Both the position numbers and the translations under genes were made by a program. Shown one piece after another: positions 1 through 64,000 of a stretch of DNA of 64,000 bases. How positions within the stretch are numbered: the first letter of the stretch is position 1; every line of letters begins with the position of its first letter. This stretch comes from Neoroseomonas alkaliterrae (GTDB taxonomy: Bacteria; Pseudomonadota; Alphaproteobacteria; Acetobacterales; Acetobacteraceae): the NCBI RefSeq assembly GCF_014199195.1, contig NZ_JACIJE010000009.1, positions 1 to 64,000 of the forward strand, written 5' to 3'. The notes under the pieces were generated by a model, which was not told the DNA's origin, did not search any database, and worked only from the letters and a program-made list of their open reading frames with translations.

Positions 1-1
1 A

Positions 2-343
2 GAGACCCCAAACCATGTGCGGCGACCCTCTCCCAGCGACCGCCGCGCCACCCTAGCCAAAGAGGGCGCACCGGCAGGGACACCAGTTACAAGCCTCAAC
101 TATCCTATCAGCTTCGGCTTCCCGGGCGACATCCTGAATCCGGTGCTGTCCGGCACGTTCCGCTCGGTGGTCTTCATCGGCGGGAGCACCGGCTTCCCCA
201 ACTCCATGTATTTCGACAATTTCGTCGTGACCTTCACGCCCGGGACCGCGGTGCCGGCGCCGGGCGCGCTCCTGCTGATGGGCGTCGGCCTGCTGGGGCT
301 CGGCCTCGTCCGACGGGGCTCCGCTGCGCCAGCGCGCGCCTGA
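2..343 (+). CDS. PEP-CTERM (VPxPA type) protein, C-terminal part
   Basis: The reading frame is open to the left edge of the window, so the gene probably begins outside it; a GTG at 17 exists but has no reason to be the true start. The C-terminus has the sorting signal of exosortase substrates: a VPAPGA motif, a Leu/Gly-rich membrane helix and a final Arg pair (GLVRRG). Such proteins are exported, cleaved by an exosortase and released or anchored at the surface, often with exopolysaccharide. The stretch before the signal looks like a beta-rich secreted domain (SFGFPGD, MYFDNFVVTF). The first ~25 codons read poorly as protein, so the coding part may begin further in or a frameshift may lie near the edge. 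Two further PEP-CTERM genes lie in the window. Confidence 0.6.
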   Translation, partial: ETPNHVRRPSPSDRRATLAKEGAPAGTPVTSLNYPISFGFPGDILNPVLSGTFRSVVFIGGSTGFPNSMYFDNFVVTFTPGTAVPAPGALLLMGVGLLGLGLVRRGSAAPARA

Positions 344-451
344 GGCGCGACCGGCCCGCCGCCCGGGCCGCGCGGCGGCGGGCCGAATGTTGACCTCGCG
401 CCCTGTGCTTGCTGCCATCCGGTTCCGTCACCGTGAACCGGAGGAACCGCC

Positions 452-1519
452 ATGCGAGCCTGGGCCGTCGTCGAAACCGGCAAGCCGCTTCAGGAACTCG
501 AACTCCCGACGCCCGAGCCGACCGGCAAGCAGGTGCTGCTCGAGGTCACCCATGCCGGCGTCTGCCATTCCGACCTGCACATCTGGGAAGGCGAGTACGA
601 CCTCGGCAGCCGCGGCAAGATGCGCCTGCAGGACCGCGGCGTGACGCTGCCGCTCGCCATGGGCCACGAGATCGTCGGCAAGGTGGTGAAATGGGGGCCG
701 GAGGCGAACGGCGCCGGGCTCAAGGTCGGCGACCACATGATCGTCTTCCCCTGGGTCGGCTGCGGCACCTGCGAGAAGTGCCGCGCCGACGAGGACAACA
801 TGTGCCTCACCCCGCGCAGCCTCGGCGTCTACCAGAATGGCGGCTACGCGACGCATGTGCTGGCGCCCGAGCCGCGGCACCTGGTGCCGGTCGGCAGCCT
901 CGACCCCTCGCTCGCCGCCACCTATGCCTGCTCGGGCATCACCGTCTTCAGCGCCATCAACAAGGTGATGCCCATGGCGCCGGACGACCCGATCGTGCTG
1001 GTCGGCGCGGGCGGCCTCGGGCTGAACGCCATCGCGGTGCTCAAGGCCAAGGGGCACCGGCGCATCCTGGTGGTGGACGTGGCGCAGGCGAAGCTCGATG
1101 CCGCCCGGGCCGAGGGGGCGACCGACACCGTGCTCGCCGATGGCCCCGACACGGCGAAGAAGATCATCGCCGCGGCGGGTGGGCCGGTCGGGGCCATCGT
1201 GGACCTCGTGAACGGCACCGACACCTCGCGCTTCAGCTTCGATGCGCTGCGCAAGGGCGGCAAGCTGATCCAGGTCGGCCTGTTCGGCGGGGAGATGAAC
1301 ATCCCGCTGCCGCTGGTGCCGATCCGCGCGCTGACGATCCAGGGCTCCTATGTCGGCAACGTCAAGGATCTGCGCGAACTCGTGGCCATCGCACAATCCG
1401 GCCGGCTGCCGGCCATCCCGATCACCAACATGCCGCTGAACCAGGCCGATGCCGCGCTGAACCGGCTGAAGGACGGCAAGGTGGTCGGCCGCATCGTGCT
1501 GACGGCCCAGGCGGCGTGA
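452..1519 (+). CDS. Zinc-dependent alcohol dehydrogenase (MDR family)
   Basis: A 355-residue medium-chain dehydrogenase/reductase that oxidises an alcohol or reduces an aldehyde with NAD(P); substrate not predictable. The catalytic zinc ligands are visible: Cys38 (GVCHSD), His71-Glu72 (GHE) and Cys160 in the position usually held by Cys or Asp. The structural zinc lobe is complete, with Cys104, Cys107, Cys110 and Cys118. The nucleotide-binding turn GAGGLG lies at 185-190. Length is normal for the family and the ATG start gives the expected short first strand (MRAWAVVE). It stands alone, 109 bp after the PEP-CTERM gene, and converges on the cupin gene with a hairpin between them. Confidence 0.9.
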   Translation: MRAWAVVETGKPLQELELPTPEPTGKQVLLEVTHAGVCHSDLHIWEGEYDLGSRGKMRLQDRGVTLPLAMGHEIVGKVVKWGPEANGAGLKVGDHMIVFPWVGCGTCEKCRADEDNMCLTPRSLGVYQNGGYATHVLAPEPRHLVPVGSLDPSLAATYACSGITVFSAINKVMPMAPDDPIVLVGAGGLGLNAIAVLKAKGHRRILVVDVAQAKLDAARAEGATDTVLADGPDTAKKIIAAAGGPVGAIVDLVNGTDTSRFSFDALRKGGKLIQVGLFGGEMNIPLPLVPIRALTIQGSYVGNVKDLRELVAIAQSGRLPAIPITNMPLNQADAALNRLKDGKVVGRIVLTAQAA

Positions 1520-1524
1520 TGCCG

Positions 1525-1546
1525 GGGCGGGGCATGGGCCCCGCCC
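1525..1546 (+). terminator. Hairpin after the alcohol dehydrogenase gene
   Basis: Perfect 9-bp inverted repeat (gggcggggc / gccccgccc) with a 4-nt loop, 5 bp after the stop codon and between two convergent genes. There is no clear U-run, so it may be a weak or Rho-assisted terminator serving either strand. Confidence 0.45.
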
Positions 1547-1583
1547 TCGTTGCTGCGGGGCCTCGCGCGCGCGGTGCCGCGCG

Positions 1584-2084
1584 TCAGCGCACCGGGTAGG
1601 GGGCGCCCGTCACAGGGTCGCGCCCCGGGTCCGGCGTGGCGGCGATGGCGCGCAAGGCGCGCTGGCGTTCCTCCGGCGCGCCGTGCAACTGGTCCGGCGG
1701 GGCCGAACCCTCGGGGTAGGCACCGACCACCAGCAGCCCTTCGGCCCCGAGGTTGCGATGGCCTGTTCCGGCGGGCAGCACGACCACGTCCCCCGCGGCG
1801 AGGTCGAGCTGCACGCCGCCCTCGCCGCCGAGCTGCACGCGCACATGGCCCGAGACCACGGCCAGCGCCTCATGCGCGTTGGAATGGTAGTGGTGCCAGC
1901 CATGGATGCCGTTCCGCCAGGCCGGCCGCCAGCCATGGGCGCGGAACAGGGCCTCCGCCCCCTCTGCGTCGCCGACCGCAAGGGCGGCGCGGTGCAGCAG
2001 CACGGGCAGGCGCGGATTGTTCGGGATGGCGCCGCCGTCGGGGAGAAACAGAAGCTCCGCGCCGTCCTTCCTGTGCTCGTGCAT
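1584..2084 (-). CDS. YjlB-family cupin protein
   Basis: A 166-residue single-domain cupin. The start ATG at 2084 is preceded by a strong AAGGAAGG ribosome site, which rules out the longer open frame upstream. Cupin motif 1 is seen around residues 64-72 (HHYHSNAHE) and motif 2 around 98-109 (GDVVVLPAGTGH), giving His65, His67, Glu72 and His109 as likely metal ligands. The N-terminal pattern with PNNPRLPVLL and HGW..NGI is typical of the YjlB family, whose reaction is not known. It is divergent from the thiol dioxygenase gene 66 bp away, another cupin-fold protein. Family membership is firm; no substrate is proposed. Confidence 0.85.
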   Translation of the reverse strand: MHEHRKDGAELLFLPDGGAIPNNPRLPVLLHRAALAVGDAEGAEALFRAHGWRPAWRNGIHGWHHYHSNAHEALAVVSGHVRVQLGGEGGVQLDLAAGDVVVLPAGTGHRNLGAEGLLVVGAYPEGSAPPDQLHGAPEERQRALRAIAATPDPGRDPVTGAPYPVR

Positions 2085-2150
2085 CGCCTGCCTTCCTTGC
2101 CGGTGGAAAACGCCTTCCCCATGATGGCGATGAAGGGAAGGACCGCCACC

Positions 2151-2741
2151 ATGACCGACATCAAGCCGCTGCGCGATTTCATCCGCGACATGACGCGCCT
2201 CGCCGACGAGGGGGCGGGCGAGCAGCGCTTCCTGACCGAAGGTGCCGCGCTGCTGCGCCGCCTGATCGCGACCGACGACTGGCTGCCCGAGGATTGCGCG
2301 GTGCCCGGGCCGCGCTATCGCCAGTACCTCCTGCATTGCGACCCGCTCGAACGCTTCTCCGTCGTCTCCTTCGTCTGGGGGCCGGGGCAGCGGACGCCGG
2401 TGCACAACCACACCGTCTGGGGCCTTGTCGGCATGCTGCGCGGGGAGGAGATCTCGACCGAGATGAAGCCCGGCGCGCCGATGACGCCGGGGCAGGTGGA
2501 CCGGCTGCGCGCCGGCGAGGTCGTCGCGGTCAGCGCCGACACCTACGACATCCATGTGGTCGAGAATGCGCTGCCCGACCGCGCCTCGATCAGCATCCAT
2601 GTCTATGGCGGCAACATCGGCGCCATCGCCCGCAGCGTCTTCGACCCCGAAACCGGCGCGCAGAAGCGCTTCGTCTCCGGCTATGACAACGCCGCGGTGC
2701 CGAACCTCTGGGACCGCAGCCGGGAAATGGCGGCGGCCTGA
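2151..2741 (+). CDS. Cysteine dioxygenase-type thiol dioxygenase
   Basis: A 196-residue cupin-fold non-haem iron enzyme of the cysteine dioxygenase family, which adds O2 to a thiol to make a sulfinic acid. The iron ligands are in the VHNHTVWG motif (two His) and a third His in SIHVYGG. The position of the mammalian Cys that cross-links to Tyr does not hold Cys (HNHTVWGLVG), as is usual for bacterial members, so 3-mercaptopropionate or a related thiol is as likely a substrate as cysteine. The ATG at 2151 follows GAAGGGAAGG and gives a family-typical N-terminus; the open frame upstream is non-coding. A strong hairpin follows the stop. Confidence 0.85.
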   Translation: MTDIKPLRDFIRDMTRLADEGAGEQRFLTEGAALLRRLIATDDWLPEDCAVPGPRYRQYLLHCDPLERFSVVSFVWGPGQRTPVHNHTVWGLVGMLRGEEISTEMKPGAPMTPGQVDRLRAGEVVAVSADTYDIHVVENALPDRASISIHVYGGNIGAIARSVFDPETGAQKRFVSGYDNAAVPNLWDRSREMAAA

Positions 2742-2748
2742 AACGCGA

Positions 2749-2776
2749 AAGGGCCGCCCCGGGGCGGGCGGCCCTT
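2749..2776. terminator. Bidirectional terminator between convergent genes
   Basis: Perfect 11-bp stem (aagggccgccc / gggcggccctt) with a 6-nt loop, 8 bp after the thiol dioxygenase stop. On the minus strand the stem runs into a T-rich tail, so it can also terminate the CHAP gene coming from the other side. Confidence 0.7.
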
Positions 2777-2798
2777 CGATCCCCAGCTGTGCGGCGCC

Positions 2799-3593
2799 TC
2801 AGCGCCCGCGCGGGGCCGGCGCCTGCGCCACTTCCTCGAGGCCGCGCGCCGAGGCCCGCGCCACGCCGCCGCGCGGCGAGGTGCCGGCGAACATCCCGCC
2901 GCCGCTCGTGTCGGGCCGGTTGTGGATGAAGCCGTAGACCGGATAGACGCGGCCGTAGTTCTCGGCGCTGTGGCCGACCTGCACGCGCACCTGCGTCCAG
3001 TCGTTGTTGGGCGAGACGTCGATCACCGAGACGCCGCGCATGATGCTGCCGCGCCGGATGCCCGGCCCGCCCCAGTTGGCGTGGTGGACCAGAACCTCGC
3101 GCGGGCCGACCACGCGCTCGACCACAGCGACATGCCCGGACCGCATCCCGCCGGAACCCGGGAAGGCCATCACGGAGCCGACCTCGGGCCGGTTGCCGCG
3201 GGCATAGAGGCCGGCGGCGTTGTGCCACCAGTCGCGGCCATTGCCGCTGATCGCCATGCCGGTGGCCTGGCGCGCGTAGGGGACGCAGGAAATCCCGCCG
3301 CCACCGGACTGCGCCACGCGGCCGCCGCCGCGCCGCGCCGTCGCCGATGTCTGGCGCTGCGCGGCCGTGCCTCGCGCCGCAGTCTGGTTGCGCTGAGCAT
3401 TCCGTTGCACGGTCTGGTTGCGTTGCGCGGCGCTGCGCTGGGTCGCATTGGCGGGTTGGCGGGCCGGGGCGGCTGTCCGCGCCGCCGGCTTCGACTCCCG
3501 CGCGCCCGGCTGGCGCGCCTGCGCATCGGATGCCGTGATGCCCAAACCCCCGGCCAGAATCACGGCCGCGACAACCGCGCTGAGTGCCTTCAT
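2799..3593 (-). CDS. Secreted CHAP-domain amidase/peptidase
   Basis: A 264-residue exported protein. Residues 1-26 are a signal peptide ending in an AQA-type cleavage site, which fixes the ATG at 3593. Residues ~30-100 are a low-complexity linker rich in Gln, Arg, Ala and Thr with repeated QRNQT/QRNAQ units. A CHAP domain follows, with catalytic Cys103 (ISCVPYAR), His154 (SGHVAVVE) and Asn173 (HHANWGG). CHAP enzymes cut amide bonds in peptidoglycan or in glutathionyl-type substrates; the signal peptide and basic linker favour a cell-wall role. A short Gly/Ala/Arg tail ends the protein. It is a single-gene unit. Confidence 0.85.
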   Translation of the reverse strand: MKALSAVVAAVILAGGLGITASDAQARQPGARESKPAARTAAPARQPANATQRSAAQRNQTVQRNAQRNQTAARGTAAQRQTSATARRGGGRVAQSGGGGISCVPYARQATGMAISGNGRDWWHNAAGLYARGNRPEVGSVMAFPGSGGMRSGHVAVVERVVGPREVLVHHANWGGPGIRRGSIMRGVSVIDVSPNNDWTQVRVQVGHSAENYGRVYPVYGFIHNRPDTSGGGMFAGTSPRGGVARASARGLEEVAQAPAPRGR

Positions 3594-3815
3594 GTGCCCC
3601 CGTGCCCCCTGGAAGCCTGTGACGAGGCTCACACCTCGCTCTTCACGAACCGGGTAGCGAAGCCTCGCGGCGGCTGACAACCCGCTCCGCTGTTACATGG
3701 CGAAATCCGCTGTGATTCGTCGTGGAGGCCACAACCGAAGGGTGCGGAACAGGACAACCATCCTTGCATTGGGGCGAGAATGGGGCGCGACCACAGTGTT
3801 GCGGCCGAAAAGCAA

Positions 3816-3845
3816 CAGCGCCCGGCCGAAACCGGCCGGGCGCTG
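3816..3845 (-). terminator. Rho-independent terminator of the RidA gene
   Basis: Perfect 12-bp stem (cagcgcccggcc / ggccgggcgctg) around a 6-nt loop. Read on the minus strand it is followed by TTGCTTTTC, and it lies 51 bp past the RidA stop. The rest of 3594-3896 holds no gene that I can support. Confidence 0.8.
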
Positions 3846-3896
3846 CGCCAAGAGTCGCTGATTATTTTCCTGCCCGGCAGCGCCGGGAAGGCCCAC

Positions 3897-4247
3897 TCAG
3901 CGGCAGGCGGTGACCATGATCTCCACCAGGTGGCGCGGGTCGGCCATGTTGGCCTCCACGCAGGCGCGCGCCGGGGCCATGCCGGCCGGCAACCAGGCGG
4001 TCCAGAGCTCGTTCATCGCGCCGCGGTCGCGGATGTCCTTGAGCCAGATCTGGGCGGAGAGCAGCCGCGTCTTGTCGGTGCCGTTGGCCTCCAGCGCCGC
4101 GTCGATCTTCGCCAGCACCTCGGCGGTCTGGCCCTTGACGTCCTTCGAGAGGTCGTCGGCGGTCATGCCCGCGAGGAAGACGAAGTTGTGGTACTCGACG
4201 GAGCTCGAGAGGATCTGGTTGGTCCCCTGGCGGGTGATCTTGCTCAT
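3897..4247 (-). CDS. RidA family (YjgF/YER057c/UK114) protein
   Basis: A 116-residue member of the RidA family, trimeric proteins that hydrolyse reactive enamine/imine intermediates released by PLP enzymes. The key Arg is at position 94 (PARACVEA) and a Glu at 109 (LVEIMVTA), corresponding to the Arg/Glu pair of active RidA proteins. The start is supported by AAAGGAAC 8 bases upstream. It is more distant from archetypal RidA than a true orthologue would be (N-terminus SKITRQGTNQILSSSVEY), so the exact subfamily is uncertain. Monocistronic, with a clear terminator. Confidence 0.85.
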   Translation of the reverse strand: MSKITRQGTNQILSSSVEYHNFVFLAGMTADDLSKDVKGQTAEVLAKIDAALEANGTDKTRLLSAQIWLKDIRDRGAMNELWTAWLPAGMAPARACVEANMADPRHLVEIMVTACR

Positions 4248-4559
4248 GCCGGCCGTTCCTTTGCGATCCCGCGCCCGTGGCGCGCTGCGATGGTGCCGCG
4301 CCTCCGCCGCGCGGCAACCGCGCGCCTGCCGCGCGCCGCATCGCCGCGCACCGGGCGCGCGGCGGTTCTAGAGGAGAACGGCACTCTCCTCAAACCGGGC
4401 CGCGTGGAAGGGAAGCGGCGCCGGCAGCCGGCGCGGCATCGCGGGGCGCCGCGCGCCGCTGCGCCCGCGGGCATGGCGCGCGGGCCTGGTGGGGCGGCCG
4501 CGCGCGGAATCACATCCTGCGACCCTGCGGACAAAGGCCGATCCTCTGTCCGCCGGGTA
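4248..4559. other. Gene-free stretch, very G+C-rich
   Basis: About 310 bp upstream of RidA and downstream of the oxidoreductase gene. Composition is extreme, mostly gcg/cgc runs. Its only open frames lack a ribosome site and have Arg/Ala-biased shadow composition. A perfect 7-bp inverted repeat (gaggaga / tctcctc) lies at 4371-4391. Otherwise I see nothing in it. Confidence 0.6.
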
Positions 4560-5537
4560 TCAGGCGACGCGATAGGTGCTGCCCGAGGCCGCCGCGCCGA
4601 TCATGGCCTCGAACACCGCGACGCCATGGATCGCCTCCTCCGCCGGCAGCGGATAGGCCGGGCCGCCGGCCACCGCGCGGGCGAAGGCCGCGAGTTCCGC
4701 GCGCTCGATGTCCGTCCTCGGATAGTCGCGCACCCAGCCCTCGCCCTCGCGCGGTGCGAAGGCGAGGTGCTCATGGCCGTGCAGCTCGGCGATGCCGTCT
4801 GTGCCGAACAGCGCCACGCGCCAGTAGCGCGGGGCGACGGCGAGGGTCGCGAAGGTCGCGGTGGCGCCGCTCTCGAAGCGCATCAGCGCCGCGGTGGTGT
4901 CGTCGAGCCCGTTCGTGATCACCCGCGCATGCGACTGCACCGTGACTTCCGCGATGCGGCCGGCGAGGTTGATGAACATGTCCACCATGTGGATGCCCAT
5001 GCCGCCCATGCCCCCGAGCGGGCTCTCGGCGCGGTCCGCGCGCCACATCCCCGGCGTGTAGGCGAGCGCGCCCGGCCCGCTGAACTGCCCCTCCACATGC
5101 AGCAGCGTGCCGAGGCGCCCATCGGCGAGCATCGCCTTCATCTCCGCCACCGCCGGCAGGAAGCGGCGGTTGTGGCCGAGGGCCATCACCACGCCCGCCT
5201 CCCGGCAGGCGGCGACCGCGGCCTCGGCGCTCGCCTTGCTCAGCGTGAAGGGCTTCTCGACGAAGACATGCTTGCCCGCGCGCGCCGCGGCGATCACCTG
5301 CGCGGCATGCATCCCGTGCGGGGAGGCGATGGCGACCGCCTTGACCGCCGGATCGGCCAGCACGGCCTCGAAATCCGGCAGGATGCGGATGCCCTGGCGC
5401 GCGGCCCATTCGGCGGCGCGCTCGGGCCGCCCGGTGCAGCCCGCGACGAAGCGGATGCCGGCCTCGTTGTTCCCCTGCACGCTGTTGACGAGGGTCTGGC
5501 CCCAGCGGCCCATGCCGATGATGGCGGTGTCGAGCAT
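4560..5537 (-). CDS. Gfo/Idh/MocA family oxidoreductase
   Basis: A 325-residue NAD(P)-dependent dehydrogenase. The Rossmann motif GMGRWG is at 8-13 and the hallmark EKP motif at 94-96 (FVEKPF), with GHNRRF and a GIHMVDMF helix typical of the C-terminal Gfo/Idh domain. These enzymes act on sugars, inositols, sugar nucleotides or amino-sugars; the substrate cannot be told here. AGGAG lies just before the ATG at 5537. It follows the MFS gene by 17 bp on the same strand, so the two probably form an operon in which the transporter brings in or exports the oxidised or reduced compound. Confidence 0.85.
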   Translation of the reverse strand: MLDTAIIGMGRWGQTLVNSVQGNNEAGIRFVAGCTGRPERAAEWAARQGIRILPDFEAVLADPAVKAVAIASPHGMHAAQVIAAARAGKHVFVEKPFTLSKASAEAAVAACREAGVVMALGHNRRFLPAVAEMKAMLADGRLGTLLHVEGQFSGPGALAYTPGMWRADRAESPLGGMGGMGIHMVDMFINLAGRIAEVTVQSHARVITNGLDDTTAALMRFESGATATFATLAVAPRYWRVALFGTDGIAELHGHEHLAFAPREGEGWVRDYPRTDIERAELAAFARAVAGGPAYPLPAEEAIHGVAVFEAMIGAAASGSTYRVA

Positions 5538-5554
5538 TCGAATCTCCTGCAAGG

Positions 5555-6811
5555 TCAGCGGTTGGCGTGCCCGTCCTGCGGCGGGCCTTCCAGCGCCTCG
5601 GCTATGCGCGGCAGGCGCGCGAGGCCCCAGGCCACGGCGAGCAGCGAGAGCGCCACGGCGACGAGGACCGGCCAGCGCAGCCCGAACACCTCCCCCGCCG
5701 CGCCGAGGATGAGCGCGCCGAGCGCCGGGCAGGCCCGCGTGATCAGCCCCCAGAGGCTGAGCACGCGCCCGCGCATGGCCGGATCGGAGGCGCTCTGCGC
5801 CAGCGTCTGCACGCTGATGCCGTGCACCGAGCCCGCCGCGCCCATCAGCGCCGCGCAGAGCACGCCGAAGGCGAACCAGCCCGTCGCCACGAAGCCTGCC
5901 GTGGCGAGCCCGAGCGCGAGCACGCCCAGCACCGCGAGCCGCGTCGTGCCCGCGAGCCGCCCGCGCGCCGCGACGACGAGCCCCGAGACCAGCGCGCCGA
6001 CGCCGAAGGCCGCGGTGAGCAGCGCGAGCGCCTCCGCGCCGAGGCCGAAGACGCGCTCGACGAAGGGCGGCAGGATCTCCTGCACCCCGCGCAGCAGGAT
6101 GGCGGCGACGGCGGCGAAGCCGAGGATCGGCCCGAGGCCGGGATGGCGCGCGGCATAGCGCAGCCCGTCCACCATCTCGCCGAAGAGGCTCGCGGTCGCG
6201 GCATGGCCGCGCCGCTGCGCCTCGTCCACGCGCAGCATCGGCGTGGTCAGCGTGGCGAAGGCATAGGCCAGCGCGTTCACGGCGATGGGCGGCCAGACGC
6301 CGGCGACCGCGATCAGCGGTCCGGCCAGCGCCGGGCCGATGAAGCGCGCGACGTTGAAGGTCAGCGAGTTCAGCGCCACCGCCGCCGGCAGGTCGGCGCG
6401 CGGCACGAGGCCCGGCATGAGCGACTGCCGCGCCGGCTGCGCGAAGGAGGCGGCGATGCCGCCGAGCACCTCGAGCACCAGCAGGATGCCGATCGTCATC
6501 CACCCGGCCGCGACCAGCAGGGCGATGGCGGCCGCGTTCAGCCCGATGGCGGCCTGCGCGAGCATGGTCATGCGCAGCCGGTCGGCCCGGTCCGCGACCG
6601 CCCCGGCGAGCGGGCTGAACACGACGGCCGGGGCGAGGTCGCAGAAGGCCACGACGCCGACCCAGAAGGCGCTGCCCGTCAGTTCCCAGGCGAGCCAGGA
6701 GACCGCGATGCGGTGCATCCAGAGCCCGGTCCAGGCGGTCAGGGAGGCGCCGAAGAAGATCCTCGCATTGCGGTGGGAAAGGGCGCGGCCGAGGGTGGAG
6801 AAGGCAGCCAT
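5555..6811 (-). CDS. MFS transporter (EntS/MFS_3-like)
   Basis: A 418-residue integral membrane protein with about 12 hydrophobic segments. The inter-helix motif GAVADRADRLR between helices 2 and 3 is the major facilitator signature. The opening (FRNARIFF-like, SLTAWTGLWMHRIAVSWLAWELT) resembles the MFS_3 branch that includes the enterobactin exporter EntS. Substrate unknown. First gene of a two-gene operon with the Gfo/Idh oxidoreductase. Its start lies 19 bp after the stop of the lipoprotein gene upstream, so transcription may run through from there. Confidence 0.85.
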   Translation of the reverse strand: MAAFSTLGRALSHRNARIFFGASLTAWTGLWMHRIAVSWLAWELTGSAFWVGVVAFCDLAPAVVFSPLAGAVADRADRLRMTMLAQAAIGLNAAAIALLVAAGWMTIGILLVLEVLGGIAASFAQPARQSLMPGLVPRADLPAAVALNSLTFNVARFIGPALAGPLIAVAGVWPPIAVNALAYAFATLTTPMLRVDEAQRRGHAATASLFGEMVDGLRYAARHPGLGPILGFAAVAAILLRGVQEILPPFVERVFGLGAEALALLTAAFGVGALVSGLVVAARGRLAGTTRLAVLGVLALGLATAGFVATGWFAFGVLCAALMGAAGSVHGISVQTLAQSASDPAMRGRVLSLWGLITRACPALGALILGAAGEVFGLRWPVLVAVALSLLAVAWGLARLPRIAEALEGPPQDGHANR

Positions 6812-6830
6812 CGCGCGGGCTGCGCCGCGC

Positions 6831-7181
6831 TCAGGCCCCGCTCCGGCGCGCCGGCGCGCGGCGGTCCTGCGGGCGCGGGCCCGCCGTGTTGGCGCGGATG
6901 CAGTCGCGGATCAGCTCCTCGCGCAACTGGCGGCGCTGGAAGGCGTCGGACTGCACGCGCAGGGAGGGGATGGTGTTGGTCTGGTCGGTCTGGCCGAGTT
7001 CGCGGTCCAGGCGCGCATCCTGGCCGCGCTCGCGGAAGTTCACGGCGCGCTCGGCCTCGGCCTCGCAGGCGCTGCGCAGCGCGGCCTCGGCGCCGGCCCC
7101 GGGGGCGGGGCGGGGCGCGGGGGCGGGATCGGCGCCGGCGCAGGCGGCGAGCAGGACGATAAGGGGCGCCAGGCGGATCAT
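6831..7181 (-). CDS. Small lipoprotein of unknown function
   Basis: A 116-residue protein with a short signal (MIRLAPLIVLLAAC) and an LAAC lipobox, making Cys14 the predicted lipidated residue. A Pro/Ala-rich linker follows, then a charged helical region with two further Cys (ALRSACEAEAE, ELIRDCIRAN) and a basic tail. I do not recognise a named family. Its ATG overlaps the stop of the preceding gene by 4 bases (ATGA), so the two are co-translated. Confidence 0.75.
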   Translation of the reverse strand: MIRLAPLIVLLAACAGADPAPAPRPAPGAGAEAALRSACEAEAERAVNFRERGQDARLDRELGQTDQTNTIPSLRVQSDAFQRRQLREELIRDCIRANTAGPRPQDRRAPARRSGA

Positions 7182-7672
7182 GGGGATACTCCGGAGGGAA
7201 TCGGGCGCGACAATAGGCGTCTCAGGGCCGTTTCGTCGAACCGCGCGGCCGCGTCCAGGGGCATGGCGGCGGCCGCGCGCAGCAGGGCGGGATCGAGATC
7301 CATGCCCGTGGGCGTGAGGCGGTAGAGCCCCGCGAGCCAGCGCGCGCGCGTCATCACCTCGATGAGGGCGAGCAGGCGCAGGCAGGTGGCGAGGCCCGAG
7401 AGGGTGCCAAGGTCGTGCCCGGCATCCACCGCCTCCGCCCAACAGGCGGCATCCGCGTCGGCGAGCAGGAGTTCCTGCGCCTGCCCGTCCGCCCGGCGGA
7501 ACAGCAGGCGGCGGGGCGGGCCCCAGCGCTCGGCGGTGGCGGCGGCGCGCGCGGCCTCCCAGGCGGCTTCGAGGTCGCGCGGGGCGACCGGGGGCAGGGC
7601 CTCGGGCGGGCAGGGGATGGCGTAGGTCAGCGCCCCGTCCGGGGCGCGCGCGACCCGGATCGGGGTGGGCAT
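7178..7672 (-). CDS. Hypothetical cytoplasmic protein
   Basis: A 164-residue protein without signal or membrane segment, predicted soluble with mixed helices and strands. It starts MPTPIRVARA and ends SGVSP, and is rich in Ala, Leu and Arg with two internal Cys. I do not recognise the family. It is real by context: it overlaps the lipoprotein gene by ATGA on the same strand, and its codons keep the strong G/C third-position bias of neighbours. Confidence 0.65.
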   Translation of the reverse strand: MPTPIRVARAPDGALTYAIPCPPEALPPVAPRDLEAAWEAARAAATAERWGPPRRLLFRRADGQAQELLLADADAACWAEAVDAGHDLGTLSGLATCLRLLALIEVMTRARWLAGLYRLTPTGMDLDPALLRAAAAMPLDAAARFDETALRRLLSRPIPSGVSP

Positions 7673-7741
7673 GGAGCGTTTGTGGCGCGGTGCGGGCGGC
7701 GGCGCCAGTTCCTTCGGCGCGGGGCAGGCCTGCCGAAACGA

Positions 7742-7765
7742 TGACGGCGCCCGGAGGCGCCGTCA
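7742..7765 (-). terminator. Terminator after PEP-CTERM gene
   Basis: Perfect 10-bp stem (tgacggcgcc / ggcgccgtca) with a cgga loop, 52 bp past the PEP-CTERM stop on the minus strand, followed there by ATCGTTTCGG. Confidence 0.6.
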
Positions 7766-7817
7766 GGATTCCTGGCACGGTCTCGTCAGGCGCGCGGCCG
7801 GCGCGCCCCTGAGCGTG

Positions 7818-8483
7818 CTACGCCGCGCGGCGCCGCAGGGCGAGGCCGAGGCCGGCGAGGGCGACGCCGAACAGGGCGAGCGAGGCGGGCACGGGGACGG
7901 GAATGCCCTGGCCGCCCAGGCGCACCTGCTTCACTTCGATGAAGAGTGCGGCGTTGGCTTGCTTCGGATCGGTCGGATCCGGGGCGGTGAAGCTCACCGA
8001 GTTGAAGGCCTCTCCCGTAATGGTGAAGAAGTTCGAACCGTTCCCGAGCGCGAAAGTGTAGGGCCCCAGCCCGCTGTTGGGATCGGCGCTGAAGGTGATC
8101 GACGCCGTCGCGTTGTTGGTGTTCTGGATGTCGATGATCATCTTCGAGAAGGTGGCGCCCGCGGCGGCGAGCGAGACGGTGAGCTGGTTGATGATCTTGT
8201 CGACCGCCTCGAGCGTCGCCTGGCCACCACTGATCACCAGCTGGTCGGTCGTGCTGGAGAAGTTGACGATCGTGCTCTGGCTGGACTGGAGGCAGCCCTG
8301 CACCGTGGAGGCGGGGCCAGTGGTGGTCCCGCTGCAGGGATTGGAGACGACGTTGTCAACGTCGCCGCTGCCGCCGACGATGCCAGTCTGAACGATGAAC
8401 GCAGCCTGCGCCCCGGTCGGCGCGAATGCGCTGCCGAGGGCCAAGGGCGCTGAGAGGAACACCGCCTTCATCCAGTTGGTCAT
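7818..8483 (-). CDS. PEP-CTERM (VPxPA type) secreted protein
   Basis: A 221-residue exported protein. Residues 1-28 form a signal peptide ending AQA. The middle (residues ~29-190) is rich in Asn, Thr, Ser and Gly, low in charge and beta-like, with one Cys pair (NPCSG, QGCLQ). The C-terminus carries the exosortase signal: VPVPAS, a 15-residue Leu/Ala/Gly helix and LRRRAA. This predicts export, exosortase cleavage and surface location. The promoter region has a sigma-54-type -24/-12 site at 8554-8570 and a palindromic 20-bp element at 8654-8673, arranged like those before the second complete PEP-CTERM gene in this window. No other domain is recognised. Confidence 0.88.
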   Translation of the reverse strand: MTNWMKAVFLSAPLALGSAFAPTGAQAAFIVQTGIVGGSGDVDNVVSNPCSGTTTGPASTVQGCLQSSQSTIVNFSSTTDQLVISGGQATLEAVDKIINQLTVSLAAAGATFSKMIIDIQNTNNATASITFSADPNSGLGPYTFALGNGSNFFTITGEAFNSVSFTAPDPTDPKQANAALFIEVKQVRLGGQGIPVPVPASLALFGVALAGLGLALRRRAA

Positions 8484-8553
8484 GTCCGGCTCCTTTACTG
8501 GCCGCTGGCTCGATGGGGGCGAGGCAGTCGGCTGGGGGTTAGCGGATCAAGCG

Positions 8554-8570
8554 AAGCAGGAACCATGCCA
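8554..8570 (-). promoter_or_regulatory. Sigma-54 (RpoN) type promoter of the PEP-CTERM gene
   Basis: On the minus strand this reads TGGCATGGTTCCTGCTT. The invariant GG and GC dinucleotides are separated by 10 bases, as in the consensus TGGCACG-N4-TTGC. It lies 71 bp upstream of the start codon. A matching site precedes the other complete PEP-CTERM gene (15598-15613). Confidence 0.7.
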
Positions 8571-8653
8571 GGAGAAGGCAGGAGCAAAAACAACCGCGAA
8601 AACAATGGATTAGGCAGGCGTGTTACTTGCGGCGTGACAACGATCACGCGGGC

Positions 8654-8673
8654 GTGTCAGGAACTCTGACACC
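8654..8673. promoter_or_regulatory. Palindromic upstream element, candidate PrsR-type enhancer
   Basis: GTGTCAGGAACTCTGACACC holds a perfect 7-bp inverted repeat (GTGTCAG / CTGACAC) around GAACT. It is 83 bp upstream of the sigma-54-type promoter. It matches the minus-strand element at 15672-15691 in 17 of 20 positions. PEP-CTERM genes in other bacteria are known to be driven by RpoN with the PrsK/PrsR two-component pair, so a response-regulator site is the natural reading. Confidence 0.6.
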
Positions 8674-8754
8674 TGCTACGAAACCGTGGCGTGAGAAACC
8701 CTCAAGGGCATTCGCGGGCGCTGCACGGCTACTGCCGCGGCGCCGCCCATCCGC

Positions 8755-9084
8755 TTACCGCAGGACGATCTCCACGCGTCTGTTCTGCGGCTCGCGAGTG
8801 TTGTCCGGTGTCGGGACCATCGGCTGGGTCTGGCCGAGGCCGCGGGTGACGATCTCGTGGCGCGGCACGCCGAGGCGGACCAGTTCGGCGGCGACGGCGG
8901 CGGCGCGGCGCTCGGACAGGCCCTGGTTGTAGCGGGCCGGGCCGGAGGTGTCGGTGTGGCCGTTCACCTCGATGCGGGTGAGCGGCTGCGTGGTGCGCGC
9001 CTGCGCGGCTTCCACCTCCGCGGACGCTACCCCTTGCCACTGTTTCCGCTCAACCCGCGGTGCCGAGCGCTGGCCCTTTCCCAA
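8755..9084 (-). pseudogene. OmpA-family C-terminal domain, 5'-truncated gene remnant
   Basis: The frame encodes the second half of an OmpA/MotB peptidoglycan-binding domain: RIEVNGHTDTSG, the LSERRAAAV helix, the GLGQTQP loop and the NRRVEI end are clear. The first half of the domain (the FDFDS-type strand) and everything before it, including a signal peptide, are missing. Homology ends near residue 20 of the frame (about 9027), and no continuation is visible in other frames upstream. No credible start codon or ribosome site is present. I read this as the 3' remnant of an outer-membrane protein gene cut by a deletion or rearrangement. It could still be expressed as a short protein. Confidence 0.7.
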
Positions 9085-9662
9085 TCATCGTGTCGAGGTG
9101 GCACTCGATTGCGCAGCGCGGGTCGCGAGGCTTGCGAATCGCCGGTTCGATCCATGAGCCACGGCGATCGCGGCGCAGCTGACGCGCAAGGCCTCATGGC
9201 ACGCGGCGAGAGGCAGGACAGCCGCACCGGATCCTGTCCGCCGCGACGTATCGGCAGCTGGCTACGCGTGCTTGCAAACCGACCTGTGAGGCGGCACACG
9301 TCGTGCTGCCGCCGCGGTGTGCTCTCGTCGCCGTGCTCGTTGTCAGCGCGGATTCCGATGCAGCGCGTCGGCTCGATCGGCGCGGCTGCCGTAGCACCTT
9401 GTCGGCATGGCCTGAATGTTGTGAGAGGGAGGTTATCAGGTCATGCCGAGCTTCAGGGATCCCTCAGGAACGGGATCGTCCACAGCATCGGCAGGCACCC
9501 GCCGGAAAGCACGGGGACGGCGGTCGAGTTCAGCACCGGTCTGGACCATCGACTGACACGCTTCAGCGAAGCGGCCAGGTTCGCTTGGTCAACGGCGAAA
9601 GGAAGCATTATGACGCTATCGCGCGTGGAGCAGCGAGCTGGTGCGGCGTCGGAATAGGCCGC
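9085..9662. other. Gene-free stretch of lower G+C beside the OmpA remnant
   Basis: About 580 bp, with G+C nearer 60 percent by eye compared with about 70 percent around it. Open frames on both strands lack ribosome sites, family motifs and the usual third-position bias. No transposase fragment, terminal inverted repeat or integrase is visible. It lies between the truncated OmpA gene and a glycosyltransferase, which suggests an old insertion or deletion scar, but no element can be named. Confidence 0.5.
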
Positions 9663-10508
9663 ATGACACAGGGCTACATCGTACTCGCGACCGGCGATCC
9701 GAAGTACCTGGACATGGCGGTGAATCTCGCCGCCTCGATCCGTGTGAACGATCCGCGGCGCAAGACCTGCCTCGTCTGCGACAGGGTCGCCGCGCTTCCT
9801 CGCGGGGCGGACCAGGTCTTCGACGATGTCGTGCGGATGGAGCAGGACCGCCGCTACCCGCATGTCATGGAGAAGATCCGCGTCTTCGCGCGCTCACCCT
9901 ACGATTCCACGATGTTCGTGGACGCCGACTGCCTGCTCGCCAAGGACGACGTGGACCACTGGTGGAGGGCATGCGAAGCGCGGCCCTTCTCGATCACCGG
10001 TTTTCCGCGCCGCAGCGGCGAGTGGAAGGGTGTGGACATCGCCAGGGTCCTCGCCGCCGAAGGCGCGGACTACCTGATCCAGATGAATGCCGGCGTCTTC
10101 CATTTCGATCGTTCGGAAGGAAGCCGCGCCTTCTTCGCGGGGCTCGAGCGCTACTACCTAGACCGCATGGACGCGCTTCGCATCACCAACTACCGCGGTC
10201 CGCGAAGCCATTCCTTCGAGCTCGTCCTCGGCCTCTACATGGGCCTGCAACGCATGAACTGCGAGAACGTGCCCAATGTCGGGGAGAACTCCTGGATGGT
10301 TTCCACCTGGTGTGCGGTCTGGTGCGACATCGAGCCCGAGACGAAGCGCTGCATCATCTGGAAGGGGGCGAACCATCTCTTTGGCCTGCCCTTCCTGCCG
10401 ATGAGGATCGACCGTCTGTCACCGACCTTCCCGCATTTCGTGGGGCTCAAGCCGGCCCGGTTGTACAACCGCCTCGCCGCCTTCTACCGGCAGCGCGCCG
10501 GCCTCTGA
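9663..10508 (+). CDS. Putative glycosyltransferase (GT-A fold, DxD)
   Basis: A 281-residue soluble protein with the order expected of a nucleotide-sugar glycosyltransferase: an N-terminal GYIVLATGDPKYLDMAV strand-turn-helix, a core KIRVFARSPYDSTMFVDAD ending in the metal-binding D87-x-D89, an acceptor-side region (MNAGVFHFDRS), and a C-terminal Cys/Trp-rich segment. It looks like the GT8/stealth-type superfamily, though I cannot place it in a CAZy family. The ATG at 9663 is chosen because the upstream frame is not protein-like. Its G+C is somewhat lower than that of the housekeeping genes and it borders a gene remnant, consistent with transfer. Confidence 0.7.
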   Translation: MTQGYIVLATGDPKYLDMAVNLAASIRVNDPRRKTCLVCDRVAALPRGADQVFDDVVRMEQDRRYPHVMEKIRVFARSPYDSTMFVDADCLLAKDDVDHWWRACEARPFSITGFPRRSGEWKGVDIARVLAAEGADYLIQMNAGVFHFDRSEGSRAFFAGLERYYLDRMDALRITNYRGPRSHSFELVLGLYMGLQRMNCENVPNVGENSWMVSTWCAVWCDIEPETKRCIIWKGANHLFGLPFLPMRIDRLSPTFPHFVGLKPARLYNRLAAFYRQRAGL

Positions 10509-10526
10509 GGGCCGGCGACGTCGAGC

Positions 10527-10973
10527 CTACACCCTCTTCTCGAAATACACGCGCCGGTGGCCGGCCTCGCTGCCGCGATGCGTCTCGGTGAAGCCGAGCC
10601 GCGGATACATCGCGACGTTCTCGACCATCTTCTCGTTGGTGTAGAGGCGCAGCCGCGCATAGCCGCGGCGCCGAGCCTCGGCCTCGGTGAAGGTGATCAG
10701 CCGGCGGCCGATGCCCTTGCCCTGCGCCTCGGGGGCGATGGCGATGTTGTAGAGCAGCAGCGCCCCGGGCTCGTCCTCGAGGATCAGCGCGCCGAGGAGC
10801 GCGCCATCCTCCTCCAGCACCCAGGCCTCGCCGGCCGCGATGCGCGCGGCGTAGTCGTCGAGCATCGGCGCCGGCTCGCGCCCCAGGCGCGGGATGTACT
10901 TGGCATAGGCGGCGCGGACGAGGGCGCGAAGGGCCTCCGCCTCCCCGGGCCTTGCACGCCGGGGCTCGTTCAC
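10527..10973 (-). CDS. GNAT family N-acetyltransferase
   Basis: A 148-residue single-domain GNAT acetyltransferase. Motif A (the acetyl-CoA pyrophosphate loop) is seen as [14 protein letters not shown], followed by motif B ([19 protein letters not shown]), with the conserved Tyr-Pro-Gly/Arg-Leu-Gly-Phe end. Substrate unknown. The ATG overlaps the pyrB stop by 4 bases (ATGA), so it is translated with aspartate carbamoyltransferase, but no functional link is obvious. Confidence 0.88.
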
Positions 10974-11905
10974 CGGTTCCGCGGCAGCCGCCGCGCCAGC
11001 ACGTCGAGCACCGCCATGCGGCAGGCGACACCCATCTCCACCTGCTCCCCGATCACGCTGCGCGTCGGGTGGTCGGCGATGGCGCTGTCGATCTCCACGC
11101 CGCGGTTCATCGGGCCGGGATGCATCACGATGCTGTCCGGCTTCGCATGGGCGAGCTTCTCCGCATCCAGCCCGTAGAAGCGGAAGAACTCCCGCGCGGA
11201 GGGAACGAGGCCGCCGGACATGCGTTCGCGCTGCAGGCGCAGCATCATCACCACGTCGGCGTCCTTCAGCCCCGCCTTCATGTCGTGGAACACCTCGACG
11301 CCGAGCCGAGCGGCATCGGCCGGGATCAGCGTGGGCGGGCCGACGATCCGCACGCGGCTGCCCATGGTGGTCAGCAGGTGGATGTTGGACCGCGCCACGC
11401 GCGAATGGGCGATGTCGCCGCAGATCGCGACGACCAGCCCCTCGAGCCGTCCCTTGTGGCGGCGGATGGTCAGCGCGTCGAGCAGGGCCTGGGTCGGGTG
11501 CTCATGCGTGCCGTCGCCGGCATTGATGACCGCCGCATCCACCTTCTGGCTCAGCAGGGCGGGGGCGCCTGACTGCCCGTGGCGGACCACCAGCAGGTCG
11601 CATTGCATGGCGTTGAGCGTCGAGGCGGTGTCGAGCAGCGTCTCGCCCTTGTTCACGCTGCTGGTGCTGACGGACATGTTGATCACGTCCGCGCCCAGCC
11701 GCTTGCCGGCGAGTTCGAAACTGGTGCGGGTGCGCGTGCTGTCCTCGAAGAACAGGTTGATCAGCGTGCGGCCCTTCAGCAGGTCGCGCTGCGTCTTCCC
11801 GCTGCGGTTCAGCAGCACGTAGGATTCCGCGAGGTCGAGCAGGTCCGCGATGTGCGGCGGCTCCAGGCCCTCGATGGCGAGCAGGTGTCTGGACGGATGG
11901 GGCAC
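10970..11905 (-). CDS. pyrB: Aspartate carbamoyltransferase, catalytic subunit
   Basis: A 311-residue enzyme that joins carbamoyl phosphate and aspartate to carbamoyl-aspartate, the committed step of pyrimidine synthesis. The carbamoyl-phosphate loop STRTRT is at 56-61 ([13 protein letters not shown]). The [10 protein letters not shown] motif, the SRVARSN segment and the aspartate-binding MMLRLQRER are all present. Length and order match bacterial PyrB. No pyrI or pyrC lies next to it; a GNAT gene follows with a 4-bp overlap. A 50-bp gap separates it from the membrane-protein gene upstream. Confidence 0.97.
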
Positions 11906-11956
11906 GGGCGGAGGTTACCGCCGCCCGCGGGATTCGGCCAGCAGGGGCCGGGGCGC

Positions 11957-12475
11957 TCAGCGCGGCTCGCCGATCCCGAGGCGTCGCGCGATCTCGCCGG
12001 CGAGCTCGGCCTGCGCGGCGGCGTCCGCGCGCTCGTTCAGGACCAGCGACCCGCCATCCGCCCATCGCAGGATCACCTGCCATCCGAAGAGGGGGCCGAA
12101 ATGGTTGCGCCGCAGCTCCACCCGGCTCAGCGAGCCGGGCTCGAGCCGCCGTTCGGTTGCCGCGAAGGGCGTCCGGGTCTCGAGCCGCACGCTGCCATCG
12201 GCGCCGAGCACCAGCCGCGTGATCGGCCTGAGGACCAAGGCGGAGGCGAAGAACGCCGCCACCGCCCAGATCACCGCAAGGGCGAGCCAGTCGCCCCAGG
12301 CCATGGCCGGCGCGCCGGGGTCGGGCCGGGCGATCCCGATGCTCACCAGCGCGGCGAAGCCCACCGCCGCGAGGCCGACGGCCCAGAAGAGCACGGGCAC
12401 GAAGCGGGATCGCACCACCTCGTCGCCCGCCGAGGCCGGGCGGCCTCCAGTCAGGTCGCGCATGCCCTGCCGCAT
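11957..12475 (-). CDS. Hypothetical membrane protein, two helices plus PH-like domain
   Basis: A 172-residue protein with two hydrophobic segments (about residues 25-47 and 61-83) and a C-terminal soluble part with alternating strands (VRLETRTPF, LSRVELRRNHFG, WQVILRWADGG), which resembles the PH-like domains of small bacterial membrane proteins. The ATG at 12475 is chosen because GAGGAAA lies at the right spacing and an upstream ATG would overlap ruvX by 20 bp without a ribosome site. It follows ruvX by 37 bp on the same strand. Function unknown. Confidence 0.65.
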   Translation of the reverse strand: MRQGMRDLTGGRPASAGDEVVRSRFVPVLFWAVGLAAVGFAALVSIGIARPDPGAPAMAWGDWLALAVIWAVAAFFASALVLRPITRLVLGADGSVRLETRTPFAATERRLEPGSLSRVELRRNHFGPLFGWQVILRWADGGSLVLNERADAAAQAELAGEIARRLGIGEPR

Positions 12476-12512
12476 CGGTCCGGTTTCCTCGGTTCGGAAC
12501 GGGATGGAAGGG

Positions 12513-12980
12513 TCACGCCGGGCGCGAGGCATCGAGCGCGGCCTGCAGCATCCAGGCCGCCGCTGCCCGGTCCACCGCGCCGGCGCGCCTGGCCCGTGTC
12601 AGGTCCGCCTCCTCGATCAGCATGCGGTTCACCGCGGCCGAGGACATGCGCTCGTCGAACATCGCGCAGGGCAGGCCGGTGGCGTCCGAGATCGCCCGCG
12701 CCCAGTCCCGGGCGGCCTGCGCCGCCGGGCCCATGGTGCCGTCCATCGAGAGCGGCAGGCCGACCACGAGGCCGCCGGCGCCCTCCTTGCGGGCGATGGC
12801 CGCGATCTCGGCGGCATTGGCGGCGAGTTTCCCGCGCTTCAGGCTGCCATAGGGGCTCGCCAGCATCAGCGTGACGTCGGAGAGCGCGACGCCGATCGCC
12901 TTCGCCCCCGGATCGAGGCCGATCAGCCGGGCGTGGCGGGGCAGGGCGGCGCGCAACTCCTTCAGGTTGATGACGGGCAT
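12513..12980 (-). CDS. ruvX: Holliday junction resolvase-like protein RuvX (YqgF)
   Basis: A 155-residue RNase H-fold protein of the YqgF family, proposed to resolve Holliday junctions and to process 16S/pre-rRNA ends. Acidic active-site positions are visible: Asp23 in [12 protein letters not shown], the [10 protein letters not shown] strand, Glu in FDERMSS and a C-terminal Asp in AVDRAAAAW. Length matches the family. The gene diverges from gatC, with only 45 bp between the two start codons, so both promoters share or overlap that gap. Confidence 0.93.
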
Positions 12981-13025
12981 GGCCGGCCTTATGGTCCGCC
13001 GCCCGTTTCCCTGGAAGACCTGACG

Positions 13026-13322
13026 ATGTCCCTCGATACCGCCACCGTGCGGCGCGTCGCCGCCCTTGCCCGCATCCGCCTGCCCGAGGAGGAGGTTGCC
13101 CGCGTGCAGGCCGAGCTGAACGGCATCCTCGGCTGGATCGAGCAGTTGCAGGCGGTGGATACCGAGGGCGTCGAGCCCATGGCGGGCGGCACGCCCGAGG
13201 GGATCGCGGCCATGCCGATGCGGGAGGATTTGGTGACGGATGGCGGCATCGCGGAGAAGATCCTCGCCAATGCCCCCGACCGCGAGGGCGCGTATTTCGG
13301 CGTGCCGAAGGTGGTCGAGTGA
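13026..13322 (+). CDS. gatC: Asp-tRNA(Asn)/Glu-tRNA(Gln) amidotransferase subunit C
   Basis: A 98-residue GatC, the small subunit that braces GatA and GatB in the complex converting mischarged Glu-tRNA(Gln) and Asp-tRNA(Asn). The N-terminal [16 protein letters not shown] helix, the ILGWIEQL segment and the C-terminal [13 protein letters not shown] tail are diagnostic. The start at ATG 13026 gives the family N-terminus ([12 protein letters not shown]). Its stop overlaps the gatA start by one base (TGATG), so the two are translationally coupled. Confidence 0.96.
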
Positions 13323-14815
13323 TGCACCCGACCGAGTTCACCATCGCCGGCGCGGCCGCCGCCCTGGCCGAGGGCGCCATCTCGGCCGAGGAACTGACGC
13401 GCGCCCATGTCGAGGCGATCGAGGCGCTCGACGGGCGGATCAACGCCTTCATCACCCGCACGCCCGAACAGGCGCTGGAGGCCGCGCGCGCCTCGGATGC
13501 GCGGCGGCGGCGGGGCGAGGCCGGGCCGCTCGAGGGCATCCCGCTCGCCATCAAGGACCTCTTCTGCACCGAGGGGGTGCAGACCACGGCCGGGTCGAGG
13601 ATCCTCGGCGGCTTCATCCCGCCCTATGAGAGCACGGTCACGGCGAACCTCAGGCGCGACGGGGCGGTGTTCCTGGGCAAGGCGAATCTCGACGAGTTCG
13701 CCATGGGCTCGTCGAACCTGACCTCGGCCTATGGCGGGGTGCTGAACCCCTGGAGCCGGCGCAACGACCCCGAGGCGCGGCTGGTGCCGGGCGGCTCCTC
13801 CGGCGGCTCGGCGGCGGCGGTGGCGGCGCGCATGGCGCTCGGCGCGACGGGGACGGACACCGGCGGCTCGATCCGCCAGCCGGCGGCCTTCTGCGGCATC
13901 GCGGGCATCAAGCCGACCTACGGGCGATGCTCGCGCTACGGCATCGTGGCCTTCGCCTCCTCGCTCGACCAGGCGGGGCCCTTCGCGCGCACGGTCGAGG
14001 ATTGCGCGATCCTGCTGCGCTCCATGGCGGGGCACGACCCGAAGGATTCGACCAGCGCCGACCGGCCGGTGCCCGACTTCGCGGCGGCCTGCGGACGGTC
14101 GGTGAAGGGGCTCAGGATCGGCGTGCCGAAGGAATACCGGCTCGACGGCACGCCGCCTGAGATCGAGCGGCTGTGGCGCCAGGGGCTCGAGTGGCTGCGC
14201 GAGGCGGGGGCGGAGATCGTGGACATCTCCCTGCCGCACACGAAATACGCGCTGCCGACCTACTACATCGTCGCGCCCGCCGAGGCGTCGTCCAACCTCG
14301 CGCGCTATGACGGGGTGCGCTTCGGCCTGCGGGTGGCGGAGAAGGGCTCCGACCTGCGCGACCTCTATGAGCGCACGCGCGCGGCGGGCTTCGGCGCCGA
14401 GGTGCGCCGGCGCATCATGATCGGCACCTATGTGCTGAGCGCGGGCTACTACGATGCCTACTACCTGAAGGCGCAGAAGGTGCGGGCGCTGATCGCGCGC
14501 GATTTCCGCGAGGCCTGGGCGAAGGTGGACGCCATCCTCACCCCGGCGACGCCCTCCGCCGCCTTCGCCGAGGGCGAGAACACCGACGACCCGATCAAGA
14601 TGTATCTGAACGACGTCTTCACCGTGACCGCGAACCTCGCCGGGCTGCCGGGGCTGGCGGTGCCGGCGGGGCTGGACCCGCAGGGGCTGCCGCTCGGGCT
14701 GCAGGTGATCGGCCGGCCCTTCGACGAGGAGACGGTCTTCGCGGTGGGGGCGGCGATCGAGCGTGCCGCCGGGTTCAAGGCGCTGCCCGCGATCCGCGCC
14801 GGCGTGCCGGGCTGA
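13322..14815 (+). CDS. gatA: Asp/Glu-tRNA amidotransferase subunit A (glutaminase)
   Basis: A 497-residue amidase-signature enzyme that releases ammonia from glutamine and channels it to GatB. The Ser-cisSer-Lys triad is present: Lys78 (AIKDLF), cis-Ser159 (GGSSGGSAA) and nucleophile Ser183 (TDTGGSIR). ATG 13322 overlaps the gatC stop by one base; a GTG just upstream at 13319 is also possible but less likely. gatB is not immediately downstream: 975 bp containing an opposite-strand PEP-CTERM gene separate them. Confidence 0.97.
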
Positions 14816-14828
14816 CCACCCCGCAGGC

Positions 14829-14848
14829 GGTGTAAGGAAATCCGACAC
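14829..14848. promoter_or_regulatory. Third copy of the PEP-CTERM-associated 20-bp element
   Basis: Reads GGTGTAAGGAAATCCGACAC on the plus strand and matches GGTGTAAGAGTTTCCGACAC at 15672-15691 in the same orientation, with identical outer arms. It sits 13 bp after gatA and past the 3' end of the PEP-CTERM gene, so the gene is bracketed by two copies. I see no GG-N10-GC promoter next to it. A short ccccgcc/ggcgggg hairpin follows at 14850-14868. Confidence 0.5.
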
Positions 14849-14942
14849 GCCCCGCCGCCGAGGCGGGGAGGGAGGCCGCCGTCCCCCTGACCGGCGGACC
14901 TCCCCTGGGTTATCCGCCCTGGCCGGGCGGTGCCCTTGGCCG

Positions 14943-15542
14943 TCAGGCCGCGCGGCGGCGGGTGGCGCCTAGCGCCAGCAGGCCCAGGCCGAACAGGCCG
15001 AGCGCCGCCGGGGCGGGCACCGGGGCGGCCGCATAACGCAGATTGTCGAGCCGGTAGGTCTCGACGCCGCTCGCCTGCGTGCCTTCGGAGAAGCGCACCG
15101 CGGTGAAGGCGACGGTGCTGACGAAGCCCCAGAAGCCGCCCGCGAGGCTGGACGGGATCTGCTGCGCCAGCACCTGCACGCCGCCGCCGACGAGGTCGAG
15201 GGTCACCAGGATGCCGGTGCCGCGGCCGCCCGGGCCGGCGAGGTCGAAATTGCCGCCGAAGGCGATCATCGGGGCGGTGAAGGCGAAGGTCGTCGAAGTC
15301 GCCGCGTTGTCGTTGATCTGGTCGTTCATCACGCCGCCGGAGATGTTCACATGGCTGCCCGTGATGGTCAGGCCCGGGTTGAGGGGCGCGCTGAAGTTCT
15401 CGAGCGTTGTCGGCGGCGTGGCCGCCTGGAACTGGCCGAGATTGCTGTAGAAGGTCACGGCCGCCTGGGCAGGCTGGGCGAGCAGGGCCGCGACGGCGAG
15501 GGCCGCGGCCCCGGCGAGCGAGGTGAGAGCGCGAGAGAGCAT
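14943..15542 (-). CDS. PEP-CTERM (VPxPA type) secreted protein
   Basis: A 199-residue exported protein. The signal peptide covers residues 1-27 (ends AQAA). The mature part is beta-rich ([45 protein letters not shown]), like small jelly-roll PEP-CTERM proteins of the kind often associated with extracellular matrix. The sorting signal is VPAPAA, a Leu/Gly helix and TRRRAA. AAGGGG precedes the ATG. The gene is inserted head-to-head with gatB and tail-to-tail with gatA. It has a sigma-54-type promoter (15598-15613) and an upstream palindromic element (15672-15691). Confidence 0.88.
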
Positions 15543-15597
15543 CGAGATCCCCTTTTGTGTGCATCGTCAGGAAAATTGGACGATATGGCTCCCTTTT

Positions 15598-15613
15598 TGC
15601 AACTTTTGGGCCA
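15598..15613 (-). promoter_or_regulatory. Sigma-54 (RpoN) type promoter of the second PEP-CTERM gene
   Basis: On the minus strand this reads TGGCCCAAAAGTTGCA: GG and GC are spaced by 10 bases and the TTGCA box is perfect. It lies 56 bp before the start codon, in a locally A+T-rich patch. Confidence 0.75.
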
Positions 15614-15671
15614 CATCTCCAAATATCGGAAAATGCGGGAAAATCGCGCGCGCGCCGCGCCGCGCCAGCGT

Positions 15672-15691
15672 CAGGTGTAAGAGTTTCCGAC
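15672..15691. promoter_or_regulatory. Upstream palindromic element of the second PEP-CTERM gene
   Basis: On the minus strand this reads GTGTCGGAAACTCTTACACC, matching the element at 8654-8673 in 17 of 20 positions. It is 58 bp upstream of the sigma-54-type promoter, a distance suited to an enhancer-bound response regulator. Confidence 0.6.
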
Positions 15692-15790
15692 ACTCGCGAT
15701 CGGACGGAGGCAGGGCAGCGGCGCTCTGGCGCAACCCGGTCAGCCGCGGCATATGCAGCGCGACTGACGCTGCCATCGGAACGCCCATTC

Positions 15791-17242
15791 ATGCCCTACA
15801 CGATCGAAGGTTCCACCGGCCCCTGGGAGTTGGTGATCGGGCTCGAGGTCCATGCCCAGGTCGTATCCAACGCCAAGCTGTTCAGCGGGGCGGCGACGGC
15901 CTTCGGCGCCGAGCCGAACAGCCAGGTCTCCTTCGTGGATGCGGGCTTCCCCGGGATGTTGCCCGTCATCAACCGCGAATGCGTGGCGCAGGCGGTGCGC
16001 ACCGGGCTCGGGCTGAACGCGAAGGTCAATCTGTGGTCGCGCTTCGACCGCAAGAACTATTTCTACGCGGACCTGCCGCAGGGTTATCAGATCAGCCAGT
16101 ACGCGCATCCGATCATCGGCGAGGGCGAGGTCGAGATCGCGCTCTCGGACGGCACCACCAAGACCATCGGCATCACGCGCCTGCACCTTGAGCAGGATGC
16201 GGGGAAGTCGCTGCACGACCAGCACCCGACCAAGTCCTTCATCGACCTGAACCGCTCGGGTGTCGCGCTGATGGAGATCGTGAGCGAGCCCGACATGCGC
16301 TCGCCCGAGGAGGCCGGCGCCTACCTCGCGAAACTCAGGCAGATCCTGCGCTACCTCGGCACCTGCGACGGCAACATGGAGGAAGGCTCCATGCGCGCCG
16401 ACGTGAACGTCTCGGTCCGCAAGCCGGGTGAGGGGTATCGGACGCGCTGCGAGGTGAAGAACGTCAATTCCATCCGCTTCGTGATGCAGGCGGTGGAGGC
16501 CGAGGCGCGCAGGCAGATCGAGGTCTGGGAATCGGGCGGAACGGTCGAGCAGGAGACGCGCCTGTTCGACACCGCGCGGGGCGTGACGCGCTCCATGCGC
16601 TCCAAGGAGGACGCGCACGACTACCGCTACTTCCCCGACCCGGACCTGCCGCCGCTGGTCATCGAGCAGTCCTGGGTGGACCAGCTCAAGGCCGCGCTGC
16701 CGGAACTGCCGGACCAGCGCCGCGCCCGCTACATGCGCGACTACGGCCTGCCCGCCTATGACGCGCATGTCCTGACGCTCGAGAAGGAGACGGCCGCCTA
16801 TTTCGAGGCGGTGGCCAAAGGGCGCGACGCCAAGCAGGCGGCGAACTGGGTGATGGGCGACCTCTTCGCCGCCATCAACCGGACCAAGACCTCGATCGCC
16901 GAGCCGCCGGTCTCGGCGGCCGACCTCGGCGCGCTGCTGGACCTCATGGCCGACGGCACGCTCTCGGGCAAGCTCGCCAAGGAGGTCTTCGAGGTGATGG
17001 CCGAGACCGGGCGCGCGCCCGGCGTGATCGTCGAGGAACGCGGCCTCAGGCAGGTGACCGACACCGGCGCGATCGAGGCGGTGATCGAGGAGGTGCTCGC
17101 GAAGAACGCCGACAAGGTGGCCGAGTACCGCTCGGGCAAGGAGAAGCTGTTCGGCTTCTTCGTCGGCCAGGCCATGAAGGCCATGCAGGGCAAGGGGAAC
17201 CCGGCCCTGGTCAACGAGGTGCTCAAGAAGAAGCTCGGCTGA
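15791..17242 (+). CDS. gatB: Asp/Glu-tRNA amidotransferase subunit B
   Basis: A 483-residue GatB, which activates the mischarged Glu-tRNA(Gln) or Asp-tRNA(Asn) and amidates it with ammonia from GatA. Diagnostic segments are [11 protein letters not shown] near the start, the [13 protein letters not shown] and [12 protein letters not shown] blocks of the catalytic cradle, and the C-terminal YqeY-like helical domain ([27 protein letters not shown]). Full length. ATG 15791 gives the normal N-terminus. It is separated from gatCA by the PEP-CTERM gene and must have its own promoter in 15543-15790, shared back-to-back with that gene. Confidence 0.97.
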
Positions 17243-17305
17243 GCCGCGCCTTCCCCCCGCGGCCGGCGGCGTGCTTGGCTGCGCGCCGGCAGCACGGGGG
17301 GTGTC

Positions 17306-18406
17306 ATGCCGGACGAATCGCGCGATCCCGGGCCGGGGGGTAACCCGTCCCATGCGGAGACGGTGCGCCTTGCCGAGAAGATCGCGGTGCTGATGCTGCT
17401 CGCGCTGCTGCTCTACGGCGTGCTCAGCGTCCTCGCGCCCTTCGGCATGGCGATCGCCTTCGGCGCCTTCATCGCCATCGGCACCTGGCCCGCGCGCGAT
17501 GCGCTGGTGCGGGCCGGGCTCAGGCGGGGCGTGGCGGCGGTGGTGCTGCTGCTGCTTCTGGTGCTGCTGGTGGCGCTGCCGGTGCTGCTGATGGCGCCGG
17601 ATCTCGTGCGCCAGGTGAGTGCCGTGGTCGGCGCCGCGCGCGCCGCGCTCGCGAACCTGCCCGAGACGCCGCCTTCCTGGCTGGCCGGGATGCCGCTGCT
17701 GGGCGGGCAGGCGGCACGGTTCTGGAGCTGGGTCCACGGCATGCAGGGCGATATCGGCGCGCTGCTCGCGCCCTATGGCGGGCAGCTCGCGCGGCTGGTG
17801 GTGGACCTTGCGCAGGCGGCTGCGGGCAGCGTGGCGCAGGTGCTGCTCGCGCTTATCGTCGCCTCGATGTTCTGGGTGAGCGGCGACCGGATGGTGACCG
17901 AGCTGCGCGACATCGCCGCGCGGCTGGGCGGGGCGACGGGTGTCGCGGCGGTGGCGGCGGCGGGTGGCGCGGTGCGCGGCGTGGCCTGGGGCGTCGTCGG
18001 CACGGGCATCCTGCAGGCGGTGCTGATGGGCATCGGCCTCGCGCTGGCGGGCGTGCCCGGGGCGGCGGTGCTCGGCTTCCTGACGATGGTGTTCTCGATC
18101 AGCCAGGTTCTCGGCCCGCTGGTGGTGGTCACCTGGGGCGGGGCGGCGGCCTGGCTCTACAGCGAGGGGCAGACCGGCTGGGCGATCTTCATGCTGGCCT
18201 GGGGGGCGATCGCCGTCTCGGGCAGCGACAACATCGTGCGGCCGCTGCTGATCCAGCGCGGGAGCGCGATGCCGCTCGGGTTGATCATCCTTGGCGTCTT
18301 CGGCGGGCTGATCGCCTTCGGGTTCCTCGGCCTGTTCATCGGGCCGGCGCTGCTCGCGGTGGCGCACGGGCTGCTGCGCGCGTGGAAGGAGGCCCGGCCG
18401 GCCTGA
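17306..18406 (+). CDS. AI-2E family (PerM/YdiK) membrane transporter
   Basis: A 366-residue integral membrane protein with about eight hydrophobic segments. The pattern fits the AI-2E/UPF0118 family: paired N-terminal helices (VLMLLALLLYGVLSVLAPFG), a soluble central loop (about 120-160), and the conserved C-terminal block with GIGLALAGVPGAAVLGFL, VLGPLVV and the DNIVRPLLIQ..SAMPLGLIILGVFGG motif. Members export autoinducer-2 or act as antiporters or permeases; the substrate here is unknown. It starts 63 bp after gatB on the same strand. Confidence 0.88.
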   Translation: MPDESRDPGPGGNPSHAETVRLAEKIAVLMLLALLLYGVLSVLAPFGMAIAFGAFIAIGTWPARDALVRAGLRRGVAAVVLLLLLVLLVALPVLLMAPDLVRQVSAVVGAARAALANLPETPPSWLAGMPLLGGQAARFWSWVHGMQGDIGALLAPYGGQLARLVVDLAQAAAGSVAQVLLALIVASMFWVSGDRMVTELRDIAARLGGATGVAAVAAAGGAVRGVAWGVVGTGILQAVLMGIGLALAGVPGAAVLGFLTMVFSISQVLGPLVVVTWGGAAAWLYSEGQTGWAIFMLAWGAIAVSGSDNIVRPLLIQRGSAMPLGLIILGVFGGLIAFGFLGLFIGPALLAVAHGLLRAWKEARPA

Positions 18407-18475
18407 CCCGCGGAATGGACGCGCCGGCGCGGCCATGCGAAGCCTGCGGCAACCTCGGTGATGGAAGGGTTGCGC

Positions 18476-19120
18476 ATGGCGATCGAGCTCTGGACCTGGA
18501 ACACGCCCAACGGGCGCAAGATCAGCGTGGCGCTGGAGGAGATGGGGCTGGCCTACACGGTCGTGCCCGTGAACATCTCGAAGGACGAGCAGTTCAACCC
18601 GGAATTCCTCGCCTTCAGCCCCAACAACCGGATCCCCGCGATCAAGGATCCGGACGGGCCCGGCGGGGCGCCGATCACGGTGTTCGAGAGCGGGGCGATC
18701 CTGCTCTACCTGGCCGAGAAGACGGGCAGGTTCCTCCCGCGCGATCTTCGCGCGCGCGTGCCCGTCTATGAATGGCTGATGTGGCAGATGGGCGGCTTCG
18801 GGCCGATGCCGGGCCAGGTGCACCACTTCATGATGCGCCCGGACGGGCCGGCGAAGGAGTACGGGCTGGAGCGCTACGGCAAGGAGACGCTGCGGCTCTA
18901 TGGCGTGCTCGACAAGCGTCTTGCCGGGCGGGAGTTCGTGGCGACGGAGGGAGAGCCTTCCATCGCCGACTTCGCCATCCTGGGCTGGGCATGGCGGGCG
19001 GAGCGGCATCTGCCCACGCAGGGCAAGACGCTCGCCGACTATCCGAACGTCGCCCGCTGGTACGATGCCATGCTGGCGCGGCCGGCGACGAAGCGGGGGA
19101 TGGAGGTCGCTCTGTCCTGA
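18476..19120 (+). CDS. yfcG: YfcG/YghU-type glutathione S-transferase
   Basis: A 214-residue Nu-class GST-fold protein that binds two glutathiones and works as a disulfide-bond reductase. The signature N-terminus is TPNGRK (Thr10-Pro-Asn), with NISKDEQFNPEFL, SPNNRIPAI and the ESGAILLYLAEKTG motif, as in E. coli YfcG. The MWQMGGFGPMPGQVHHF block at the domain interface is also characteristic. ATG 18476 has GGAAGGG upstream; an earlier ATG at 18458 lacks one. It is the last gene before the serine tRNA. Confidence 0.88.
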   Translation: MAIELWTWNTPNGRKISVALEEMGLAYTVVPVNISKDEQFNPEFLAFSPNNRIPAIKDPDGPGGAPITVFESGAILLYLAEKTGRFLPRDLRARVPVYEWLMWQMGGFGPMPGQVHHFMMRPDGPAKEYGLERYGKETLRLYGVLDKRLAGREFVATEGEPSIADFAILGWAWRAERHLPTQGKTLADYPNVARWYDAMLARPATKRGMEVALS

Positions 19121-19143
19121 CGCCGTCCCGGGGCGCGTGGCGT

Positions 19144-19172
19144 TTGACGCTGCGCGTCCCGGCCGGTAGAAC
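19144..19172 (+). promoter_or_regulatory. Sigma-70 type promoter of tRNA-Ser
   Basis: A -35 box TTGACG (19144-19149), a 17-bp spacer and a -10 box TAGAAC (19167-19172). Predicted transcription starts near 19179, about 30 bp before the tRNA. Confidence 0.7.
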
Positions 19173-19209
19173 CCCGGCCCTGCAACGCCGTGTGACTTTC
19201 CACTCCTGC

Positions 19210-19302
19210 GGAGGGGTGGCCGAGTGGCCGAAGGCGGCGGTTTGCTAAACCGTTAGACGGGGTCAACCCGTCTCGTGGGTTCGAATCCCATCCCCTCCGC
19301 CA
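19210..19302 (+). tRNA. tRNA-Ser (anticodon GCT)
   Basis: The 7-bp acceptor stem is GGAGGGG (19210-19216) with CCCCTCC (19292-19298), then discriminator G and an encoded CCA. The anticodon loop TTGCTAA carries GCT at 19244-19246, closed by a 5-bp stem. A long variable arm (GACGGGGTCAACCCGTC) identifies a class II serine tRNA, and the T loop GTTCGAATC is canonical. It reads AGC and AGU codons. Confidence 0.97.
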
Positions 19303-19420
19303 TGTTCCCAATAGACCTCCAGACATGCCCTCCGAGGCCCTGGTGTGGTTGGGTCGGCTTTTCCTCAAGTTTTCACGGGTTGCGGCCTTCAGTCTCCGTT
19401 GCCGCCCCCCCCTGGCGACT

Positions 19421-19651
19421 TCACACCGCGCGACTGCCAACCCGTGCCGCGGCCATATGGTCACCGCCCCAGCCCTGAGGCGCGGGATAGCGCTCGATCC
19501 GTTCGGGCAAGTCGGGCAGCCAGGGCGGGCGCTCGTCCGATGGCAGGCCATGAAGCCCTGGCAGCGCGCCGCGCGGCGGCGGGCCGGAACACGCCGCGAC
19601 CATGCAGACCGCAACTGCCAAGCATGCGTGCAGAAGGCGCGTGTATCGCAT
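19421..19651 (-). CDS. Small hypothetical lipoprotein
   Basis: A 76-residue protein. It has a hydrophobic signal (LLHACLAVAVCMVAAC) with a VAAC lipobox, so Cys21 would be lipidated. The mature part is short and Pro/Gly-rich (LPGLHGLPSDERPPWLPDLPERIERYP). A good ribosome site (AGGAAAGAGG) precedes the ATG at 19651. It lies between the tRNA and the CitE operon on the minus strand, with 212 gene-free bases before it. No family recognised. Confidence 0.6.
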   Translation of the reverse strand: MRYTRLLHACLAVAVCMVAACSGPPPRGALPGLHGLPSDERPPWLPDLPERIERYPAPQGWGGDHMAAARVGSRAV

Positions 19652-19863
19652 CCAAGCCTCTTTCCTGCGCCCTCTAGCACGAGCAGCCGGTAGAATCGCG
19701 GCGGCCGACGCGGCCCGAGGCATGCGCTGGAACCTCCCAAGCGGCCATCCGGGGGATCCGGCGCGGTATGGCCCGTAGCGCGTCGCCCCGATCACCAGCC
19801 AGGGGACGGCCACGGGATGCAAGGCCCGGCGCCTTCCTCGCCGGCGGCCTGCCAGCAGCCGTC

Positions 19864-20733
19864 TCAGCGCGCCCGTGCGAGGAGCCTTCGCGCGCGCTCG
19901 ACCACCGGCAGGTCGATCATCTGGCCCTCGAAGGCCACCGCGCCGCGTCCTTCGGCGAGCGCCGCCTCGAAGGCCGCGATCAGGCGTCGCGCGCGCTCCA
20001 CCTCGGCGGGGGAGGGGCCGTATTCCTCGTTGATCACCGGCACCTGCGCGGGATGGATGCAAGCCTGGCATGCGAAGCCCAGCGCCCGCGAACGCCGCAA
20101 CGACAGACGATACGCCTCGAGGTCGGAGAAATCCGCGAAGGGCCCGACCGAACCCATGGGCTGGATGCGCGCGGCCCGCGCCGCGGCCACCACCATCATG
20201 CCGAAATGGTAGAGGAGGTCCGCGCCCGGAACCGCTTCCATCTCGGTCGAGAGATCCTCCGCACCGATGCCGAGCGCGACCACGCGGGGATCGGCGGTGG
20301 CTATGGCGGGCAGCAGCGGCAGCGCCTCCGGCGTCTCGACCACGGCTATGAAGCGCGTGTGCCCGATTGCCATGCCCTGGGCCGCTTCGCGCGCCGCAAC
20401 GACCTCCGAGAGCAGGCGCACATGCTCGGGCCCCATCACCTTGGGCAGCATCAGCGTGCCCACAGCGGGCATCACTGCCGCCGCGATGTCGGGCACGGCG
20501 AGGTCAAGCGGGCGGTTGATGCGCACCGCCACCTCCGCCCCCGCCTGGCCGACGGTTGCCGCGGCGCGCGGCAGCGCGTCGCGCGCCGCCTGCTTCTCCG
20601 CCGGCGCGATGGAATCCTCGAGGTCGAGGATGATCACATCCGCGCCGCGCGTACGCGCCTTGGCGACGAACCTCTCGCCCGTCACGGGGACGAACATCAG
20701 GGACCGCCAGCTCGCGGGCGATGCGCGGGTCAT
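19864..20733 (-). CDS. HpcH/HpaI aldolase / CitE-like CoA-ester lyase
   Basis: A 289-residue TIM-barrel lyase. The family blocks are SLMFVPVTGERFVAKA, the metal-site strand ADVIILDLEDSI, VRINRP (Arg of the CoA/acyl site), LMLPKV, AVVETPEAL (metal Glu) and the GFACQACIHPAQV loop. Such enzymes cleave malyl-, citramalyl- or citryl-CoA. It overlaps the hydratase gene by ATGA. Itaconyl-CoA/mesaconyl-C4-CoA hydratase and citramalyl-CoA lyase are consecutive steps in itaconate breakdown, so (S)-citramalyl-CoA lyase (products acetyl-CoA and pyruvate) is the best guess. No CoA-transferase or ligase is visible nearby. Confidence 0.8.
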   Translation of the reverse strand: MTRASPASWRSLMFVPVTGERFVAKARTRGADVIILDLEDSIAPAEKQAARDALPRAAATVGQAGAEVAVRINRPLDLAVPDIAAAVMPAVGTLMLPKVMGPEHVRLLSEVVAAREAAQGMAIGHTRFIAVVETPEALPLLPAIATADPRVVALGIGAEDLSTEMEAVPGADLLYHFGMMVVAAARAARIQPMGSVGPFADFSDLEAYRLSLRRSRALGFACQACIHPAQVPVINEEYGPSPAEVERARRLIAAFEAALAEGRGAVAFEGQMIDLPVVERARRLLARAR

Positions 20734-21605
20734 GCCGCGAACTCCAGTTCCATCGCCGCGCAGAGATGCCCGTCCTTGTCCGCCGCCCAGCAGGCCATGC
20801 GGCCACCGGAGGGTGCCGCGCCGCACAGCGTGACCGTGTCGCCCACCCAGAGCGGCCGCGTCAGACGCGCCGTGAATCCCGTCAGGCGCCCCGGCGCGCG
20901 CTTCAGCGCGGCATCGAGGACGAGCTGCATCGTCAGCCCGCCATTCTGGACCGCGGCCGGATAGCCTTCCTCCTGCCGCGCATAATCCGCGTCGTAATGG
21001 ATGCGGTGCGCGTTCCAGGTCACCGCCGAGTAGCGGAACACGAGCGCCGAGGAGAGCAGCACCCGGTCGGCATAGATGCCGTTGGCCGGAGCAGGCTGCG
21101 GCGGCGAGACGGCGCTCGCCTGCCCGGGCGGCGGGGCCTCGCGGTAGAGCGCGTCGAACTCGTCCACGGCGATCACCTCGCCGCGCGTCTCGATCACATG
21201 GCGCATCGTCAGCACGGCCATGCGCCCCGTGCGGCCGATCTTCGGCGCCACCTGCGCGACGATGGCGCGCTTGATCGCCGGCTCGCCGATGCGCAGCGCA
21301 CCGCTGATCGTCACGCGCCGCCCCGCGCCCATGCGCCGCGGCAGCGGGATGGGCGGCAAGAACACGCCCTTTTCCGGGTGGCCATCCGGCCCGATGTCGG
21401 ACTGCCTCGCGATGTCGGGGAAGAACATGGTGAACCAGTGCGGCGGCAATGCGTCGCCCTGCTTCAGCGATGCCGGGTCCATATCCAGCATGCCCGCGAT
21501 ACGGCGGGCGGAGGAGAGGCCGATCTCGTCCTCCACGATGCGCTCGCGGCCCACCCAGTGCTGCAGGGCCGCGATCGCGGCCTCGAATTCGGCATCCGTC
21601 GTCAT
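20730..21605 (-). CDS. FAS1/MaoC-type acyl-CoA hydratase (itaconyl/mesaconyl-CoA type)
   Basis: A 291-residue double hot-dog protein. The N-terminal half has the FAS1 dehydratase-like opening (HWVGRERIVEDEI, PPHWFTMFFP) of mesaconyl-C4-CoA hydratase and itaconyl-CoA hydratase. The C-terminal half carries the hydratase-2 segment (LVFRYSAVTWNAHRIHYDADYA) with the Asn-His-Ile-His-Tyr-Asp active-site pattern and NGGLTMQL. It is followed with a 4-bp overlap by the CitE-like lyase and preceded, 1 bp away, by a beta-lactamase-fold hydrolase. Together hydratase and lyase would turn an unsaturated C5-dicarboxyl-CoA into citramalyl-CoA and then acetyl-CoA plus pyruvate; this is inference from pairing. 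Confidence 0.8.
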   Translation of the reverse strand: MTTDAEFEAAIAALQHWVGRERIVEDEIGLSSARRIAGMLDMDPASLKQGDALPPHWFTMFFPDIARQSDIGPDGHPEKGVFLPPIPLPRRMGAGRRVTISGALRIGEPAIKRAIVAQVAPKIGRTGRMAVLTMRHVIETRGEVIAVDEFDALYREAPPPGQASAVSPPQPAPANGIYADRVLLSSALVFRYSAVTWNAHRIHYDADYARQEEGYPAAVQNGGLTMQLVLDAALKRAPGRLTGFTARLTRPLWVGDTVTLCGAAPSGGRMACWAADKDGHLCAAMELEFAA

Positions 21606-21606
21606 G

Positions 21607-22449
21607 TCAGTCCATCACGTCCCAGCAGGCGCGGGCCAGTCGCCCGGCGGTGGCATAGGCTGCGGTGTAGCCGGGCAGCCCGTCCGGCAGCGTGTCGGGC
21701 ACCTTGTCGGTGAAGACGCTGATGATGAAGCGCGGCCTGTCGTTCCTGTAGACGATGCCGGCATCCATGCGCCCGCGCGGCCCTCGGCCAGTCTTGTTGG
21801 CGACCTTGGCCTTGGCCGGCAGCAGGGACGGGATCAGGTTGCGCAGCCGCTGCCAGGAGAGGATGTCGAGCGCGAGGCCGCACAGTTCCGGTGTCGCGCC
21901 GAGGGCCGCGGCTTCCGCCGCGTCGGCGGCGCCCTTCACCATGCGGTCCAGCAGCACGCCCTGGTCGCGCGCCGTGGTGCTCGCCACGGCCTCGATCGGG
22001 TGGTCCCAGGGCAGGCCGGGGGGCGGAAAATTCACGCGATGCGTGGTGCCGGTCATGCCGATGCGCCGGCACCAGGCGTTGAGCTCATCGCGGTCCAGCC
22101 GTTCCAGCACGATCTGCGTGCAGACATTGTCGCTGGTGATGATCATGTTCACCAAGGCGTCGCGCAGAGGGATGACGCAGCCCGGCGTCATGAACTGGTA
22201 GGTGCCGCTGTCCACGCCTTCCTGCAGGTGCTTCTCGATGGTGCAGGGTTCGTCGAGGCGCAGTTTCCCTTCATGCACCTTCGACAGCGCGTGCATCAGG
22301 ATCGAGGTCTTGCGCGTGCTGGCCGAGGGCACCACCACGTCGCCGCCGCGATCCGCCTCCCAGCCCGTCGCGAGATCCTTCACATACCAGGTCGTGTCGA
22401 AGGGCTGCGGGTTGCAGATGGCGTTCAGCCGCGCGACGAGATCCTGCAT
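21607..22449 (-). CDS. Class A beta-lactamase-fold serine hydrolase, leaderless
   Basis: A 280-residue protein with the three hallmark motifs of the class A beta-lactamase fold: S44-x-x-K47 (SASTRKTS), S106-D-N108 (TSDNVC) and K219-T-G221 (ANKTGRG). The Glu166 region is not clear; Glu153 before a STTARD segment is the best candidate. There is no signal peptide (MQDLVARLNAICNP), unlike secreted lactamases, so it is predicted cytoplasmic and probably not an antibiotic-resistance enzyme. It is the first gene of an operon with the hydratase and lyase, which suggests hydrolysis of an amide or ester feeding that pathway. Confidence 0.8.
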   Translation of the reverse strand: MQDLVARLNAICNPQPFDTTWYVKDLATGWEADRGGDVVVPSASTRKTSILMHALSKVHEGKLRLDEPCTIEKHLQEGVDSGTYQFMTPGCVIPLRDALVNMIITSDNVCTQIVLERLDRDELNAWCRRIGMTGTTHRVNFPPPGLPWDHPIEAVASTTARDQGVLLDRMVKGAADAAEAAALGATPELCGLALDILSWQRLRNLIPSLLPAKAKVANKTGRGPRGRMDAGIVYRNDRPRFIISVFTDKVPDTLPDGLPGYTAAYATAGRLARACWDVMD

Positions 22450-22555
22450 GGCGCTCCTCCTTCCCGCTCGCGCCGCACGCTAGACCCGCCTGCCGCGCGT
22501 GGCCAGGGCGGGCCGCGCGCGGTATCCTGGACTTTGGAACGCCAAGGGGGAATGC

Positions 22556-23485
22556 ATGCGGACGGAGATCGGGCAGGTCGCGGTGATCGGCGCTGGAACC
22601 ATCGGGGCGTCCTGGGCGGCCTTCTTCCTCAGCCGCGGCCTCAAGGTCCGCGCCTGGGATCCGTCGCCGGAGGCGCCCGCGCTGATGCGCCGGATGATCG
22701 AAGGCGCGTGGCCGGTCCTGATGCGGCTCGGCGGCAGGCCGGATGCCGATCCCGAGGCGTGGTCCTTCGCCGAGGATCCGGCCGCCGCCGTCGCGGGCGC
22801 CGACTTCGTGCAGGAGAGCGCGCCCGAACGCCTGCCGATCAAGCAGGCCCTGCTCGCGCAACTCGATGCCGCCCTGCCGCCGGATGTGGTGATCGCCTCC
22901 TCCACCTCCGGCCTGCTCGCCTCGCAGATCTCGGCGCAATGTGGCCATCCCGAGCGCGTGGTGATCGGCCATCCCTTCAACCCGCCGCACCTGATCCCGC
23001 TGGTGGAGGTGGTGGGCGGCGCGAAGGCGAGCCCTGAAGCGGTCCGTGCCGCGATGGCGTTCTACCGCGCCATCGGCAAGCACCCGATCGAGATCCGCAA
23101 GGAGGTCCCGGGTCATCTCGCGAACCGGCTCCAGGCGGCGCTGTGGCGGGAGGCGGTGCATCTCGTGGCCGAAGGTGTCGCCAGCGTCGCCGATGTGGAC
23201 GCCGCGATCAGCGAGGGCCCGGGCCTGCGCTGGGCGCTGATGGGCCCGCACACCACCTTCCACCTCGCCGGCGGGGAAGGGGGCATCGCGCATTTCCTGC
23301 ACCACCTGATGCCCGCCGTGACGTCGTGGTGGGACGACCTCGGCAACCCGCGCGTGGACGAGCGCGTGCAGGCGATGCTGGCCGAGGGCGTGGCCGAGGC
23401 GACGGGCGGGGCCAGCACCGCCGAGCTCGCGCGCCGCCGGGACGCCGCCCTGGTGCGGCTGCTGGAAGCGCGCGGCGGGGGCTAG
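22556..23485 (+). CDS. 3-hydroxyacyl-CoA dehydrogenase-family enzyme (carnitine dehydrogenase-like)
   Basis: A 309-residue two-domain NAD enzyme. The Rossmann motif GAGTIG lies near residue 11, the catalytic region has SSTSGLL, and HPFNPPHLIPLVEVVGG carries the catalytic His. The C-terminal helical domain begins at VPGHLANRLQAALWREA. The length and the PPHLIPLVE motif match the L-carnitine dehydrogenase / lambda-crystallin branch rather than FadB-type enzymes; the substrate is a beta-hydroxy acid, not certainly a CoA ester. AAGGGGG precedes ATG 22556. The 3' end overlaps the convergent FAD oxidoreductase gene by 4 bp. Confidence 0.85.
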   Translation: MRTEIGQVAVIGAGTIGASWAAFFLSRGLKVRAWDPSPEAPALMRRMIEGAWPVLMRLGGRPDADPEAWSFAEDPAAAVAGADFVQESAPERLPIKQALLAQLDAALPPDVVIASSTSGLLASQISAQCGHPERVVIGHPFNPPHLIPLVEVVGGAKASPEAVRAAMAFYRAIGKHPIEIRKEVPGHLANRLQAALWREAVHLVAEGVASVADVDAAISEGPGLRWALMGPHTTFHLAGGEGGIAHFLHHLMPAVTSWWDDLGNPRVDERVQAMLAEGVAEATGGASTAELARRRDAALVRLLEARGGG

Positions 23486-24753
23486 AGGCCGAGCCGGTCG
23501 CGGATCCGCCCCTCCCACAGCTTTGCCGTCACGGCGAGGCGCCAGAAGCCGTGGAGGGGGATCGGCCGGATCGAGGTGACGGGCATGTCGAGCGCCTCGG
23601 CCGGCGTGCCGAGCAGACGCCGCGCGATCTGCCCGCCCATCGCCGTCGCCATGGCCACGCCGCGGCCATTGTAGCCCAGCGCGGCGATGACGCCCGGCGC
23701 GGGCTCGTGCAGATGCGGATAGTGGTCGGGCGTCATGGCGAGCTGCCCGTTCCAGCCATGCGTCCAGCGCACGCCGGCGAGGGCGGGCCAGAGGCGTGCC
23801 GCATAATCGGTGAGATAGCGGATCGGGCCGGTGTCGCCGATCGGCCGCTGCGGGCCGCGACCGCCGATCAGCAGCCGGTTCGCACGGTCCATCCGGTAGT
23901 AGACGGTGATGCGCCCGGCCTCGTAGAGCGAGGCGCGCCGCGGCATGATCGCGCGCGCCACCTCATCGGCCAGCGGCGCGCTCGCCGCGATGGAGCTGAA
24001 CACCGGCACCACGCTGCGCCGCAGCCCGGGCCAGAGGTCGTCCGTATAGCCATTGGTGGCGAGGACGATATGCGTCGCGCGCACCGCACCGCCCGGGGTC
24101 GTGACGCGCCATCCCGCGGCCTCGCGCGCGATGCGCTGCGCCGGGCTTCCGCCATGGATGCGCGCGCCCTGCGCCAGCGCGGCGCGGGCGAGGCCGCGCG
24201 CGAAGGAGAGCGGATGCACGTCGCCGCCGCGCGCATCCACCATGGCCCCGGCATAGCGCGCGGTGCCGGTCATGGCCGCGACCTCTTCCGCGGAGGCATA
24301 GCGCACCGGCCAGCCGCGGCGCGCGGATTGCTCGGCGCTGCGGCGCGCGGCGGCCGCGCTGCGCGCGTCGATGGCGGCGCGGATGGTGCCTTCCTGCCGC
24401 GCCTCGCAGGCGATCTGGTGGCGCCGCACCAGCGCAAAAAGCGCATCCGGCGCGCCGTAGGACAGCGCGAGCATCCGCCCGCCGAGGTCGGGGCCGAAAT
24501 CGCGCTCCACCTCGTCCGGGTCGGGCTTGAGGCCCGGATTCACCTGGCCGCCATTGCGGCCCGAGGCGCCCCAGCCCGGCTCATGGGCTTCGAGCAGCAG
24601 CACCGACGCGCCCGCCTCGGCGAGATGCAACGCCGCGGACAGGCCGGTGAAGCCGCCGCCGACGATGCAGACATCGGCGCGATGCTCGCCCTCGAGCGGC
24701 GGCGTCGGTGCGGCCGGTGCCGCGGTCTCGGCGTAGAGGCTCGGCGGCAGCAC
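23482..24753 (-). CDS. FAD-dependent amine/amino-acid oxidoreductase (DAO, OrdL/PuuB-like)
   Basis: A 423-residue flavoprotein of the D-amino-acid-oxidase superfamily. The FAD motif GGGFTGLSAALHLAEAG is at about 32-48, followed by WGASGRNGGQVNPGL, typical of OrdL/PuuB-type enzymes. A second FAD contact (ATNGYTDDLWPGL) and the C-terminal GYNGRGVAMATAMGG are present. Such enzymes oxidise secondary amines, glutamylpolyamines or amino acids. It follows the N-acyl-D-amino-acid deacylase gene by 15 bp on the same strand, so it may oxidise the released amine or amino acid; this is inference. Confidence 0.85.
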   Translation of the reverse strand: MLPPSLYAETAAPAAPTPPLEGEHRADVCIVGGGFTGLSAALHLAEAGASVLLLEAHEPGWGASGRNGGQVNPGLKPDPDEVERDFGPDLGGRMLALSYGAPDALFALVRRHQIACEARQEGTIRAAIDARSAAAARRSAEQSARRGWPVRYASAEEVAAMTGTARYAGAMVDARGGDVHPLSFARGLARAALAQGARIHGGSPAQRIAREAAGWRVTTPGGAVRATHIVLATNGYTDDLWPGLRRSVVPVFSSIAASAPLADEVARAIMPRRASLYEAGRITVYYRMDRANRLLIGGRGPQRPIGDTGPIRYLTDYAARLWPALAGVRWTHGWNGQLAMTPDHYPHLHEPAPGVIAALGYNGRGVAMATAMGGQIARRLLGTPAEALDMPVTSIRPIPLHGFWRLAVTAKLWEGRIRDRLGL

Positions 24754-24768
24754 CCTTGAGTCGCGCCG

Positions 24769-26475
24769 TCAGGCCGCCTTGCGCACGAGGCGCCCGGGCA
24801 GCGCGCCGGTCGCCTCGCCGTCGCGATAGGTGACCTGGCCCGCGACCACGGTTGCGACATAGCCGCGCGCGCGCTGCAGCAGCCGCCGCCCGCCGGCCGG
24901 CAGGTCGTTGACCATGCGCGGCGCATCGAGGCCGAGCGCCGCCATGTCGAAGACATTCACATCGGCCTTCATGCCGGGCCTCAGCACGCCGCGATCGGCA
25001 AGCCCCGCCGCGCGGGCGGTGTCGGAGGTCAGCCGCCGGACGATCTCGGGCAGGGCGAAGACCTGTTCCTTCGCGTCGCGCGCCCAGTAGGCGAGCAGGA
25101 AGGTGGGGAAGGAGCCGTCGGAGATGAAGCCGACATGCGCCCCGCCGTCCGACAGCCCGGCGATGGCGTTCGGGTGCCGCAGGCATTCGGCGCTCGCCGA
25201 GAGCGTGTAGTCGTGGAAGTTGGTCAGCGGCGCGAAGATGAAGTCCTGGCCGTCATGGGCGGTGAGGATGTCGTAGGCGACCTCCTCGGCGCGGCGCCCC
25301 TCGCGCGCGGCGATGGCGGCGATGGAGGCCTCGCGCGGCGGCGCGTAGTCGGGCGGGTCGCCGAAGGGGAACATGCGCTCGAAGGACAGGCGCGTGATGA
25401 GCGGGAAGGTCGAGCCGCTCACGCGGTCCTCGGAGAGGATGCGCGCGCGCAGGGCCGGCTCGCGCATCGCCGCCGCCCGCTGCGCGGCGGGCAGATGGGC
25501 GATGGCCTTGTAGGACGGGCAGCCCGAGAACGGGTTCTGGCTGCCATTGAGCCCGAGCAGGATGCCGATCGGCCGCGGCGGGAAGACGGGACGGATGGGC
25601 AGCCCCTCGGCGGCGGCCGCGTCCGACATGGCGAGCAATTCCTTCCATGCCTCGGTGCGGTCGTGCCGGGCGGTCAGCGAGAACAGCACGCGCTGGCCGG
25701 TGGCCTCCACGACGCGGCGGACCATGCCGAACTCGGTGGCCGGATCGGGCGTGTTCCAGTCGCTGACCAGTTCGAGCAGGCCGCCGCCCGCATCGCGCAG
25801 CCCTTCGGCGAGGCCGCGCAGCTCCTCCTCCTGCGCGCGCAGGGTCGGGGTCGGGTCGCCCTTCAGCGTCCGGTGGCTGATGGTGCGGGAGGTCGAGACG
25901 CCGAAGGCGCCGGCGCGCACCGCCTCCGCCGTGATCTCGCGCATCCGCGCGATGTCGGCCTGGTTCGCGTTCTCGAGCGCCAGGCCGCGGCTGCCCATCA
26001 CATGCACGCGCAGCGCGCCATGGGGCAGGAGCGTGCAGATGTCGATGTCGCGCGGCTTCGCATCCAGCGCGTCGAGGTATTCGGGGAAGGTCTCCCAGCG
26101 CCAGTCGAGGCCTTCGTGCAGGATGGGGCCGGGGATGTCCTCCACGCCTTCCATCAGTTCGATGAGCTTCTCGCGGTCCGCCGCGCGGCAGGGCGCGAAG
26201 CCGACGCCGCAATTGCCCATCACCGCCGTTGTCACGCCATGCCAGGCCGAGGGCGCGAGATGGGAATCCCACACCGCCTGCCCGTCGTAATGGGTATGGA
26301 TGTCCACGAAGCCGGGCGAGACGATGCGGCCGCGGGCGTCGATCTCCTCCCGCCCGCGCGCCGCGACGCGCCCGATTTCCGTGATGCGCCCGCCCTCGAT
26401 GGCGACATCGGCCTCGACGGGTGCGGCTCCCGTGCCGTCCACCACCGTTCCGCCGCGGATCACCAGATCGGCCAT
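24769..26475 (-). CDS. N-acyl-D-amino-acid deacylase (D-aminoacylase) family amidohydrolase
   Basis: A 568-residue metal-dependent amidohydrolase. The metal motif HTHYDGQ is at 60-66 (His60, His62). The VMGNCGVGFAP segment provides the Cys ligand typical of D-aminoacylases. The long insert includes GAFGVSTSRTISHRT, and the C-terminal SDGGAHVGFISDG carries the catalytic Asp. The family deacylates N-acyl-D-amino acids or related N-acyl compounds; about 500-570 residues is usual. It starts an operon with the FAD oxidoreductase. No L- or D-specific permease is adjacent. Confidence 0.85.
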   Translation of the reverse strand: MADLVIRGGTVVDGTGAAPVEADVAIEGGRITEIGRVAARGREEIDARGRIVSPGFVDIHTHYDGQAVWDSHLAPSAWHGVTTAVMGNCGVGFAPCRAADREKLIELMEGVEDIPGPILHEGLDWRWETFPEYLDALDAKPRDIDICTLLPHGALRVHVMGSRGLALENANQADIARMREITAEAVRAGAFGVSTSRTISHRTLKGDPTPTLRAQEEELRGLAEGLRDAGGGLLELVSDWNTPDPATEFGMVRRVVEATGQRVLFSLTARHDRTEAWKELLAMSDAAAAEGLPIRPVFPPRPIGILLGLNGSQNPFSGCPSYKAIAHLPAAQRAAAMREPALRARILSEDRVSGSTFPLITRLSFERMFPFGDPPDYAPPREASIAAIAAREGRRAEEVAYDILTAHDGQDFIFAPLTNFHDYTLSASAECLRHPNAIAGLSDGGAHVGFISDGSFPTFLLAYWARDAKEQVFALPEIVRRLTSDTARAAGLADRGVLRPGMKADVNVFDMAALGLDAPRMVNDLPAGGRRLLQRARGYVATVVAGQVTYRDGEATGALPGRLVRKAA

Positions 26476-26526
26476 GGTCTTGATTTCCCTTTCCCGGACG
26501 CGGCGCAGCCTAGAGCAGCGGCCGGC

Positions 26527-26551
26527 GCAGGGGAACCGGGCGGGCCCCTGC
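26527..26551 (-). terminator. Hairpin between ferric-reductase and deacylase genes
   Basis: A 7-bp stem (gcagggg / cccctgc) with an 11-nt loop, just past the stop of the flavocytochrome gene on the minus strand. No clear U-run. Confidence 0.35.
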
Positions 26552-26558
26552 CGGGCGT

Positions 26559-27908
26559 TCAGTCGTAGACGAAGCGCTCCTCCCGGATGCGCGCGGCCGG
26601 GACGCCGAGCGCGCCCAGTCCGGCCCGCACCTCGCGCAGCATCCCCGGCGGGCCGCAGAGGACGAAGAGCCAGCCATCCCGCGCCGCCCCCGCGCAGCGC
26701 TCGCGCACGAGGTTCCTGTCCAGCACGCCGGTCGCGCCGTCGAAGCCGGCGGGCGGCTCGCCCAGCACATGCACGACCTCGAGCGGCATGGCCCCGGCCA
26801 TGGCGCCGAGTTCCTCGCGCGCGATGATCTGGCCTTCATGCCGGTTGCCGTAGAGGAGCAGCATCGGCCGCCGCTCGCCCGCCGCCCGCGCGGTGCGGAG
26901 CATGGACAGGATCGGGGCGATGCCGATCCCGCCGGCGATGAAGGCGATGCCGGGGCCCTGCCAGCCCTCCGTGACCAGCACGCCATGCGGCCCATCCACA
27001 TAGGCCGGCGCGCCCACGGGAAGCCGGCCGATGCCGCGGGTGAAGTCGCCGGCCTCCTTGATCAGGAAACGCAGCCGGCCTCCGGGCTCGCCGGGCGCCG
27101 AGGCGATGGAGAAGGGGTGCTCCCGCACCGAGCGCGGCGAGCAGTCGAGGCGCACCCAGGCGAACTGCCCGGCCTGGAAGCCGAGCCCGGCATGGCCCTC
27201 GGGCGTCAGCGTCACCTCCCAGCTCCGCTCGGCGGCAGGCGTCACCGCGGCGATGCGCCACGGCTGCCGGGCGAGCCGGCGCGGCCGCAGGACGTACACC
27301 TCGACGAGGGTGAACAGCGCGAGGCCCACCAGCACCGCCCAATAGGCGGCAAGCGGGCCAGCGCCGCTGTAGCGCCCCGCGGCCAGCGCATGGTGCAGCC
27401 CGGTCAGGGCCACGGCGACCGCGGTGAGCCCGTGCATCACTCGCCAGCCCTCGTAGGTGTAGGGGGTGTGCCGGCGGAACATGGCGAGGCCCGTCAGGCA
27501 GAGCAGCATCATCCAGGCCACCCAGCCCGTCGTCGCCGACCAGCCGTCGAGGCCGAGGACCGCCGCCCGCGCCGGGTCGGCCGGCGACAGCGTGCCCGCC
27601 GGCAGCGAGCCGGTCCTGCGATAGGCCGGGTAGTCGTAGAGGAAGGGGTGGACCAGCAGGGCGAGGGTGAGCACCCGTGCGAAGGCCTGATGCCAGCGCA
27701 TGGTCCGGTCTATGCCGATGCGCCCGCTGATCAGCCGGAACCGCCCCGAGAGCAGGAACTCCAGCAGCAGCGCCGCGAATCCGGCGAGCGCGAGCACCGT
27801 GGCGAGCTCGTCCTGCCAGGGCCGCGCGGGCCCGACCAGCAGCCAGCCCAGCGCGACCGGCAGCAGGACCAGGGCGACATAGGCGGCGATGAGCTGCGGT
27901 GCCGTCAT
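26559..27908 (-). CDS. Ferric reductase-like transmembrane flavocytochrome
   Basis: A 449-residue membrane oxidoreductase. Residues 1-~230 contain about six helices with paired haem-ligand candidates His73/His87 (RWHQAF, LLVHPFLY) and His159/His172-173 (VMHGLT, LHHAL), the ferric-reductase/NOX pattern. The C-terminal half is a ferredoxin-NADP reductase module with FAD motif EHPFSIAS, NAD motif GGIGIAPILSML and a terminal LCGPPGML. It would move electrons from NAD(P)H across the membrane to iron or another acceptor. GGGAGGT before ATG 27908 fixes the start; the open frame continues upstream without coding character. Confidence 0.85.
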   Translation of the reverse strand: MTAPQLIAAYVALVLLPVALGWLLVGPARPWQDELATVLALAGFAALLLEFLLSGRFRLISGRIGIDRTMRWHQAFARVLTLALLVHPFLYDYPAYRRTGSLPAGTLSPADPARAAVLGLDGWSATTGWVAWMMLLCLTGLAMFRRHTPYTYEGWRVMHGLTAVAVALTGLHHALAAGRYSGAGPLAAYWAVLVGLALFTLVEVYVLRPRRLARQPWRIAAVTPAAERSWEVTLTPEGHAGLGFQAGQFAWVRLDCSPRSVREHPFSIASAPGEPGGRLRFLIKEAGDFTRGIGRLPVGAPAYVDGPHGVLVTEGWQGPGIAFIAGGIGIAPILSMLRTARAAGERRPMLLLYGNRHEGQIIAREELGAMAGAMPLEVVHVLGEPPAGFDGATGVLDRNLVRERCAGAARDGWLFVLCGPPGMLREVRAGLGALGVPAARIREERFVYD

Positions 27909-28075
27909 GCGGCGGACCTCCCGGCATCCATCCCGGCGGGCGGGGCCGGGTGCGCCGATCCTAGGGGCGCTTGAGCGCATGGGCTTGACCCAGGTCAAGG
28001 CCCGGCGCCGGCGCGTGGCAGTGGACCGGCGCTTGCATCCATGGAAAAGAACATCCACCGCAGCCAGGCCCGCCC

Positions 28076-31000
28076 ATGTCCATCCACGTCGCCCTGACGC
28101 ATCGCACGACCTACCGCTATGCGCGCCCCGCGAGCCTTGGCCCGCAGACGATCCGGCTGCGTCCGGCGCCGCACAGCCGGACGCCGGTGCTCTCCTATGC
28201 GCTGAAGGTCGAGCCGCAGCCGCATTTCCTGAACTGGCAGCAGGATCCGCAGGGCAATTTCCTGGCCCGCGTGGTGTTCCCCGAGCGGGTCGCGCATTTC
28301 GACGTGACCGTGGACCTCGTGGCGGACATGGCCACGATCAATCCCTTCGACTTCTTCCTTGAACCCGATGCCGAGACCTGGCCCTTCACCTATGATCCGG
28401 GGCTCGAGCAGGAACTCGCGCCGTTCCGCCGCATCGACCATTCGGGCCCGCTGCTCGAGGCGCTGCTGGCCGAAGTGCCGCGCGGCGAGCAGCGCACCGT
28501 GGACATGCTGGTCGGGCTGAACCGGCTGATCCAGCAGCGGATCGCCTATGTCGTGCGCATGGAGCCCGGTGTCTGGTCACCCGACCGGACGTTGGCGGAA
28601 GGCAGGGGCTCCTGCCGCGATTCGGCCTGGCTTCTCGTGCAGCTCCTGCGCCGGCTCGGCTACGCGGCGCGCTTCGTCTCGGGCTACCTGATCCAGCTCG
28701 TGGCCGACCAGAAGCCGCTGGAAGGGCCCGAGGGGCCGAGCGCGGACTTCACCGACCTCCACGCCTGGGCCGAGGTGTATCTGCCCGGCGCGGGCTGGAT
28801 CGGCCTCGATGCGACCTCCGGCCTGCTGACCGGGGAGGGGCACATCCCGCTCGCCGCGACACCCGAGCCGCAATCGGCCGCGCCGATCTCGGGCGGGCTA
28901 GAGAAGGTCGAGACCGACTTCGCCTTCGAGATGAAGGTCTCGCGCATCCGCGAGACGCCGCGCGTCACGAAGCCCTACACCGAGGCGCAATGGGCCGCGA
29001 TCCGCGCCGCCGGGGAGGCGGTGGACGCGAAGCTCAGCGCGCTCGGCCTGCGCCTGACCATGGGCGGGGAGCCGACCTTCGTCGCCGAAACCGACCGCGA
29101 CGCGCCGGAATGGAACACCGACGCGCTGGGCCCGACCAAGCGCGCCTTCGCCGGCCGGCTGCTGCGCCGCCTCGCCCCGCTCTGGTCGCCCGGCGCCGCC
29201 CTGCAATACGCCATGGGCAAGCACTACCCGGGCGAGCAGCTCCCGCGCTGGGCGCTCTACGCCCATTGGCGGGCGGATGGCGAGCCGGTCTGGCGCGATG
29301 CCGCGCTGCTCGCCTCCGACGACGACCGCGACGACGCCACCGCCGCCGACGCCGCCCGCTTCGCCCGCCTGCTGGCCGAGCGGCTGCAGGTGGACCCGGC
29401 GCTGGTGCAGGGCGCGCACGAGGACATCCACTACTACCTGTGGAAGGAACAGCGACTGCCGGCCAATGTCGTGGCCGAGGACAGCCGGCTCGCCGATCCG
29501 CTGGAGCGGGCGCGGCTTGCGCGGGTCTTCGGCCAGGGGCTCGCGGCAGAGGTCGGCTCGGTGCTGCCGCTGCGCCGCGTGATGCAGGATGGCGTGCGGC
29601 GCTGGCAGTCCGGGCGCTGGTTCTTCCGCGGCGAGCACCTGTTCCTGATCCCCGGCGACAGCCCGATCGGCTTCCGCCTGCCGCTGGCGAGCCTGCCCTG
29701 GATGAGCCCGGAGGATGCGCGGCGCGTCCTGGAGAGCGAGGCCGACCCCTTCGCCTGGCGCGACGACCTGCCGCCCCATGCCGCGCTGATGGCCCAGCGG
29801 GCGATGCGCGCGCAGATGCTGCCCGAGAGCCCGCCACAGCGCGCCATGGCGCCGCCACGGGCCGGGGAGCGCACCAGCAGCGGCATCGAGGATTTCCGCC
29901 CCCAGCCGCAGGACCTGCCGGTGGTCGGGCAGTCCGACCCGGGGGTGGTGCGCACCGCGCTGACGGTCGAGGCGCGGGAGGGAAAGATCCACGTCTTCTA
30001 CCCGCCGCTCTACGCCGCCGAGGACTGGCTCGACCTCACCGCCGCGATCGAGGCGACGGCGGCCGAGACGGGCCGCAAGGTGGTGCTGGAGGGCTATCTG
30101 CCGCCGTCCGATCCGCGGCTGCTGCATTTCTCCGTGACACCCGACCCCGGCGTGATCGAGGTGAACATCCATCCCGCGCGCACCTGGCAGGAGGTGGTGG
30201 AACGGACGCGGCAGCTCTATGCGGAGGCGCGGCAGGTGGGCCTCGCGGCCGAGAAGTTCATGCTGGATGGCCGCCATGTCGGCACCGGCGGCGGCAACCA
30301 TGTGGTGATGGGCGGGGAGACGGTCGCGGAAAGCCCGTTCCTGAAGCGGCCGGACCTGCTGAAGTCGCTGGTCGGCTTCTGGCATAACCATCCGTCGCTT
30401 TCGTACCTGTTCAGCGGGCTGTTCATCGGCCCGACCAGCCAGCACCCGCGCATCGACGAGGCGCGGATGGATGCGATCCACGAGCTCGAGATCGCCTTCT
30501 CCAAGGTGCGGGCGGGGCAGGAGGTGCCGCCATGGCTGACCGACCGGCTGTTCCGCAACATCTTCGCGGACATGACGGGCAACACGCACCGCACCGAGTT
30601 CTGCATCGACAAGATGTACGATCCGGCCGGCGTGTCGGGGCGCCGCGGCCTGGTCGAGTTCCGCGCCTTCGAGATGCCGCCGCATGCCGAGATGTCGGCA
30701 GCGCAGATGCTGCTGATGCGCGCCGCCGTCGCCGCCTTCTGGGAACGTCCCTACGAGCGGCGGCTGGTGCGCTGGGGCACGCGCCTGCACGACCAGTTCA
30801 TGCTGCCGCACTTCTGCGAACAGGATTTCCGCGACGCGATCGACGAGCTTCGCAACCTCGGCGCGCCGCTCGATGCCGGGTGGTTCGCGCCGCACCTCGC
30901 CTTCCGCTTTCCGCTGATCGGCGAGGTCGCGGTGCGCGACGTGCATCTGGAACTGCGCCACGCCCTCGAACCCTGGCATGTGCTGGGGGAGGAGGCGGCG

Positions 31001-31450
31001 ATGGGCGGCACTGTCCGCTACGTGGACAGCAGCGCCGAGCGCGTGCAGGCGCGCGTGACGAACTGGGTCGAGGACCGCCACCTGCTTGCGGTGAACGGCG
31101 TGGCCGTGCCGTTGCGCGCGACCGAGCGCGCGGGCGAATACATCGCGGGCATCCGCTTCAAGGCGTGGAACCCGCCTTCCTCCCTGCATCCGACCATCCG
31201 GCCGCAGACGCCGCTCATCCTCGACGTCTTCGACCGCTGGACCGGGCGCAGCCTCGGCGGCCTGACCTACCATGTCGCGCATCCGGGCGGGCGGAACTAC
31301 GAACGCTACCCGGTCAACGCGAACGAGGCCGAGGCGCGCCGCCGCGCCCGCTTCTTCCCCTTCGGCCATACTCCCGGCGCGATCACCCCGCCCGAGCCGC
31401 CGGCGGGTCTCGAACTGCCCTTCACCCTCGACCTGCGGCGACATGGCTGA
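28076..31450 (+). CDS. Transglutaminase-like / DUF2126 protein
   Basis: A 1124-residue two-part protein. Residues 1-~280 are a bacterial transglutaminase-like domain with the Cys-His-Asp triad visible: Cys180 (GRGSCRDSA), His229 (DLHAWAEV) and Asp245 (GLDATSG). The remainder, about 840 residues, is the DUF2126 region, with blocks such as TMGGEPTFV, HYPGEQLPRW, GTGGGNHVVMGG and TNMTGNTHRTE-like NTHRTEFCIDKM. This large region is thought to be amidoligase-related. It begins a three-gene operon: its stop lies inside the next gene (8-bp overlap). Such operons were proposed to form and cleave peptide or isopeptide linkages; the substrate is unknown. Confidence 0.85.
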   Translation: MSIHVALTHRTTYRYARPASLGPQTIRLRPAPHSRTPVLSYALKVEPQPHFLNWQQDPQGNFLARVVFPERVAHFDVTVDLVADMATINPFDFFLEPDAETWPFTYDPGLEQELAPFRRIDHSGPLLEALLAEVPRGEQRTVDMLVGLNRLIQQRIAYVVRMEPGVWSPDRTLAEGRGSCRDSAWLLVQLLRRLGYAARFVSGYLIQLVADQKPLEGPEGPSADFTDLHAWAEVYLPGAGWIGLDATSGLLTGEGHIPLAATPEPQSAAPISGGLEKVETDFAFEMKVSRIRETPRVTKPYTEAQWAAIRAAGEAVDAKLSALGLRLTMGGEPTFVAETDRDAPEWNTDALGPTKRAFAGRLLRRLAPLWSPGAALQYAMGKHYPGEQLPRWALYAHWRADGEPVWRDAALLASDDDRDDATAADAARFARLLAERLQVDPALVQGAHEDIHYYLWKEQRLPANVVAEDSRLADPLERARLARVFGQGLAAEVGSVLPLRRVMQDGVRRWQSGRWFFRGEHLFLIPGDSPIGFRLPLASLPWMSPEDARRVLESEADPFAWRDDLPPHAALMAQRAMRAQMLPESPPQRAMAPPRAGERTSSGIEDFRPQPQDLPVVGQSDPGVVRTALTVEAREGKIHVFYPPLYAAEDWLDLTAAIEATAAETGRKVVLEGYLPPSDPRLLHFSVTPDPGVIEVNIHPARTWQEVVERTRQLYAEARQVGLAAEKFMLDGRHVGTGGGNHVVMGGETVAESPFLKRPDLLKSLVGFWHNHPSLSYLFSGLFIGPTSQHPRIDEARMDAIHELEIAFSKVRAGQEVPPWLTDRLFRNIFADMTGNTHRTEFCIDKMYDPAGVSGRRGLVEFRAFEMPPHAEMSAAQMLLMRAAVAAFWERPYERRLVRWGTRLHDQFMLPHFCEQDFRDAIDELRNLGAPLDAGWFAPHLAFRFPLIGEVAVRDVHLELRHALEPWHVLGEEAAMGGTVRYVDSSAERVQARVTNWVEDRHLLAVNGVAVPLRATERAGEYIAGIRFKAWNPPSSLHPTIRPQTPLILDVFDRWTGRSLGGLTYHVAHPGGRNYERYPVNANEAEARRRARFFPFGHTPGAITPPEPPAGLELPFTLDLRRHG

Positions 31451-33905
31451 CGCGCCGGAGGCGACACCGCTCGACGAGATGGTGGACGGCCGCGGCGGCG
31501 TCCGGTCGCATTGGCGCCGTCTGCTCGGCATCCTCGGCGGCATGGGGGAGGGGGCGCTGGCCGAGCGCGCGCGCCGCCTGGACCGAGCCTTCGAGGATGA
31601 GGGCATGGCCGGCGTGCTGCCCGGCATGGCGCGCGAGGTCTCCTGGAGGTGCGACCCGCTGCCGCTGGTGCTGCCCGCGGCGGAGTTCGCGGCCCTCGAG
31701 GCCGGCATCGCGCAGCGCGCGCGGCTGCTCGAAGCCATCCTGCAGGATCTCTACGGCCCGCAGCGGCTGATCGCGGAGGGTGCGATCCCACCCGAGATCG
31801 TCTTCGCCAATCCGGGTTTCCTGCGCGCCTGCCGCAGCGCCGGGGTGCCGCCGGCAGCGCCGCAACTCCATCTCTATGCCGTGGACCTGGTGCGCGGGCC
31901 GGACGGCGCCTGGCGGGTGCTGGCCGACCGCACCTCGGCGCCCGCCGGGCCGGGCCTCGCGCGGGAGAACCGCCGCATGCTCGGGCGCGTCATGCCCGAG
32001 GCCTTCCGCGGCGCGCAGGTGCGCTCGATGCGGCCCTTCTTCGAACTCTGGCAGGATGCGCTGCAGCGCCTCGCGCCCGCGGATCGCGGTGATCCCGCCG
32101 TGGCGCTGCTCACGCGCGGCACCGGCGATCCGCGCTGGTTCGAGGACATGCTGCTCTCGCGCGAATTGTCCTGCGCGCTCGTCGAATGCGGCGACCTGAC
32201 GGTGCGCGGCGGCGTGCTCCACCTGAAGACGCTGCAGGGGCTGCAGAAGGTGGACGTGCTGCTCTCGCGCATCGGCGGGGCGATGCTCGATCCGCTCGAA
32301 TGCGCGGAGGCCGGCACCGGCGGCGTGCCCGGCCTGCTCGACGCCGCGCGGCACGGCGGCCTGCGCATCCTGAACGCGCCGGGTGCGGCGCTGGTCGAGG
32401 CGCCCGCCTTCGCCGCCTTCCTGTCCGGTCTCGCGCAACGGATGCTCGGCGAGAGTCTCGCCCTGCCATCGGTCGAGACGCTCTGGCTCGGCGATGCGGC
32501 GGCCCGTGCGCGCATCGCGTCCGAGCCAGGCTGGTCCATCCGCTCCGCTACAGACGGCACCATGCCCGCCCCGCAGCCGGGCGCCGAACCGCCCGAGGCC
32601 CCTGGCGGGGCGCATGTCGCGACCCGTCTGCCGGTCGCCTCCGTCGTGCCCTGCGTGGATGGCGACGGCCTCGCGCCGCGCTCGCTCGCCCTCAGGATGT
32701 TCGCGATCTTCGATGGCAGCGGCTGGCGCGTGATGCCTGGCGGCCTTGCGCGCGTCGCGGAGGGCGGCGCGCTCGGCGGCGCGCTGCCGGCGCGCGGCGT
32801 GGCCAAGGATGTGTGGGTTCTCGCCGAGGAAGGCGATGACATCATCGGCCCCGCGGCGCTGCACCTGCCGCCGCTGCCGATCCGCCGCCAGCCCGGGGCG
32901 CTGCCTTCGCGCGTGGCGGACAACCTGTTCTGGCTCGGGCGCTACACGGAGCGGCTCGAGCGCGGCGCGCGGCTCGTCCGCGCCACCCATGCGCGCATCT
33001 CGCGCGGCGTGGTGCTGCCGCGCGAGGCGGCGGAGGTCGCCGCGCTCGCGCGCTGCCTCGCGCAGGCAGGCTTCGCCGGGGCCGAGGAGGTGGTGGGTTC
33101 CGCCGCCGCCCAGGCGCTGCCCGGGATCATCGCCGCCGAGATGCGCGAGGGCGGCACGCTGCCCGCGCTCGCTGCGCGCATCGCGACGCTGACGGCAATG
33201 GTGCGTGATCGCCTGACCGCCGACATGCACGCCACCTTCACGCTGACCCTCCGCACGGCGCGGGAGGAAATGCGCGCGGCCGGCGACAGCCTGGAGGCGA
33301 TCAGCCGCGCCATGATCGCCGTGCTGCGCTTCGCGACCGCGGTGGCCGGCGTCGCCGCCGAGAGCATGGTGCGCGGCGGCGCCTGGCTGTTCCTCGATCT
33401 CGGCCGGCGGGTCGAGCGCGCCCAGGCGATCGCCTCCGAGGTCGGCTTCGCGCTGGACCAGCCGCCGGCGCGGATCGAGGGCGGCCTGCGCCTCGTGCTC
33501 GAACTCTGCGACAGCGTCATCACCTATCGCAGCCGCTATCTGAGCATCCTGCAGCCCGGGCCCGCGCTCGATCTCGTGCTCGCGGATCCGTCGAACCCGC
33601 GCGCGCTCGCCTTCCAGCTCGAGGCGATCAGCCGCAACCTCTCCGAGGTGGCGGGGGAGGCGGACCGCGCGCTGCCGGACGAGGCGGCCGCGCTGCTCGC
33701 CGAAGCCGAGGCGATGGTCGCGAGCGTCATCGCCGCGCCGGACCAGGCGATCGCCGCGGCCTCGCTGCCGCCGCGCCTCGAGCAGGTCGCCGCGCGCATC
33801 GCCGCGTTGTCGGATGCGGTGACCCGGCGCTATTTCGCGCTGCTGCCGGCGGCGCAGACGCTCGGCCTCGAAGGCGCCGAGCCCGCCATGCGCGGTGCCG
33901 CGTGA
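31443..33905 (+). CDS. Circularly permuted ATP-grasp / alpha-E protein
   Basis: An 820-residue fusion. The N-terminal ~470 residues are a circularly permuted ATP-grasp domain (DLYGPQRLIAEG, FFELWQDALQ, GGVLHLKTLQGLQKVDVLLSR, RLPVASVVPC). The C-terminal ~310 residues, from PSRVADNLFWLGRYTERLERGARL on, are the all-helical alpha-E domain. In many genomes these two parts are separate genes. ATP-grasp enzymes ligate carboxylates to amines, here presumably a peptide or amino acid. It overlaps the upstream transglutaminase gene by 8 bp and the downstream one by 4 bp (GTGA), so all three are translated together. Confidence 0.85.
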   Translation: MADAPEATPLDEMVDGRGGVRSHWRRLLGILGGMGEGALAERARRLDRAFEDEGMAGVLPGMAREVSWRCDPLPLVLPAAEFAALEAGIAQRARLLEAILQDLYGPQRLIAEGAIPPEIVFANPGFLRACRSAGVPPAAPQLHLYAVDLVRGPDGAWRVLADRTSAPAGPGLARENRRMLGRVMPEAFRGAQVRSMRPFFELWQDALQRLAPADRGDPAVALLTRGTGDPRWFEDMLLSRELSCALVECGDLTVRGGVLHLKTLQGLQKVDVLLSRIGGAMLDPLECAEAGTGGVPGLLDAARHGGLRILNAPGAALVEAPAFAAFLSGLAQRMLGESLALPSVETLWLGDAAARARIASEPGWSIRSATDGTMPAPQPGAEPPEAPGGAHVATRLPVASVVPCVDGDGLAPRSLALRMFAIFDGSGWRVMPGGLARVAEGGALGGALPARGVAKDVWVLAEEGDDIIGPAALHLPPLPIRRQPGALPSRVADNLFWLGRYTERLERGARLVRATHARISRGVVLPREAAEVAALARCLAQAGFAGAEEVVGSAAAQALPGIIAAEMREGGTLPALAARIATLTAMVRDRLTADMHATFTLTLRTAREEMRAAGDSLEAISRAMIAVLRFATAVAGVAAESMVRGGAWLFLDLGRRVERAQAIASEVGFALDQPPARIEGGLRLVLELCDSVITYRSRYLSILQPGPALDLVLADPSNPRALAFQLEAISRNLSEVAGEADRALPDEAAALLAEAEAMVASVIAAPDQAIAAASLPPRLEQVAARIAALSDAVTRRYFALLPAAQTLGLEGAEPAMRGAA

Positions 33906-34777
33906 TCTACCGGCTGCGTCACGTCACCACCTATGCCTACGCGCATCCGGTGGACCTCGCCGCCCACCTGCTGCTGCTGACGCCGCGGCGCCTGCCGCAC
34001 CAGTCCGTCGCGCGGGCGAGCCTGCGCGTGACGCCCACGCCCTCCCACACCACGCTGGCCACCGACCACTTCGGCAATGCGGCGATGCGCGTCTTCCTCG
34101 ACGTGCCGCATGCGCGCTTCGAGGTGGTGGCCGAGGCGGTGGTCGAGGTGCGCTTCCCCGATCCTCCCGCGCCTGCGGCGACGCCGGCCTGGGAGGATGT
34201 CGCCGCCGGCGCCCGCGCTGCCGAGGCCGCGGAGTTCCTCTTCGGCAGCGCGCTCGCGCCGCTCGTCCCCGCAGCAGCGGGCTATGCCGCCGCCTCCTTT
34301 CCGGCGCGTCGCCCGGTGCTCGCGGGGCTGCTCGAACTGATGGGGCGCATCCGCCGCGACTTCACCTACCGGCCCGGCGTCACCGGGCCGCACACCCAGG
34401 TCGCGGACGTGCTGGAGAGCCGCACCGGCGTCTGCCAGGACTACGCGCATGTGATGATCAGCGGCTTGCGCGGCCTCGGCATCCCGGCGCGCTACGTCTC
34501 GGGCTATGTCCGCACGCGCCCGCCGCCGGGCGGCATCGCGCGGCGCGGCTCGGACCAGTCCCATGCCTGGGTCGAGGCGTGGCTGGGCCCGGAGCATGGC
34601 TGGGTGGGGCTCGACCCGACCAACGACATCGTCGTGAAGGACGAACATGTTGTGCTCGCCTGGGGGCGGGACTTCGCCGATGTCAGCCCGCTGCGCGGCG
34701 TGATCCTCGGCGGCGGCGAGCACGGTCTCTGGGTGGGTGTGGACCTCGAGGAAGCCGAAGGCCCGGTGCCTGCCTGA
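33902..34777 (+). CDS. Transglutaminase-like cysteine protease
   Basis: A 291-residue protein with an N-terminal beta-domain (IYRLRHVTTYAYAHPV, typical of the family) and a transglutaminase-like core with Cys178 (TGVCQDYAH), His221 (QSHAWVEAW) and Asp238 (GLDPTND). It starts at GTG 33902, overlapping the previous stop. Bacterial members are generally proteases or amidases rather than cross-linkers. It closes the DUF2126/ATP-grasp operon. The proteasome-like Anbu protease often found in such clusters is absent here; the next gene is an unrelated amidohydrolase 102 bp away. Confidence 0.88.
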   Translation: MIYRLRHVTTYAYAHPVDLAAHLLLLTPRRLPHQSVARASLRVTPTPSHTTLATDHFGNAAMRVFLDVPHARFEVVAEAVVEVRFPDPPAPAATPAWEDVAAGARAAEAAEFLFGSALAPLVPAAAGYAAASFPARRPVLAGLLELMGRIRRDFTYRPGVTGPHTQVADVLESRTGVCQDYAHVMISGLRGLGIPARYVSGYVRTRPPPGGIARRGSDQSHAWVEAWLGPEHGWVGLDPTNDIVVKDEHVVLAWGRDFADVSPLRGVILGGGEHGLWVGVDLEEAEGPVPA

Positions 34778-34879
34778 CGGCGCCGTGATGCCGCATTGCT
34801 CGGCACTAACGGCCGCGGAGAACGATCTTTCGCCAGAAGCCGGGTTGACGCACGGAACGCGCCCCATGACAGTTTCGCC

Positions 34880-36514
34880 ATGTCTGCCGATCTTCTCCTT
34901 TCGGGCGGCCGGATCTTCCGTGGGCTGGCCCAGGGTTTCACCGATGCGCTCGCGGTGAAGGACGGGTGCGTCCTCGCGCTCGGCGAGGATGCGCGCGATG
35001 CCGCAGGGCCGGAGACGCGCCGCCTTGATCTCGGCGGCCGTGTGGCCATCCCCGCCTTCAACGAAGCGCATATGCACCTGCTGCCCTATGGCCTCGGGCT
35101 TGCGCAGGTGAACCTGCGGGCAGAGGAGGTGCGGACGCTGGACGAGCTGCTGCGCCGCATCGGCGCGGCGGCGCAGGCGGCGCCGAAAGGGGCCTGGATC
35201 CTCGGTCGCGGCTACGATCATGGCGAGCTCGATGTCGGCCGCCACCCGCTCGCGACCGAGCTCGACCGCGCCGCACCGGACAATCCCGTGGCGATCGTGC
35301 GGACCTGCGGGCACATGGCGGTGGCGAACAGCATGGCCATGAAACTCGCCGGTGTCGGGCACAACACGCCCGATCCCGAGGGCGGCATCATCGAGCGCAA
35401 GGGTGGGCAGCTCACCGGCCTGTTCCAGGAACGCGCCATGCGGCTCGTGCGCGACGTGATCCCACCGCCGGATGAGGCGGCGATGGTGGATGCGATCGAG
35501 GCGGCCTGCGAGCATCTCGCCTCGCTCGGCTTCGCCTCGGCCACCGACATGAATGTCGGCATGACGGCCGGCATCGCGGAGGTGGACGCCTATCGCGCGG
35601 CGCAGGCGCAGGGGCGGTTGCCGCTGCGGATGTGGCAGGTGCTGGCCGGCAACCCGGAAGGCATCGCGCAGGAGGCCTGGGCGCGCGGGATGCGCCCGAT
35701 GGATGGCGACGACGGTCTGCGCTGGGGCGCGGTGAAGGTCTTCGCCGACGGCAGCGCCGGCGGGCTGACCGCGGCCTTCTTCGAGCCCTACCTCGCCTCC
35801 GCGGGCGGCGGCACCGGCGTCTTCACCTTCCCCGACGAGACCATCCACGCGCTGCTGAAACTGTATCACGAGCAGGGCTGGCAGCTCGACATCCACGCCA
35901 TCGGCGATGCGGCGATCGAGCAGGTGCTGCTGGGCATGGAGGCCGCGGACAGCGAGGCGCATCCCTTCGCAGGCCGCCGCCACCGCATCGAGCATTGCGG
36001 CTTCGTCACCCGCGACCAGCGCCGGCGGATGAAGGCGCGCGGCATCCTGCCCGTGCCGCAGCCTGTGTTCATGTACGAGTTCGGCGACCTCTACATCCGC
36101 AACCTTGGGCGCGAGCGTTCGGAGCGCGCCTATCCGATGAAGACCTGGCTCGACGAGGGCGCGCATCCCGCAGCCTCCTCGGACTGCCCGGTCTCGACCG
36201 TGGATCCCTTCATCAACCTCTTCACCATGCTGACCCGGCAGACCAACCGCGGCACGGTGATGGGCCCCGAGGAGCGGCTGACCGCCGAGGAAGCCGTGCA
36301 TTGCTACACCTGGTGCGGCGCCTACACCCAGTTCGCAGAGGATCGCCGCGGCACGCTCAAACCCGGCATGCAGGCCGACATCGCCGTGCTGTCGCGCGAT
36401 GTGTTCACCATCGAGCCGGAGGCGCTGCGCGGCACCGAGGCAGACCTCACGCTGCGCGACGGCCGCCCGATCTTCGACCGCCACGGCGCGCTCGCCGCGC
36501 TCGCCGCGCAATAG
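34880..36514 (+). CDS. YtcJ-like metal-dependent amidohydrolase
   Basis: A 544-residue amidohydrolase-superfamily enzyme of the YtcJ/amidohydrolase-3 branch. The N-terminal metal motif is FNEAHMHLLPYG. Later blocks include VKVFADGSAGG, WQLDIHAIGDAAIEQ (metal His), RIEHCGF and HPAASSDCPVSTVDP with the catalytic Asp, ending in the TLKPGMQADIAVLSRD signature. ATG 34880 is chosen over an upstream in-frame ATG whose extra 28 residues are not family-like. It is 3 bp from the first permease gene, making it the lead gene of a transporter operon: its substrate is probably the imported compound or a breakdown product. Confidence 0.88.
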   Translation: MSADLLLSGGRIFRGLAQGFTDALAVKDGCVLALGEDARDAAGPETRRLDLGGRVAIPAFNEAHMHLLPYGLGLAQVNLRAEEVRTLDELLRRIGAAAQAAPKGAWILGRGYDHGELDVGRHPLATELDRAAPDNPVAIVRTCGHMAVANSMAMKLAGVGHNTPDPEGGIIERKGGQLTGLFQERAMRLVRDVIPPPDEAAMVDAIEAACEHLASLGFASATDMNVGMTAGIAEVDAYRAAQAQGRLPLRMWQVLAGNPEGIAQEAWARGMRPMDGDDGLRWGAVKVFADGSAGGLTAAFFEPYLASAGGGTGVFTFPDETIHALLKLYHEQGWQLDIHAIGDAAIEQVLLGMEAADSEAHPFAGRRHRIEHCGFVTRDQRRRMKARGILPVPQPVFMYEFGDLYIRNLGRERSERAYPMKTWLDEGAHPAASSDCPVSTVDPFINLFTMLTRQTNRGTVMGPEERLTAEEAVHCYTWCGAYTQFAEDRRGTLKPGMQADIAVLSRDVFTIEPEALRGTEADLTLRDGRPIFDRHGALAALAAQ

Positions 36515-36517
36515 CCG

Positions 36518-37459
36518 ATGCTGCGCCACGCCCTCCATCGCGTCGCGCTCGCCGTTCCGGTGATGTTCGGCGTCCTGCTCATCGGCTTCATGCTGATGCA
36601 GATCGTCCCGACCGACCCCGCCACGGTGCGCGCCGGCCCGACCGCCACGCAGGAGGTGGTGGCCGCGATCCGCGCCGAGCTCGGCCTCGACAAGCCCATA
36701 TGGGTGCAGTTCGGCCTGTATCTCGGGCGGCTCGCGCAGGGGGATCTCGGCGTCTCGATCATCAACAACATGCCGGTGACGCAGGAACTCGCGACCACCA
36801 TCGGGCCGACGGTCGAGCTGATGTTCGCCTCGCTGCTGTGGTCCATCCCGCTCGGCATCTTCCTCGGCACCGTGGCGGCCTATTGGCGCGGCTCGCTGCT
36901 CGACCGCGCGATCATGGCGGTGAGCGTGGCGGGCGTGTCCGTTCCCGTCTTCTTCCTCGGCCTCGTCCTGATCTGGTTCGTCGGCTTCCAGTGGCAGTTG
37001 CTGCCCTTCACGGGGCGCGAGGGGCCGCTTTGGACCTGGGAGGGCATCCGCGCCATCATCCTGCCGGCGCTGACGCTGGGCGGTGTCCTGGTCGGCCCGG
37101 TGGCGCGCATGACCCGCACGGCGGTGGTGGATACGCTGTCCGCCGATCACGTCCGCACCGCCCGTGCGAAGGGGCTGAACGAGCGGCTCGTCGTGCTGCG
37201 GCACGCGCTGCGCAACGCGCTGATCCCGGTGGTGACGCTGATCGGCCTGCAGATCGGCTTCCTGCTCGGCGGAGCCGTGGTGACCGAGACGATCTTCTCC
37301 TGGCCCGGCGTCGGCCGCCTCGCCGTCGGGGCGATCCTGTCCGCGGATTTCCCCTTGGCGCAGGGCACGATCATCGTGCTTTCGGCCGGCTTCATCCTGG
37401 TGAACCTGATCGTGGATCTGCTCTACGCGGTGCTCGACCCGCGTGTGCGGCAAGGCTGA
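36518..37459 (+). CDS. Dipeptide/nickel-type ABC transporter permease (DppB-like)
   Basis: A 313-residue inner-membrane permease with about six helices. It has the family N-terminus (ALHRVALAVPVMFGVLLIGFML) followed by the periplasmic region with ADLGVS-like QGDLGVSIINNMPV, and the cytoplasmic EAA loop (DTLSADHVRTARAKGLNERLVV) that contacts the ATPases. It pairs with the DppC-like permease 9 bp downstream. With the binding protein and two ATPases it makes a complete importer of peptides or similar small amides. Confidence 0.92.
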   Translation: MLRHALHRVALAVPVMFGVLLIGFMLMQIVPTDPATVRAGPTATQEVVAAIRAELGLDKPIWVQFGLYLGRLAQGDLGVSIINNMPVTQELATTIGPTVELMFASLLWSIPLGIFLGTVAAYWRGSLLDRAIMAVSVAGVSVPVFFLGLVLIWFVGFQWQLLPFTGREGPLWTWEGIRAIILPALTLGGVLVGPVARMTRTAVVDTLSADHVRTARAKGLNERLVVLRHALRNALIPVVTLIGLQIGFLLGGAVVTETIFSWPGVGRLAVGAILSADFPLAQGTIIVLSAGFILVNLIVDLLYAVLDPRVRQG

Positions 37460-37468
37460 GGGCGGGCC

Positions 37469-38344
37469 ATGAGCGGGACGACACTCGACGACGCAAGCGC
37501 CCCCGCCGCGCCGGCCAGACCTTCGGCGCTGCGGATGCTGCTGCGGGATATCGGCGGCGCGTTCAGCCTCATCCTCGTCATCCTGATCGTGCTGCTGGCG
37601 GTGCTCGCCCCCTGGCTGGCGCCGCATGATCCCTTCGCCACCGACCTCATGGCCGTGATGGAGCCGCCCTCGGCGCGCTACTGGTTCGGCACCGACGGGC
37701 AGGGTCGGGACATCTTCTCGCGCATGCTGTTCGGGCTGCGGGTGACGCTGGGGATGGGGCTCGCCTCGCTGGTGGCAGGCGGGCTGATCGGCGCGGTGGT
37801 GGGGTTCTGCGCGGCCTATTACCGGCGGCTCGACGGCCTCCTGATGCGCCTGATGGACATGCTGCTGAGCTTCCCGGCGATCCTGTTCGGCCTCGCGCTC
37901 GCGGCGATCTTCGGGCCCGGCCTCACCTCGGTCATCATCGCGCTGTCCATCGCGACCGTCCCGCTGATGGCGCGCATCGTGCGCAGCGCCGCGCTTGTCG
38001 TGATGGGGCTCGACTACATCGAGGCGGCCCGGGCCATCGGCATGAACGACCGGCGCCTGATCTTCCGGCACCTCGCGCCGAACTGCCTCTCCTCCGTCTT
38101 CGTCTTTTCGACGTTGCGGCTTGGGCAGGTGATCCTGCTGGGTTCGGCGCTGTCCTTCCTCGGCCTCGGCGCGCAGCCGCCCACGGCCGAACTCGGGGCC
38201 ATGGCCGCACAGGGGCGCAATTTCCTCTTCATCGCGCCGCATATCAGCGTGATCCCTTCGCTCGGCATCTTCGTGATCGTGCTGGCCTTCAATCTGCTGG
38301 GGGATGCGCTGCGCGACGCGCTCGACCCCCGGCTGCGTCTCTGA
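37469..38344 (+). CDS. Dipeptide/nickel-type ABC transporter permease (DppC-like)
   Basis: A 291-residue permease. It has the N-terminal OppC-type helix, then the APHDPFATDL...YWFGTDGQGRDIFSRMLFG block that is diagnostic for DppC/OppC, and an EAA loop (MGLDYIEAARAIGMNDRRLI). The C-terminal LGDALRDALDPRLRL tail is complete. It forms the second half of the membrane channel with the preceding permease. Confidence 0.93.
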   Translation: MSGTTLDDASAPAAPARPSALRMLLRDIGGAFSLILVILIVLLAVLAPWLAPHDPFATDLMAVMEPPSARYWFGTDGQGRDIFSRMLFGLRVTLGMGLASLVAGGLIGAVVGFCAAYYRRLDGLLMRLMDMLLSFPAILFGLALAAIFGPGLTSVIIALSIATVPLMARIVRSAALVVMGLDYIEAARAIGMNDRRLIFRHLAPNCLSSVFVFSTLRLGQVILLGSALSFLGLGAQPPTAELGAMAAQGRNFLFIAPHISVIPSLGIFVIVLAFNLLGDALRDALDPRLRL

Positions 38345-38366
38345 TCCGCAAACAGGGAGAGCAACA

Positions 38367-39974
38367 ATGACACGCTTCTGGCACCGCGCGACGCTGGGGG
38401 GGCTGGCCGCGATGGGCCTCGCCCTCGTGGCCGGGCAGGCGCAGGCGCAGCCGCGCAACCAGATCACGATCATGCGCGAGATCGACGCCGATCGCTACGA
38501 TCCGCACCGCTCCACCGCGCTTGCGGCGGGCGAGGTCATCACCATGCTTTCCGACACGCTGGTCAGCATGGACTACGACATGCGGACCATCCGCCCCGGC
38601 CTCGCGGAACGCTGGGAGGTATCCCCGGACGGGCTGACCTACACCTTCCATCTGCGCCAAGGCGTGACCTTCTGCGACGGCAAGCCCTTCACCGCCGAGG
38701 ACATGGCCTTCAGCCTCAATCGCTGGATCGGCCGGACCACGCCGCGCGTGACCTCGCCGGTGGCCTGGCGCGCGGGGGACGTGAAGGAGATCCGCGCGAG
38801 CGGGCCGCACACCCTGGTCTATGAGCTGAACCGGCCCTTCTCCGAGCTTCTGCCCAATCTCGCCCTGTTCTTCGGCTCCGCCGTGGATCCCGCGACGGTC
38901 GAAAGGCTGGGCGACAATTTCGGCGTGCAGGGCTTCAACGGGACCGGCCCCTTCTGCTGGCAGAGCTGGACCCCACGCAATGAGCTGGTGCTGACGCGCC
39001 ACCCCAACTACCGCTGGGGGCCGCCCGTGCTGCAGAACCAGGGCCCGGCGCATGTGGAGCGCATCGTCTGGCGCGTGATCCCCGAAGCGGCCTCGCGCGT
39101 CGCGGCGCTTCAGGCCGGGCAGGCCGACCTGACCCAGTTCATCCCGGACGCCTTCATCGAGACGCTGCGCCGCTCGCCGAACATCGTCATCTCCAACCAG
39201 CCGAACTATCTCTGGGACACCTATCTGGGCTTCAAGGTGGATCGGCCTGTGGCGAACGACATCGCCATCCGCCGCGCCTTCCACATGGCCGTGGACCGGC
39301 CGGCGATGGTGCGCGCAGTCTGGTCGGGCAACGCGACGCCCGCGCGCGGCATCATCAACCCGACCGCGCTCGACTACTACGCGCCGGCCGACGAGCTGGT
39401 GCCCGCCTACGACCCCGCCGCCGCGCGCCGGATGCTCGACGAGGCCGGCTGGCGCGTGGGCCCCGACGGCATCCGCGTCAAGGACGGGCAGCGCGCCACG
39501 CTCACGCTCTTCGCCATCAACAACCTCGTGAACCAGCGGCTCGGCGAGATCATCCAGCAGGCGGTCCGCCAGGTGGGGATCGAGCTGCGCGTGCAGCTCT
39601 TCGACGCCACCGTGGCCTGGGGGCGGCTCGCCAGCCAGGACTTCGACGTCCTCTTCCTGAGCTATCCCTACATCTCGGCCAGCGACGCCCTGAATCTCTA
39701 CTGGCACAGCCGCAGCAGGCCCACGCCGAACCGCATGAACTGGAACAACCCGCAGACCGATCGCTGGCTGGAAGACGGCCGGGCGGCGACCGACCCCGCG
39801 GTTCGGGCGCAGGCCATGGCCAACCTCCAGCGCCAGCTGAACGAGGCCTCGGCCTGGATGAACATCGCGCACAACAACCTGAACCTCTTCGCCAATCGGC
39901 GTGTCGAGGGTGCGCGCGCGCACGGCCTCTACGGGATCTCGATCTACAAGGGGCTCGATCTGCGCATCCGCTGA
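38367..39974 (+). CDS. ABC transporter substrate-binding protein, family 5
   Basis: A 535-residue periplasmic binding protein. Residues 1-28 are a signal peptide (ends AQAQ). Cluster C/family 5 landmarks are GLAERWEVSPDGLTYTFHLR, GKPFTAEDMAFSLNRW, GTGPFCWQSW, AFHMAVDRPAMV and the C-terminal NMNWNNP-like RMNWNNPQTDRWL. It captures the ligand for the DppBC-like permease. Ligand class (peptide, opine, acylated amide) is not readable from sequence. A perfect hairpin follows in the 62-bp gap before the next gene. Confidence 0.92.
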   Translation: MTRFWHRATLGGLAAMGLALVAGQAQAQPRNQITIMREIDADRYDPHRSTALAAGEVITMLSDTLVSMDYDMRTIRPGLAERWEVSPDGLTYTFHLRQGVTFCDGKPFTAEDMAFSLNRWIGRTTPRVTSPVAWRAGDVKEIRASGPHTLVYELNRPFSELLPNLALFFGSAVDPATVERLGDNFGVQGFNGTGPFCWQSWTPRNELVLTRHPNYRWGPPVLQNQGPAHVERIVWRVIPEAASRVAALQAGQADLTQFIPDAFIETLRRSPNIVISNQPNYLWDTYLGFKVDRPVANDIAIRRAFHMAVDRPAMVRAVWSGNATPARGIINPTALDYYAPADELVPAYDPAAARRMLDEAGWRVGPDGIRVKDGQRATLTLFAINNLVNQRLGEIIQQAVRQVGIELRVQLFDATVAWGRLASQDFDVLFLSYPYISASDALNLYWHSRSRPTPNRMNWNNPQTDRWLEDGRAATDPAVRAQAMANLQRQLNEASAWMNIAHNNLNLFANRRVEGARAHGLYGISIYKGLDLRIR

Positions 39975-39984
39975 CTCACCTCGC

Positions 39985-40010
39985 GGCCGGCGGGGGCGAA
40001 CCCGCCGGCC
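39985..40010 (+). terminator. Hairpin after the binding-protein gene
   Basis: Perfect 10-bp stem (ggccggcggg / cccgccggcc) with a ggcgaa loop and no U-run, inside the operon. It is more likely to stabilise the binding-protein mRNA or attenuate the distal genes than to end transcription completely. Confidence 0.5.
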
Positions 40011-40036
40011 GGCCCGGACCCCCAAGGAAGCACCGC

Positions 40037-41470
40037 ATGACCATCACGCTGATCAGGAACGCCGAACTCGTCGTCGGCTGGGATGCCGCGGCGAAGTCGC
40101 ACAGCTACATGCCCGACACCGATCTGGCCTTCCAGGGCGGCACCATCACCTTCCTTGGCCGCGGCTATGAAGGCCAGGCGGACACGGTGATCGACGGGCG
40201 CGGGCTGATGGTCATGCCGGGCCTCGTGAACATCCATTCGCACCCGTCGAGCGAGCCGCTCAACAAGGGCTTCCTCGACGAGATCGGCTCGCCGGGGCTC
40301 TACAACTCCTCGCTCTACGAGTTCATGCCCATCTTCCGTGCCGATGCGGAAGCCGTGCCGCATTGCGTGCGCGTCGCGCTTTCGGAACTGCTGCTGTCGG
40401 GCGTGACGACGCTCGCCGATCTCTCGATGGCGCATCCCGGCTGGCTCGACCTGCTTGCCGAGGCGGGCATGCGCGTCTGCGTCGCGCCGATGTTCCGCTC
40501 GGCGCGCTGGTTCACGAAGAACGGCCATGTCGTCGAGTACGAATGGGACGAGAAGGCCGGCGAGAAGGCGATGGAGGAAGCCCTGCGCCTGATCGAGCGC
40601 GCCGAGCAGCACGAATGCGGGCGCCTCTTCGGCATGGTGGTGCCGGCGCAGATCGACACCTGCTCGGCCGGGCTGCTCAAGGACAGTTTCGCCGAGGCGA
40701 AGGCGCGCGGCCTCTCCTGGCAGATCCACGCCGCCCAGTCGGTGGTCGAGTTCCACGAGATCACGCGCCGGCACGGCATGACGCCGATCGGCTGGCTCGA
40801 TGCGATGGGCCTGCTCGACGAGCGCACCATCATCGGCCACGGCATCTTCCTCGACGACCATCCCTCGACGCGCTGGCACACCGAGACGGACCTCAAGCGC
40901 CTCGCCGAGACCGGCACCACCGTCGCGCATTGCCCGACCGTCTTCGCGCGCCGCGGCATCGCGATGAAGGATCTCGGCCGCTACATGCGTGCCGGCGTGA
41001 ACATGGGCATCGGTACCGACACCTACCCGCACAACATGCTGGACGAGATGCGCCTCGCCGCGCATATCGCCCGCACCCAGGCCGGCCATCCGCGCACGCT
41101 GCGCACGACGGACCTCTTCAACGCGGCGACGATAGGCGGCGCGAAGGCGCTTGGGCGCGACGACATCGGTCGCCTCGCGGTGGGCTGCAAGGCGGACTTC
41201 TCCCTGGTGGACATCACCCATCCGATGATCCGCCCGGCCTATGACCCGATCCGCAGCCTGATCTACTCGGCCGGGGACCGGGCGCTGAAGGCGCTCTACG
41301 TGGACGGCAACAAGGTGGTCGAGGACGGCGAGGTGCTGACCATGGACTACCGCCAGGCCGCCGAACACCTGCACGAGGCGCAGAAGCGCATCGTCTCCCG
41401 CGTGCCGCAGCAGGACTGGGCGCATCGCAGCGCGGAGAAGATCGCCCCGCCGACCTTCCACTGGTCGTGA
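40037..41470 (+). CDS. AtzA/TrzN-type amidohydrolase (deaminase/chlorohydrolase family)
   Basis: A 477-residue amidohydrolase with the subtype III metal site: His67-Ser-His69 (NIHSHPSS), a later His in WQIHAAQS, the [11 protein letters not shown] motif and Asp in [11 protein letters not shown]. The C-terminal [15 protein letters not shown] block is typical. This family deaminates or dechlorinates aromatic N-heterocycles, guanidines and related compounds. It sits between the binding protein and the two ATPase genes, overlapping the first ATPase start by one base, so it is an integral part of the transport operon. It probably acts on the same imported compound as the YtcJ-like enzyme. Confidence 0.87.
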
Positions 41471-42465
41471 TGACCGGCACCGCCGAGCCCCTGCTGCGCA
41501 TCGAGGGCCTGCGCACCGTCTTCCGCACCCATGGTGGGGAGATCGCCGCCGTGGATGGGGTTGACCTCTCCGTCCCGCGCGGCCGGACCCTCGGCATCGT
41601 AGGCGAGTCGGGCTGCGGCAAGTCGGTGCTGTCGCTTTCGGTGATGCGCCTCGTCGCGCATCCCGGCCGCGTCGCGGCGGGGCGGGTGCTGCTCGAGGGG
41701 CGGGATCTGCTGCAGCTCTCCGCCGCCGAGATGCGCGACGTGCGCGGCAGCCAGGTCGCGATGATCTTCCAGGAGCCGATGACGAGCCTCAACCCGGTGC
41801 ATACGGTCGGCTTCCAGATCACCGAGGCGATGCGCGCACACGACCCCCGCGCCTCCCGCGCCGAATTGCGCGACCGCGCCATCGAGGCGCTGAAGCGTGT
41901 CCGCATCCCCGCTCCCGAGCGGCGCTTCGAGGAGTATCCACACCTCCTCTCCGGCGGCATGCGCCAGCGGGTCATGATCGCCATGGCGCTGGCCTGCCGG
42001 CCGAAACTTCTGATCGCGGACGAGCCGACCACCGCGCTCGACGTGACGGTCCAGGCGCAGATCCTCGACCTGCTGCGCGACCTCCAGCAGGAGACGGGGA
42101 TGTCCATCATCCTCATCACCCACGACCTCGGCGTCGTGGCGGAGATGGCGGACGAGGTGGCCGTCATGTATGCGGGCCGCGTCGTCGAGCGTGCCGCCGC
42201 CGGCGCCGTCTTCGACGACCCGATGCATCCCTACACGCTCGGCCTGCTCGGCTCCGTCCCGCGCCTCGATGAGGAGCGCGAGACGCTGCTCGCCATCGAG
42301 GGCAGCGTCCCGCCGCCCTTCGCGCTGCCGCGCGGCTGCCGTTTCCATCCGCGCTGCCCCTTCGCCGTCGAGGACTGCAAGGCCGAACCACCGCCGCTGC
42401 GCGCCATCGCGCCTGGGCACGAGGCCGCCTGCCTGCGCGCGCCCGTCGAGAGGCTCGCCGCATGA
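41470..42465 (+). CDS. Oligopeptide/dipeptide ABC transporter ATPase (DppD-like)
   Basis: A 331-residue ATPase. Walker A GESGCGKS (about 45-52), Q-loop QEPMTSLNP, signature LLSGGMRQR, Walker B LLIADEP and the H-loop [10 protein letters not shown] are intact. The C-terminal oligopeptide/dipeptide extension ends with the Cys-rich [15 protein letters not shown] motif. It is translated from ATG 41470, overlapping the previous stop, although a GTG three bases earlier is possible. Confidence 0.93.
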
Positions 42466-43529
42466 GCGCGCCGCTGCTCGAGGTGACGGGCCTCGCCAAG
42501 CACTACCCGGTGCGCAAAGGTCTGATTCTCGCGAAGCAGGTCGGCACGGTGCGTGCCGTGGATGGCGTCTCCTTCGCGCTGGCCCGCGGCGAGACCCTCG
42601 CGCTGGTCGGCGAATCCGGCTGCGGCAAATCCACCACGGCGCGCCTCGTGCTGCGCCTGATCGAGCCATCGGCTGGCACCATCCGCTTCGACGGCCAGGA
42701 CGTGACCGGCCTCTCGGGCGCGGCCATGCGCGCGATGCGCCGGCGCATGCAGATCGTCTTCCAGGATCCGTATGCGAGCCTCAACCCGCGGCTGAACGTG
42801 GCCGAGACCATCGCCGAGCCGATGCTGGTGCATGGCATCGGCGATGCCGCCTCCCGCCGCCGGCGCGTCGAGGAGCTGCTTTCCCTGGTCGGGCTGCGCG
42901 CCTTCCACGCCGAACGCTTCCCGCACGAGTTCAGCGGCGGCCAGCGCCAGCGCATCGGCATCGCGCGCGCCCTGGCGGTGGAGCCGGACCTCGTGGTCTG
43001 CGACGAGCCGGTCTCGGCGCTCGACGTCTCCATCCAGGCGCAGGTCGTGAACCTGCTCAAGGATCTGCAGCGCCGGCTTGGTCTCGCCTACCTCTTCATC
43101 GCGCACGACCTCGCGGTGGTGAAGCACGTCGCCGACCGGATCGCGGTGATGTATCTCGGCCAGATCGTCGAGACGGCGAGCAAGCGCGACCTCTTCGCCG
43201 CGCCGCGCCATCCCTATACGCGGGCGCTGCTGGCGGCGATCCCGCACCCCGATCCGCAGCGCAGGGGAAGGGTGAAGCCGCTCGGGGGCGACGTGCCCTC
43301 GCCGATGAACCCGCCGCCCGGCTGCCGGTTCCATACCCGCTGTCCCTTCGCGCAGGAGCGTTGCCGGCAGGAGGCGCCCGAACTGCGGACGCTCGCGGAT
43401 GGCCACCAGGCCGCCTGCCATTTCGCCGAGACGCTGCCGCCCGCCGGCCTCGACTTCAGCGGCGGCCTCTCGGAGGCTGCGGCGAAGCGCCTCGCGCTCT
43501 ATGCCGGGGCGCGCCGGCGCGCGGCATAG
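42462..43529 (+). CDS. Oligopeptide/dipeptide ABC transporter ATPase (DppF-like)
   Basis: A 355-residue ATPase partner of the DppD-like protein. It has Walker [10 protein letters not shown] (about 50-58), [24 protein letters not shown], Walker [14 protein letters not shown] and H-loop [11 protein letters not shown], with a C-terminal [14 protein letters not shown] motif. It overlaps the preceding gene by 4 bp (ATGA). It completes the five-component importer. Confidence 0.94.
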
Positions 43530-43598
43530 GCACCGGCCGCGGTTCCGCCCCGCCCCTCGCTGTTCTAGGCTGACGGCAAGCGCAGGGGAGGGACCGGC

Positions 43599-44483
43599 AT
43601 GGCGCGCATCGGCTTCATCGGGCTCGGCAACATGGGCGCGCCGATGGCGCGCAATCTTCTCAAGGCCGGGCATGAGGTCGCGGGGTTCGACGTCATGGCG
43701 GCCGCGCTCGATGCCGTGCCCGGCGCCCGCCGCGCCGCCAGCGCTGCCGAGGCCGCGGCGGATGCGGATGTCGTCCTGACCATGCTGCCTGCAAGCGCCC
43801 ATGTCCGCGATGCCTGGCTCGGCACGGGCGGATTGATGGCCGCCGCCCGCCCGGATGCGCTGCTGATGGACTGCTCGACCATCGACGTCGGCACGGCGCG
43901 CGAGGTCGCCGCGGCCGCCGGGGAGCGCGACTTCCTGGACGCACCGGTCTCCGGCGGCGTGATGGGTGCCGAGGCGGGCACACTGACCTTCATGGTCGGC
44001 GGCAGCGAGGCCGGCTTCGCCCGCGCGCGGCCGGTGCTGGAGGCGATGGGGCGCAGCGTCGTCCATTGCGGCGCGGCCGGGGCCGGGCAGGCGGCGAAGC
44101 TGTGCAACAACATGATGCTGGCGGTCACCATGGCGGTGACCTGCGAGGCCTTCGTGCTCGCCGAGAAGCTCGGCCTGAGCCACCAGGCGCTGTTCGACGT
44201 GGCCTCGAAATCCTCCGCCCAGTCCTGGGCGCTGACCACCTATTGCCCGGTGCCCGGCCCGGTGCCCGCAAGCCCTGCCAATCGCGGCTACCGGCCCGGC
44301 TTCTCCGCGGCCCTGATGGTGAAGGATCTCGGCCTTGCGCAGCAATCGGCGAAGGAAGCCGGCGCGGTGACGCCCTTCGGCGCCCATGCGCTCGACCTCT
44401 ACCGGCGTTTCGTGGAGAAGGAGGGCGGCGGCGGCACCGATTTCTCCGGCATCATCGCCATGATCCGCGAAGGGAAAGCCTGA
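43599..44483 (+). CDS. mmsB: Beta-hydroxyacid dehydrogenase (3-hydroxyisobutyrate dehydrogenase-like)
   Basis: A 294-residue NAD(P) enzyme. The nucleotide motif is GLGNMG at 9-14, followed by LMDCSTID, the substrate motif DAPVSGGVMGAEAGTL and the catalytic Lys in GAGQAAKLCNNMML, with a C-terminal KDLGLAQQSAKE helix. The segment SSAQSWALTTYCPVPGP is typical of MmsB, which oxidises 3-hydroxyisobutyrate in valine breakdown; related acids are possible. Its stop overlaps the iron alcohol dehydrogenase start by one base. It lies 69 bp after the transporter operon and may be co-transcribed. Confidence 0.87.
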   Translation: MARIGFIGLGNMGAPMARNLLKAGHEVAGFDVMAAALDAVPGARRAASAAEAAADADVVLTMLPASAHVRDAWLGTGGLMAAARPDALLMDCSTIDVGTAREVAAAAGERDFLDAPVSGGVMGAEAGTLTFMVGGSEAGFARARPVLEAMGRSVVHCGAAGAGQAAKLCNNMMLAVTMAVTCEAFVLAEKLGLSHQALFDVASKSSAQSWALTTYCPVPGPVPASPANRGYRPGFSAALMVKDLGLAQQSAKEAGAVTPFGAHALDLYRRFVEKEGGGGTDFSGIIAMIREGKA

Positions 44484-45652
44484 TGACCACGAGTTTCGTC
44501 TCGCCGCGCCTGCTGATGATCGGCGGCGGCGCCGTCGGCAAGCTGGCGGAGGTGCTCGGCCAGTTCGGCCTGTCGAAGCCGCTGGTGGTGACGGACCCCT
44601 GGATGGTCTCCTCCGGCACGGTCGAGAAGGCGCTCGCGCCGCTCCGTGCGGCGGGACTCTCGCCCGCGGTATTCAGCGACACCGTGCCCGACCCGACCGA
44701 TACCGTGGTCGAGGCGGGGGTGGCGGCCATGAAGGCGGGCGACTTCGACTGCCTGGTCGGTTTCGGCGGCGGCAGCCCGATGGACACCGCCAAGGCCATG
44801 GCGATCCTGGCCGCCGCGCCGCCGGGTGCGAGGATGCGCGACTTCAAGGTGCCCGCGCAGGCCAACCGCGCGGCCCTGCCTGTCATCTGCGTGCCGACCA
44901 CCGCTGGCACGGGCAGCGAGGCGACGCGCTTCACCGTCATCACCGATACCGAGCGCGACGAGAAGATGCTCATCGCGGGCCTCGGCGCGTTGCCGCTCGC
45001 CGCCGTCGTGGATTTCGAACTGACGTTCAGCGTGCCGCCGCGCACAACCGCCGATACCGGGATCGACAGCCTGACCCATGCGCTCGAGGCCTTCGTGTCG
45101 AAGCGCGCGAACGACGAGGCCGACGAATACGCCCTGCGCGCGATGCGCCTGATCGCGCCCAATCTGCGCACCGTCTATCGGGAGCCCGCCAACGCCATCG
45201 CCCGCGCGGCGATGATGAAGGGGGCGACGCTCGCGGGGCTCGCCTTCTCGAACAGCAGCGTCGCCCTGGTCCATGGCATGTCGCGCCCGATCGGCGCGCA
45301 TTTCCACGTCCCGCACGGGCTTTCCAACGCCATGCTGCTGCCGGCGGTGACCGAGTTCAGCCTGAACGCCGCGCTTCCGCGCTATGCCGAGGCCGCACGC
45401 GCAATGGGTGTGGCGACCCCGGCCGAGGGTGACCAGGCCGCCGGCGCGAAGCTGCTGCAGGAACTGCGGGACCTCAATCGCGACCTCGCGGTGCCGACCC
45501 CCGCGGCCTATGGCATCGACCCGGCGAAGTGGGAGGCACTGCTGCCCACCATGGCCGAGCAGGCATTGGCCAGCGGCTCGCCGGCCAACAATCCGGCCGT
45601 GCCCACGGCGGAGGAGATCGTCGCGCTCTATCGCCGCGCCTGGACGGGCTGA
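44483..45652 (+). CDS. Iron-containing alcohol dehydrogenase
   Basis: A 389-residue group III dehydrogenase. The NAD motif GGGSPMDTAKA is present. The metal ligands are visible as Asp and His in DTGIDSLTHALEAFVS and two His in VHGMSRPIGAHFHVPHG. Length is standard. It oxidises a primary alcohol or semialdehyde. Being coupled to the hydroxyacid dehydrogenase gene (TGATG overlap), it could act on a related short hydroxyl compound from the operon's substrate; this is inference. Confidence 0.9.
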   Translation: MTTSFVSPRLLMIGGGAVGKLAEVLGQFGLSKPLVVTDPWMVSSGTVEKALAPLRAAGLSPAVFSDTVPDPTDTVVEAGVAAMKAGDFDCLVGFGGGSPMDTAKAMAILAAAPPGARMRDFKVPAQANRAALPVICVPTTAGTGSEATRFTVITDTERDEKMLIAGLGALPLAAVVDFELTFSVPPRTTADTGIDSLTHALEAFVSKRANDEADEYALRAMRLIAPNLRTVYREPANAIARAAMMKGATLAGLAFSNSSVALVHGMSRPIGAHFHVPHGLSNAMLLPAVTEFSLNAALPRYAEAARAMGVATPAEGDQAAGAKLLQELRDLNRDLAVPTPAAYGIDPAKWEALLPTMAEQALASGSPANNPAVPTAEEIVALYRRAWTG

Positions 45653-45672
45653 CAGGCATCAGCGCACGCGTC

Positions 45673-45702
45673 GCCCCGCGCGCAATGCGATGCGCGCGGG
45701 GC
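45673..45702 (+). terminator. Terminator between Fe-ADH and secDF
   Basis: Perfect 12-bp stem (gccccgcgcgca / tgcgcgcggggc) with an atgcga loop followed by TTT on the plus strand, in the gap between two convergent genes. Confidence 0.7.
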
Positions 45703-45709
45703 TTTCCGG

Positions 45710-48277
45710 CTACGCGGTCTTGCCGCCTTTCGGCGCGTCCGCCTCAGCCTCTCCGCGGCGCAGCCTGTTTCGGCCGGTGAAGAGCACGATCGGCGCCGCG
45801 ATGAAGGTCGAGGAGGAGGTGCCGATAATGATGCCCGCGATCATCAGCCAGGCGAACCCGGACAGCGTATCGCCGCCGAACAGCGCCAGCGGCACGGCCG
45901 AGAGCAGCAGCGTCATCGAGGTGCCGAGGGTGCGGTTCAGCGTCTCGTTGATCGAGAGATCCACGAGCTGCTCGAGCGGCATGGTCTTGAACTTGCGCAG
46001 GTTCTCCCGCATCCGGTCGAACACCACGACCTTGTCGTTGGCGTTGAAGCCGATGATGGTCAGGATGGCCGCCACGGTGGTGAGGTTGAACTCGATCCCC
46101 GTCACCACCATCACGCCGACGACCTTGGTGGTGTCGAGCAGCAGCGTGGCTACGCCGGCGATGCCGAACTGCCATTCGAAGCGGAACCAGATGTAGAGCA
46201 GCATCGCTGCGAAGGAGAGTCCGAGGGCGATCATCCCGCCCATGAAGAGCTCGTCCGAAACGCGGTTGCCCACCGCCTCCACGCGCAGGATCCTGGTGCC
46301 TGGGGCGGCCTGTTCCAGCGCGCCGCGCACGCGGTTCACCGCGACCTGCACCGCGCCCTCGTCGCCCTGGGCCGGCAGGCGCACGGCGAAGGTCGAGGGA
46401 TCGCCGAACTGCAGGATGGTCACGTCGCCGAGGCCGAGCCCGCCGGCCGCCGCGCGCAGCACCGAGATGTCTCCTGGCCCCGGCGTGCGGATCTCCATCT
46501 CGATCCCGCCCTTGAAGTCGATGCCCTTCTCGAGCCCCGGATGGAAGGCGATGACGACGGAGGTCGTCGAGAGGATCGCCGAGACGATCAGCCCCGCGCG
46601 CGCGCCGCGCATGAACGGGATCCTCGTCACGTCGGGGACGATGCGGAACAGGGGGCGGCCAAGGCGCTGGAGGAAGGTGAGCCCCGGGCGCTCCACAACC
46701 GGCAGTTCCTTCGGCCGGGTGCGCTTGTACCACCAGGAGACCATCAGGCGGGTCAGCACGGTCGCGGTCCACATCTGGACCACGGTGCCGATCGCCACCG
46801 TCACGGCGAAGCCCTTCACCGGCCCGGACCCGAAGCCGTAGAGGCAGGCCATGGCGATCAGGTTGGTCAGGTTGGAGTCCATGATCGTGCCGGAGGCCTT
46901 GGTGTAGCCGGCCTCGAGCGCGTTGATCGGACTTCGCCCGTTCTTCACCTCCTCGCGGATGCGCTCATTGATCAGGATGTTGGCGTCGAGCGCGGTGCCG
47001 AGCGTGAGCACGATGCCGGCGATGCCGGGCAGGGTCAGCGTGCCCTCCATCAGCGACAACACCGCGACCATCAGCACGATGTTGAACACCAGCGCGATGT
47101 TGGCGAACCAGCCGAACAGGCCGTAGGCGAGGCCCATGTAAAGGAAGACGAAGACCGTCCCGACCGCGAGCGAGATCATGCCCGCCCGGATCGCATCCGC
47201 CCCGAGTTCGGGTCCGACCGTGCGTTCCTCGACCACCGTCAGCGGCGCTGGCAGGGCGCCGGCGCGCAGCAGCACCGCGAGGTCATTCGCGCTGCGCGCG
47301 GTGAAGTTGCCGCTGATCTGGCCTTGGCCGCCGAGGATCGGTTCGCGGATCACCGGGGCGGTGATTACCTTCTCGTCCAGCACCACGGCGAAGGGCCGGC
47401 CGACATTCTCGCGCGTGATCTGCGCGAAGCGGCGCGTGCCGACGGAATCGAAGGTGAAGTTCACCACCCATTCGCCGGTTCGGCTGTCCTGCCCGGCGCG
47501 GGCATTCGTAAGGTTCGCGCCGTCCACCTCGACGCGCCGGCGCACGGCGTAACGCTCCTGGCCGCGTTCGCCGGGCAGGAACATCACGCCCGGCGGCGGG
47601 GTCGCCGCCATGGAGGCGGCCTCGTCCACAAGGTGGAAGGTCATGCGCGCCGTGCGGCCGAGCAGTTCCTTGATGCGGTTCGGGTCCTCGACGCCGGGCA
47701 GCGTCACCAGGATGCGCTGCGAACCCTGGCGCGCGATCAGCGCCTCGGCCACGCCCGTCTCGTCCACGCGGCGGCGGACGATCTCGATGGACTGCTCCAC
47801 CGCCGAGGTGGCCTTGGCGCGCAGCCCGACCTCGGTCAGCGTCGCCCAGATCTGGCCGTCGGGGCCGGCCGTCACCTCGATGTCGGGCACGCTCTGCCCG
47901 GTCGCGAGCTGCACCGGATTGGACAGTTCGCGCAGCGCCGCGATGGCGGCCTGGACCTGCCCGGGCTCGGTCACGCGCACGCCCATGCGGCGGTTCGGTG
48001 CGTCCGTCGCGAGGTTGACGTAGCGGATGTTCGCCGCGCGCAGCCGCGTGCGTGCCCCGTCCACAAGGCCGTCGAGCCGCTCCCGCACGACGGTGTTCAT
48101 GTCCACCTCGAGCAGCAGGTAGGACCCGCCGCGCAGATCGAGGCCGAGATTGACCTGCCGGACGGGGAACCAGTCCGGGAAGGCCGCGCGCGGGATCAGG
48201 TTCGGGATGCTGACCAGCGTGCCGAGGATCAGCACCGCGAGGATCGCGGCAATCTTCCAGCGCGCGAAATGAAGCAT
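45710..48277 (-). CDS. secDF: Fused protein-export membrane protein SecDF
   Basis: A single 855-residue protein joining SecD and SecF, the proton-driven accessory of the SecYEG translocon. SecD landmarks are NLGLDLRGGSYLL near the N-terminus, a large periplasmic domain (residues ~60-360), and GTALDANILINERIREE in helix 4. SecF begins near residue 565 with GIDFKGGIEMEIRT and has NDKVVVFDRMREN and TSMTLLLSAVPL. Twelve membrane segments are expected. ATG 48277 has only a weak ribosome site, but it starts the typical LHFARWKIAAI helix. In many bacteria these are two genes. Confidence 0.94.
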   Translation of the reverse strand: MLHFARWKIAAILAVLILGTLVSIPNLIPRAAFPDWFPVRQVNLGLDLRGGSYLLLEVDMNTVVRERLDGLVDGARTRLRAANIRYVNLATDAPNRRMGVRVTEPGQVQAAIAALRELSNPVQLATGQSVPDIEVTAGPDGQIWATLTEVGLRAKATSAVEQSIEIVRRRVDETGVAEALIARQGSQRILVTLPGVEDPNRIKELLGRTARMTFHLVDEAASMAATPPPGVMFLPGERGQERYAVRRRVEVDGANLTNARAGQDSRTGEWVVNFTFDSVGTRRFAQITRENVGRPFAVVLDEKVITAPVIREPILGGQGQISGNFTARSANDLAVLLRAGALPAPLTVVEERTVGPELGADAIRAGMISLAVGTVFVFLYMGLAYGLFGWFANIALVFNIVLMVAVLSLMEGTLTLPGIAGIVLTLGTALDANILINERIREEVKNGRSPINALEAGYTKASGTIMDSNLTNLIAMACLYGFGSGPVKGFAVTVAIGTVVQMWTATVLTRLMVSWWYKRTRPKELPVVERPGLTFLQRLGRPLFRIVPDVTRIPFMRGARAGLIVSAILSTTSVVIAFHPGLEKGIDFKGGIEMEIRTPGPGDISVLRAAAGGLGLGDVTILQFGDPSTFAVRLPAQGDEGAVQVAVNRVRGALEQAAPGTRILRVEAVGNRVSDELFMGGMIALGLSFAAMLLYIWFRFEWQFGIAGVATLLLDTTKVVGVMVVTGIEFNLTTVAAILTIIGFNANDKVVVFDRMRENLRKFKTMPLEQLVDLSINETLNRTLGTSMTLLLSAVPLALFGGDTLSGFAWLMIAGIIIGTSSSTFIAAPIVLFTGRNRLRRGEAEADAPKGGKTA

Positions 48278-48623
48278 GGGCGAAGGGAACCCCAGGGTTT
48301 CAGGCGGGCGGACAATGGCGAGGGGGGAGGGGGGATGCAACCCCGGCAAGCGCGTGGCCGCGCGGCGGGCGGGAAAAGGCGCGGCAGCGGCGGAACGATC
48401 CGGTGCATGTCCGCCCCGCCGCCGCCGCGGTTCCTGCAGCGCGCGCCGCAGCCACGATGCCAGGGAATGAAATCTTCGCCGTGGCGGTCATACCCCGGAA
48501 CCGTCAGCGCCGCCCGCCCGGTGGGGGCAGAGGGCGGCCCGCCGCGCGGGAAGGCGAGCCGGCCGCCTCATGCTCAAGCCTCAGGCGACTCCAAAGGCCT
48601 GACGCCTCTGCTAAAGGCCGCGC
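48278..48623. other. Intergenic stretch upstream of secDF
   Basis: About 345 bp between divergent genes. Short open frames have Arg/Ala-biased shadow composition and no ribosome sites. yajC, often next to secD, is not here. It must hold the secDF promoter, but I cannot identify boxes with confidence. Confidence 0.5.
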
Positions 48624-49583
48624 ATGAGCGCCAGCACCCATCGACTCGCCCTTGCCGTCATCGGCGCGGGCCATTTCGGCCGCTTCCATGTCCTCAAGGC
48701 GGCGGCCAATCCGCGTGTGCGGCTGGTGGGGCTTGCGGATGCGGACCCCGCCCGTGCTGCGGCCGTGGCCGCCGAGGCCGGCACCGCCGTGCTGACGGCG
48801 GAGGAGGCCATCGCGCAGGCCGAGGCCGTCATCGTCGCCGCGCCGACCCGCTTCCACCATGACCTCGCCCTCGCGGCCCTTCAGGCCGGGCGGCATGTCT
48901 TCGTCGAGAAGCCGATCGCCGCGACGCTGGCCGAGGCCGATGCGCTGGTCGCCGCCGCCGCGGCGCGGGGCCGTGTGCTCCAGGTCGGCCATATCGAGCG
49001 CTTCTCGGCGGCCTTCCGCGCCGTGGTCGGCGCGCCTGCGGGCGGCCGGGCACTGTCCTGGGATGCGGTGCGCGCCGCGCCGTTCCGGCCGCGCAGCCTT
49101 GATGTCTCCGTCGTGCTGGACCTGATGATCCACGACATCGACCTCGTCCTGACCCTGGCCGGTGCGGATCCCGAGGCGGTGGAGGCGGTCGGCGCCGCGG
49201 TGGCCTCCGAGCGCCCGGATTTCGCGGTGGCCCGGCTCCGTTTCCCGGGCGGGCGCGCGGCGGTGCTGACCGCCTCGCGCGTCTCGATCGCCATGGAACG
49301 CCGGCTCCGGGTTCTCGGCACGGAGGGGGAGATGAGCGTCAACTTCCTCGACCGGTCCCTCGCCGTGCTGCGGAAGGGCGGCGCCGAGCCGGTCGCGACG
49401 ATGCCAGGCTCCGGCGTGGACCGCGCCACCTGGACCGACCACGACAGCCTGGAGGCGGAGCAGGCCGCCTTCGTCGCCGCCTGCCTGGACGGGGCGCCGG
49501 TTGTGGTGGACGGTGCGGCCGGCCGGCGCGCGCTCAAGGTCGCGCTGGCGGTGGAAGCGGCGATCGCCGGAGGAAGCGCATGA
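48624..49583 (+). CDS. Gfo/Idh/MocA family dehydrogenase
   Basis: A 319-residue NAD(P)-dependent oxidoreductase. It has the GAGHFG nucleotide motif at about 14-19, the EKP motif at 95-97 (FVEKPIA), then VGHIERF at 121-127. The GHIERF motif and moderate length resemble sugar-nucleotide 3-dehydrogenases of the WlbA/GnnA kind, and in related alphaproteobacteria such a gene is found near lpxB; here lpxB is about 4 kb away. That role is a suggestion only. It overlaps the ketopantoate-reductase-like gene by 4 bp. Confidence 0.82.
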   Translation: MSASTHRLALAVIGAGHFGRFHVLKAAANPRVRLVGLADADPARAAAVAAEAGTAVLTAEEAIAQAEAVIVAAPTRFHHDLALAALQAGRHVFVEKPIAATLAEADALVAAAAARGRVLQVGHIERFSAAFRAVVGAPAGGRALSWDAVRAAPFRPRSLDVSVVLDLMIHDIDLVLTLAGADPEAVEAVGAAVASERPDFAVARLRFPGGRAAVLTASRVSIAMERRLRVLGTEGEMSVNFLDRSLAVLRKGGAEPVATMPGSGVDRATWTDHDSLEAEQAAFVAACLDGAPVVVDGAAGRRALKVALAVEAAIAGGSA

Positions 49584-50647
49584 GCACACCACGCATCGCG
49601 ATCGTCGGCGCCGGGGCGGTCGGCGGCTATGCCGGCGCCTACATGGCGCAGGCCGGCCACGACGTGACCTTCGTGGACCCCTGGCCCGAACACGTCGAGG
49701 CGATGCGCGCGCGCGGCCTCACCATCCAGCACCTGAAGGACGTGCCCGAGTTCACCGTGCCGGTGAAGGCCATCCACATCACCGAACTGCAGTCCTTCGC
49801 GAAGCAGCGCCTGGTGGACATCGCCTTCATCTGCATGAAGTCCTACGACACCGCCTGGGCGACGGCGATGGTCGCGCAGTATCTCGCGCCCGGGGGCTAT
49901 GTCGTCTCGCTTCAGAACTGCATCAACGAGGAAGTGATCGCCGGCGTCGTCGGCTGGGGCCGCGTGCTCGGCGCCATCGCCTCGCTCATCACGGTGGAAC
50001 TCGCCGCGCCGGGGCTGGTGAAGCGCGCCGCCGGGAAGTCGGGGGCCGCGCACACCGTCTATCGCGTCGGCGAGCCGCATGGCCGCATCACGCCGCGGGC
50101 GGAGATGGTGACATCGCTTCTCGCACTTTCCGATTCGGCTCTGACCACGACCAATCTCTGGGGCGAGCGATGGTCCAAGCTCGTGGCCAACGTCATGGGC
50201 AACGGCATCGCCGCCGCAACCGGGATGGTGGCGAAGGACGCGACGGCCGACGATGCCATCCGCGCCTTCGCCGCGCGCCTGGGCAGCGAGGCGATCCGCG
50301 TCGGGCAGGCCCTCGGCTACGAGCTCGAGGAGATCCTGCACCTCGACCCCGAGATCATCGCCCGCGCGGGGGAGGGCGATGCCGAGGCCCGCGCCGCCTA
50401 TGACGCGCAGCGGCTTGCCGACACGCAGAAGCCCGGCGGCGGCGCGCATCGCGCCTCCATGGGCCAGGACATGGTGAAGGGCCGCCGCACCGAGATCGAG
50501 TTCCTCAACGGCTTCGTCGTCGCCAAGGGCCGGGAGGTCGGGATCGCCGCGCCGGCCAATGCCGCGCTGACGGAGATCGTGAAGCGCGTCGAGCGGGGCG
50601 AGGCGCAGCCATCGCCCGACCTGATCCGAGCGCTGCGGCTGAACTGA
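49580..50647 (+). CDS. Ketopantoate reductase family (ApbA/PanE-like) protein
   Basis: A 355-residue two-domain NADP-dependent reductase. The N-terminal GAGAVGGYAGAYMA motif, CMKSYDTAWA (the KS contact) and SLQNCINEE match the PanE/ApbA Rossmann domain. The C-terminal domain contains the Lys/Asn segment WSKLVANVMGNGIAA and SMGQDMVKGRRTEIEFLNG. It is about 40-50 residues longer than classical 2-dehydropantoate 2-reductase because of an insertion around residues 250-290, so another 2-oxoacid substrate is possible. Coupled by ATGA to the Gfo/Idh gene. Confidence 0.85.
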   Translation: MSTPRIAIVGAGAVGGYAGAYMAQAGHDVTFVDPWPEHVEAMRARGLTIQHLKDVPEFTVPVKAIHITELQSFAKQRLVDIAFICMKSYDTAWATAMVAQYLAPGGYVVSLQNCINEEVIAGVVGWGRVLGAIASLITVELAAPGLVKRAAGKSGAAHTVYRVGEPHGRITPRAEMVTSLLALSDSALTTTNLWGERWSKLVANVMGNGIAAATGMVAKDATADDAIRAFAARLGSEAIRVGQALGYELEEILHLDPEIIARAGEGDAEARAAYDAQRLADTQKPGGGAHRASMGQDMVKGRRTEIEFLNGFVVAKGREVGIAAPANAALTEIVKRVERGEAQPSPDLIRALRLN

Positions 50648-50659
50648 CCGGCGGTCGCA

Positions 50660-50681
50660 CACGCATTCCGCGAAATGCGTG
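50660..50681. terminator. Hairpin after the PanE-like gene
   Basis: Perfect 8-bp stem (cacgcatt / aatgcgtg) with a ccgcga loop, 12 bp after the stop and followed by AATAATCCC. It lies in the 163-bp gap before the subtilase gene. Confidence 0.5.
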
Positions 50682-50810
50682 AATAATCCCGTGTAACCGC
50701 AATCACGGTGAGCTGTGCGCCTTCGCGCAAAGGTTGTCTCCGTGGCCCGGCCTCGCGGCCGCAAGCCGCCCTCACTCCCGTGAGGCCACATGAGGAAACG
50801 GAGGCCCGAC

Positions 50811-52538
50811 ATGGCACGGACACCGAAGCGCGTGGCTGCCGACCTGGGCGACCATGCTCCCCGCCGGCTGATCATCGAATGCAAGCCTGCCCAGGTCGCG
50901 GCCATGGCCATGGCGCCCGCGGCGGCCGTGCCGCGCGACTTGGCCGCCATCGTCAAGGAGGCCGGCGCGACGCTCGACACGGGCTTCGCCCCGGTCCTGC
51001 TCCCGGCGGTGGCGGGCCAGGATCCGATGGAGCCCGGCTTCGACACCAGCACGCGCTTCGATGTCTCGGCCGCGCCGGGCGATGCGACGATGCTGCTCGT
51101 GGCCGACGGCGATGCCGCCGCCGCCGAGGCGCTGGCGAAGCGCCCCGAGGTCGTCCAGGTCTTCGCCGACCTGCCCATCGAGCCCTGCCTGATCTGTCCG
51201 GGCAGCCCCCCGCTCGGCAATGCCGCGGACGTCGCGAACCTCCTCTGCACCCGCGTGATGCAGGAGCGCGGGCTGAACGGCCTCGGCGTGCTGCTGGCCA
51301 TCGTGGATACCGGCATCAACAAGAACCATCTGGCGTCGCTCGGGATCACGCCGGCGATGGATGTCGGGCGGAGCTGGACTCCCGCGGCGGGCATGACGCC
51401 CTTCGATGCACCGGTCGGCCACGGCACCATGTGCGCCTTCGACGCGCTGATCGGAGCGCCGCGGGCGACTTTGCTTGACATCCAGCTCCTGCGTTCGGGG
51501 GCTGGTGCCTTCACCGCCTTCCTGTCCGACGCGGTGCGCGCCTTCGACCACCTGCGCCGCATCATGGAGGCCCCGCGGCGCCCGGGCGAGACGCGCTCGC
51601 TCGTCGTGAACAATTCCTGGGGCATGTTCCATCCGAGCTGGGACTTCCCGCCCGGTGACCCGCGCAACTACTCCGACAACCCGAACCATCCGTTCAACCG
51701 CGCGGTGGCAGCGCTCGAGGCGGCCGGGGCCGACATCCTCTTCGCCGCGGGGAATTGCGGCTCCGACTGCCCGGATGGCCGGTGCCAGGGCGTGACCAAC
51801 CGTACCATCTACGGGGCGAACGGCCATCCCTCGGTGCTGACGGTCGCGGGCGTGGACACGACGAAGAAGCGCGTCGGGTATTCGAGCAAGGGCCCGGGTC
51901 GGCTGTCCGTGAACAAGCCCGACATCGCCGGCTACACGCATTTCGCCGGATCCGGCGTCTATGCGGCGGATGGCGGCACCTCCGCCGCCTGCCCGGTGGT
52001 CGCCGGCGTGGTCGCCGCGGCGCGCACGAAAAAGCCCTTCCTGCCGGGCAACCCCTCGGCCTCGCCCCATGCGATGCGGGAACTGATCCGTTCGACCGCC
52101 GAGGATCTCGGCGCGGCCGGCTTCGACCACGACACCGGCTACGGCGTCGTGAATGGCTGCGCGGTGGCGGATCGTGTGGTGCCGCAGATCATCGTTCCGC
52201 CGATCGACATCTGCCGTCGCTTCCCCGATCTGTGCCGCAGGCCGGTGCCGATCGACTTCTGCCGGCGCTACCCGCAGCTCTGCAATCCGGTGCCGGGTCC
52301 GGTTCCCGGTCCGATCCCCGGCCCCATCCCGGGGCCCGTTCCCGCTCCGATCCCCGGTCCGATCCCCGGTCCGCGTCCCTTGCCGGGCCTCGGCGATGCG
52401 GAAGCGGGCGAGGCGAGCCTCGAGCAGATTCTCGCGGCGATGTGGCAGATGGGCTATGAGGATGCCCGGCGCGACGCCGCGGCTGCGCCCGCCCCGCAAC
52501 GCAGGGCCGGCGGCTGCGCCTGCGGCGGCGGCGACTGA
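50811..52538 (+). CDS. Cysteine-rich subtilisin-like (S8) serine protease with Pro-rich tail
   Basis: A 575-residue subtilase. The catalytic triad is Asp166 (AIVDTGIN), His204 (VGHGTMCA) and Ser391 (GGTSAACPVVAG), with oxyanion Asn315 (AAGNCG). Residues ~20-130 act as a prodomain, ending PEVVQVFADLPIEPC. After the catalytic domain come two tandem units, PIDICRRFPDLC and PIDFCRRYPQLC (464-491), a PGPIP repeat (493-522), and a tail ending GGCACGGGD. About 14 Cys is unusual for the family. No signal peptide is visible (MARTPKRVAADLG). ATG 50811 has GGAGG; an upstream in-frame ATG at 50790 does not. The next gene resembles the prodomain end. Confidence 0.88.
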   Translation: MARTPKRVAADLGDHAPRRLIIECKPAQVAAMAMAPAAAVPRDLAAIVKEAGATLDTGFAPVLLPAVAGQDPMEPGFDTSTRFDVSAAPGDATMLLVADGDAAAAEALAKRPEVVQVFADLPIEPCLICPGSPPLGNAADVANLLCTRVMQERGLNGLGVLLAIVDTGINKNHLASLGITPAMDVGRSWTPAAGMTPFDAPVGHGTMCAFDALIGAPRATLLDIQLLRSGAGAFTAFLSDAVRAFDHLRRIMEAPRRPGETRSLVVNNSWGMFHPSWDFPPGDPRNYSDNPNHPFNRAVAALEAAGADILFAAGNCGSDCPDGRCQGVTNRTIYGANGHPSVLTVAGVDTTKKRVGYSSKGPGRLSVNKPDIAGYTHFAGSGVYAADGGTSAACPVVAGVVAAARTKKPFLPGNPSASPHAMRELIRSTAEDLGAAGFDHDTGYGVVNGCAVADRVVPQIIVPPIDICRRFPDLCRRPVPIDFCRRYPQLCNPVPGPVPGPIPGPIPGPVPAPIPGPIPGPRPLPGLGDAEAGEASLEQILAAMWQMGYEDARRDAAAAPAPQRRAGGCACGGGD

Positions 52539-52565
52539 ACCGCGCCGCGGAACGAGGAGGCCGGC

Positions 52566-52820
52566 GTGTCCGATACCGTCATGGTGCAGTTCCGCCTGCC
52601 TCCCGGCCCCGAGACGCTCGCCGCCGCGGCCGAGCGTCTCGGACTTCCCGTTTCTGCCCTCGATGCCGCCTATGGCGTCGTGCCGACCGATCCGGCGGAC
52701 CGCCTCTTCACCGTGATGGTGCGCAGCGAGTTCGCCAGCCAGGCGGCCGCGCGCCTGCACGGTGGCGACCCGGCCGAGGGCGTCTTCTCCAATCCGCGCA
52801 TCGAGCCCTTCGGCCCCTGA
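52566..52820 (+). CDS. Small I9-like (subtilase propeptide-like) protein
   Basis: An 84-residue protein starting at GTG 52566, 27 bp after the subtilase stop, with GAGGAGG just upstream. Its second half (RLFTVMVRSEFASQAAARL, then EGVFSNPRIEPFGP) follows the same pattern as the subtilase's own prodomain end: a hydrophobic strand, a helix with ..AAARL/AEAL.., then a VF(S/A)-x-x-x-IEP finish. Free propeptide-like proteins (inhibitor family I9) inhibit or fold subtilases, so I propose a dedicated inhibitor or intramolecular-chaperone partner. Size and placement fit; direct homology needs a profile search. No signal peptide. Confidence 0.6.
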   Translation: MSDTVMVQFRLPPGPETLAAAAERLGLPVSALDAAYGVVPTDPADRLFTVMVRSEFASQAAARLHGGDPAEGVFSNPRIEPFGP

Positions 52821-52891
52821 ACCCCGCCGGGGGCTGGCACCGCCCCCCTGCCTGCGCTTCCATGGCGGCCGGGCAAGGGGAAGGAAACGCC

Positions 52892-53665
52892 ATGCGCAAC
52901 CCGATGGAACTGACCGGCCGCACCGTCATCGTCACCGGCACCGGCCAGGGCATAGGCCGTGCCATCTCGGAACTCGTGCTCGACCTCGGCGGCAACCTGG
53001 TCATGGTCGAGCGCAATCCGGAGACCTTCGCCGCCGTCTCCGCGGCGCTCGCGGGCGAGCGCACCCTGGCGCTGATGGGCGACGTGACGGACGAGGCCTT
53101 CTGCGCCCGCATCGTCGAGGAAGCCGCGCACCGCTTCGGCGCCGTCCATGGCCTCGTGAACAATGCCGGCATCACGCGGCCCGCGATGATCGAGAAGATG
53201 ACCCTGCCGCAATGGCAGGCGGTGATCGACGTGAACCTCACCGCCTGCCACCTGATGCAGCAGGCGGTCGGGCGGCACATGATCGCCCGCGCCAAGGCCG
53301 GCGAGCAGCGGCCGGGGGCGATCGTCAACATCTCCTCCACAGCCGGCAAGCGCGGCTCGATCGGGCAGGTGAACTATTCGGCGGCGAAGTCCGGCCTCTT
53401 CGGCATGACCATGACGGCGGCGCTGGAATGGGCGCGCTACGGGATCCGCGTTAACAGCGTCGGCTTCGGCACGGTCGAGACGCCGATGACCGAGACCATC
53501 CGCTCCGACCGCTTCCGCGAACGGACGCTGGCGCGCATCCCGCTCGGGCGCATCGCGCAGCCGGCGGAGGTCGCGCCGCTGATCTGCTTCCTGCTCTCGG
53601 AGGCCGCGTCCTTCATCACCGGGCAGAACTGGCTCGAGGACGGCGGCAGCCACATGCAGCCCTGA
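52892..53665 (+). CDS. Short-chain dehydrogenase/reductase (SDR)
   Basis: A 257-residue classical SDR. The cofactor motif TGTGQGIG is at 15-22, NNAG at 90-93, catalytic Ser148/149 (NISST), Tyr162 and Lys166 (YSAAK), and a C-terminal GQNWLEDGG. It resembles FabG-like 3-oxoacyl reductases, but the substrate is unknown. Glu40 after the second strand (VMVERNPE) would favour NAD over NADP. AAGGGGAAGGAAA precedes ATG 52892. Single gene, convergent with the lpxB operon. Confidence 0.9.
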   Translation: MRNPMELTGRTVIVTGTGQGIGRAISELVLDLGGNLVMVERNPETFAAVSAALAGERTLALMGDVTDEAFCARIVEEAAHRFGAVHGLVNNAGITRPAMIEKMTLPQWQAVIDVNLTACHLMQQAVGRHMIARAKAGEQRPGAIVNISSTAGKRGSIGQVNYSAAKSGLFGMTMTAALEWARYGIRVNSVGFGTVETPMTETIRSDRFRERTLARIPLGRIAQPAEVAPLICFLLSEAASFITGQNWLEDGGSHMQP

Positions 53666-53733
53666 GCGCCCCGCCTCGCGCCTTTCCCAGGGCAGGCAGA
53701 TCGCAACCCATGGAGACGCGCGAGGCGGGGCGC
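53666..53733. terminator. Long inverted repeat between SDR and lpxB
   Basis: Two perfect 15-bp arms, gcgccccgcctcgcg (53666-53680) and its complement (53719-53733), separated by 38 nt. It starts right at the SDR stop and lies between convergent genes, so it probably ends transcription from both sides; the long loop is unusual. Confidence 0.5.
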
Positions 53734-53777
53734 CTGCCGCGCAAGGCATCGCTGCGCCGAGCGAGGCGCGGGGCGGG

Positions 53778-54929
53778 CTACCGCATCTCCCGCAACACGG
53801 CCTCGGCGGCGGCCTCGCTCGGCAGCCCTTCGGGGGCACGCAGCTTCGCCAGCGATTCCGCCATACCCGCGCGCTGCGCCGCAGCCACGGCGGGGTCGAG
53901 CATCGGCCGGAGCAGCGCCTCGGCCAGCGCCTCGGGCGTGCAGTTTTCCTGCAGGCGCTCGGGCACCACCTCGCGCTCGGCCAGCAGGTTGACCAGCGAG
54001 GCGTGCGGCACCTTGACCAGCCGCCGCACGATCGCCGCCGTCAGCGCATTCACCTTGTAGGCGACGACATGGGGGATGCCGGCGACCGCCATCTCCAGCG
54101 ACGAGGTGCCGGACTTGATCAGCCCCGCCCCACCCGATTGCGCCACCGCTGCGAAGGCATCGTGCTTGGCGTCGTTGCCCTCGACCAGGATGGGCGCGGC
54201 GGGCCATCCGGGCGCTGCGCCGCGCACCGCCTCGGCCACGATGGGGGCGACCGGCACCACCGGCCGCAGCCCCGGCAGGCGCTCGCCCGCGATGCGCAGC
54301 GCCTCGCCGAACACCGGCAGCAGGCGCGAGGCCTCCATCCGCCGGCTGCCGGGCATCACGATCACCGGCCGTTCCGCCTCGCCAAGCCCGTGGCCGGCGC
54401 GGAAGCGCGCCGCATCGCCCCGGTCCGCGCCGCTTTCCAGCACGGGATGGCCGACGAAGGTCACGGGAATGCCGGCCTGCTCGAAGAACACCGGCTCGAA
54501 GGGCAGCAGGCACAGGATGCGGTCCACCTTGCGCCGCAGCTTGACCACGCGCCCGGGCCGCCACGCCCAGACCTGGGGCGCGACGTAATGCACGATGCGT
54601 TGCCCGAAGGGGCGCACGAGTTCAGCGAGGCGCAGCGTGAAGCCCGGGCTGTCGATCGTCACCAGCACCGCGGGACGCTGCCGCGCCACATCCGCCGCCG
54701 CATCCGCGAGCAGCCGCTTCAGCCGGAAGATGCGCGGCAGAACCTCGAGCAGCCCCATCAGCGCGAGTTCGCGATAGTCGAACAGGCTCGTCACACCCTG
54801 CTCGGCCATGCGCGGCCCGCCGATGCCGCGGAACTCGAGATCCGGCCTGCGGCGACGCAGGGCTGCGACCAGCCGCGCGCCGAGCACATCGCCCGAGGCC
54901 TCCCCGGCCACCACATAGACCAGCGTCAT
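53778..54929 (-). CDS. lpxB: Lipid-A-disaccharide synthase
   Basis: A 383-residue GT-B glycosyltransferase that joins UDP-diacylglucosamine and lipid X into lipid A disaccharide at the inner membrane. Diagnostic segments are VVAGEASGDVLGARL at the start, FRGIGGPRMAEQG, TIDSPGFTLRLA, HYVAPQVWAWRPGR, MPGSRRMEASRLLPVF and SGTSSLEMAVAGIPHVVAYKVN. ATG 54929 overlaps the nitrilase-family gene by 4 bp. It is not beside lpxD/fabZ/lpxA in this window; it is the third gene of a GNAT-nitrilase-lpxB operon. Confidence 0.96.
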   Translation of the reverse strand: MTLVYVVAGEASGDVLGARLVAALRRRRPDLEFRGIGGPRMAEQGVTSLFDYRELALMGLLEVLPRIFRLKRLLADAAADVARQRPAVLVTIDSPGFTLRLAELVRPFGQRIVHYVAPQVWAWRPGRVVKLRRKVDRILCLLPFEPVFFEQAGIPVTFVGHPVLESGADRGDAARFRAGHGLGEAERPVIVMPGSRRMEASRLLPVFGEALRIAGERLPGLRPVVPVAPIVAEAVRGAAPGWPAAPILVEGNDAKHDAFAAVAQSGGAGLIKSGTSSLEMAVAGIPHVVAYKVNALTAAIVRRLVKVPHASLVNLLAEREVVPERLQENCTPEALAEALLRPMLDPAVAAAQRAGMAESLAKLRAPEGLPSEAAAEAVLREMR

Positions 54930-55825
54930 GCGAACGCCGCCGGTGCGGCCGGTGCGAAAGGCGCGGCCGGCCAGTCGCGGTGGTTGCGGACCTGGCCATG
55001 CTCGCGCACCGTCTCGATCCGCGCCGGGTCGAGCGTCGCGAACACCCACTGCTCGGCATCGAGCGCGCCGCGCGCCAGCACGCCATCCTCCGGGAAGCCC
55101 CGGTCCACCGGCCCGAACACCGCCGCGCAGCCGCGGTTCACGTCGAGTGCTGCGGACCACGGCGCCTCGCCCACCGTCGGCGTGATCGCGACGTAGCACT
55201 GGTTCTCCATCGCCCGCGCCGCCGCACCGATGCGGACGCGGTTGAACCCGTGCATCGTGTCCGTGCAGGAGGGCGCGAGCACCAGCCACGCGCCCGCCTG
55301 CACCTGCACGCGCACATGCTTCGGGAACTCCACGTCGTAGCAGACCGAGATGCCGATGCGCCCCCAGGGCGTGTCGAAGACCTTCGGATCGGCGCCGCGC
55401 GTCACGCCCCAGCGCTCTGCCTCGAAGCGCGTCATGGCGCGCTTCTCCTGCACCGCCATCCTGCCATCGGGCGCAATGAGCGGCGCGCGGTTCACCACCG
55501 CGCCATCCGCCCGGCGCATCGGCAGCGTGCCGGGGAGAAGCCAGATGCCGAGGCGCCGCGCGGCGGCGCGCATGGCCTCGAGGATCTCGGGCGCCGCCGC
55601 CACCATCGCGGCGAGTTCCGTCGCCTCGTCCGTCGCCTCGCCGCCGGCCAGCGCCGCGCCGAGCTCGACGCAGGCATATTCCGGCAGCACGAGCAGATCG
55701 GCCTGCGCGCGCCCTTCCTCCAGCCGCGCTTCGAGCCTGCGCGCGAAGTCGGCGACCCCAGCCGGCCGCCCGACGCCGTATTGCAGCAGGCCGAGCCTGA
55801 GCGGCCGCGCCTCGGGCGCGCTCAC
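54926..55825 (-). CDS. Carbon-nitrogen hydrolase (nitrilase superfamily)
   Basis: A 299-residue amidase of the nitrilase superfamily. The Glu-Lys-Cys triad is Glu49 (VLPEYA), Lys128 (QEKRAM) and Cys162 (SVCYDVEFP). It starts at GTG 55825, which overlaps the stop of the GNAT gene by 4 bp; no ATG is better placed. Members fused or adjacent to GNAT domains are a known subgroup of unknown substrate. It may deaminate or hydrolyse an amide made or acetylated by its neighbour. Confidence 0.88.
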   Translation of the reverse strand: MSAPEARPLRLGLLQYGVGRPAGVADFARRLEARLEEGRAQADLLVLPEYACVELGAALAGGEATDEATELAAMVAAAPEILEAMRAAARRLGIWLLPGTLPMRRADGAVVNRAPLIAPDGRMAVQEKRAMTRFEAERWGVTRGADPKVFDTPWGRIGISVCYDVEFPKHVRVQVQAGAWLVLAPSCTDTMHGFNRVRIGAAARAMENQCYVAITPTVGEAPWSAALDVNRGCAAVFGPVDRGFPEDGVLARGALDAEQWVFATLDPARIETVREHGQVRNHRDWPAAPFAPAAPAAFA

Positions 55826-56418
55826 AGCGGGTCCTTCACCCAGAAGGCGAGCGCGTGCGGCGTTTCGCGGTCGTCGCCGACCTCCTTCCAGTCGAAGACG
55901 ACGGAGATGTCGGCGCGCCGGACATAGCCCCGCCGCCGCCAGAAGGCGTCGAGCGGCACATAGTCCGCCGGCCGGCGCGGGTCGTTGTCGTTGCGCGTCA
56001 CCGCGCAGAAGGCCGCGGCCTGGAGCCCGAGCGCGCGCGCATGCGCCTCGCGCAGTTCGAAGAAGCGGACGCCGGCCCCGCGCCCGCGATAGGCGCGCAG
56101 CAGCACGCTCTCGCCGAAATAGCACCAGCGCGCGGGATCCATGCCGCGGGCGAGGAAGGCCTCGCGCACCCGCGGCGTGGCTTCGGCCATGGGCTGGCAG
56201 GTCGCGCATCCCACCGCCCGATCGCCCTCGATGGCCGCGACGACCGCCGCGCCGGGGCTTTCGGCATAGGCGGCGAGATAGCCTTCCTCGTAGGCGATGT
56301 CGCCGTCATAGAGGTAGGGCCAGTCGCGGAACACGGCGATGCGCAGCCCGGCGAGCCGCGGCAGCCAGGCGCGCAGCGTCTCCCCGCGCAGCGTCTCGAA
56401 GCGAAGTCCGGCATTCAT
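55822..56418 (-). CDS. GNAT family acetyltransferase
   Basis: A 198-residue GNAT protein. The core strand (AAVVAAIEGDRAVGCATCQPM) and the CoA loop (ESVLLRAYRGRGAGVRFFELREAHA) are clear. The C-terminal region contains NDNDPRRPADYVPLDAFWRRRGY and a final hydrophobic strand. It is the first gene of the operon with the nitrilase-family hydrolase and lpxB. This GNAT-plus-nitrilase pairing recurs in proteobacteria, often as one fused protein, which supports a joint function that is not yet known. Confidence 0.87.
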   Translation of the reverse strand: MNAGLRFETLRGETLRAWLPRLAGLRIAVFRDWPYLYDGDIAYEEGYLAAYAESPGAAVVAAIEGDRAVGCATCQPMAEATPRVREAFLARGMDPARWCYFGESVLLRAYRGRGAGVRFFELREAHARALGLQAAAFCAVTRNDNDPRRPADYVPLDAFWRRRGYVRRADISVVFDWKEVGDDRETPHALAFWVKDPL

Positions 56419-56463
56419 GCGCGCTGCATAGGGGCCCGCGCGCCCGGCGGGAAGGGGTCGGGT

Positions 56464-57414
56464 TCAGCGGTCCCGCACCACGCGGATGCCGACAAAGCTG
56501 TAGCGCTCGTTCGCCGTGCCGCGGGTGCGGTTGCCCGCGCGCACATGCCAGGGCACGTGGCTCCAGGAGCCGCCGCGCAGCGGCCGGGCGTCGCAATCCC
56601 CGCTCAGCCGGGGCGAGCCGTCCGAGGGCACGCCATCGAGCGAGGGATTCAGGCAGTCCGCCGTCCACTGCCAGACATTGCCGAGCATGTCGAAGAGGCC
56701 GAAGGCATTGGGCCGGAAGCTCGCGACCGGGGCGGTATAGACGTGCCCGTCGTTGCAGCGGAAGGTGAATTGCGGCCGACGGTCGAGGTTCAGCCGGTTG
56801 GCCATCGTCAGGTCCGCCACATTCGCGAACTCGCAGGCGGATGCGGTTGAATCGCCCCAGAAGCGGGACGAGACCGTGCCGGCGCGGGCGGCATATTCCC
56901 ACTCGGCCTCGCTCGGCAGGCGATAGATCTGGCCGGTGGTGCGGGAGAGCCAGGCGGCATAGGCCGCGGCATCCGCCCAGTTCACGCAGACCACCGGATG
57001 CTCGTCGTCCTGCTCGAAGCCGGGGGCGCGCCAGGTCACGCCGGGGCGCATCTCGTACTCATAGGTCGCGCCGGTGTTGGTGAAGGTCCAGCAGCCCTCT
57101 CCCGTCTGATGGCCGGTGCTCTCGACGAAGGCGGCGAACTGCCCGCGCGTGATCGCGGTGCGGCTCATCGCGAGGCCCGGCGCGATGGTGATGCGCCGCA
57201 GCGGCTGCGAGCGGCCGCGCAGGTCCTGCGGCACGCCCTCGCGCTCCTCCTCGCCGGCGGGCACGCCCATGGTGAAGGCGCCGCCGGGCAGAGTGACCAT
57301 CTCCGGGCAGGTCTCGCAATCGCGGAAGCGGTTCTGTCCGCCCTGCGCGAAGGCCTGGCCCGCGAGCGCAAGCGCGAGCACGCAGCCGGTCAACAGGGCA
57401 AGTCGCCGCATCAT
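56464..57414 (-). CDS. SUMF1/formylglycine-generating-enzyme family protein, catalytic Cys absent
   Basis: A 316-residue exported protein: signal peptide 1-24 (ALAGQAFAQ), then a full FGE-sulfatase domain from ~40 on (VTLPGGAFTMGVPAGEEER, PVVCVNWADAAAYAAWLS, RLPSEAEWEYAARAG, FGLFDMLGNVWQWTADC, LRGGSWSHVPWHVRAGNR, FVGIRVVRD). In active formylglycine-generating enzymes two Cys lie just after the RGGS(W/Y) motif; here that place reads SHVPWHVRAGNR, with no Cys. The protein therefore should not make formylglycine and is probably a carbohydrate-binding, structural or other SUMF1-type protein. Start MM at 57414 follows GAGGGGG. Confidence 0.85.
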   Translation of the reverse strand: MMRRLALLTGCVLALALAGQAFAQGGQNRFRDCETCPEMVTLPGGAFTMGVPAGEEEREGVPQDLRGRSQPLRRITIAPGLAMSRTAITRGQFAAFVESTGHQTGEGCWTFTNTGATYEYEMRPGVTWRAPGFEQDDEHPVVCVNWADAAAYAAWLSRTTGQIYRLPSEAEWEYAARAGTVSSRFWGDSTASACEFANVADLTMANRLNLDRRPQFTFRCNDGHVYTAPVASFRPNAFGLFDMLGNVWQWTADCLNPSLDGVPSDGSPRLSGDCDARPLRGGSWSHVPWHVRAGNRTRGTANERYSFVGIRVVRDR

Positions 57415-57443
57415 CGGGTCCCCCTCAGGCGCAAGACCGTAAC

Positions 57444-58523
57444 TTACGCGCCTGCCCGCGTGGTAGTCCCTGCATCGCTTCCGTGCGGCGCATCGCGTGC
57501 TGCATCGAGGAAGGCGGCTAGGCCCCGCTCCACAACCTCCTTCGGCAGGTTGCGGAGCACGAAGGTGATGCGCGACTTCCGGTCGTGGCCGGCCGGCCAC
57601 GCCGCCATCCTGACGGGTGGATGGAACAGGTGCTGCACGCCATGCACGATGACGGGCCGCTCCTCCCCCGCGATGTTCAGCATGCCCTTCACCCGCAGCA
57701 CGGATTCGCCGCGCGTGACCGCGAGCATCTCGAGCCAGGTCGCGATCCCCTCCCAGGGCAGCGGCGCATCGAAGGTCAGCCCGAAGGCATGGATGCCGGC
57801 GTCGTGGCGGTTCGGGTCGTGGTGGTGGCCGTGGTCGTGATGGTGATGGTGATGGTGATGGTCCTCCGCCGCCATCCACGCCGCGACCTCGGGGATGCGG
57901 CCTTCCAGCGCGGATCCGCCCGCGCCGAGCAGCGCCGAAGGGCTGACATCGCCCGCCACCGCCCTGATGCGCGGCGCCAGCGGGTTCAGCGCGGCCAGCC
58001 GGCGGTCAAGCCTTTCCGCCATCCCGGGCGGGGCGAGGTCGGTCTTGCTCAGCACGATCCAGTCGGCCATCGCGGCCTGCTTCACGGCCTCGACCTGGGT
58101 GTCGAGCGTCGCCATGCCCGCCGCGGCATCCACCAGAGTCACCACGCCGTCCAGCGCATAGGCCGAGAGCACGACCGGGTCGGACATCAGCGTCTGCAGG
58201 ATCGGCGCGGGGTCCGCGAGGCCCGTCGTCTCGACCACCACGCGCCGGATCTCCTGGCCGGCCTCGGCCCGCCGGGCGAGGTCGCGCAGCGCGCGCACGA
58301 GGTCCCCGCGCACGGTGCAGCAGAGGCAGCCCGCGTTCAGCAGCACCGTGTCCTCGTCGAGGCGCTCGACCAGCAGGTGATCGAGGCCGATCTCCCCGAA
58401 CTCGTTGATCAGCACCGCCGTGCCGGCCATCTCCGGCGCCTTCAGCAGCCGGTTCAGCAGCGTCGTCTTGCCGGCGCCGAGGAATCCGGTCAGCACCGTG
58501 ACAGGGATCTTCGTGCCCCTCAT
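57444..58523 (-). CDS. COG0523 (CobW/ZigA-type) GTPase, putative zinc metallochaperone
   Basis: A 359-residue G3E-family GTPase. The P-loop is GFLGAGKTT at 13-21, the metal motif CLCC at 66-69 (GCLCCT), followed by ETTGLADP and SKTD. Between the GTPase and the C-terminal CobW_C domain is a His-rich stretch (about 230-255) with eight consecutive His, then DHGHHHD, a metal-holding loop. It overlaps hisI by ATGA, and zur is divergent, so it is very likely a zinc-delivery protein induced in zinc shortage and not the cobalamin protein CobW. Confidence 0.9.
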
Positions 58524-58930
58524 GCGCCGTAGAGCGCCTTGGGGTCCGCCAGAGGGGCCGCGATCTCGGCGAGCGTGCCGTCGCGCATCGCGCGGTAGAA
58601 GCAGGAGCGCCGCCCGGTGTGGCAGGCGACGCCGGTCTGGTCCACGAGCGCGAGCAGCGTGTCGCCGTCGCAGTCGAGGCGCAGCTCCACCAGCCTCTGC
58701 CGCTGGCCCGAGGTCTCCCCCTTCCGCCACAGCCCGCCGCGCGAGCGCGAGAAGTAGCAGACGCGCCCGGTGGCGAGCGTCTCCGCCACCGCCTCGGCGT
58801 TCATCCAGGCCATCATCAGCACCTCGCCCGTGTCGTGCTGCTGGGCGATGCAGGGGACGAGGCCCGCGGCATCGAAGCGGATCGCGTCGAGGAAGGGGCG
58901 GGCGGGATCGGAAGGGGCGGCGCTCTGCAT
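58520..58930 (-). CDS. hisI: Phosphoribosyl-AMP cyclohydrolase
   Basis: A 136-residue HisI, a zinc- and magnesium-dependent enzyme of histidine synthesis. The magnesium motif DCDGD and the three zinc Cys are all present: Cys87, Cys103 and Cys110 ([12 protein letters not shown]). It is not in a his operon but between zur and the COG0523 gene, and overlaps the latter by 4 bp. hisI copies at such loci are often second copies tied to zinc homeostasis; this one keeps its zinc ligands, so it would be a client of the metallochaperone and not a zinc-free substitute. The start is ATG 58930. Confidence 0.93.
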
Positions 58931-58973
58931 GCTTCGATGATATAGTGTTCCACCGGCTTGACGAGGACATCCG
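58931..58973. promoter_or_regulatory. Divergent promoter region, candidate Zur operator
   Basis: The 43-bp gap between hisI and zur is the only A+T-rich patch here, with GATGATATAGTGTTCC at 58936-58951. By position it should carry a Zur operator controlling both directions. The dyad symmetry is weak, so the exact operator is uncertain. Confidence 0.35.
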
Positions 58974-59441
58974 ATGAGCGATGCGGCATCGCGCGAAAGG
59001 GCCCTGCAGGAGGCCGAGAAGGCCTGCCTGCGCCGCGGCGCGCAACTCACCCCGCTGCGCCGCCAGGTGCTCGCCTTGGTGCTCGATGCGGAGGCGCCGG
59101 TCGGCGCCTATGCGCTGCTCGACCGGCTCAAGGCGAGCCGCCCGGGTGCGGCGCCGCCCACCGTCTATCGTGCGCTCGATTTCCTGCTCGAGCATGGCCT
59201 GATCCACAAGGTCGAGCGGCTCAACGCCTATATCGGCTGCGCCGATGCCGGGCATGGCCACGGGCATGAGCACGACCATCCCCACCAGTTCCTGATCTGC
59301 CGCCGCTGCGGCGCGACGGCGGAGATCGCCGACCACGCGGTCGCGCACGCCATCGAGGCCGCTGCGCGGCGCGCCGGATTCGCCATCGCCGAGGCGACGG
59401 TGGAGATCGAGGGCACCTGCGCCCGCTGCGCCGCCGCCTGA
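58974..59441 (+). CDS. zur: Fur-family zinc uptake regulator Zur
   Basis: A 155-residue Fur-superfamily repressor. The winged-helix DNA-binding part includes [28 protein letters not shown] and [22 protein letters not shown] His-rich hinge ([14 protein letters not shown]) and two CxxC sites (CRRC and CARC) bind zinc, as in Zur. It is divergent from hisI and the COG0523 GTPase, which it probably represses when zinc is sufficient. No znuABC genes are in the window. Confidence 0.92.
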
Positions 59442-59595
59442 ACCGGCGCGGTTGGCCCGGCGTCCCGTCGCTGCGGAACCCGTCCCGGTGGCTTGCGCTG
59501 TGTCATGGCGCGCAGCCGCGCCGGGGCTAGTCTCGCCGCGCGGGCCGAGAGACCCGAGGGCCATCCCGGCCCCGGCAAGGAGGACGACAGCACCC

Positions 59596-60030
59596 ATGCT
59601 TTCCCTGAAACCGATTCGCGCCCTGCGCCGCGGGGCCATCGCCCTTGCCGCCGCGGGCTGCGCCGTCGCCGCGCAGCCGGCCGCCGCCCAGGGGCAGGCG
59701 GCGACCCCGCTCTTCACCACCGGCGAACTCGCCCGCGCCTGCGGCCCGGCGGCGGAGGATGCCAATGCGCTCGCCGCGCGCTCCGTCTGCTATGCGGTGA
59801 TGGTGGCGGTGGGCCAGACGCACGCGATCTACACCAGCGGCCGGCAGGCGCCGCGCCCGGTCTTCTGCCTGCCCGATCCCTCGCCCTCGCTGGAGCAGGT
59901 CTCGGCGCGCTTCGTCTCCTGGGCCGCGGCCAATCCGCAGCATGCGGGCACCCGCGCGGCCGAGGGCGTGCTGCGCTTCGCCGCCGCCACCTATCCCTGC
60001 CCGCAGCCCGCCGCGGCACGCCGGCGCTGA
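59596..60030 (+). CDS. Exported Rap1a/Tai-like hypothetical protein
   Basis: A 144-residue secreted protein. Residues 1-31 are a signal peptide (ends AAAQ). The mature part has four Cys ([26 protein letters not shown]) and the helix pattern of the Rap1a/Tai domain, known from type VI secretion immunity proteins but also widespread as orphan periplasmic proteins. No secretion-system genes are nearby, so an immunity role is not supported. It is followed 16 bp later by a glycine-zipper lipoprotein gene. Confidence 0.7.
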
Positions 60031-60046
60031 TCGGAAGGAGCACGCC

Positions 60047-60277
60047 ATGACCACGAAGAAGCCCCTCCGCCTCGCCGTCGTCCTGCTGGCCGGCCTCGGC
60101 CTCGCCGCCTGCGAGGGCATGACCGATTCCCAGCGCGCCACGGCCACCGGTGCCGGCATCGGCGCGCTGGGCGGCGCCGCGATCGGCTCGCTTTCGGGCA
60201 ATGCCGGCATGGGCGCGCTGATCGGCGCCGGCGTCGGCGGCGCCTCCGGCTTCGCGATCGAGCGCGGCCGGCGCTGA
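60047..60277 (+). CDS. Glycine-zipper lipoprotein
   Basis: A 76-residue protein. Its signal ends in an LAAC lipobox (Cys22), then a short spacer and a long Gly/Ala zipper (GAGIGALGGAAIGSL, GALIGAGVGGASGFA) that forms two tightly packed helices, like YmgG/SlyB-type outer-membrane lipoproteins. GGAAGGAG lies before the ATG. It probably shares a transcript with the Rap1a-like gene. Confidence 0.8.
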   Translation: MTTKKPLRLAVVLLAGLGLAACEGMTDSQRATATGAGIGALGGAAIGSLSGNAGMGALIGAGVGGASGFAIERGRR

Positions 60278-60284
60278 AAGGTGC

Positions 60285-60309
60285 GGGCCGGCCGGCTCTC
60301 CGCCGGCCC
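60285..60309. terminator. Terminator hairpin between convergent genes
   Basis: An 8-bp stem (gggccggc / gccggccc) with a 9-nt loop in the 39-bp gap between the glycine-zipper gene and metC. No U-run. Confidence 0.45.
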
Positions 60310-60316
60310 TGCGCCG

Positions 60317-61519
60317 CTATCGCGGCAGGGTGGCGAGGCCGTGTTCGAGGTCGGCGATCAGGTCGTCCACATCCTCGAGCCCGACATGGATGCGCACGGC
60401 GTAGCCGCCGAGGTTCTCGCTCGTGGCGGTCCGGGTGATGAAGCCCGTGGTCGGCAGGGCGAGGCTCTCGTAGCCGCCCCAGGAGGCGCCGATGCCGAAC
60501 AGTTCCAGCCCGTCGATGAAGCGGAAGATGTCGGCCTCGGTGTAGCGCGGCTGGAACACCACGCCGAACAGCGAGCAGGCGCCGGCGAAATCCCGCTTGA
60601 ACAGCGCGTGCTGCGGATGCGAGGGCAGGCCGGGATGCAGCACGCGCAGCACCTCGGGCCGCTGCTCGAACCAGCGCGCGACGGCATAGCCGCTCTGCTC
60701 CTGGTGCTTCAGCCTGAGCGCCATGGTGCGCGCCCCGCGCAGCGCCAGCCAGCAATCGTCCGGCGCGGCGAAATGGCCCATCTGCGAGGCAGCGCCGCGC
60801 ACCAGCAGGTAGTCCTCCTCGGTGTTGGTGGTGATCGAGCCGAGCAGCACGTCCGAATGCCCGCCGACATACTTGGTCAGCGCCTGGATCGAGACGTCCA
60901 CGCCCTTCTCGAAGGGCATGAAGTTGCGGATGCCCCAGGTGTTGTCCATCAGCACCTTGGCGCCCCTCGCATGCGCCACCGCCGCGAGGGCGGGGATGTC
61001 CTGCAGCTCGAAGGTGTGGCTGCCGGGGCTTTCGGTATAGACGACGCGGGTGTTGGGCCGCATGAGCGCGGCGAGCCCGGCGCCGTCGATCGTCGGGTCG
61101 TAGAAGGTCGTCTCGATGCCGTAGTTCGCCAGCAGGCCGTTGGCGATGGTGCGCGCCGGGCCATAGACGCTGTCGGGCATCAGGCAGTGATCGCCCGCCT
61201 TGAGATAGGCCATCAGCGGCACCGTGACCGCGGCGAGGCCGGTGCCCACCAGCACGCAGCGCGACCCACCCTCGATCTCGCAAATCACGTCCTCGAGGGC
61301 GTACTGCGTCGGCCCGCCCGCGGTGCCGTAGGTCATCACGCGGTTGAACCGGTCCTTGGCGAAATCCCGCCGCGCCTGCGCGTTGGGCATCAGCACGGTC
61401 GAGCCGCGATGCACCGCGGGGTTCACGAAGCCATGGGCATGCGTGCCCGCGCGCCCGGCATGGGACATGCGGGTGGCGAAGCCGTGGCTGCGGTGCGGCT
61501 TGGGGGCGTCGTCGGCCAT
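60317..61519 (-). CDS. metC: Cystathionine beta-lyase (Cys/Met metabolism PLP enzyme)
   Basis: A 400-residue PLP enzyme of the trans-sulfuration family. The PLP-binding Lys216 is in ALTKYVGGHSD. The phosphate-binding and stacking elements are YGTAGGPTQ and GTGLAAVT, and MDNTWG holds the Asp that pairs with the cofactor. NPAVHRGSTV and EDVICEIEGG favour cystathionine beta-lyase over synthases, but a gamma-lyase is possible. ATG 61519 overlaps the sulfurtransferase stop by one base, so it is the last gene of a four-gene operon. Confidence 0.88.
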   Translation of the reverse strand: MADDAPKPHRSHGFATRMSHAGRAGTHAHGFVNPAVHRGSTVLMPNAQARRDFAKDRFNRVMTYGTAGGPTQYALEDVICEIEGGSRCVLVGTGLAAVTVPLMAYLKAGDHCLMPDSVYGPARTIANGLLANYGIETTFYDPTIDGAGLAALMRPNTRVVYTESPGSHTFELQDIPALAAVAHARGAKVLMDNTWGIRNFMPFEKGVDVSIQALTKYVGGHSDVLLGSITTNTEEDYLLVRGAASQMGHFAAPDDCWLALRGARTMALRLKHQEQSGYAVARWFEQRPEVLRVLHPGLPSHPQHALFKRDFAGACSLFGVVFQPRYTEADIFRFIDGLELFGIGASWGGYESLALPTTGFITRTATSENLGGYAVRIHVGLEDVDDLIADLEHGLATLPR

Positions 61520-62361
61520 CAGGCGCTCTTCTCTTTCGGGGTTTCCGGGCGCGAGGCCCATTCGGACCAGGAGCCGTCATAGACGGCCGGTTCGGGCAGG
61601 CCCGCGCGCACCATGCCGAAGGCCAGCACGCAGGCGGTCACGCCGGACCCGCAGGAGGTGACCACCGGCTTCCCGCCCGCGGCCCCCGCGGCGGCGAAGA
61701 TGGCGCGCAGCGCGGCGGGGTCCTTCATCCGCCCGTCCGGCCCGGCCATCTCGCTCACCGGCACATTTGCCGCGCCGGGCATGTGGCCCGAGGGCAGCCC
61801 CGCGCGCGGTTCCGGCGCCGTGCCGTCGAAGCGGCCCTTGGCGCGCGCATCGAGGATCAGCGCCGAGCCATCGGCGACGATGCGCTTCACGTCGCCGATG
61901 CCGGCGAGCATGGAGGCGCGGAAATCGGGCACGAAGGTCGCGGGTGCCGGGGCAGGGGCGTCGCCGCTTTCGGTGGGGCGGCCTTCCTTCACCCAGGCGG
62001 GCAGCCCGCCATCCAGCACCGCCACCTTGTCGTGCCCGAACAGCCGCATCATCCACCAGCCGCGCGGGGAGCCGCGCAGCCCGTGCTGGTCGTAGAACAC
62101 CACGCGCGTGTCGTTCGACACGCCCAGCGCGCCGACCATGCGCGCGAACTTCGCCGGCGTGGGCACCATGTGCGGCAGGTCGGTCTCGTCATCGGCGATC
62201 CTGTCGATGTCGAACAGCCTGGCACCCGGGATGCGCGCGGCGCGGAAGGCATCCTGCTTGTTGCCCGGCTCGTTCGGCAGGAAGGTCGAGCAGTCGAACA
62301 CCACCAGGTCCGGCTTGCCGAGTTCCCCCGCCAGCCATTCGGTCGAGACCAGCATCTCCAT
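61519..62361 (-). CDS. sseA: 3-mercaptopyruvate sulfurtransferase
   Basis: A 280-residue tandem rhodanese protein. The C-terminal domain has the active loop CGSGVTA with Cys237, the signature of mercaptopyruvate sulfurtransferase and not thiosulfate sulfurtransferase; the N-terminal domain is non-catalytic. It moves sulfur from 3-mercaptopyruvate to thiols or cyanide. ATG 62361 is chosen because GGGGAG is 8 bases upstream; a GTG at 62370 overlaps the alaX stop but lacks room for a ribosome site. Paired with metC, it points to cysteine/homocysteine sulfur handling. Confidence 0.9.
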   Translation of the reverse strand: MEMLVSTEWLAGELGKPDLVVFDCSTFLPNEPGNKQDAFRAARIPGARLFDIDRIADDETDLPHMVPTPAKFARMVGALGVSNDTRVVFYDQHGLRGSPRGWWMMRLFGHDKVAVLDGGLPAWVKEGRPTESGDAPAPAPATFVPDFRASMLAGIGDVKRIVADGSALILDARAKGRFDGTAPEPRAGLPSGHMPGAANVPVSEMAGPDGRMKDPAALRAIFAAAGAAGGKPVVTSCGSGVTACVLAFGMVRAGLPEPAVYDGSWSEWASRPETPKEKSA

Positions 62362-62366
62362 CCGCG

Positions 62367-63089
62367 TCACTCCCCGGCCAGCACCAGCGTCACGCGCCGG
62401 TTGGCCTTGCCCTTGTTCTCGATCTTCGCGACCTCGACGCGCCCGATCTCGCGCGTGGAGCGCACATGCGTCCCGCCGCAGGGCTGGAGATCAACCGGCG
62501 ACGCGGCATCGCCGATCCGCACCAGGCGGATGCGCCCCGAGCCGCGCGGCGGCTGCACGGAGAGCGTGCGCACCAGGGAGGGGTTGGCGTCGAGTTCGGC
62601 CTCGGTGATCCAGCCCTCGGTCACCGGATGATCGGCGGCGACGAGTTCATTCAGCCGCTCGGTCAGGCTCTCCTTCGTCGGCGGCTCCGGCAGGTCGAAG
62701 TCGAGCCGCGACTTCTCCGCCCCGATCTGCCCGCCCGTCACGCCCGCGCCGGGGATCAGGCTGCACAGCAGGTGGAGCGAGGTGTGCATGCGCATCAGCC
62801 GGTGCCGTCGCTCCCAGTCGAGCAGAGCGGTCACCTCGGCACCGACCTCGGGCAGCGCCGCGCCCGCGGCCGGGACATGCAGCACGCCGTCCCCGGGCCC
62901 CTTCAGCGTATCGGCCACCGCCATCTCCCCGCCCGCCCAGCGCAGCACGCCCGTATCGCCCGGCTGTCCGCCGGCGCGGGGGTAGAACACGGTTCGGTCG
63001 AGCACGACGCCCTCCGGCCCTGCCGCCAGCACGCGCGCGGTGGCTTCGCGCAGATAGGCGTCGTCGCGAAAGAGCAGCGCCGTCGTCAT
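62367..63089 (-). CDS. alaX: Alanyl-tRNA editing protein (AlaX)
   Basis: A 240-residue free-standing AlaRS editing domain that removes serine or glycine from mischarged tRNA(Ala). The zinc site is His102-x3-His106 (MHTSLHLL) with Cys204 and His208 (PCGGTHVRS). The N-terminal FYPRAGGQPGDTG is the usual editing-domain opening, with the C-terminal extension of AlaX-L-type proteins lacking. It overlaps the Nudix gene by ATGA. Confidence 0.92.
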   Translation of the reverse strand: MTTALLFRDDAYLREATARVLAAGPEGVVLDRTVFYPRAGGQPGDTGVLRWAGGEMAVADTLKGPGDGVLHVPAAGAALPEVGAEVTALLDWERRHRLMRMHTSLHLLCSLIPGAGVTGGQIGAEKSRLDFDLPEPPTKESLTERLNELVAADHPVTEGWITEAELDANPSLVRTLSVQPPRGSGRIRLVRIGDAASPVDLQPCGGTHVRSTREIGRVEVAKIENKGKANRRVTLVLAGE

Positions 63090-63730
63090 TCCCCTGTCCA
63101 GTCCCTCATCAGTGCCTCGCGCCGCCGCGCGAAGCGCGCGAGGCACAGCGCGCCGGTGGCGTTGGCGATGCGGTTGTCGTCCAGCATGGCGAGCGCCTCG
63201 CTCGCGGGCAGCACCAGCACGCGGATGTCCTCGTGCTCGCTGCGAAGGCCATGGGTGCCGGCATGGCCGGGCTCGGGCAGGCGCGCGCGGGCGAGGTAGA
63301 GGCTGATCCCCTCGTCGCAGCCGCCCTGGCTCAGGATGTAGCGGCCGAGCGGTTCCATGCGGTCCGCGGCGAGGCCCGTCTCCTCCGCGAGTTCGCGCCG
63401 CGCCGCCTCGAGCGGATCCTCGCCCGGCTCGAGCAGTCCGGCGGGGCACTCCACCATCACCGGATCGAAGCCCCCGGCGAGCGCGGGCAGACGGAACTGC
63501 TCGATCAGCGCGACGCGGTCGGTCCAGGGATCCCAGGGTAGCACCGCGACCGCCTGGCCGCGGCGCCACAATTCCCAGGTCTGCACGCCGCCCTCGGTGC
63601 CGTCGAAGCGGATGCGGCGGAAGCGGATGCGCTGCAGCGGGAAGCGGCCGTCCCAGACCACCTCGTCCGAGAGCACCGTCAGGCCGGGATGGGAAGGGAT
63701 CGGCGTCGCCCTGGGCGGTCTGGCGTTCAT
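63086..63730 (-). CDS. Nudix hydrolase, ADP-ribose pyrophosphatase-like
   Basis: A 214-residue Nudix enzyme. The Nudix box is complete (GLLEPGEDPLEAARRELAEETGL), preceded by the ALIEQFRLPA strand typical of the NudF/ADP-ribose pyrophosphatase group and followed by the GGCDEGISLYLARA loop. It hydrolyses nucleoside-diphosphate-linked compounds such as ADP-ribose. First gene of the Nudix-alaX-sseA-metC operon; its promoter must lie in the 37 bp before the divergent DMT transporter gene. Confidence 0.9.
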   Translation of the reverse strand: MNARPPRATPIPSHPGLTVLSDEVVWDGRFPLQRIRFRRIRFDGTEGGVQTWELWRRGQAVAVLPWDPWTDRVALIEQFRLPALAGGFDPVMVECPAGLLEPGEDPLEAARRELAEETGLAADRMEPLGRYILSQGGCDEGISLYLARARLPEPGHAGTHGLRSEHEDIRVLVLPASEALAMLDDNRIANATGALCLARFARRREALMRDWTGE

Positions 63731-63767
63731 GCGCGCCCGACCCTACCCTCGGCGGCGAAGCCCGTCC

Positions 63768-64000
63768 ATGACCCCACCCCCCAAGGCGCCCGCCGCCCCC
63801 ACCGCGCAGTCCAGGGCGCGCCGCCGGGGCATCGTCCTCGTGCTGCTGGCCTCGGCCGTCTTCGCCCTGGCCGCGGCCTTCGTGAAGATCATCGGCGCGC
63901 GCATCCCGACCGCCGAGGTCATCCTCTTCCGCAACCTCTTCGCCATTCCCGCGCTGCTGCCGGTGGTGTTCGCGGCCGGCGGCTGGGCGGCGGTGGCGAC
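63768..64000 (+). CDS. EamA/DMT-family transporter, N-terminal part
   Basis: The gene runs off the right edge of the window; 77 codons are visible. After a basic, Pro/Ala-rich cytoplasmic start (MTPPPKAPAAP) comes a first membrane helix (GIVLVLLASAVFALAAAFVK), then the typical turn (PTAEVILFRNLFAIPALLPVV) leading into helix 2. This is the start pattern of RhaT/EamA drug/metabolite transporters. It is divergent from the Nudix operon. Family call is tentative since most of the protein lies outside. Confidence 0.65.
   Translation, partial: MTPPPKAPAAPTAQSRARRRGIVLVLLASAVFALAAAFVKIIGARIPTAEVILFRNLFAIPALLPVVFAAGGWAAVA

Follow-up and report, generated by a model that had tools for sequence, protein, structure and literature searches.

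A prodomain-like protein encoded beside a leaderless subtilase in bacteria and archaea

Stand-alone propeptide-like inhibitors are described in eukaryotes, and most of them are not known to be linked to the gene of the protease that they act upon. Proteins described in this category include POIA1 of Pleurotus, the yeast proteinase B inhibitor, SPI-1 of Arabidopsis, TgMIC5 of Toxoplasma and SUB1-ProM of Plasmodium (passages of PMC6993865). According to the same passages, subtilisin propeptides cap helices of the enzyme with two acidic residues (Glu69 and Asp71 in BPN') and pass their tail into the active-site groove, and SUB1-ProM, which inhibits SUB1, has Glu146 and Asn148 as its capping residues (PMC6993865). 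In bacteria, ORF2 is reported to be an external chaperone as well as an inhibitor of the subtilase ASP, with operons of this kind in four other genera (accessible sections of PMC5638518), and an intracellular subtilisin carries an inhibitory propeptide with a LIPY/F motif (passages of PMC6220982). The accessible portion of a 2008 survey of prokaryotic serine proteases mentions no separate partner of the sort described below (PMC2605481), and a literature search, for which subscription papers were mostly outside reach, gave no paper on the present pair among the matches listed. The initial annotation of the locus went further and knew of no described system of such composition, which is too strong a statement, as the published portions of the work on Plasmodium SUB1-ProM and Aeromonas ASP/ORF2 make plain.

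The pair lies on the plus strand of the window, by which we mean the whole stretch of 64,000 nucleotides from Neoroseomonas alkaliterrae that was analysed. It consists of a leaderless S8 subtilase of 575 residues (50811-52538) and, 27 nt further on the same strand, a prodomain-like protein of 84 residues with a GTG start (52566-52820), a spacing and size that agree with the initial annotation. Both genes have a good ribosome-binding site. GGAGG at 50800-50804 stands upstream of the ATG at 50811 that is taken as the subtilase start (a second in-frame ATG is found at 50790), and a Shine-Dalgarno-like GAGGAGG (52554-52560, plus strand) stands 5' of the small gene. A scan of the locus for promoters and terminators gave no match, and a natural fusion of the two proteins was seen in none of the 71 related loci that have the small gene.

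The subtilase is laid out as a prodomain (residues ~17-128), a catalytic domain (~136-458) and a C-terminal tail (459-575). Residues 159-445 match PF00082 (Peptidase_S8) at E 2.2e-24, placing the protein in family S8, and no other Pfam family is significant on it. The catalytic block (51306-51983, plus strand) comprises Asp166 (51306-51308), His204 (51420-51422), the oxyanion Asn315 (51753-51755) and Ser391 (51981-51983), all invariant in 85 of 85 close rows, these being 84 loci, the window locus included, plus the window protein, which duplicates that locus. The tail (52206-52535, plus strand) is rich in Cys and Pro, with two C-R-R-[FY]-P-x-L-C motifs, a Pro-rich linker, a helix predicted at residues 534-558 and the end GGCACGGGD. 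Counted by eye, a CxC end recurs in 13 of the 16 relatives L029-L044, and it is absent from the viewed rows of Streptosporangiaceae, Streptomyces and Nocardia (L052-L055, L057, L058).

The prodomain (residues 17-128, ending VFADLPIEPC; 50859-51194, plus strand) is assigned to the I9 type from the order of its elements in the AlphaFold model of the subtilase (mean pLDDT 80.7), from its alignment with the pro-subtilisin E prodomain and from a sub-threshold match to PF05922. Residues 16-454 of the model align with unprocessed pro-subtilisin E, prodomain included, at Z 36.9 and an rmsd of 3.1 Å over 334 residues, above the Z of 31.6-33.8 given by chains matched via their catalytic part alone. The PF05922 match scores 12.3 bits, short of the 21.2 needed for membership of I9; it falls on positions 57-78 of the 82 in the profile, at its right end, and was seen in one of 37 members. 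Against PDB sequences a prodomain profile gave chance-like rows, the best of which (E 0.019) was a ribosomal protein. No signal peptide was detected by hydropathy in 80 of 84 loci, including that of the window, the test being for a 12-residue stretch of mean hydropathy at least 1.9 in the region from 60 residues before the chosen start to residue 25. On our reading the four exceptions reflect the first prodomain strand (L073, L086), sequence upstream of the chosen start (L033) and a disrupted N-terminus (L056). The complete Asp/His/Ser subtilase without a signal peptide that had been proposed for the locus is thus confirmed by the PF00082 match, the invariant triad and the hydropathy scan. Inspection by eye found no LIPY or LIPF motif in the subtilase.

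AlphaFold, run on 64 small proteins, gave a model (pLDDT 93.7) with the order strand-helix-strand-strand-helix-strand, as in subtilisin propeptides, and residues 18-119 of the subtilase model have broadly the same order. Among solved structures, RRM and other ferredoxin-like domains rank best against the small-protein model, and pro-subtilisin (3cnq_P) comes only 22nd in Foldseek (E 0.22), with Z 5.1, surrounded by unrelated ferredoxin-like domains; the predicted fold alone is not diagnostic of a propeptide. With the E limit set at 10, PF05922 gave no match to the window protein, which leaves it outside the I9 family as Pfam draws it; with a limit of 1 it matched none of 44 members of the small family, and it matched nothing in the whole genome. 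None of the 44 members exceeds the cut-off of any Pfam family, NCBIfam, PADLOC and PHROGs have no significant match to the window protein, and both the protein and its profile returned only chance-like rows from the PDB sequences. In the one annotated record examined, the small gene is a hypothetical protein. Matches to Klebsiella phages (E 0.04 and 0.07), antisense to the genes annotated there, were dismissed as chance.

It had been noticed at the outset that the end of the small protein (VFSNPRIEP, residues 73-81) mirrors that of the prodomain (VFADLPIEP, residues 117-125 of the protease), and this resemblance proves to be beyond chance. In a single hhalign comparison the small family (44 rows) and the prodomain family (37 rows) were colinear over 80 columns, with 15% identity, a probability of 95.9% and E 6e-9. 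The prodomain alignment used there left out seven of 43 chosen loci, with N-termini that were uncertain or carried insertions; a 50-row protease alignment that includes six of the seven (all except L024) scored higher, its prodomain window matching the small-family profile over the whole length of the small protein at a score of 59.3, a probability of 97% and E 7e-11. An overlapping window that includes the prodomain end scored 43.7. The controls stayed lower: no other window of the protease (catalytic domain, tail) exceeded 18.5, none of 40 column-shuffled prodomains exceeded 16.2, and with the profile reversed the best score was 12.2. Across 50 whole genomes, the small-family profile found, at E <= 0.001, 45 full-length small genes and a partial second copy (genome G791), and it found the protease's own prodomain once, in genome G779 at E 2.8e-4. 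A profile match so far above its controls, together with the whole-genome matches, makes the small protein, on sequence grounds, an anciently diverged homologue of the prodomain. The I9 similarity that the initial annotation had predicted thus stands as homology to the prodomain by profile, with the expected predicted fold, but does not reach the Pfam I9 model, and the fold does not settle it. We regard it as almost certain that the small protein is related to the prodomain and stays together with its protease.

The stretch best common to the two is the inhibitory end. In the small protein this is the C-terminal tail V-F-S-N-P-R-I-E-P-F-G-P (52782-52817, plus strand), proposed from residue conservation to enter the active-site cleft. 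Conservation was read from a 64-row alignment, made up of the window protein plus 63 of the 71 loci in which the small gene was matched. Eight near-copies (judged by eye) were omitted from it, as were L024, L026 and L027. Position 76 is Asp in 43 rows and Asn in 21; Ile79 is kept in 58, Glu80 in 50, Pro81 in 56 and an aromatic Phe or Tyr at 82 in 45, followed by Gly in 48 and then Pro in 42. The tail is less conserved, or departs from this pattern, in a cyanobacterial and archaeal clade and in Nocardia, and a search of the genome at E <= 1 gave no second occurrence of the motif. Asp33 and Gly37, in the stretch before strand 2, are invariant (64/64), as is Asp120 of the prodomain in the 85 close rows. 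With the letters of the BPN' propeptide as we take them to be, Asp120 and Asn76 can be placed on Asp71 without gaps, so that residue 82 of the small protein would be P1. The P1 residue of the subtilisin propeptide itself is Tyr. The sequence of the tail suggests that it may bind as a product or a slow substrate.

In the mechanism that we favour, the two genes would be a stable unit, one coding for a protease and the other for a mimic of its prodomain. The subtilase would be synthesised as a cytosolic zymogen that bears an I9-type prodomain of its own at the N-terminus, and the small protein, made in trans, would dock at the prodomain site. There its conserved tail, [FY]-[SA]-[ND]-P-x-I-E-P-[FY]-G-P, would occupy the substrate cleft as a product or a poorly cleaved substrate does, with Ile at P4, the aromatic residue at P1 and a Pro at P2' that would hinder cleavage. 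The small protein would inhibit the enzyme after loss of the enzyme's own prodomain, and could also help it to fold. We infer a cytosolic location, the P1 assignment and a trigger that would release activity, and consider it probable that the small protein inhibits a cytosolic zymogen protease in trans, through a tail placed in the cleft, perhaps with a part in its folding as well. Binding to the protease and its inhibition in trans, which we likewise infer, have a similarly good probability.

That the pair is conserved, as a survey of gene neighbourhoods had been expected to reveal, is clear. Neither of the outcomes that the initial annotation had named as fatal to its reading of a protease-inhibitor/chaperone pair occurred, and that reading, partly supported, is a well-founded proposal. 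A tblastn search of a plasmid collection found subtilases of 46-48% identity in Nonomuraea gerenzanensis and Streptomyces akebiae, each with a small protein of 38-40% identity encoded downstream (14 and 24 nt). A four-row protease alignment, all rows of which came from pair-carrying loci, was run against 84,980 species genomes and gave 248 relatives, and the best 80 of these were examined. With a search profile built from ten small proteins (eight belong to those 80 loci), the small gene was found at E <= 1e-6 in 71 of the best 80 (63 of 72 when the seed loci are excluded). It lies downstream on the same strand within 230 nt in 63 loci (within 30 nt in 33) and upstream on the same strand in six (four at 30 nt or less, two at 325 and 1,324 nt), making 67 of 80 on the same strand within 230 nt; one further copy is on the opposite strand, one is 4.6 kb away and nine loci are without it, all distances resting on the chosen start codons. 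When 50 of the 80 genomes were searched whole, each of the 45 full-length matches was the copy at the protease locus. The other five genomes, all from the group lacking the small gene, gave no match among the 110 first-look candidates scored in each, out of 135-239. The nine loci without the small gene (eight from Nonomuraea and one from [Actinomadura] parvosata) retain the catalytic triad and a prodomain, and because of them the protease seems able to persist alone. At 18 distant subtilase loci (L008-L023, L025 and L028) no small gene was present in the flanking stretch examined, and the small gene therefore goes with this clade. Since the loci are the best 80 of 248 and the query rows all carried the pair, the conservation holds for this clade and not for subtilases at large.

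The clade is nonetheless broadly spread. The pair is present in eight bacterial phyla (Pseudomonadota, Gemmatimonadota, Acidobacteriota, Nitrospirota, Chloroflexota, Actinomycetota, Planctomycetota and Cyanobacteriota) and in methanogen-related archaea, many of the loci coming from metagenome-assembled genomes (MAGs). A search with the small protein in a phylum sample matched 4 of 398 genomes, and in the three of these besides the present one the small gene adjoins a subtilase of 40-62% identity; this sample provides few independent cases, because one of the three (G525) shares contig coordinates with the genome of L040 and the two others (G588 and G591) belong to one genus. In a tree of 100 catalytic domains, which mixes phyla, the loci with the small gene upstream form one clade (support 100/98) of three cyanobacteria, two archaeal MAGs and a Kuenenia MAG, and absence of the small gene needs three changes. 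Distances between the two proteins correlate over 75 pairs (r 0.85) and over 28 rows, most of which fall outside the main actinobacterial clade (r 0.65), with 0 of 1000 permutations in either case, a result to be expected for any linked genes. The closest relative of both proteins among the 75 pairs is in Sandaracinobacteroides hominis.

Locally, the pair looks like a two-gene insertion. It is flanked by an ApbA-type gene (49580-50647) and an SDR gene (about 52892-53665), and this reading follows from the 14 of 19 congener loci examined in which those two genes are only 41-189 nt apart; in the remaining five the SDR gene is further away or beyond the stretch examined. A single-sequence search of 35 genomes of the genus found the small gene in one, the present genome. 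Four further genomes of the genus and one of the class gave weak matches (E 0.0045-0.01), which lie inside long or interrupted frames and were not accepted. Among the 14 largest clusters of neighbouring genes across the loci, the small gene and ABC-transporter ATPases (10 loci), the latter taken by us as a ubiquitous family, are the only ones that span phyla; such clustering is weak evidence, because the crude gene caller caught the small gene in only 23 loci.

The insertion between near-adjacent genes, the patchy distribution over the genus and the phylum sample and the mixing of phyla in the tree would all suit a mobile toxin/immunity-like or defence module, in which a dangerous cytosolic protease is neutralised by its partner, and the subtilase does match IetS in PADLOC, sub-significantly (E 0.02, 10.8 bits). 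We nevertheless find this reading improbable. No IetA is encoded among the seven neighbouring proteins scanned, so that the locus is not an IetAS system, and PADLOC found no defence protein beyond E 0.006 in those seven; six of the neighbours are SecDF, Gfo/Idh, ApbA, SDR, LpxB and GNAT proteins, the phage matches are chance, and the Nonomuraea that retain the protease without its partner are incompatible with an obligate antidote.

Those same partnerless loci, with their catalytic triad and prodomain, also speak against a small protein that serves mainly as an external folding chaperone, its inhibitory effect a by-product, in the manner of ORF2 for Aeromonas ASP. The gene layout is that of asp-orf2, where ORF2 is encoded directly downstream and is required for maturation, and ORF2 is itself inhibitory (IC50 84.3 nM), its C-terminal part lying at the catalytic site (sections of PMC5638518). 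However, ASP is propeptide-deficient, to go by the title of a reference in PMC5638518, whereas the subtilase here keeps a prodomain that aligns with that of pro-subtilisin E, and a chief role as chaperone appears unlikely to us. The invariant Asp33 and Gly37, which the tail model leaves unexplained, could instead belong to an adaptor or regulatory subunit that uses the prodomain fold as a platform for bringing in substrates or a signal, but it is the inhibitory end that the small protein shares best with the prodomain, and we give this idea very little credence. Inhibition in trans by the tail in the cleft remains the preferred reading.

A further level of control may lie in the subtilase itself. 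Beside the oxyanion-hole Asn is a Cys loop, N315-C316-x3-C320-x4-C325 (51753-51785, plus strand), in which Asn315 aligns with the subtilisin Asn that we take to serve the oxyanion hole and Cys316 follows it immediately. Cys129, Cys316, Cys320 and Cys325 are invariant in the 85 close rows, Cys208 is kept in 82 and Cys394 in 62. The loop is also common in distant paralogues without the small gene (of 16 distant rows, 14 have Cys316, 12 Cys320 and all 16 Cys325) and is for this reason not tied to the pair; model confidence falls here, residues 321-330 having a mean pLDDT of 59. In PfSUB1, Cys521 directly follows the oxyanion Asn520 and forms with Cys534 a labile disulphide that controls activity (passages of PMC4024747), and by this analogy a thiol or metal switch, which the Cys loop may form, is a fair hypothesis. 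The likeness is in the Cys right after the oxyanion Asn (Asn520-Cys521 there, Asn315-Cys316 here), whereas PfSUB1 has one labile disulphide and the present loop three invariant Cys within 11 residues. More speculatively, and with rather doubtful odds, the pair might be a horizontally mobile proteolytic switch, distributed over bacteria and archaea, with three locks on a cytosolic subtilase, namely the prodomain, the trans mimic and a thiol/metal switch of the three Cys, release of which, for example by oxidation or lysis, would activate the enzyme. Such a switch would parallel Plasmodium SUB1, with its stand-alone propeptide mimic and its Cys after the oxyanion Asn, probably by convergence.

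The recurrence of the pair across phyla points to a widespread, uncharacterised way of controlling a protease inside cells. It offers a clean prokaryotic case of a subtilase that has a prodomain both in cis and in trans, in which one can test why a protease needs both and whether a propeptide mimic restrains a cytosolic serine protease. As the pair spans Pseudomonadota, Actinomycetota, Cyanobacteriota, methanogen-related archaea and others, the findings would apply to many genomes.

Among the described systems, Plasmodium SUB1-ProM resembles the small protein in being a stand-alone propeptide-like protein encoded beside subtilisin-like genes; it has the propeptide fold, of which the model of the small protein shows the order of elements, and one of its helix-capping residues is Asn, like Asn76 here. 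It is a potent and selective inhibitor of SUB1 (passages of PMC6993865), a property that the small protein would share. SUB1-ProM is however eukaryotic and has a secretory signal, whereas the present pair is prokaryotic, leaderless and encoded on one strand with a 27-nt gap. The yeast proteinase B inhibitor, POIA1, SPI-1 and MIC5 are small stand-alone proteins of propeptide fold that act on subtilases, as the small protein is predicted to be, and are eukaryotic (passages of PMC6993865). ASP/ORF2 of Aeromonas sobria shares with the pair a bacterial subtilase and a separate protein encoded directly downstream, and the C-terminal end of ORF2 sits at the active site, the placement that we propose for the tail of the small protein (sections of PMC5638518). 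Unlike the subtilase here, which has a prodomain and no signal peptide that could be seen, ASP is secreted and lacks a propeptide, so that the pair falls outside the ASP/ORF2 type, the likeness drawn here being one of arrangement. Intracellular subtilisins are similar in being intracellular subtilases that need restraint by a propeptide (passages of PMC6220982); theirs is of the LIPY/F kind, and those passages mention no separate partner, whereas the present enzyme has an I9-type prodomain of ~110 residues and does not belong among them. Taken together, the pair is a prokaryotic variant of the known stand-alone propeptide-like and external chaperone systems.

Two positions of the 84-residue, prodomain-like small protein are invariant across the alignment of the window member and its counterparts at 63 other loci: D33 and G37 are found in all 64 rows, and the residue at position 36 is either tyrosine or phenylalanine (residues 33-37, window 52662-52676). 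The model in which the conserved C-terminal tail of the small protein would enter the active-site cleft of the protease leaves the conservation of D33 and G37 unexplained. An Acidimicrobiales MAG (G791) carries a partial second copy of the small protein (C80:95209-95322, E 1.5e-10). The protease itself ends in a tail (window 52206-52535) comprising a repeated C-R-R-[FY]-P-x-L-C motif, a proline-rich linker, a predicted helix and a terminal GGCACGGG, and a CxC is present at the C-terminus of 13 of 16 relatives.

The genus, this genome included, has a second group of subtilases that are 35-39% identical (locus L022, at G000:C1:676652-677704, with L008-L016 and L019-L023), beside which no small gene was found in the stretches examined. 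By eye, several members have as a neighbour a cyclic-nucleotide regulator of the Crp type or a nucleotide cyclase of class III, and Pfam confirmed one of each. In a distant subtilase on a Sinorhizobium chiapasense plasmid (L028, 4200-6041), a tandem repeat with the pattern GGAGxQNPxLGP precedes the prodomain at the N-terminus; the small gene was not found within the locus stretch examined. In a clade of cyanobacterial, archaeal and Kuenenia loci (L047, L049, L050, L051, L056 and L087), the small gene lies upstream of the protease gene, and both clade proteases scanned (L049 and L050) contain a PPC domain.
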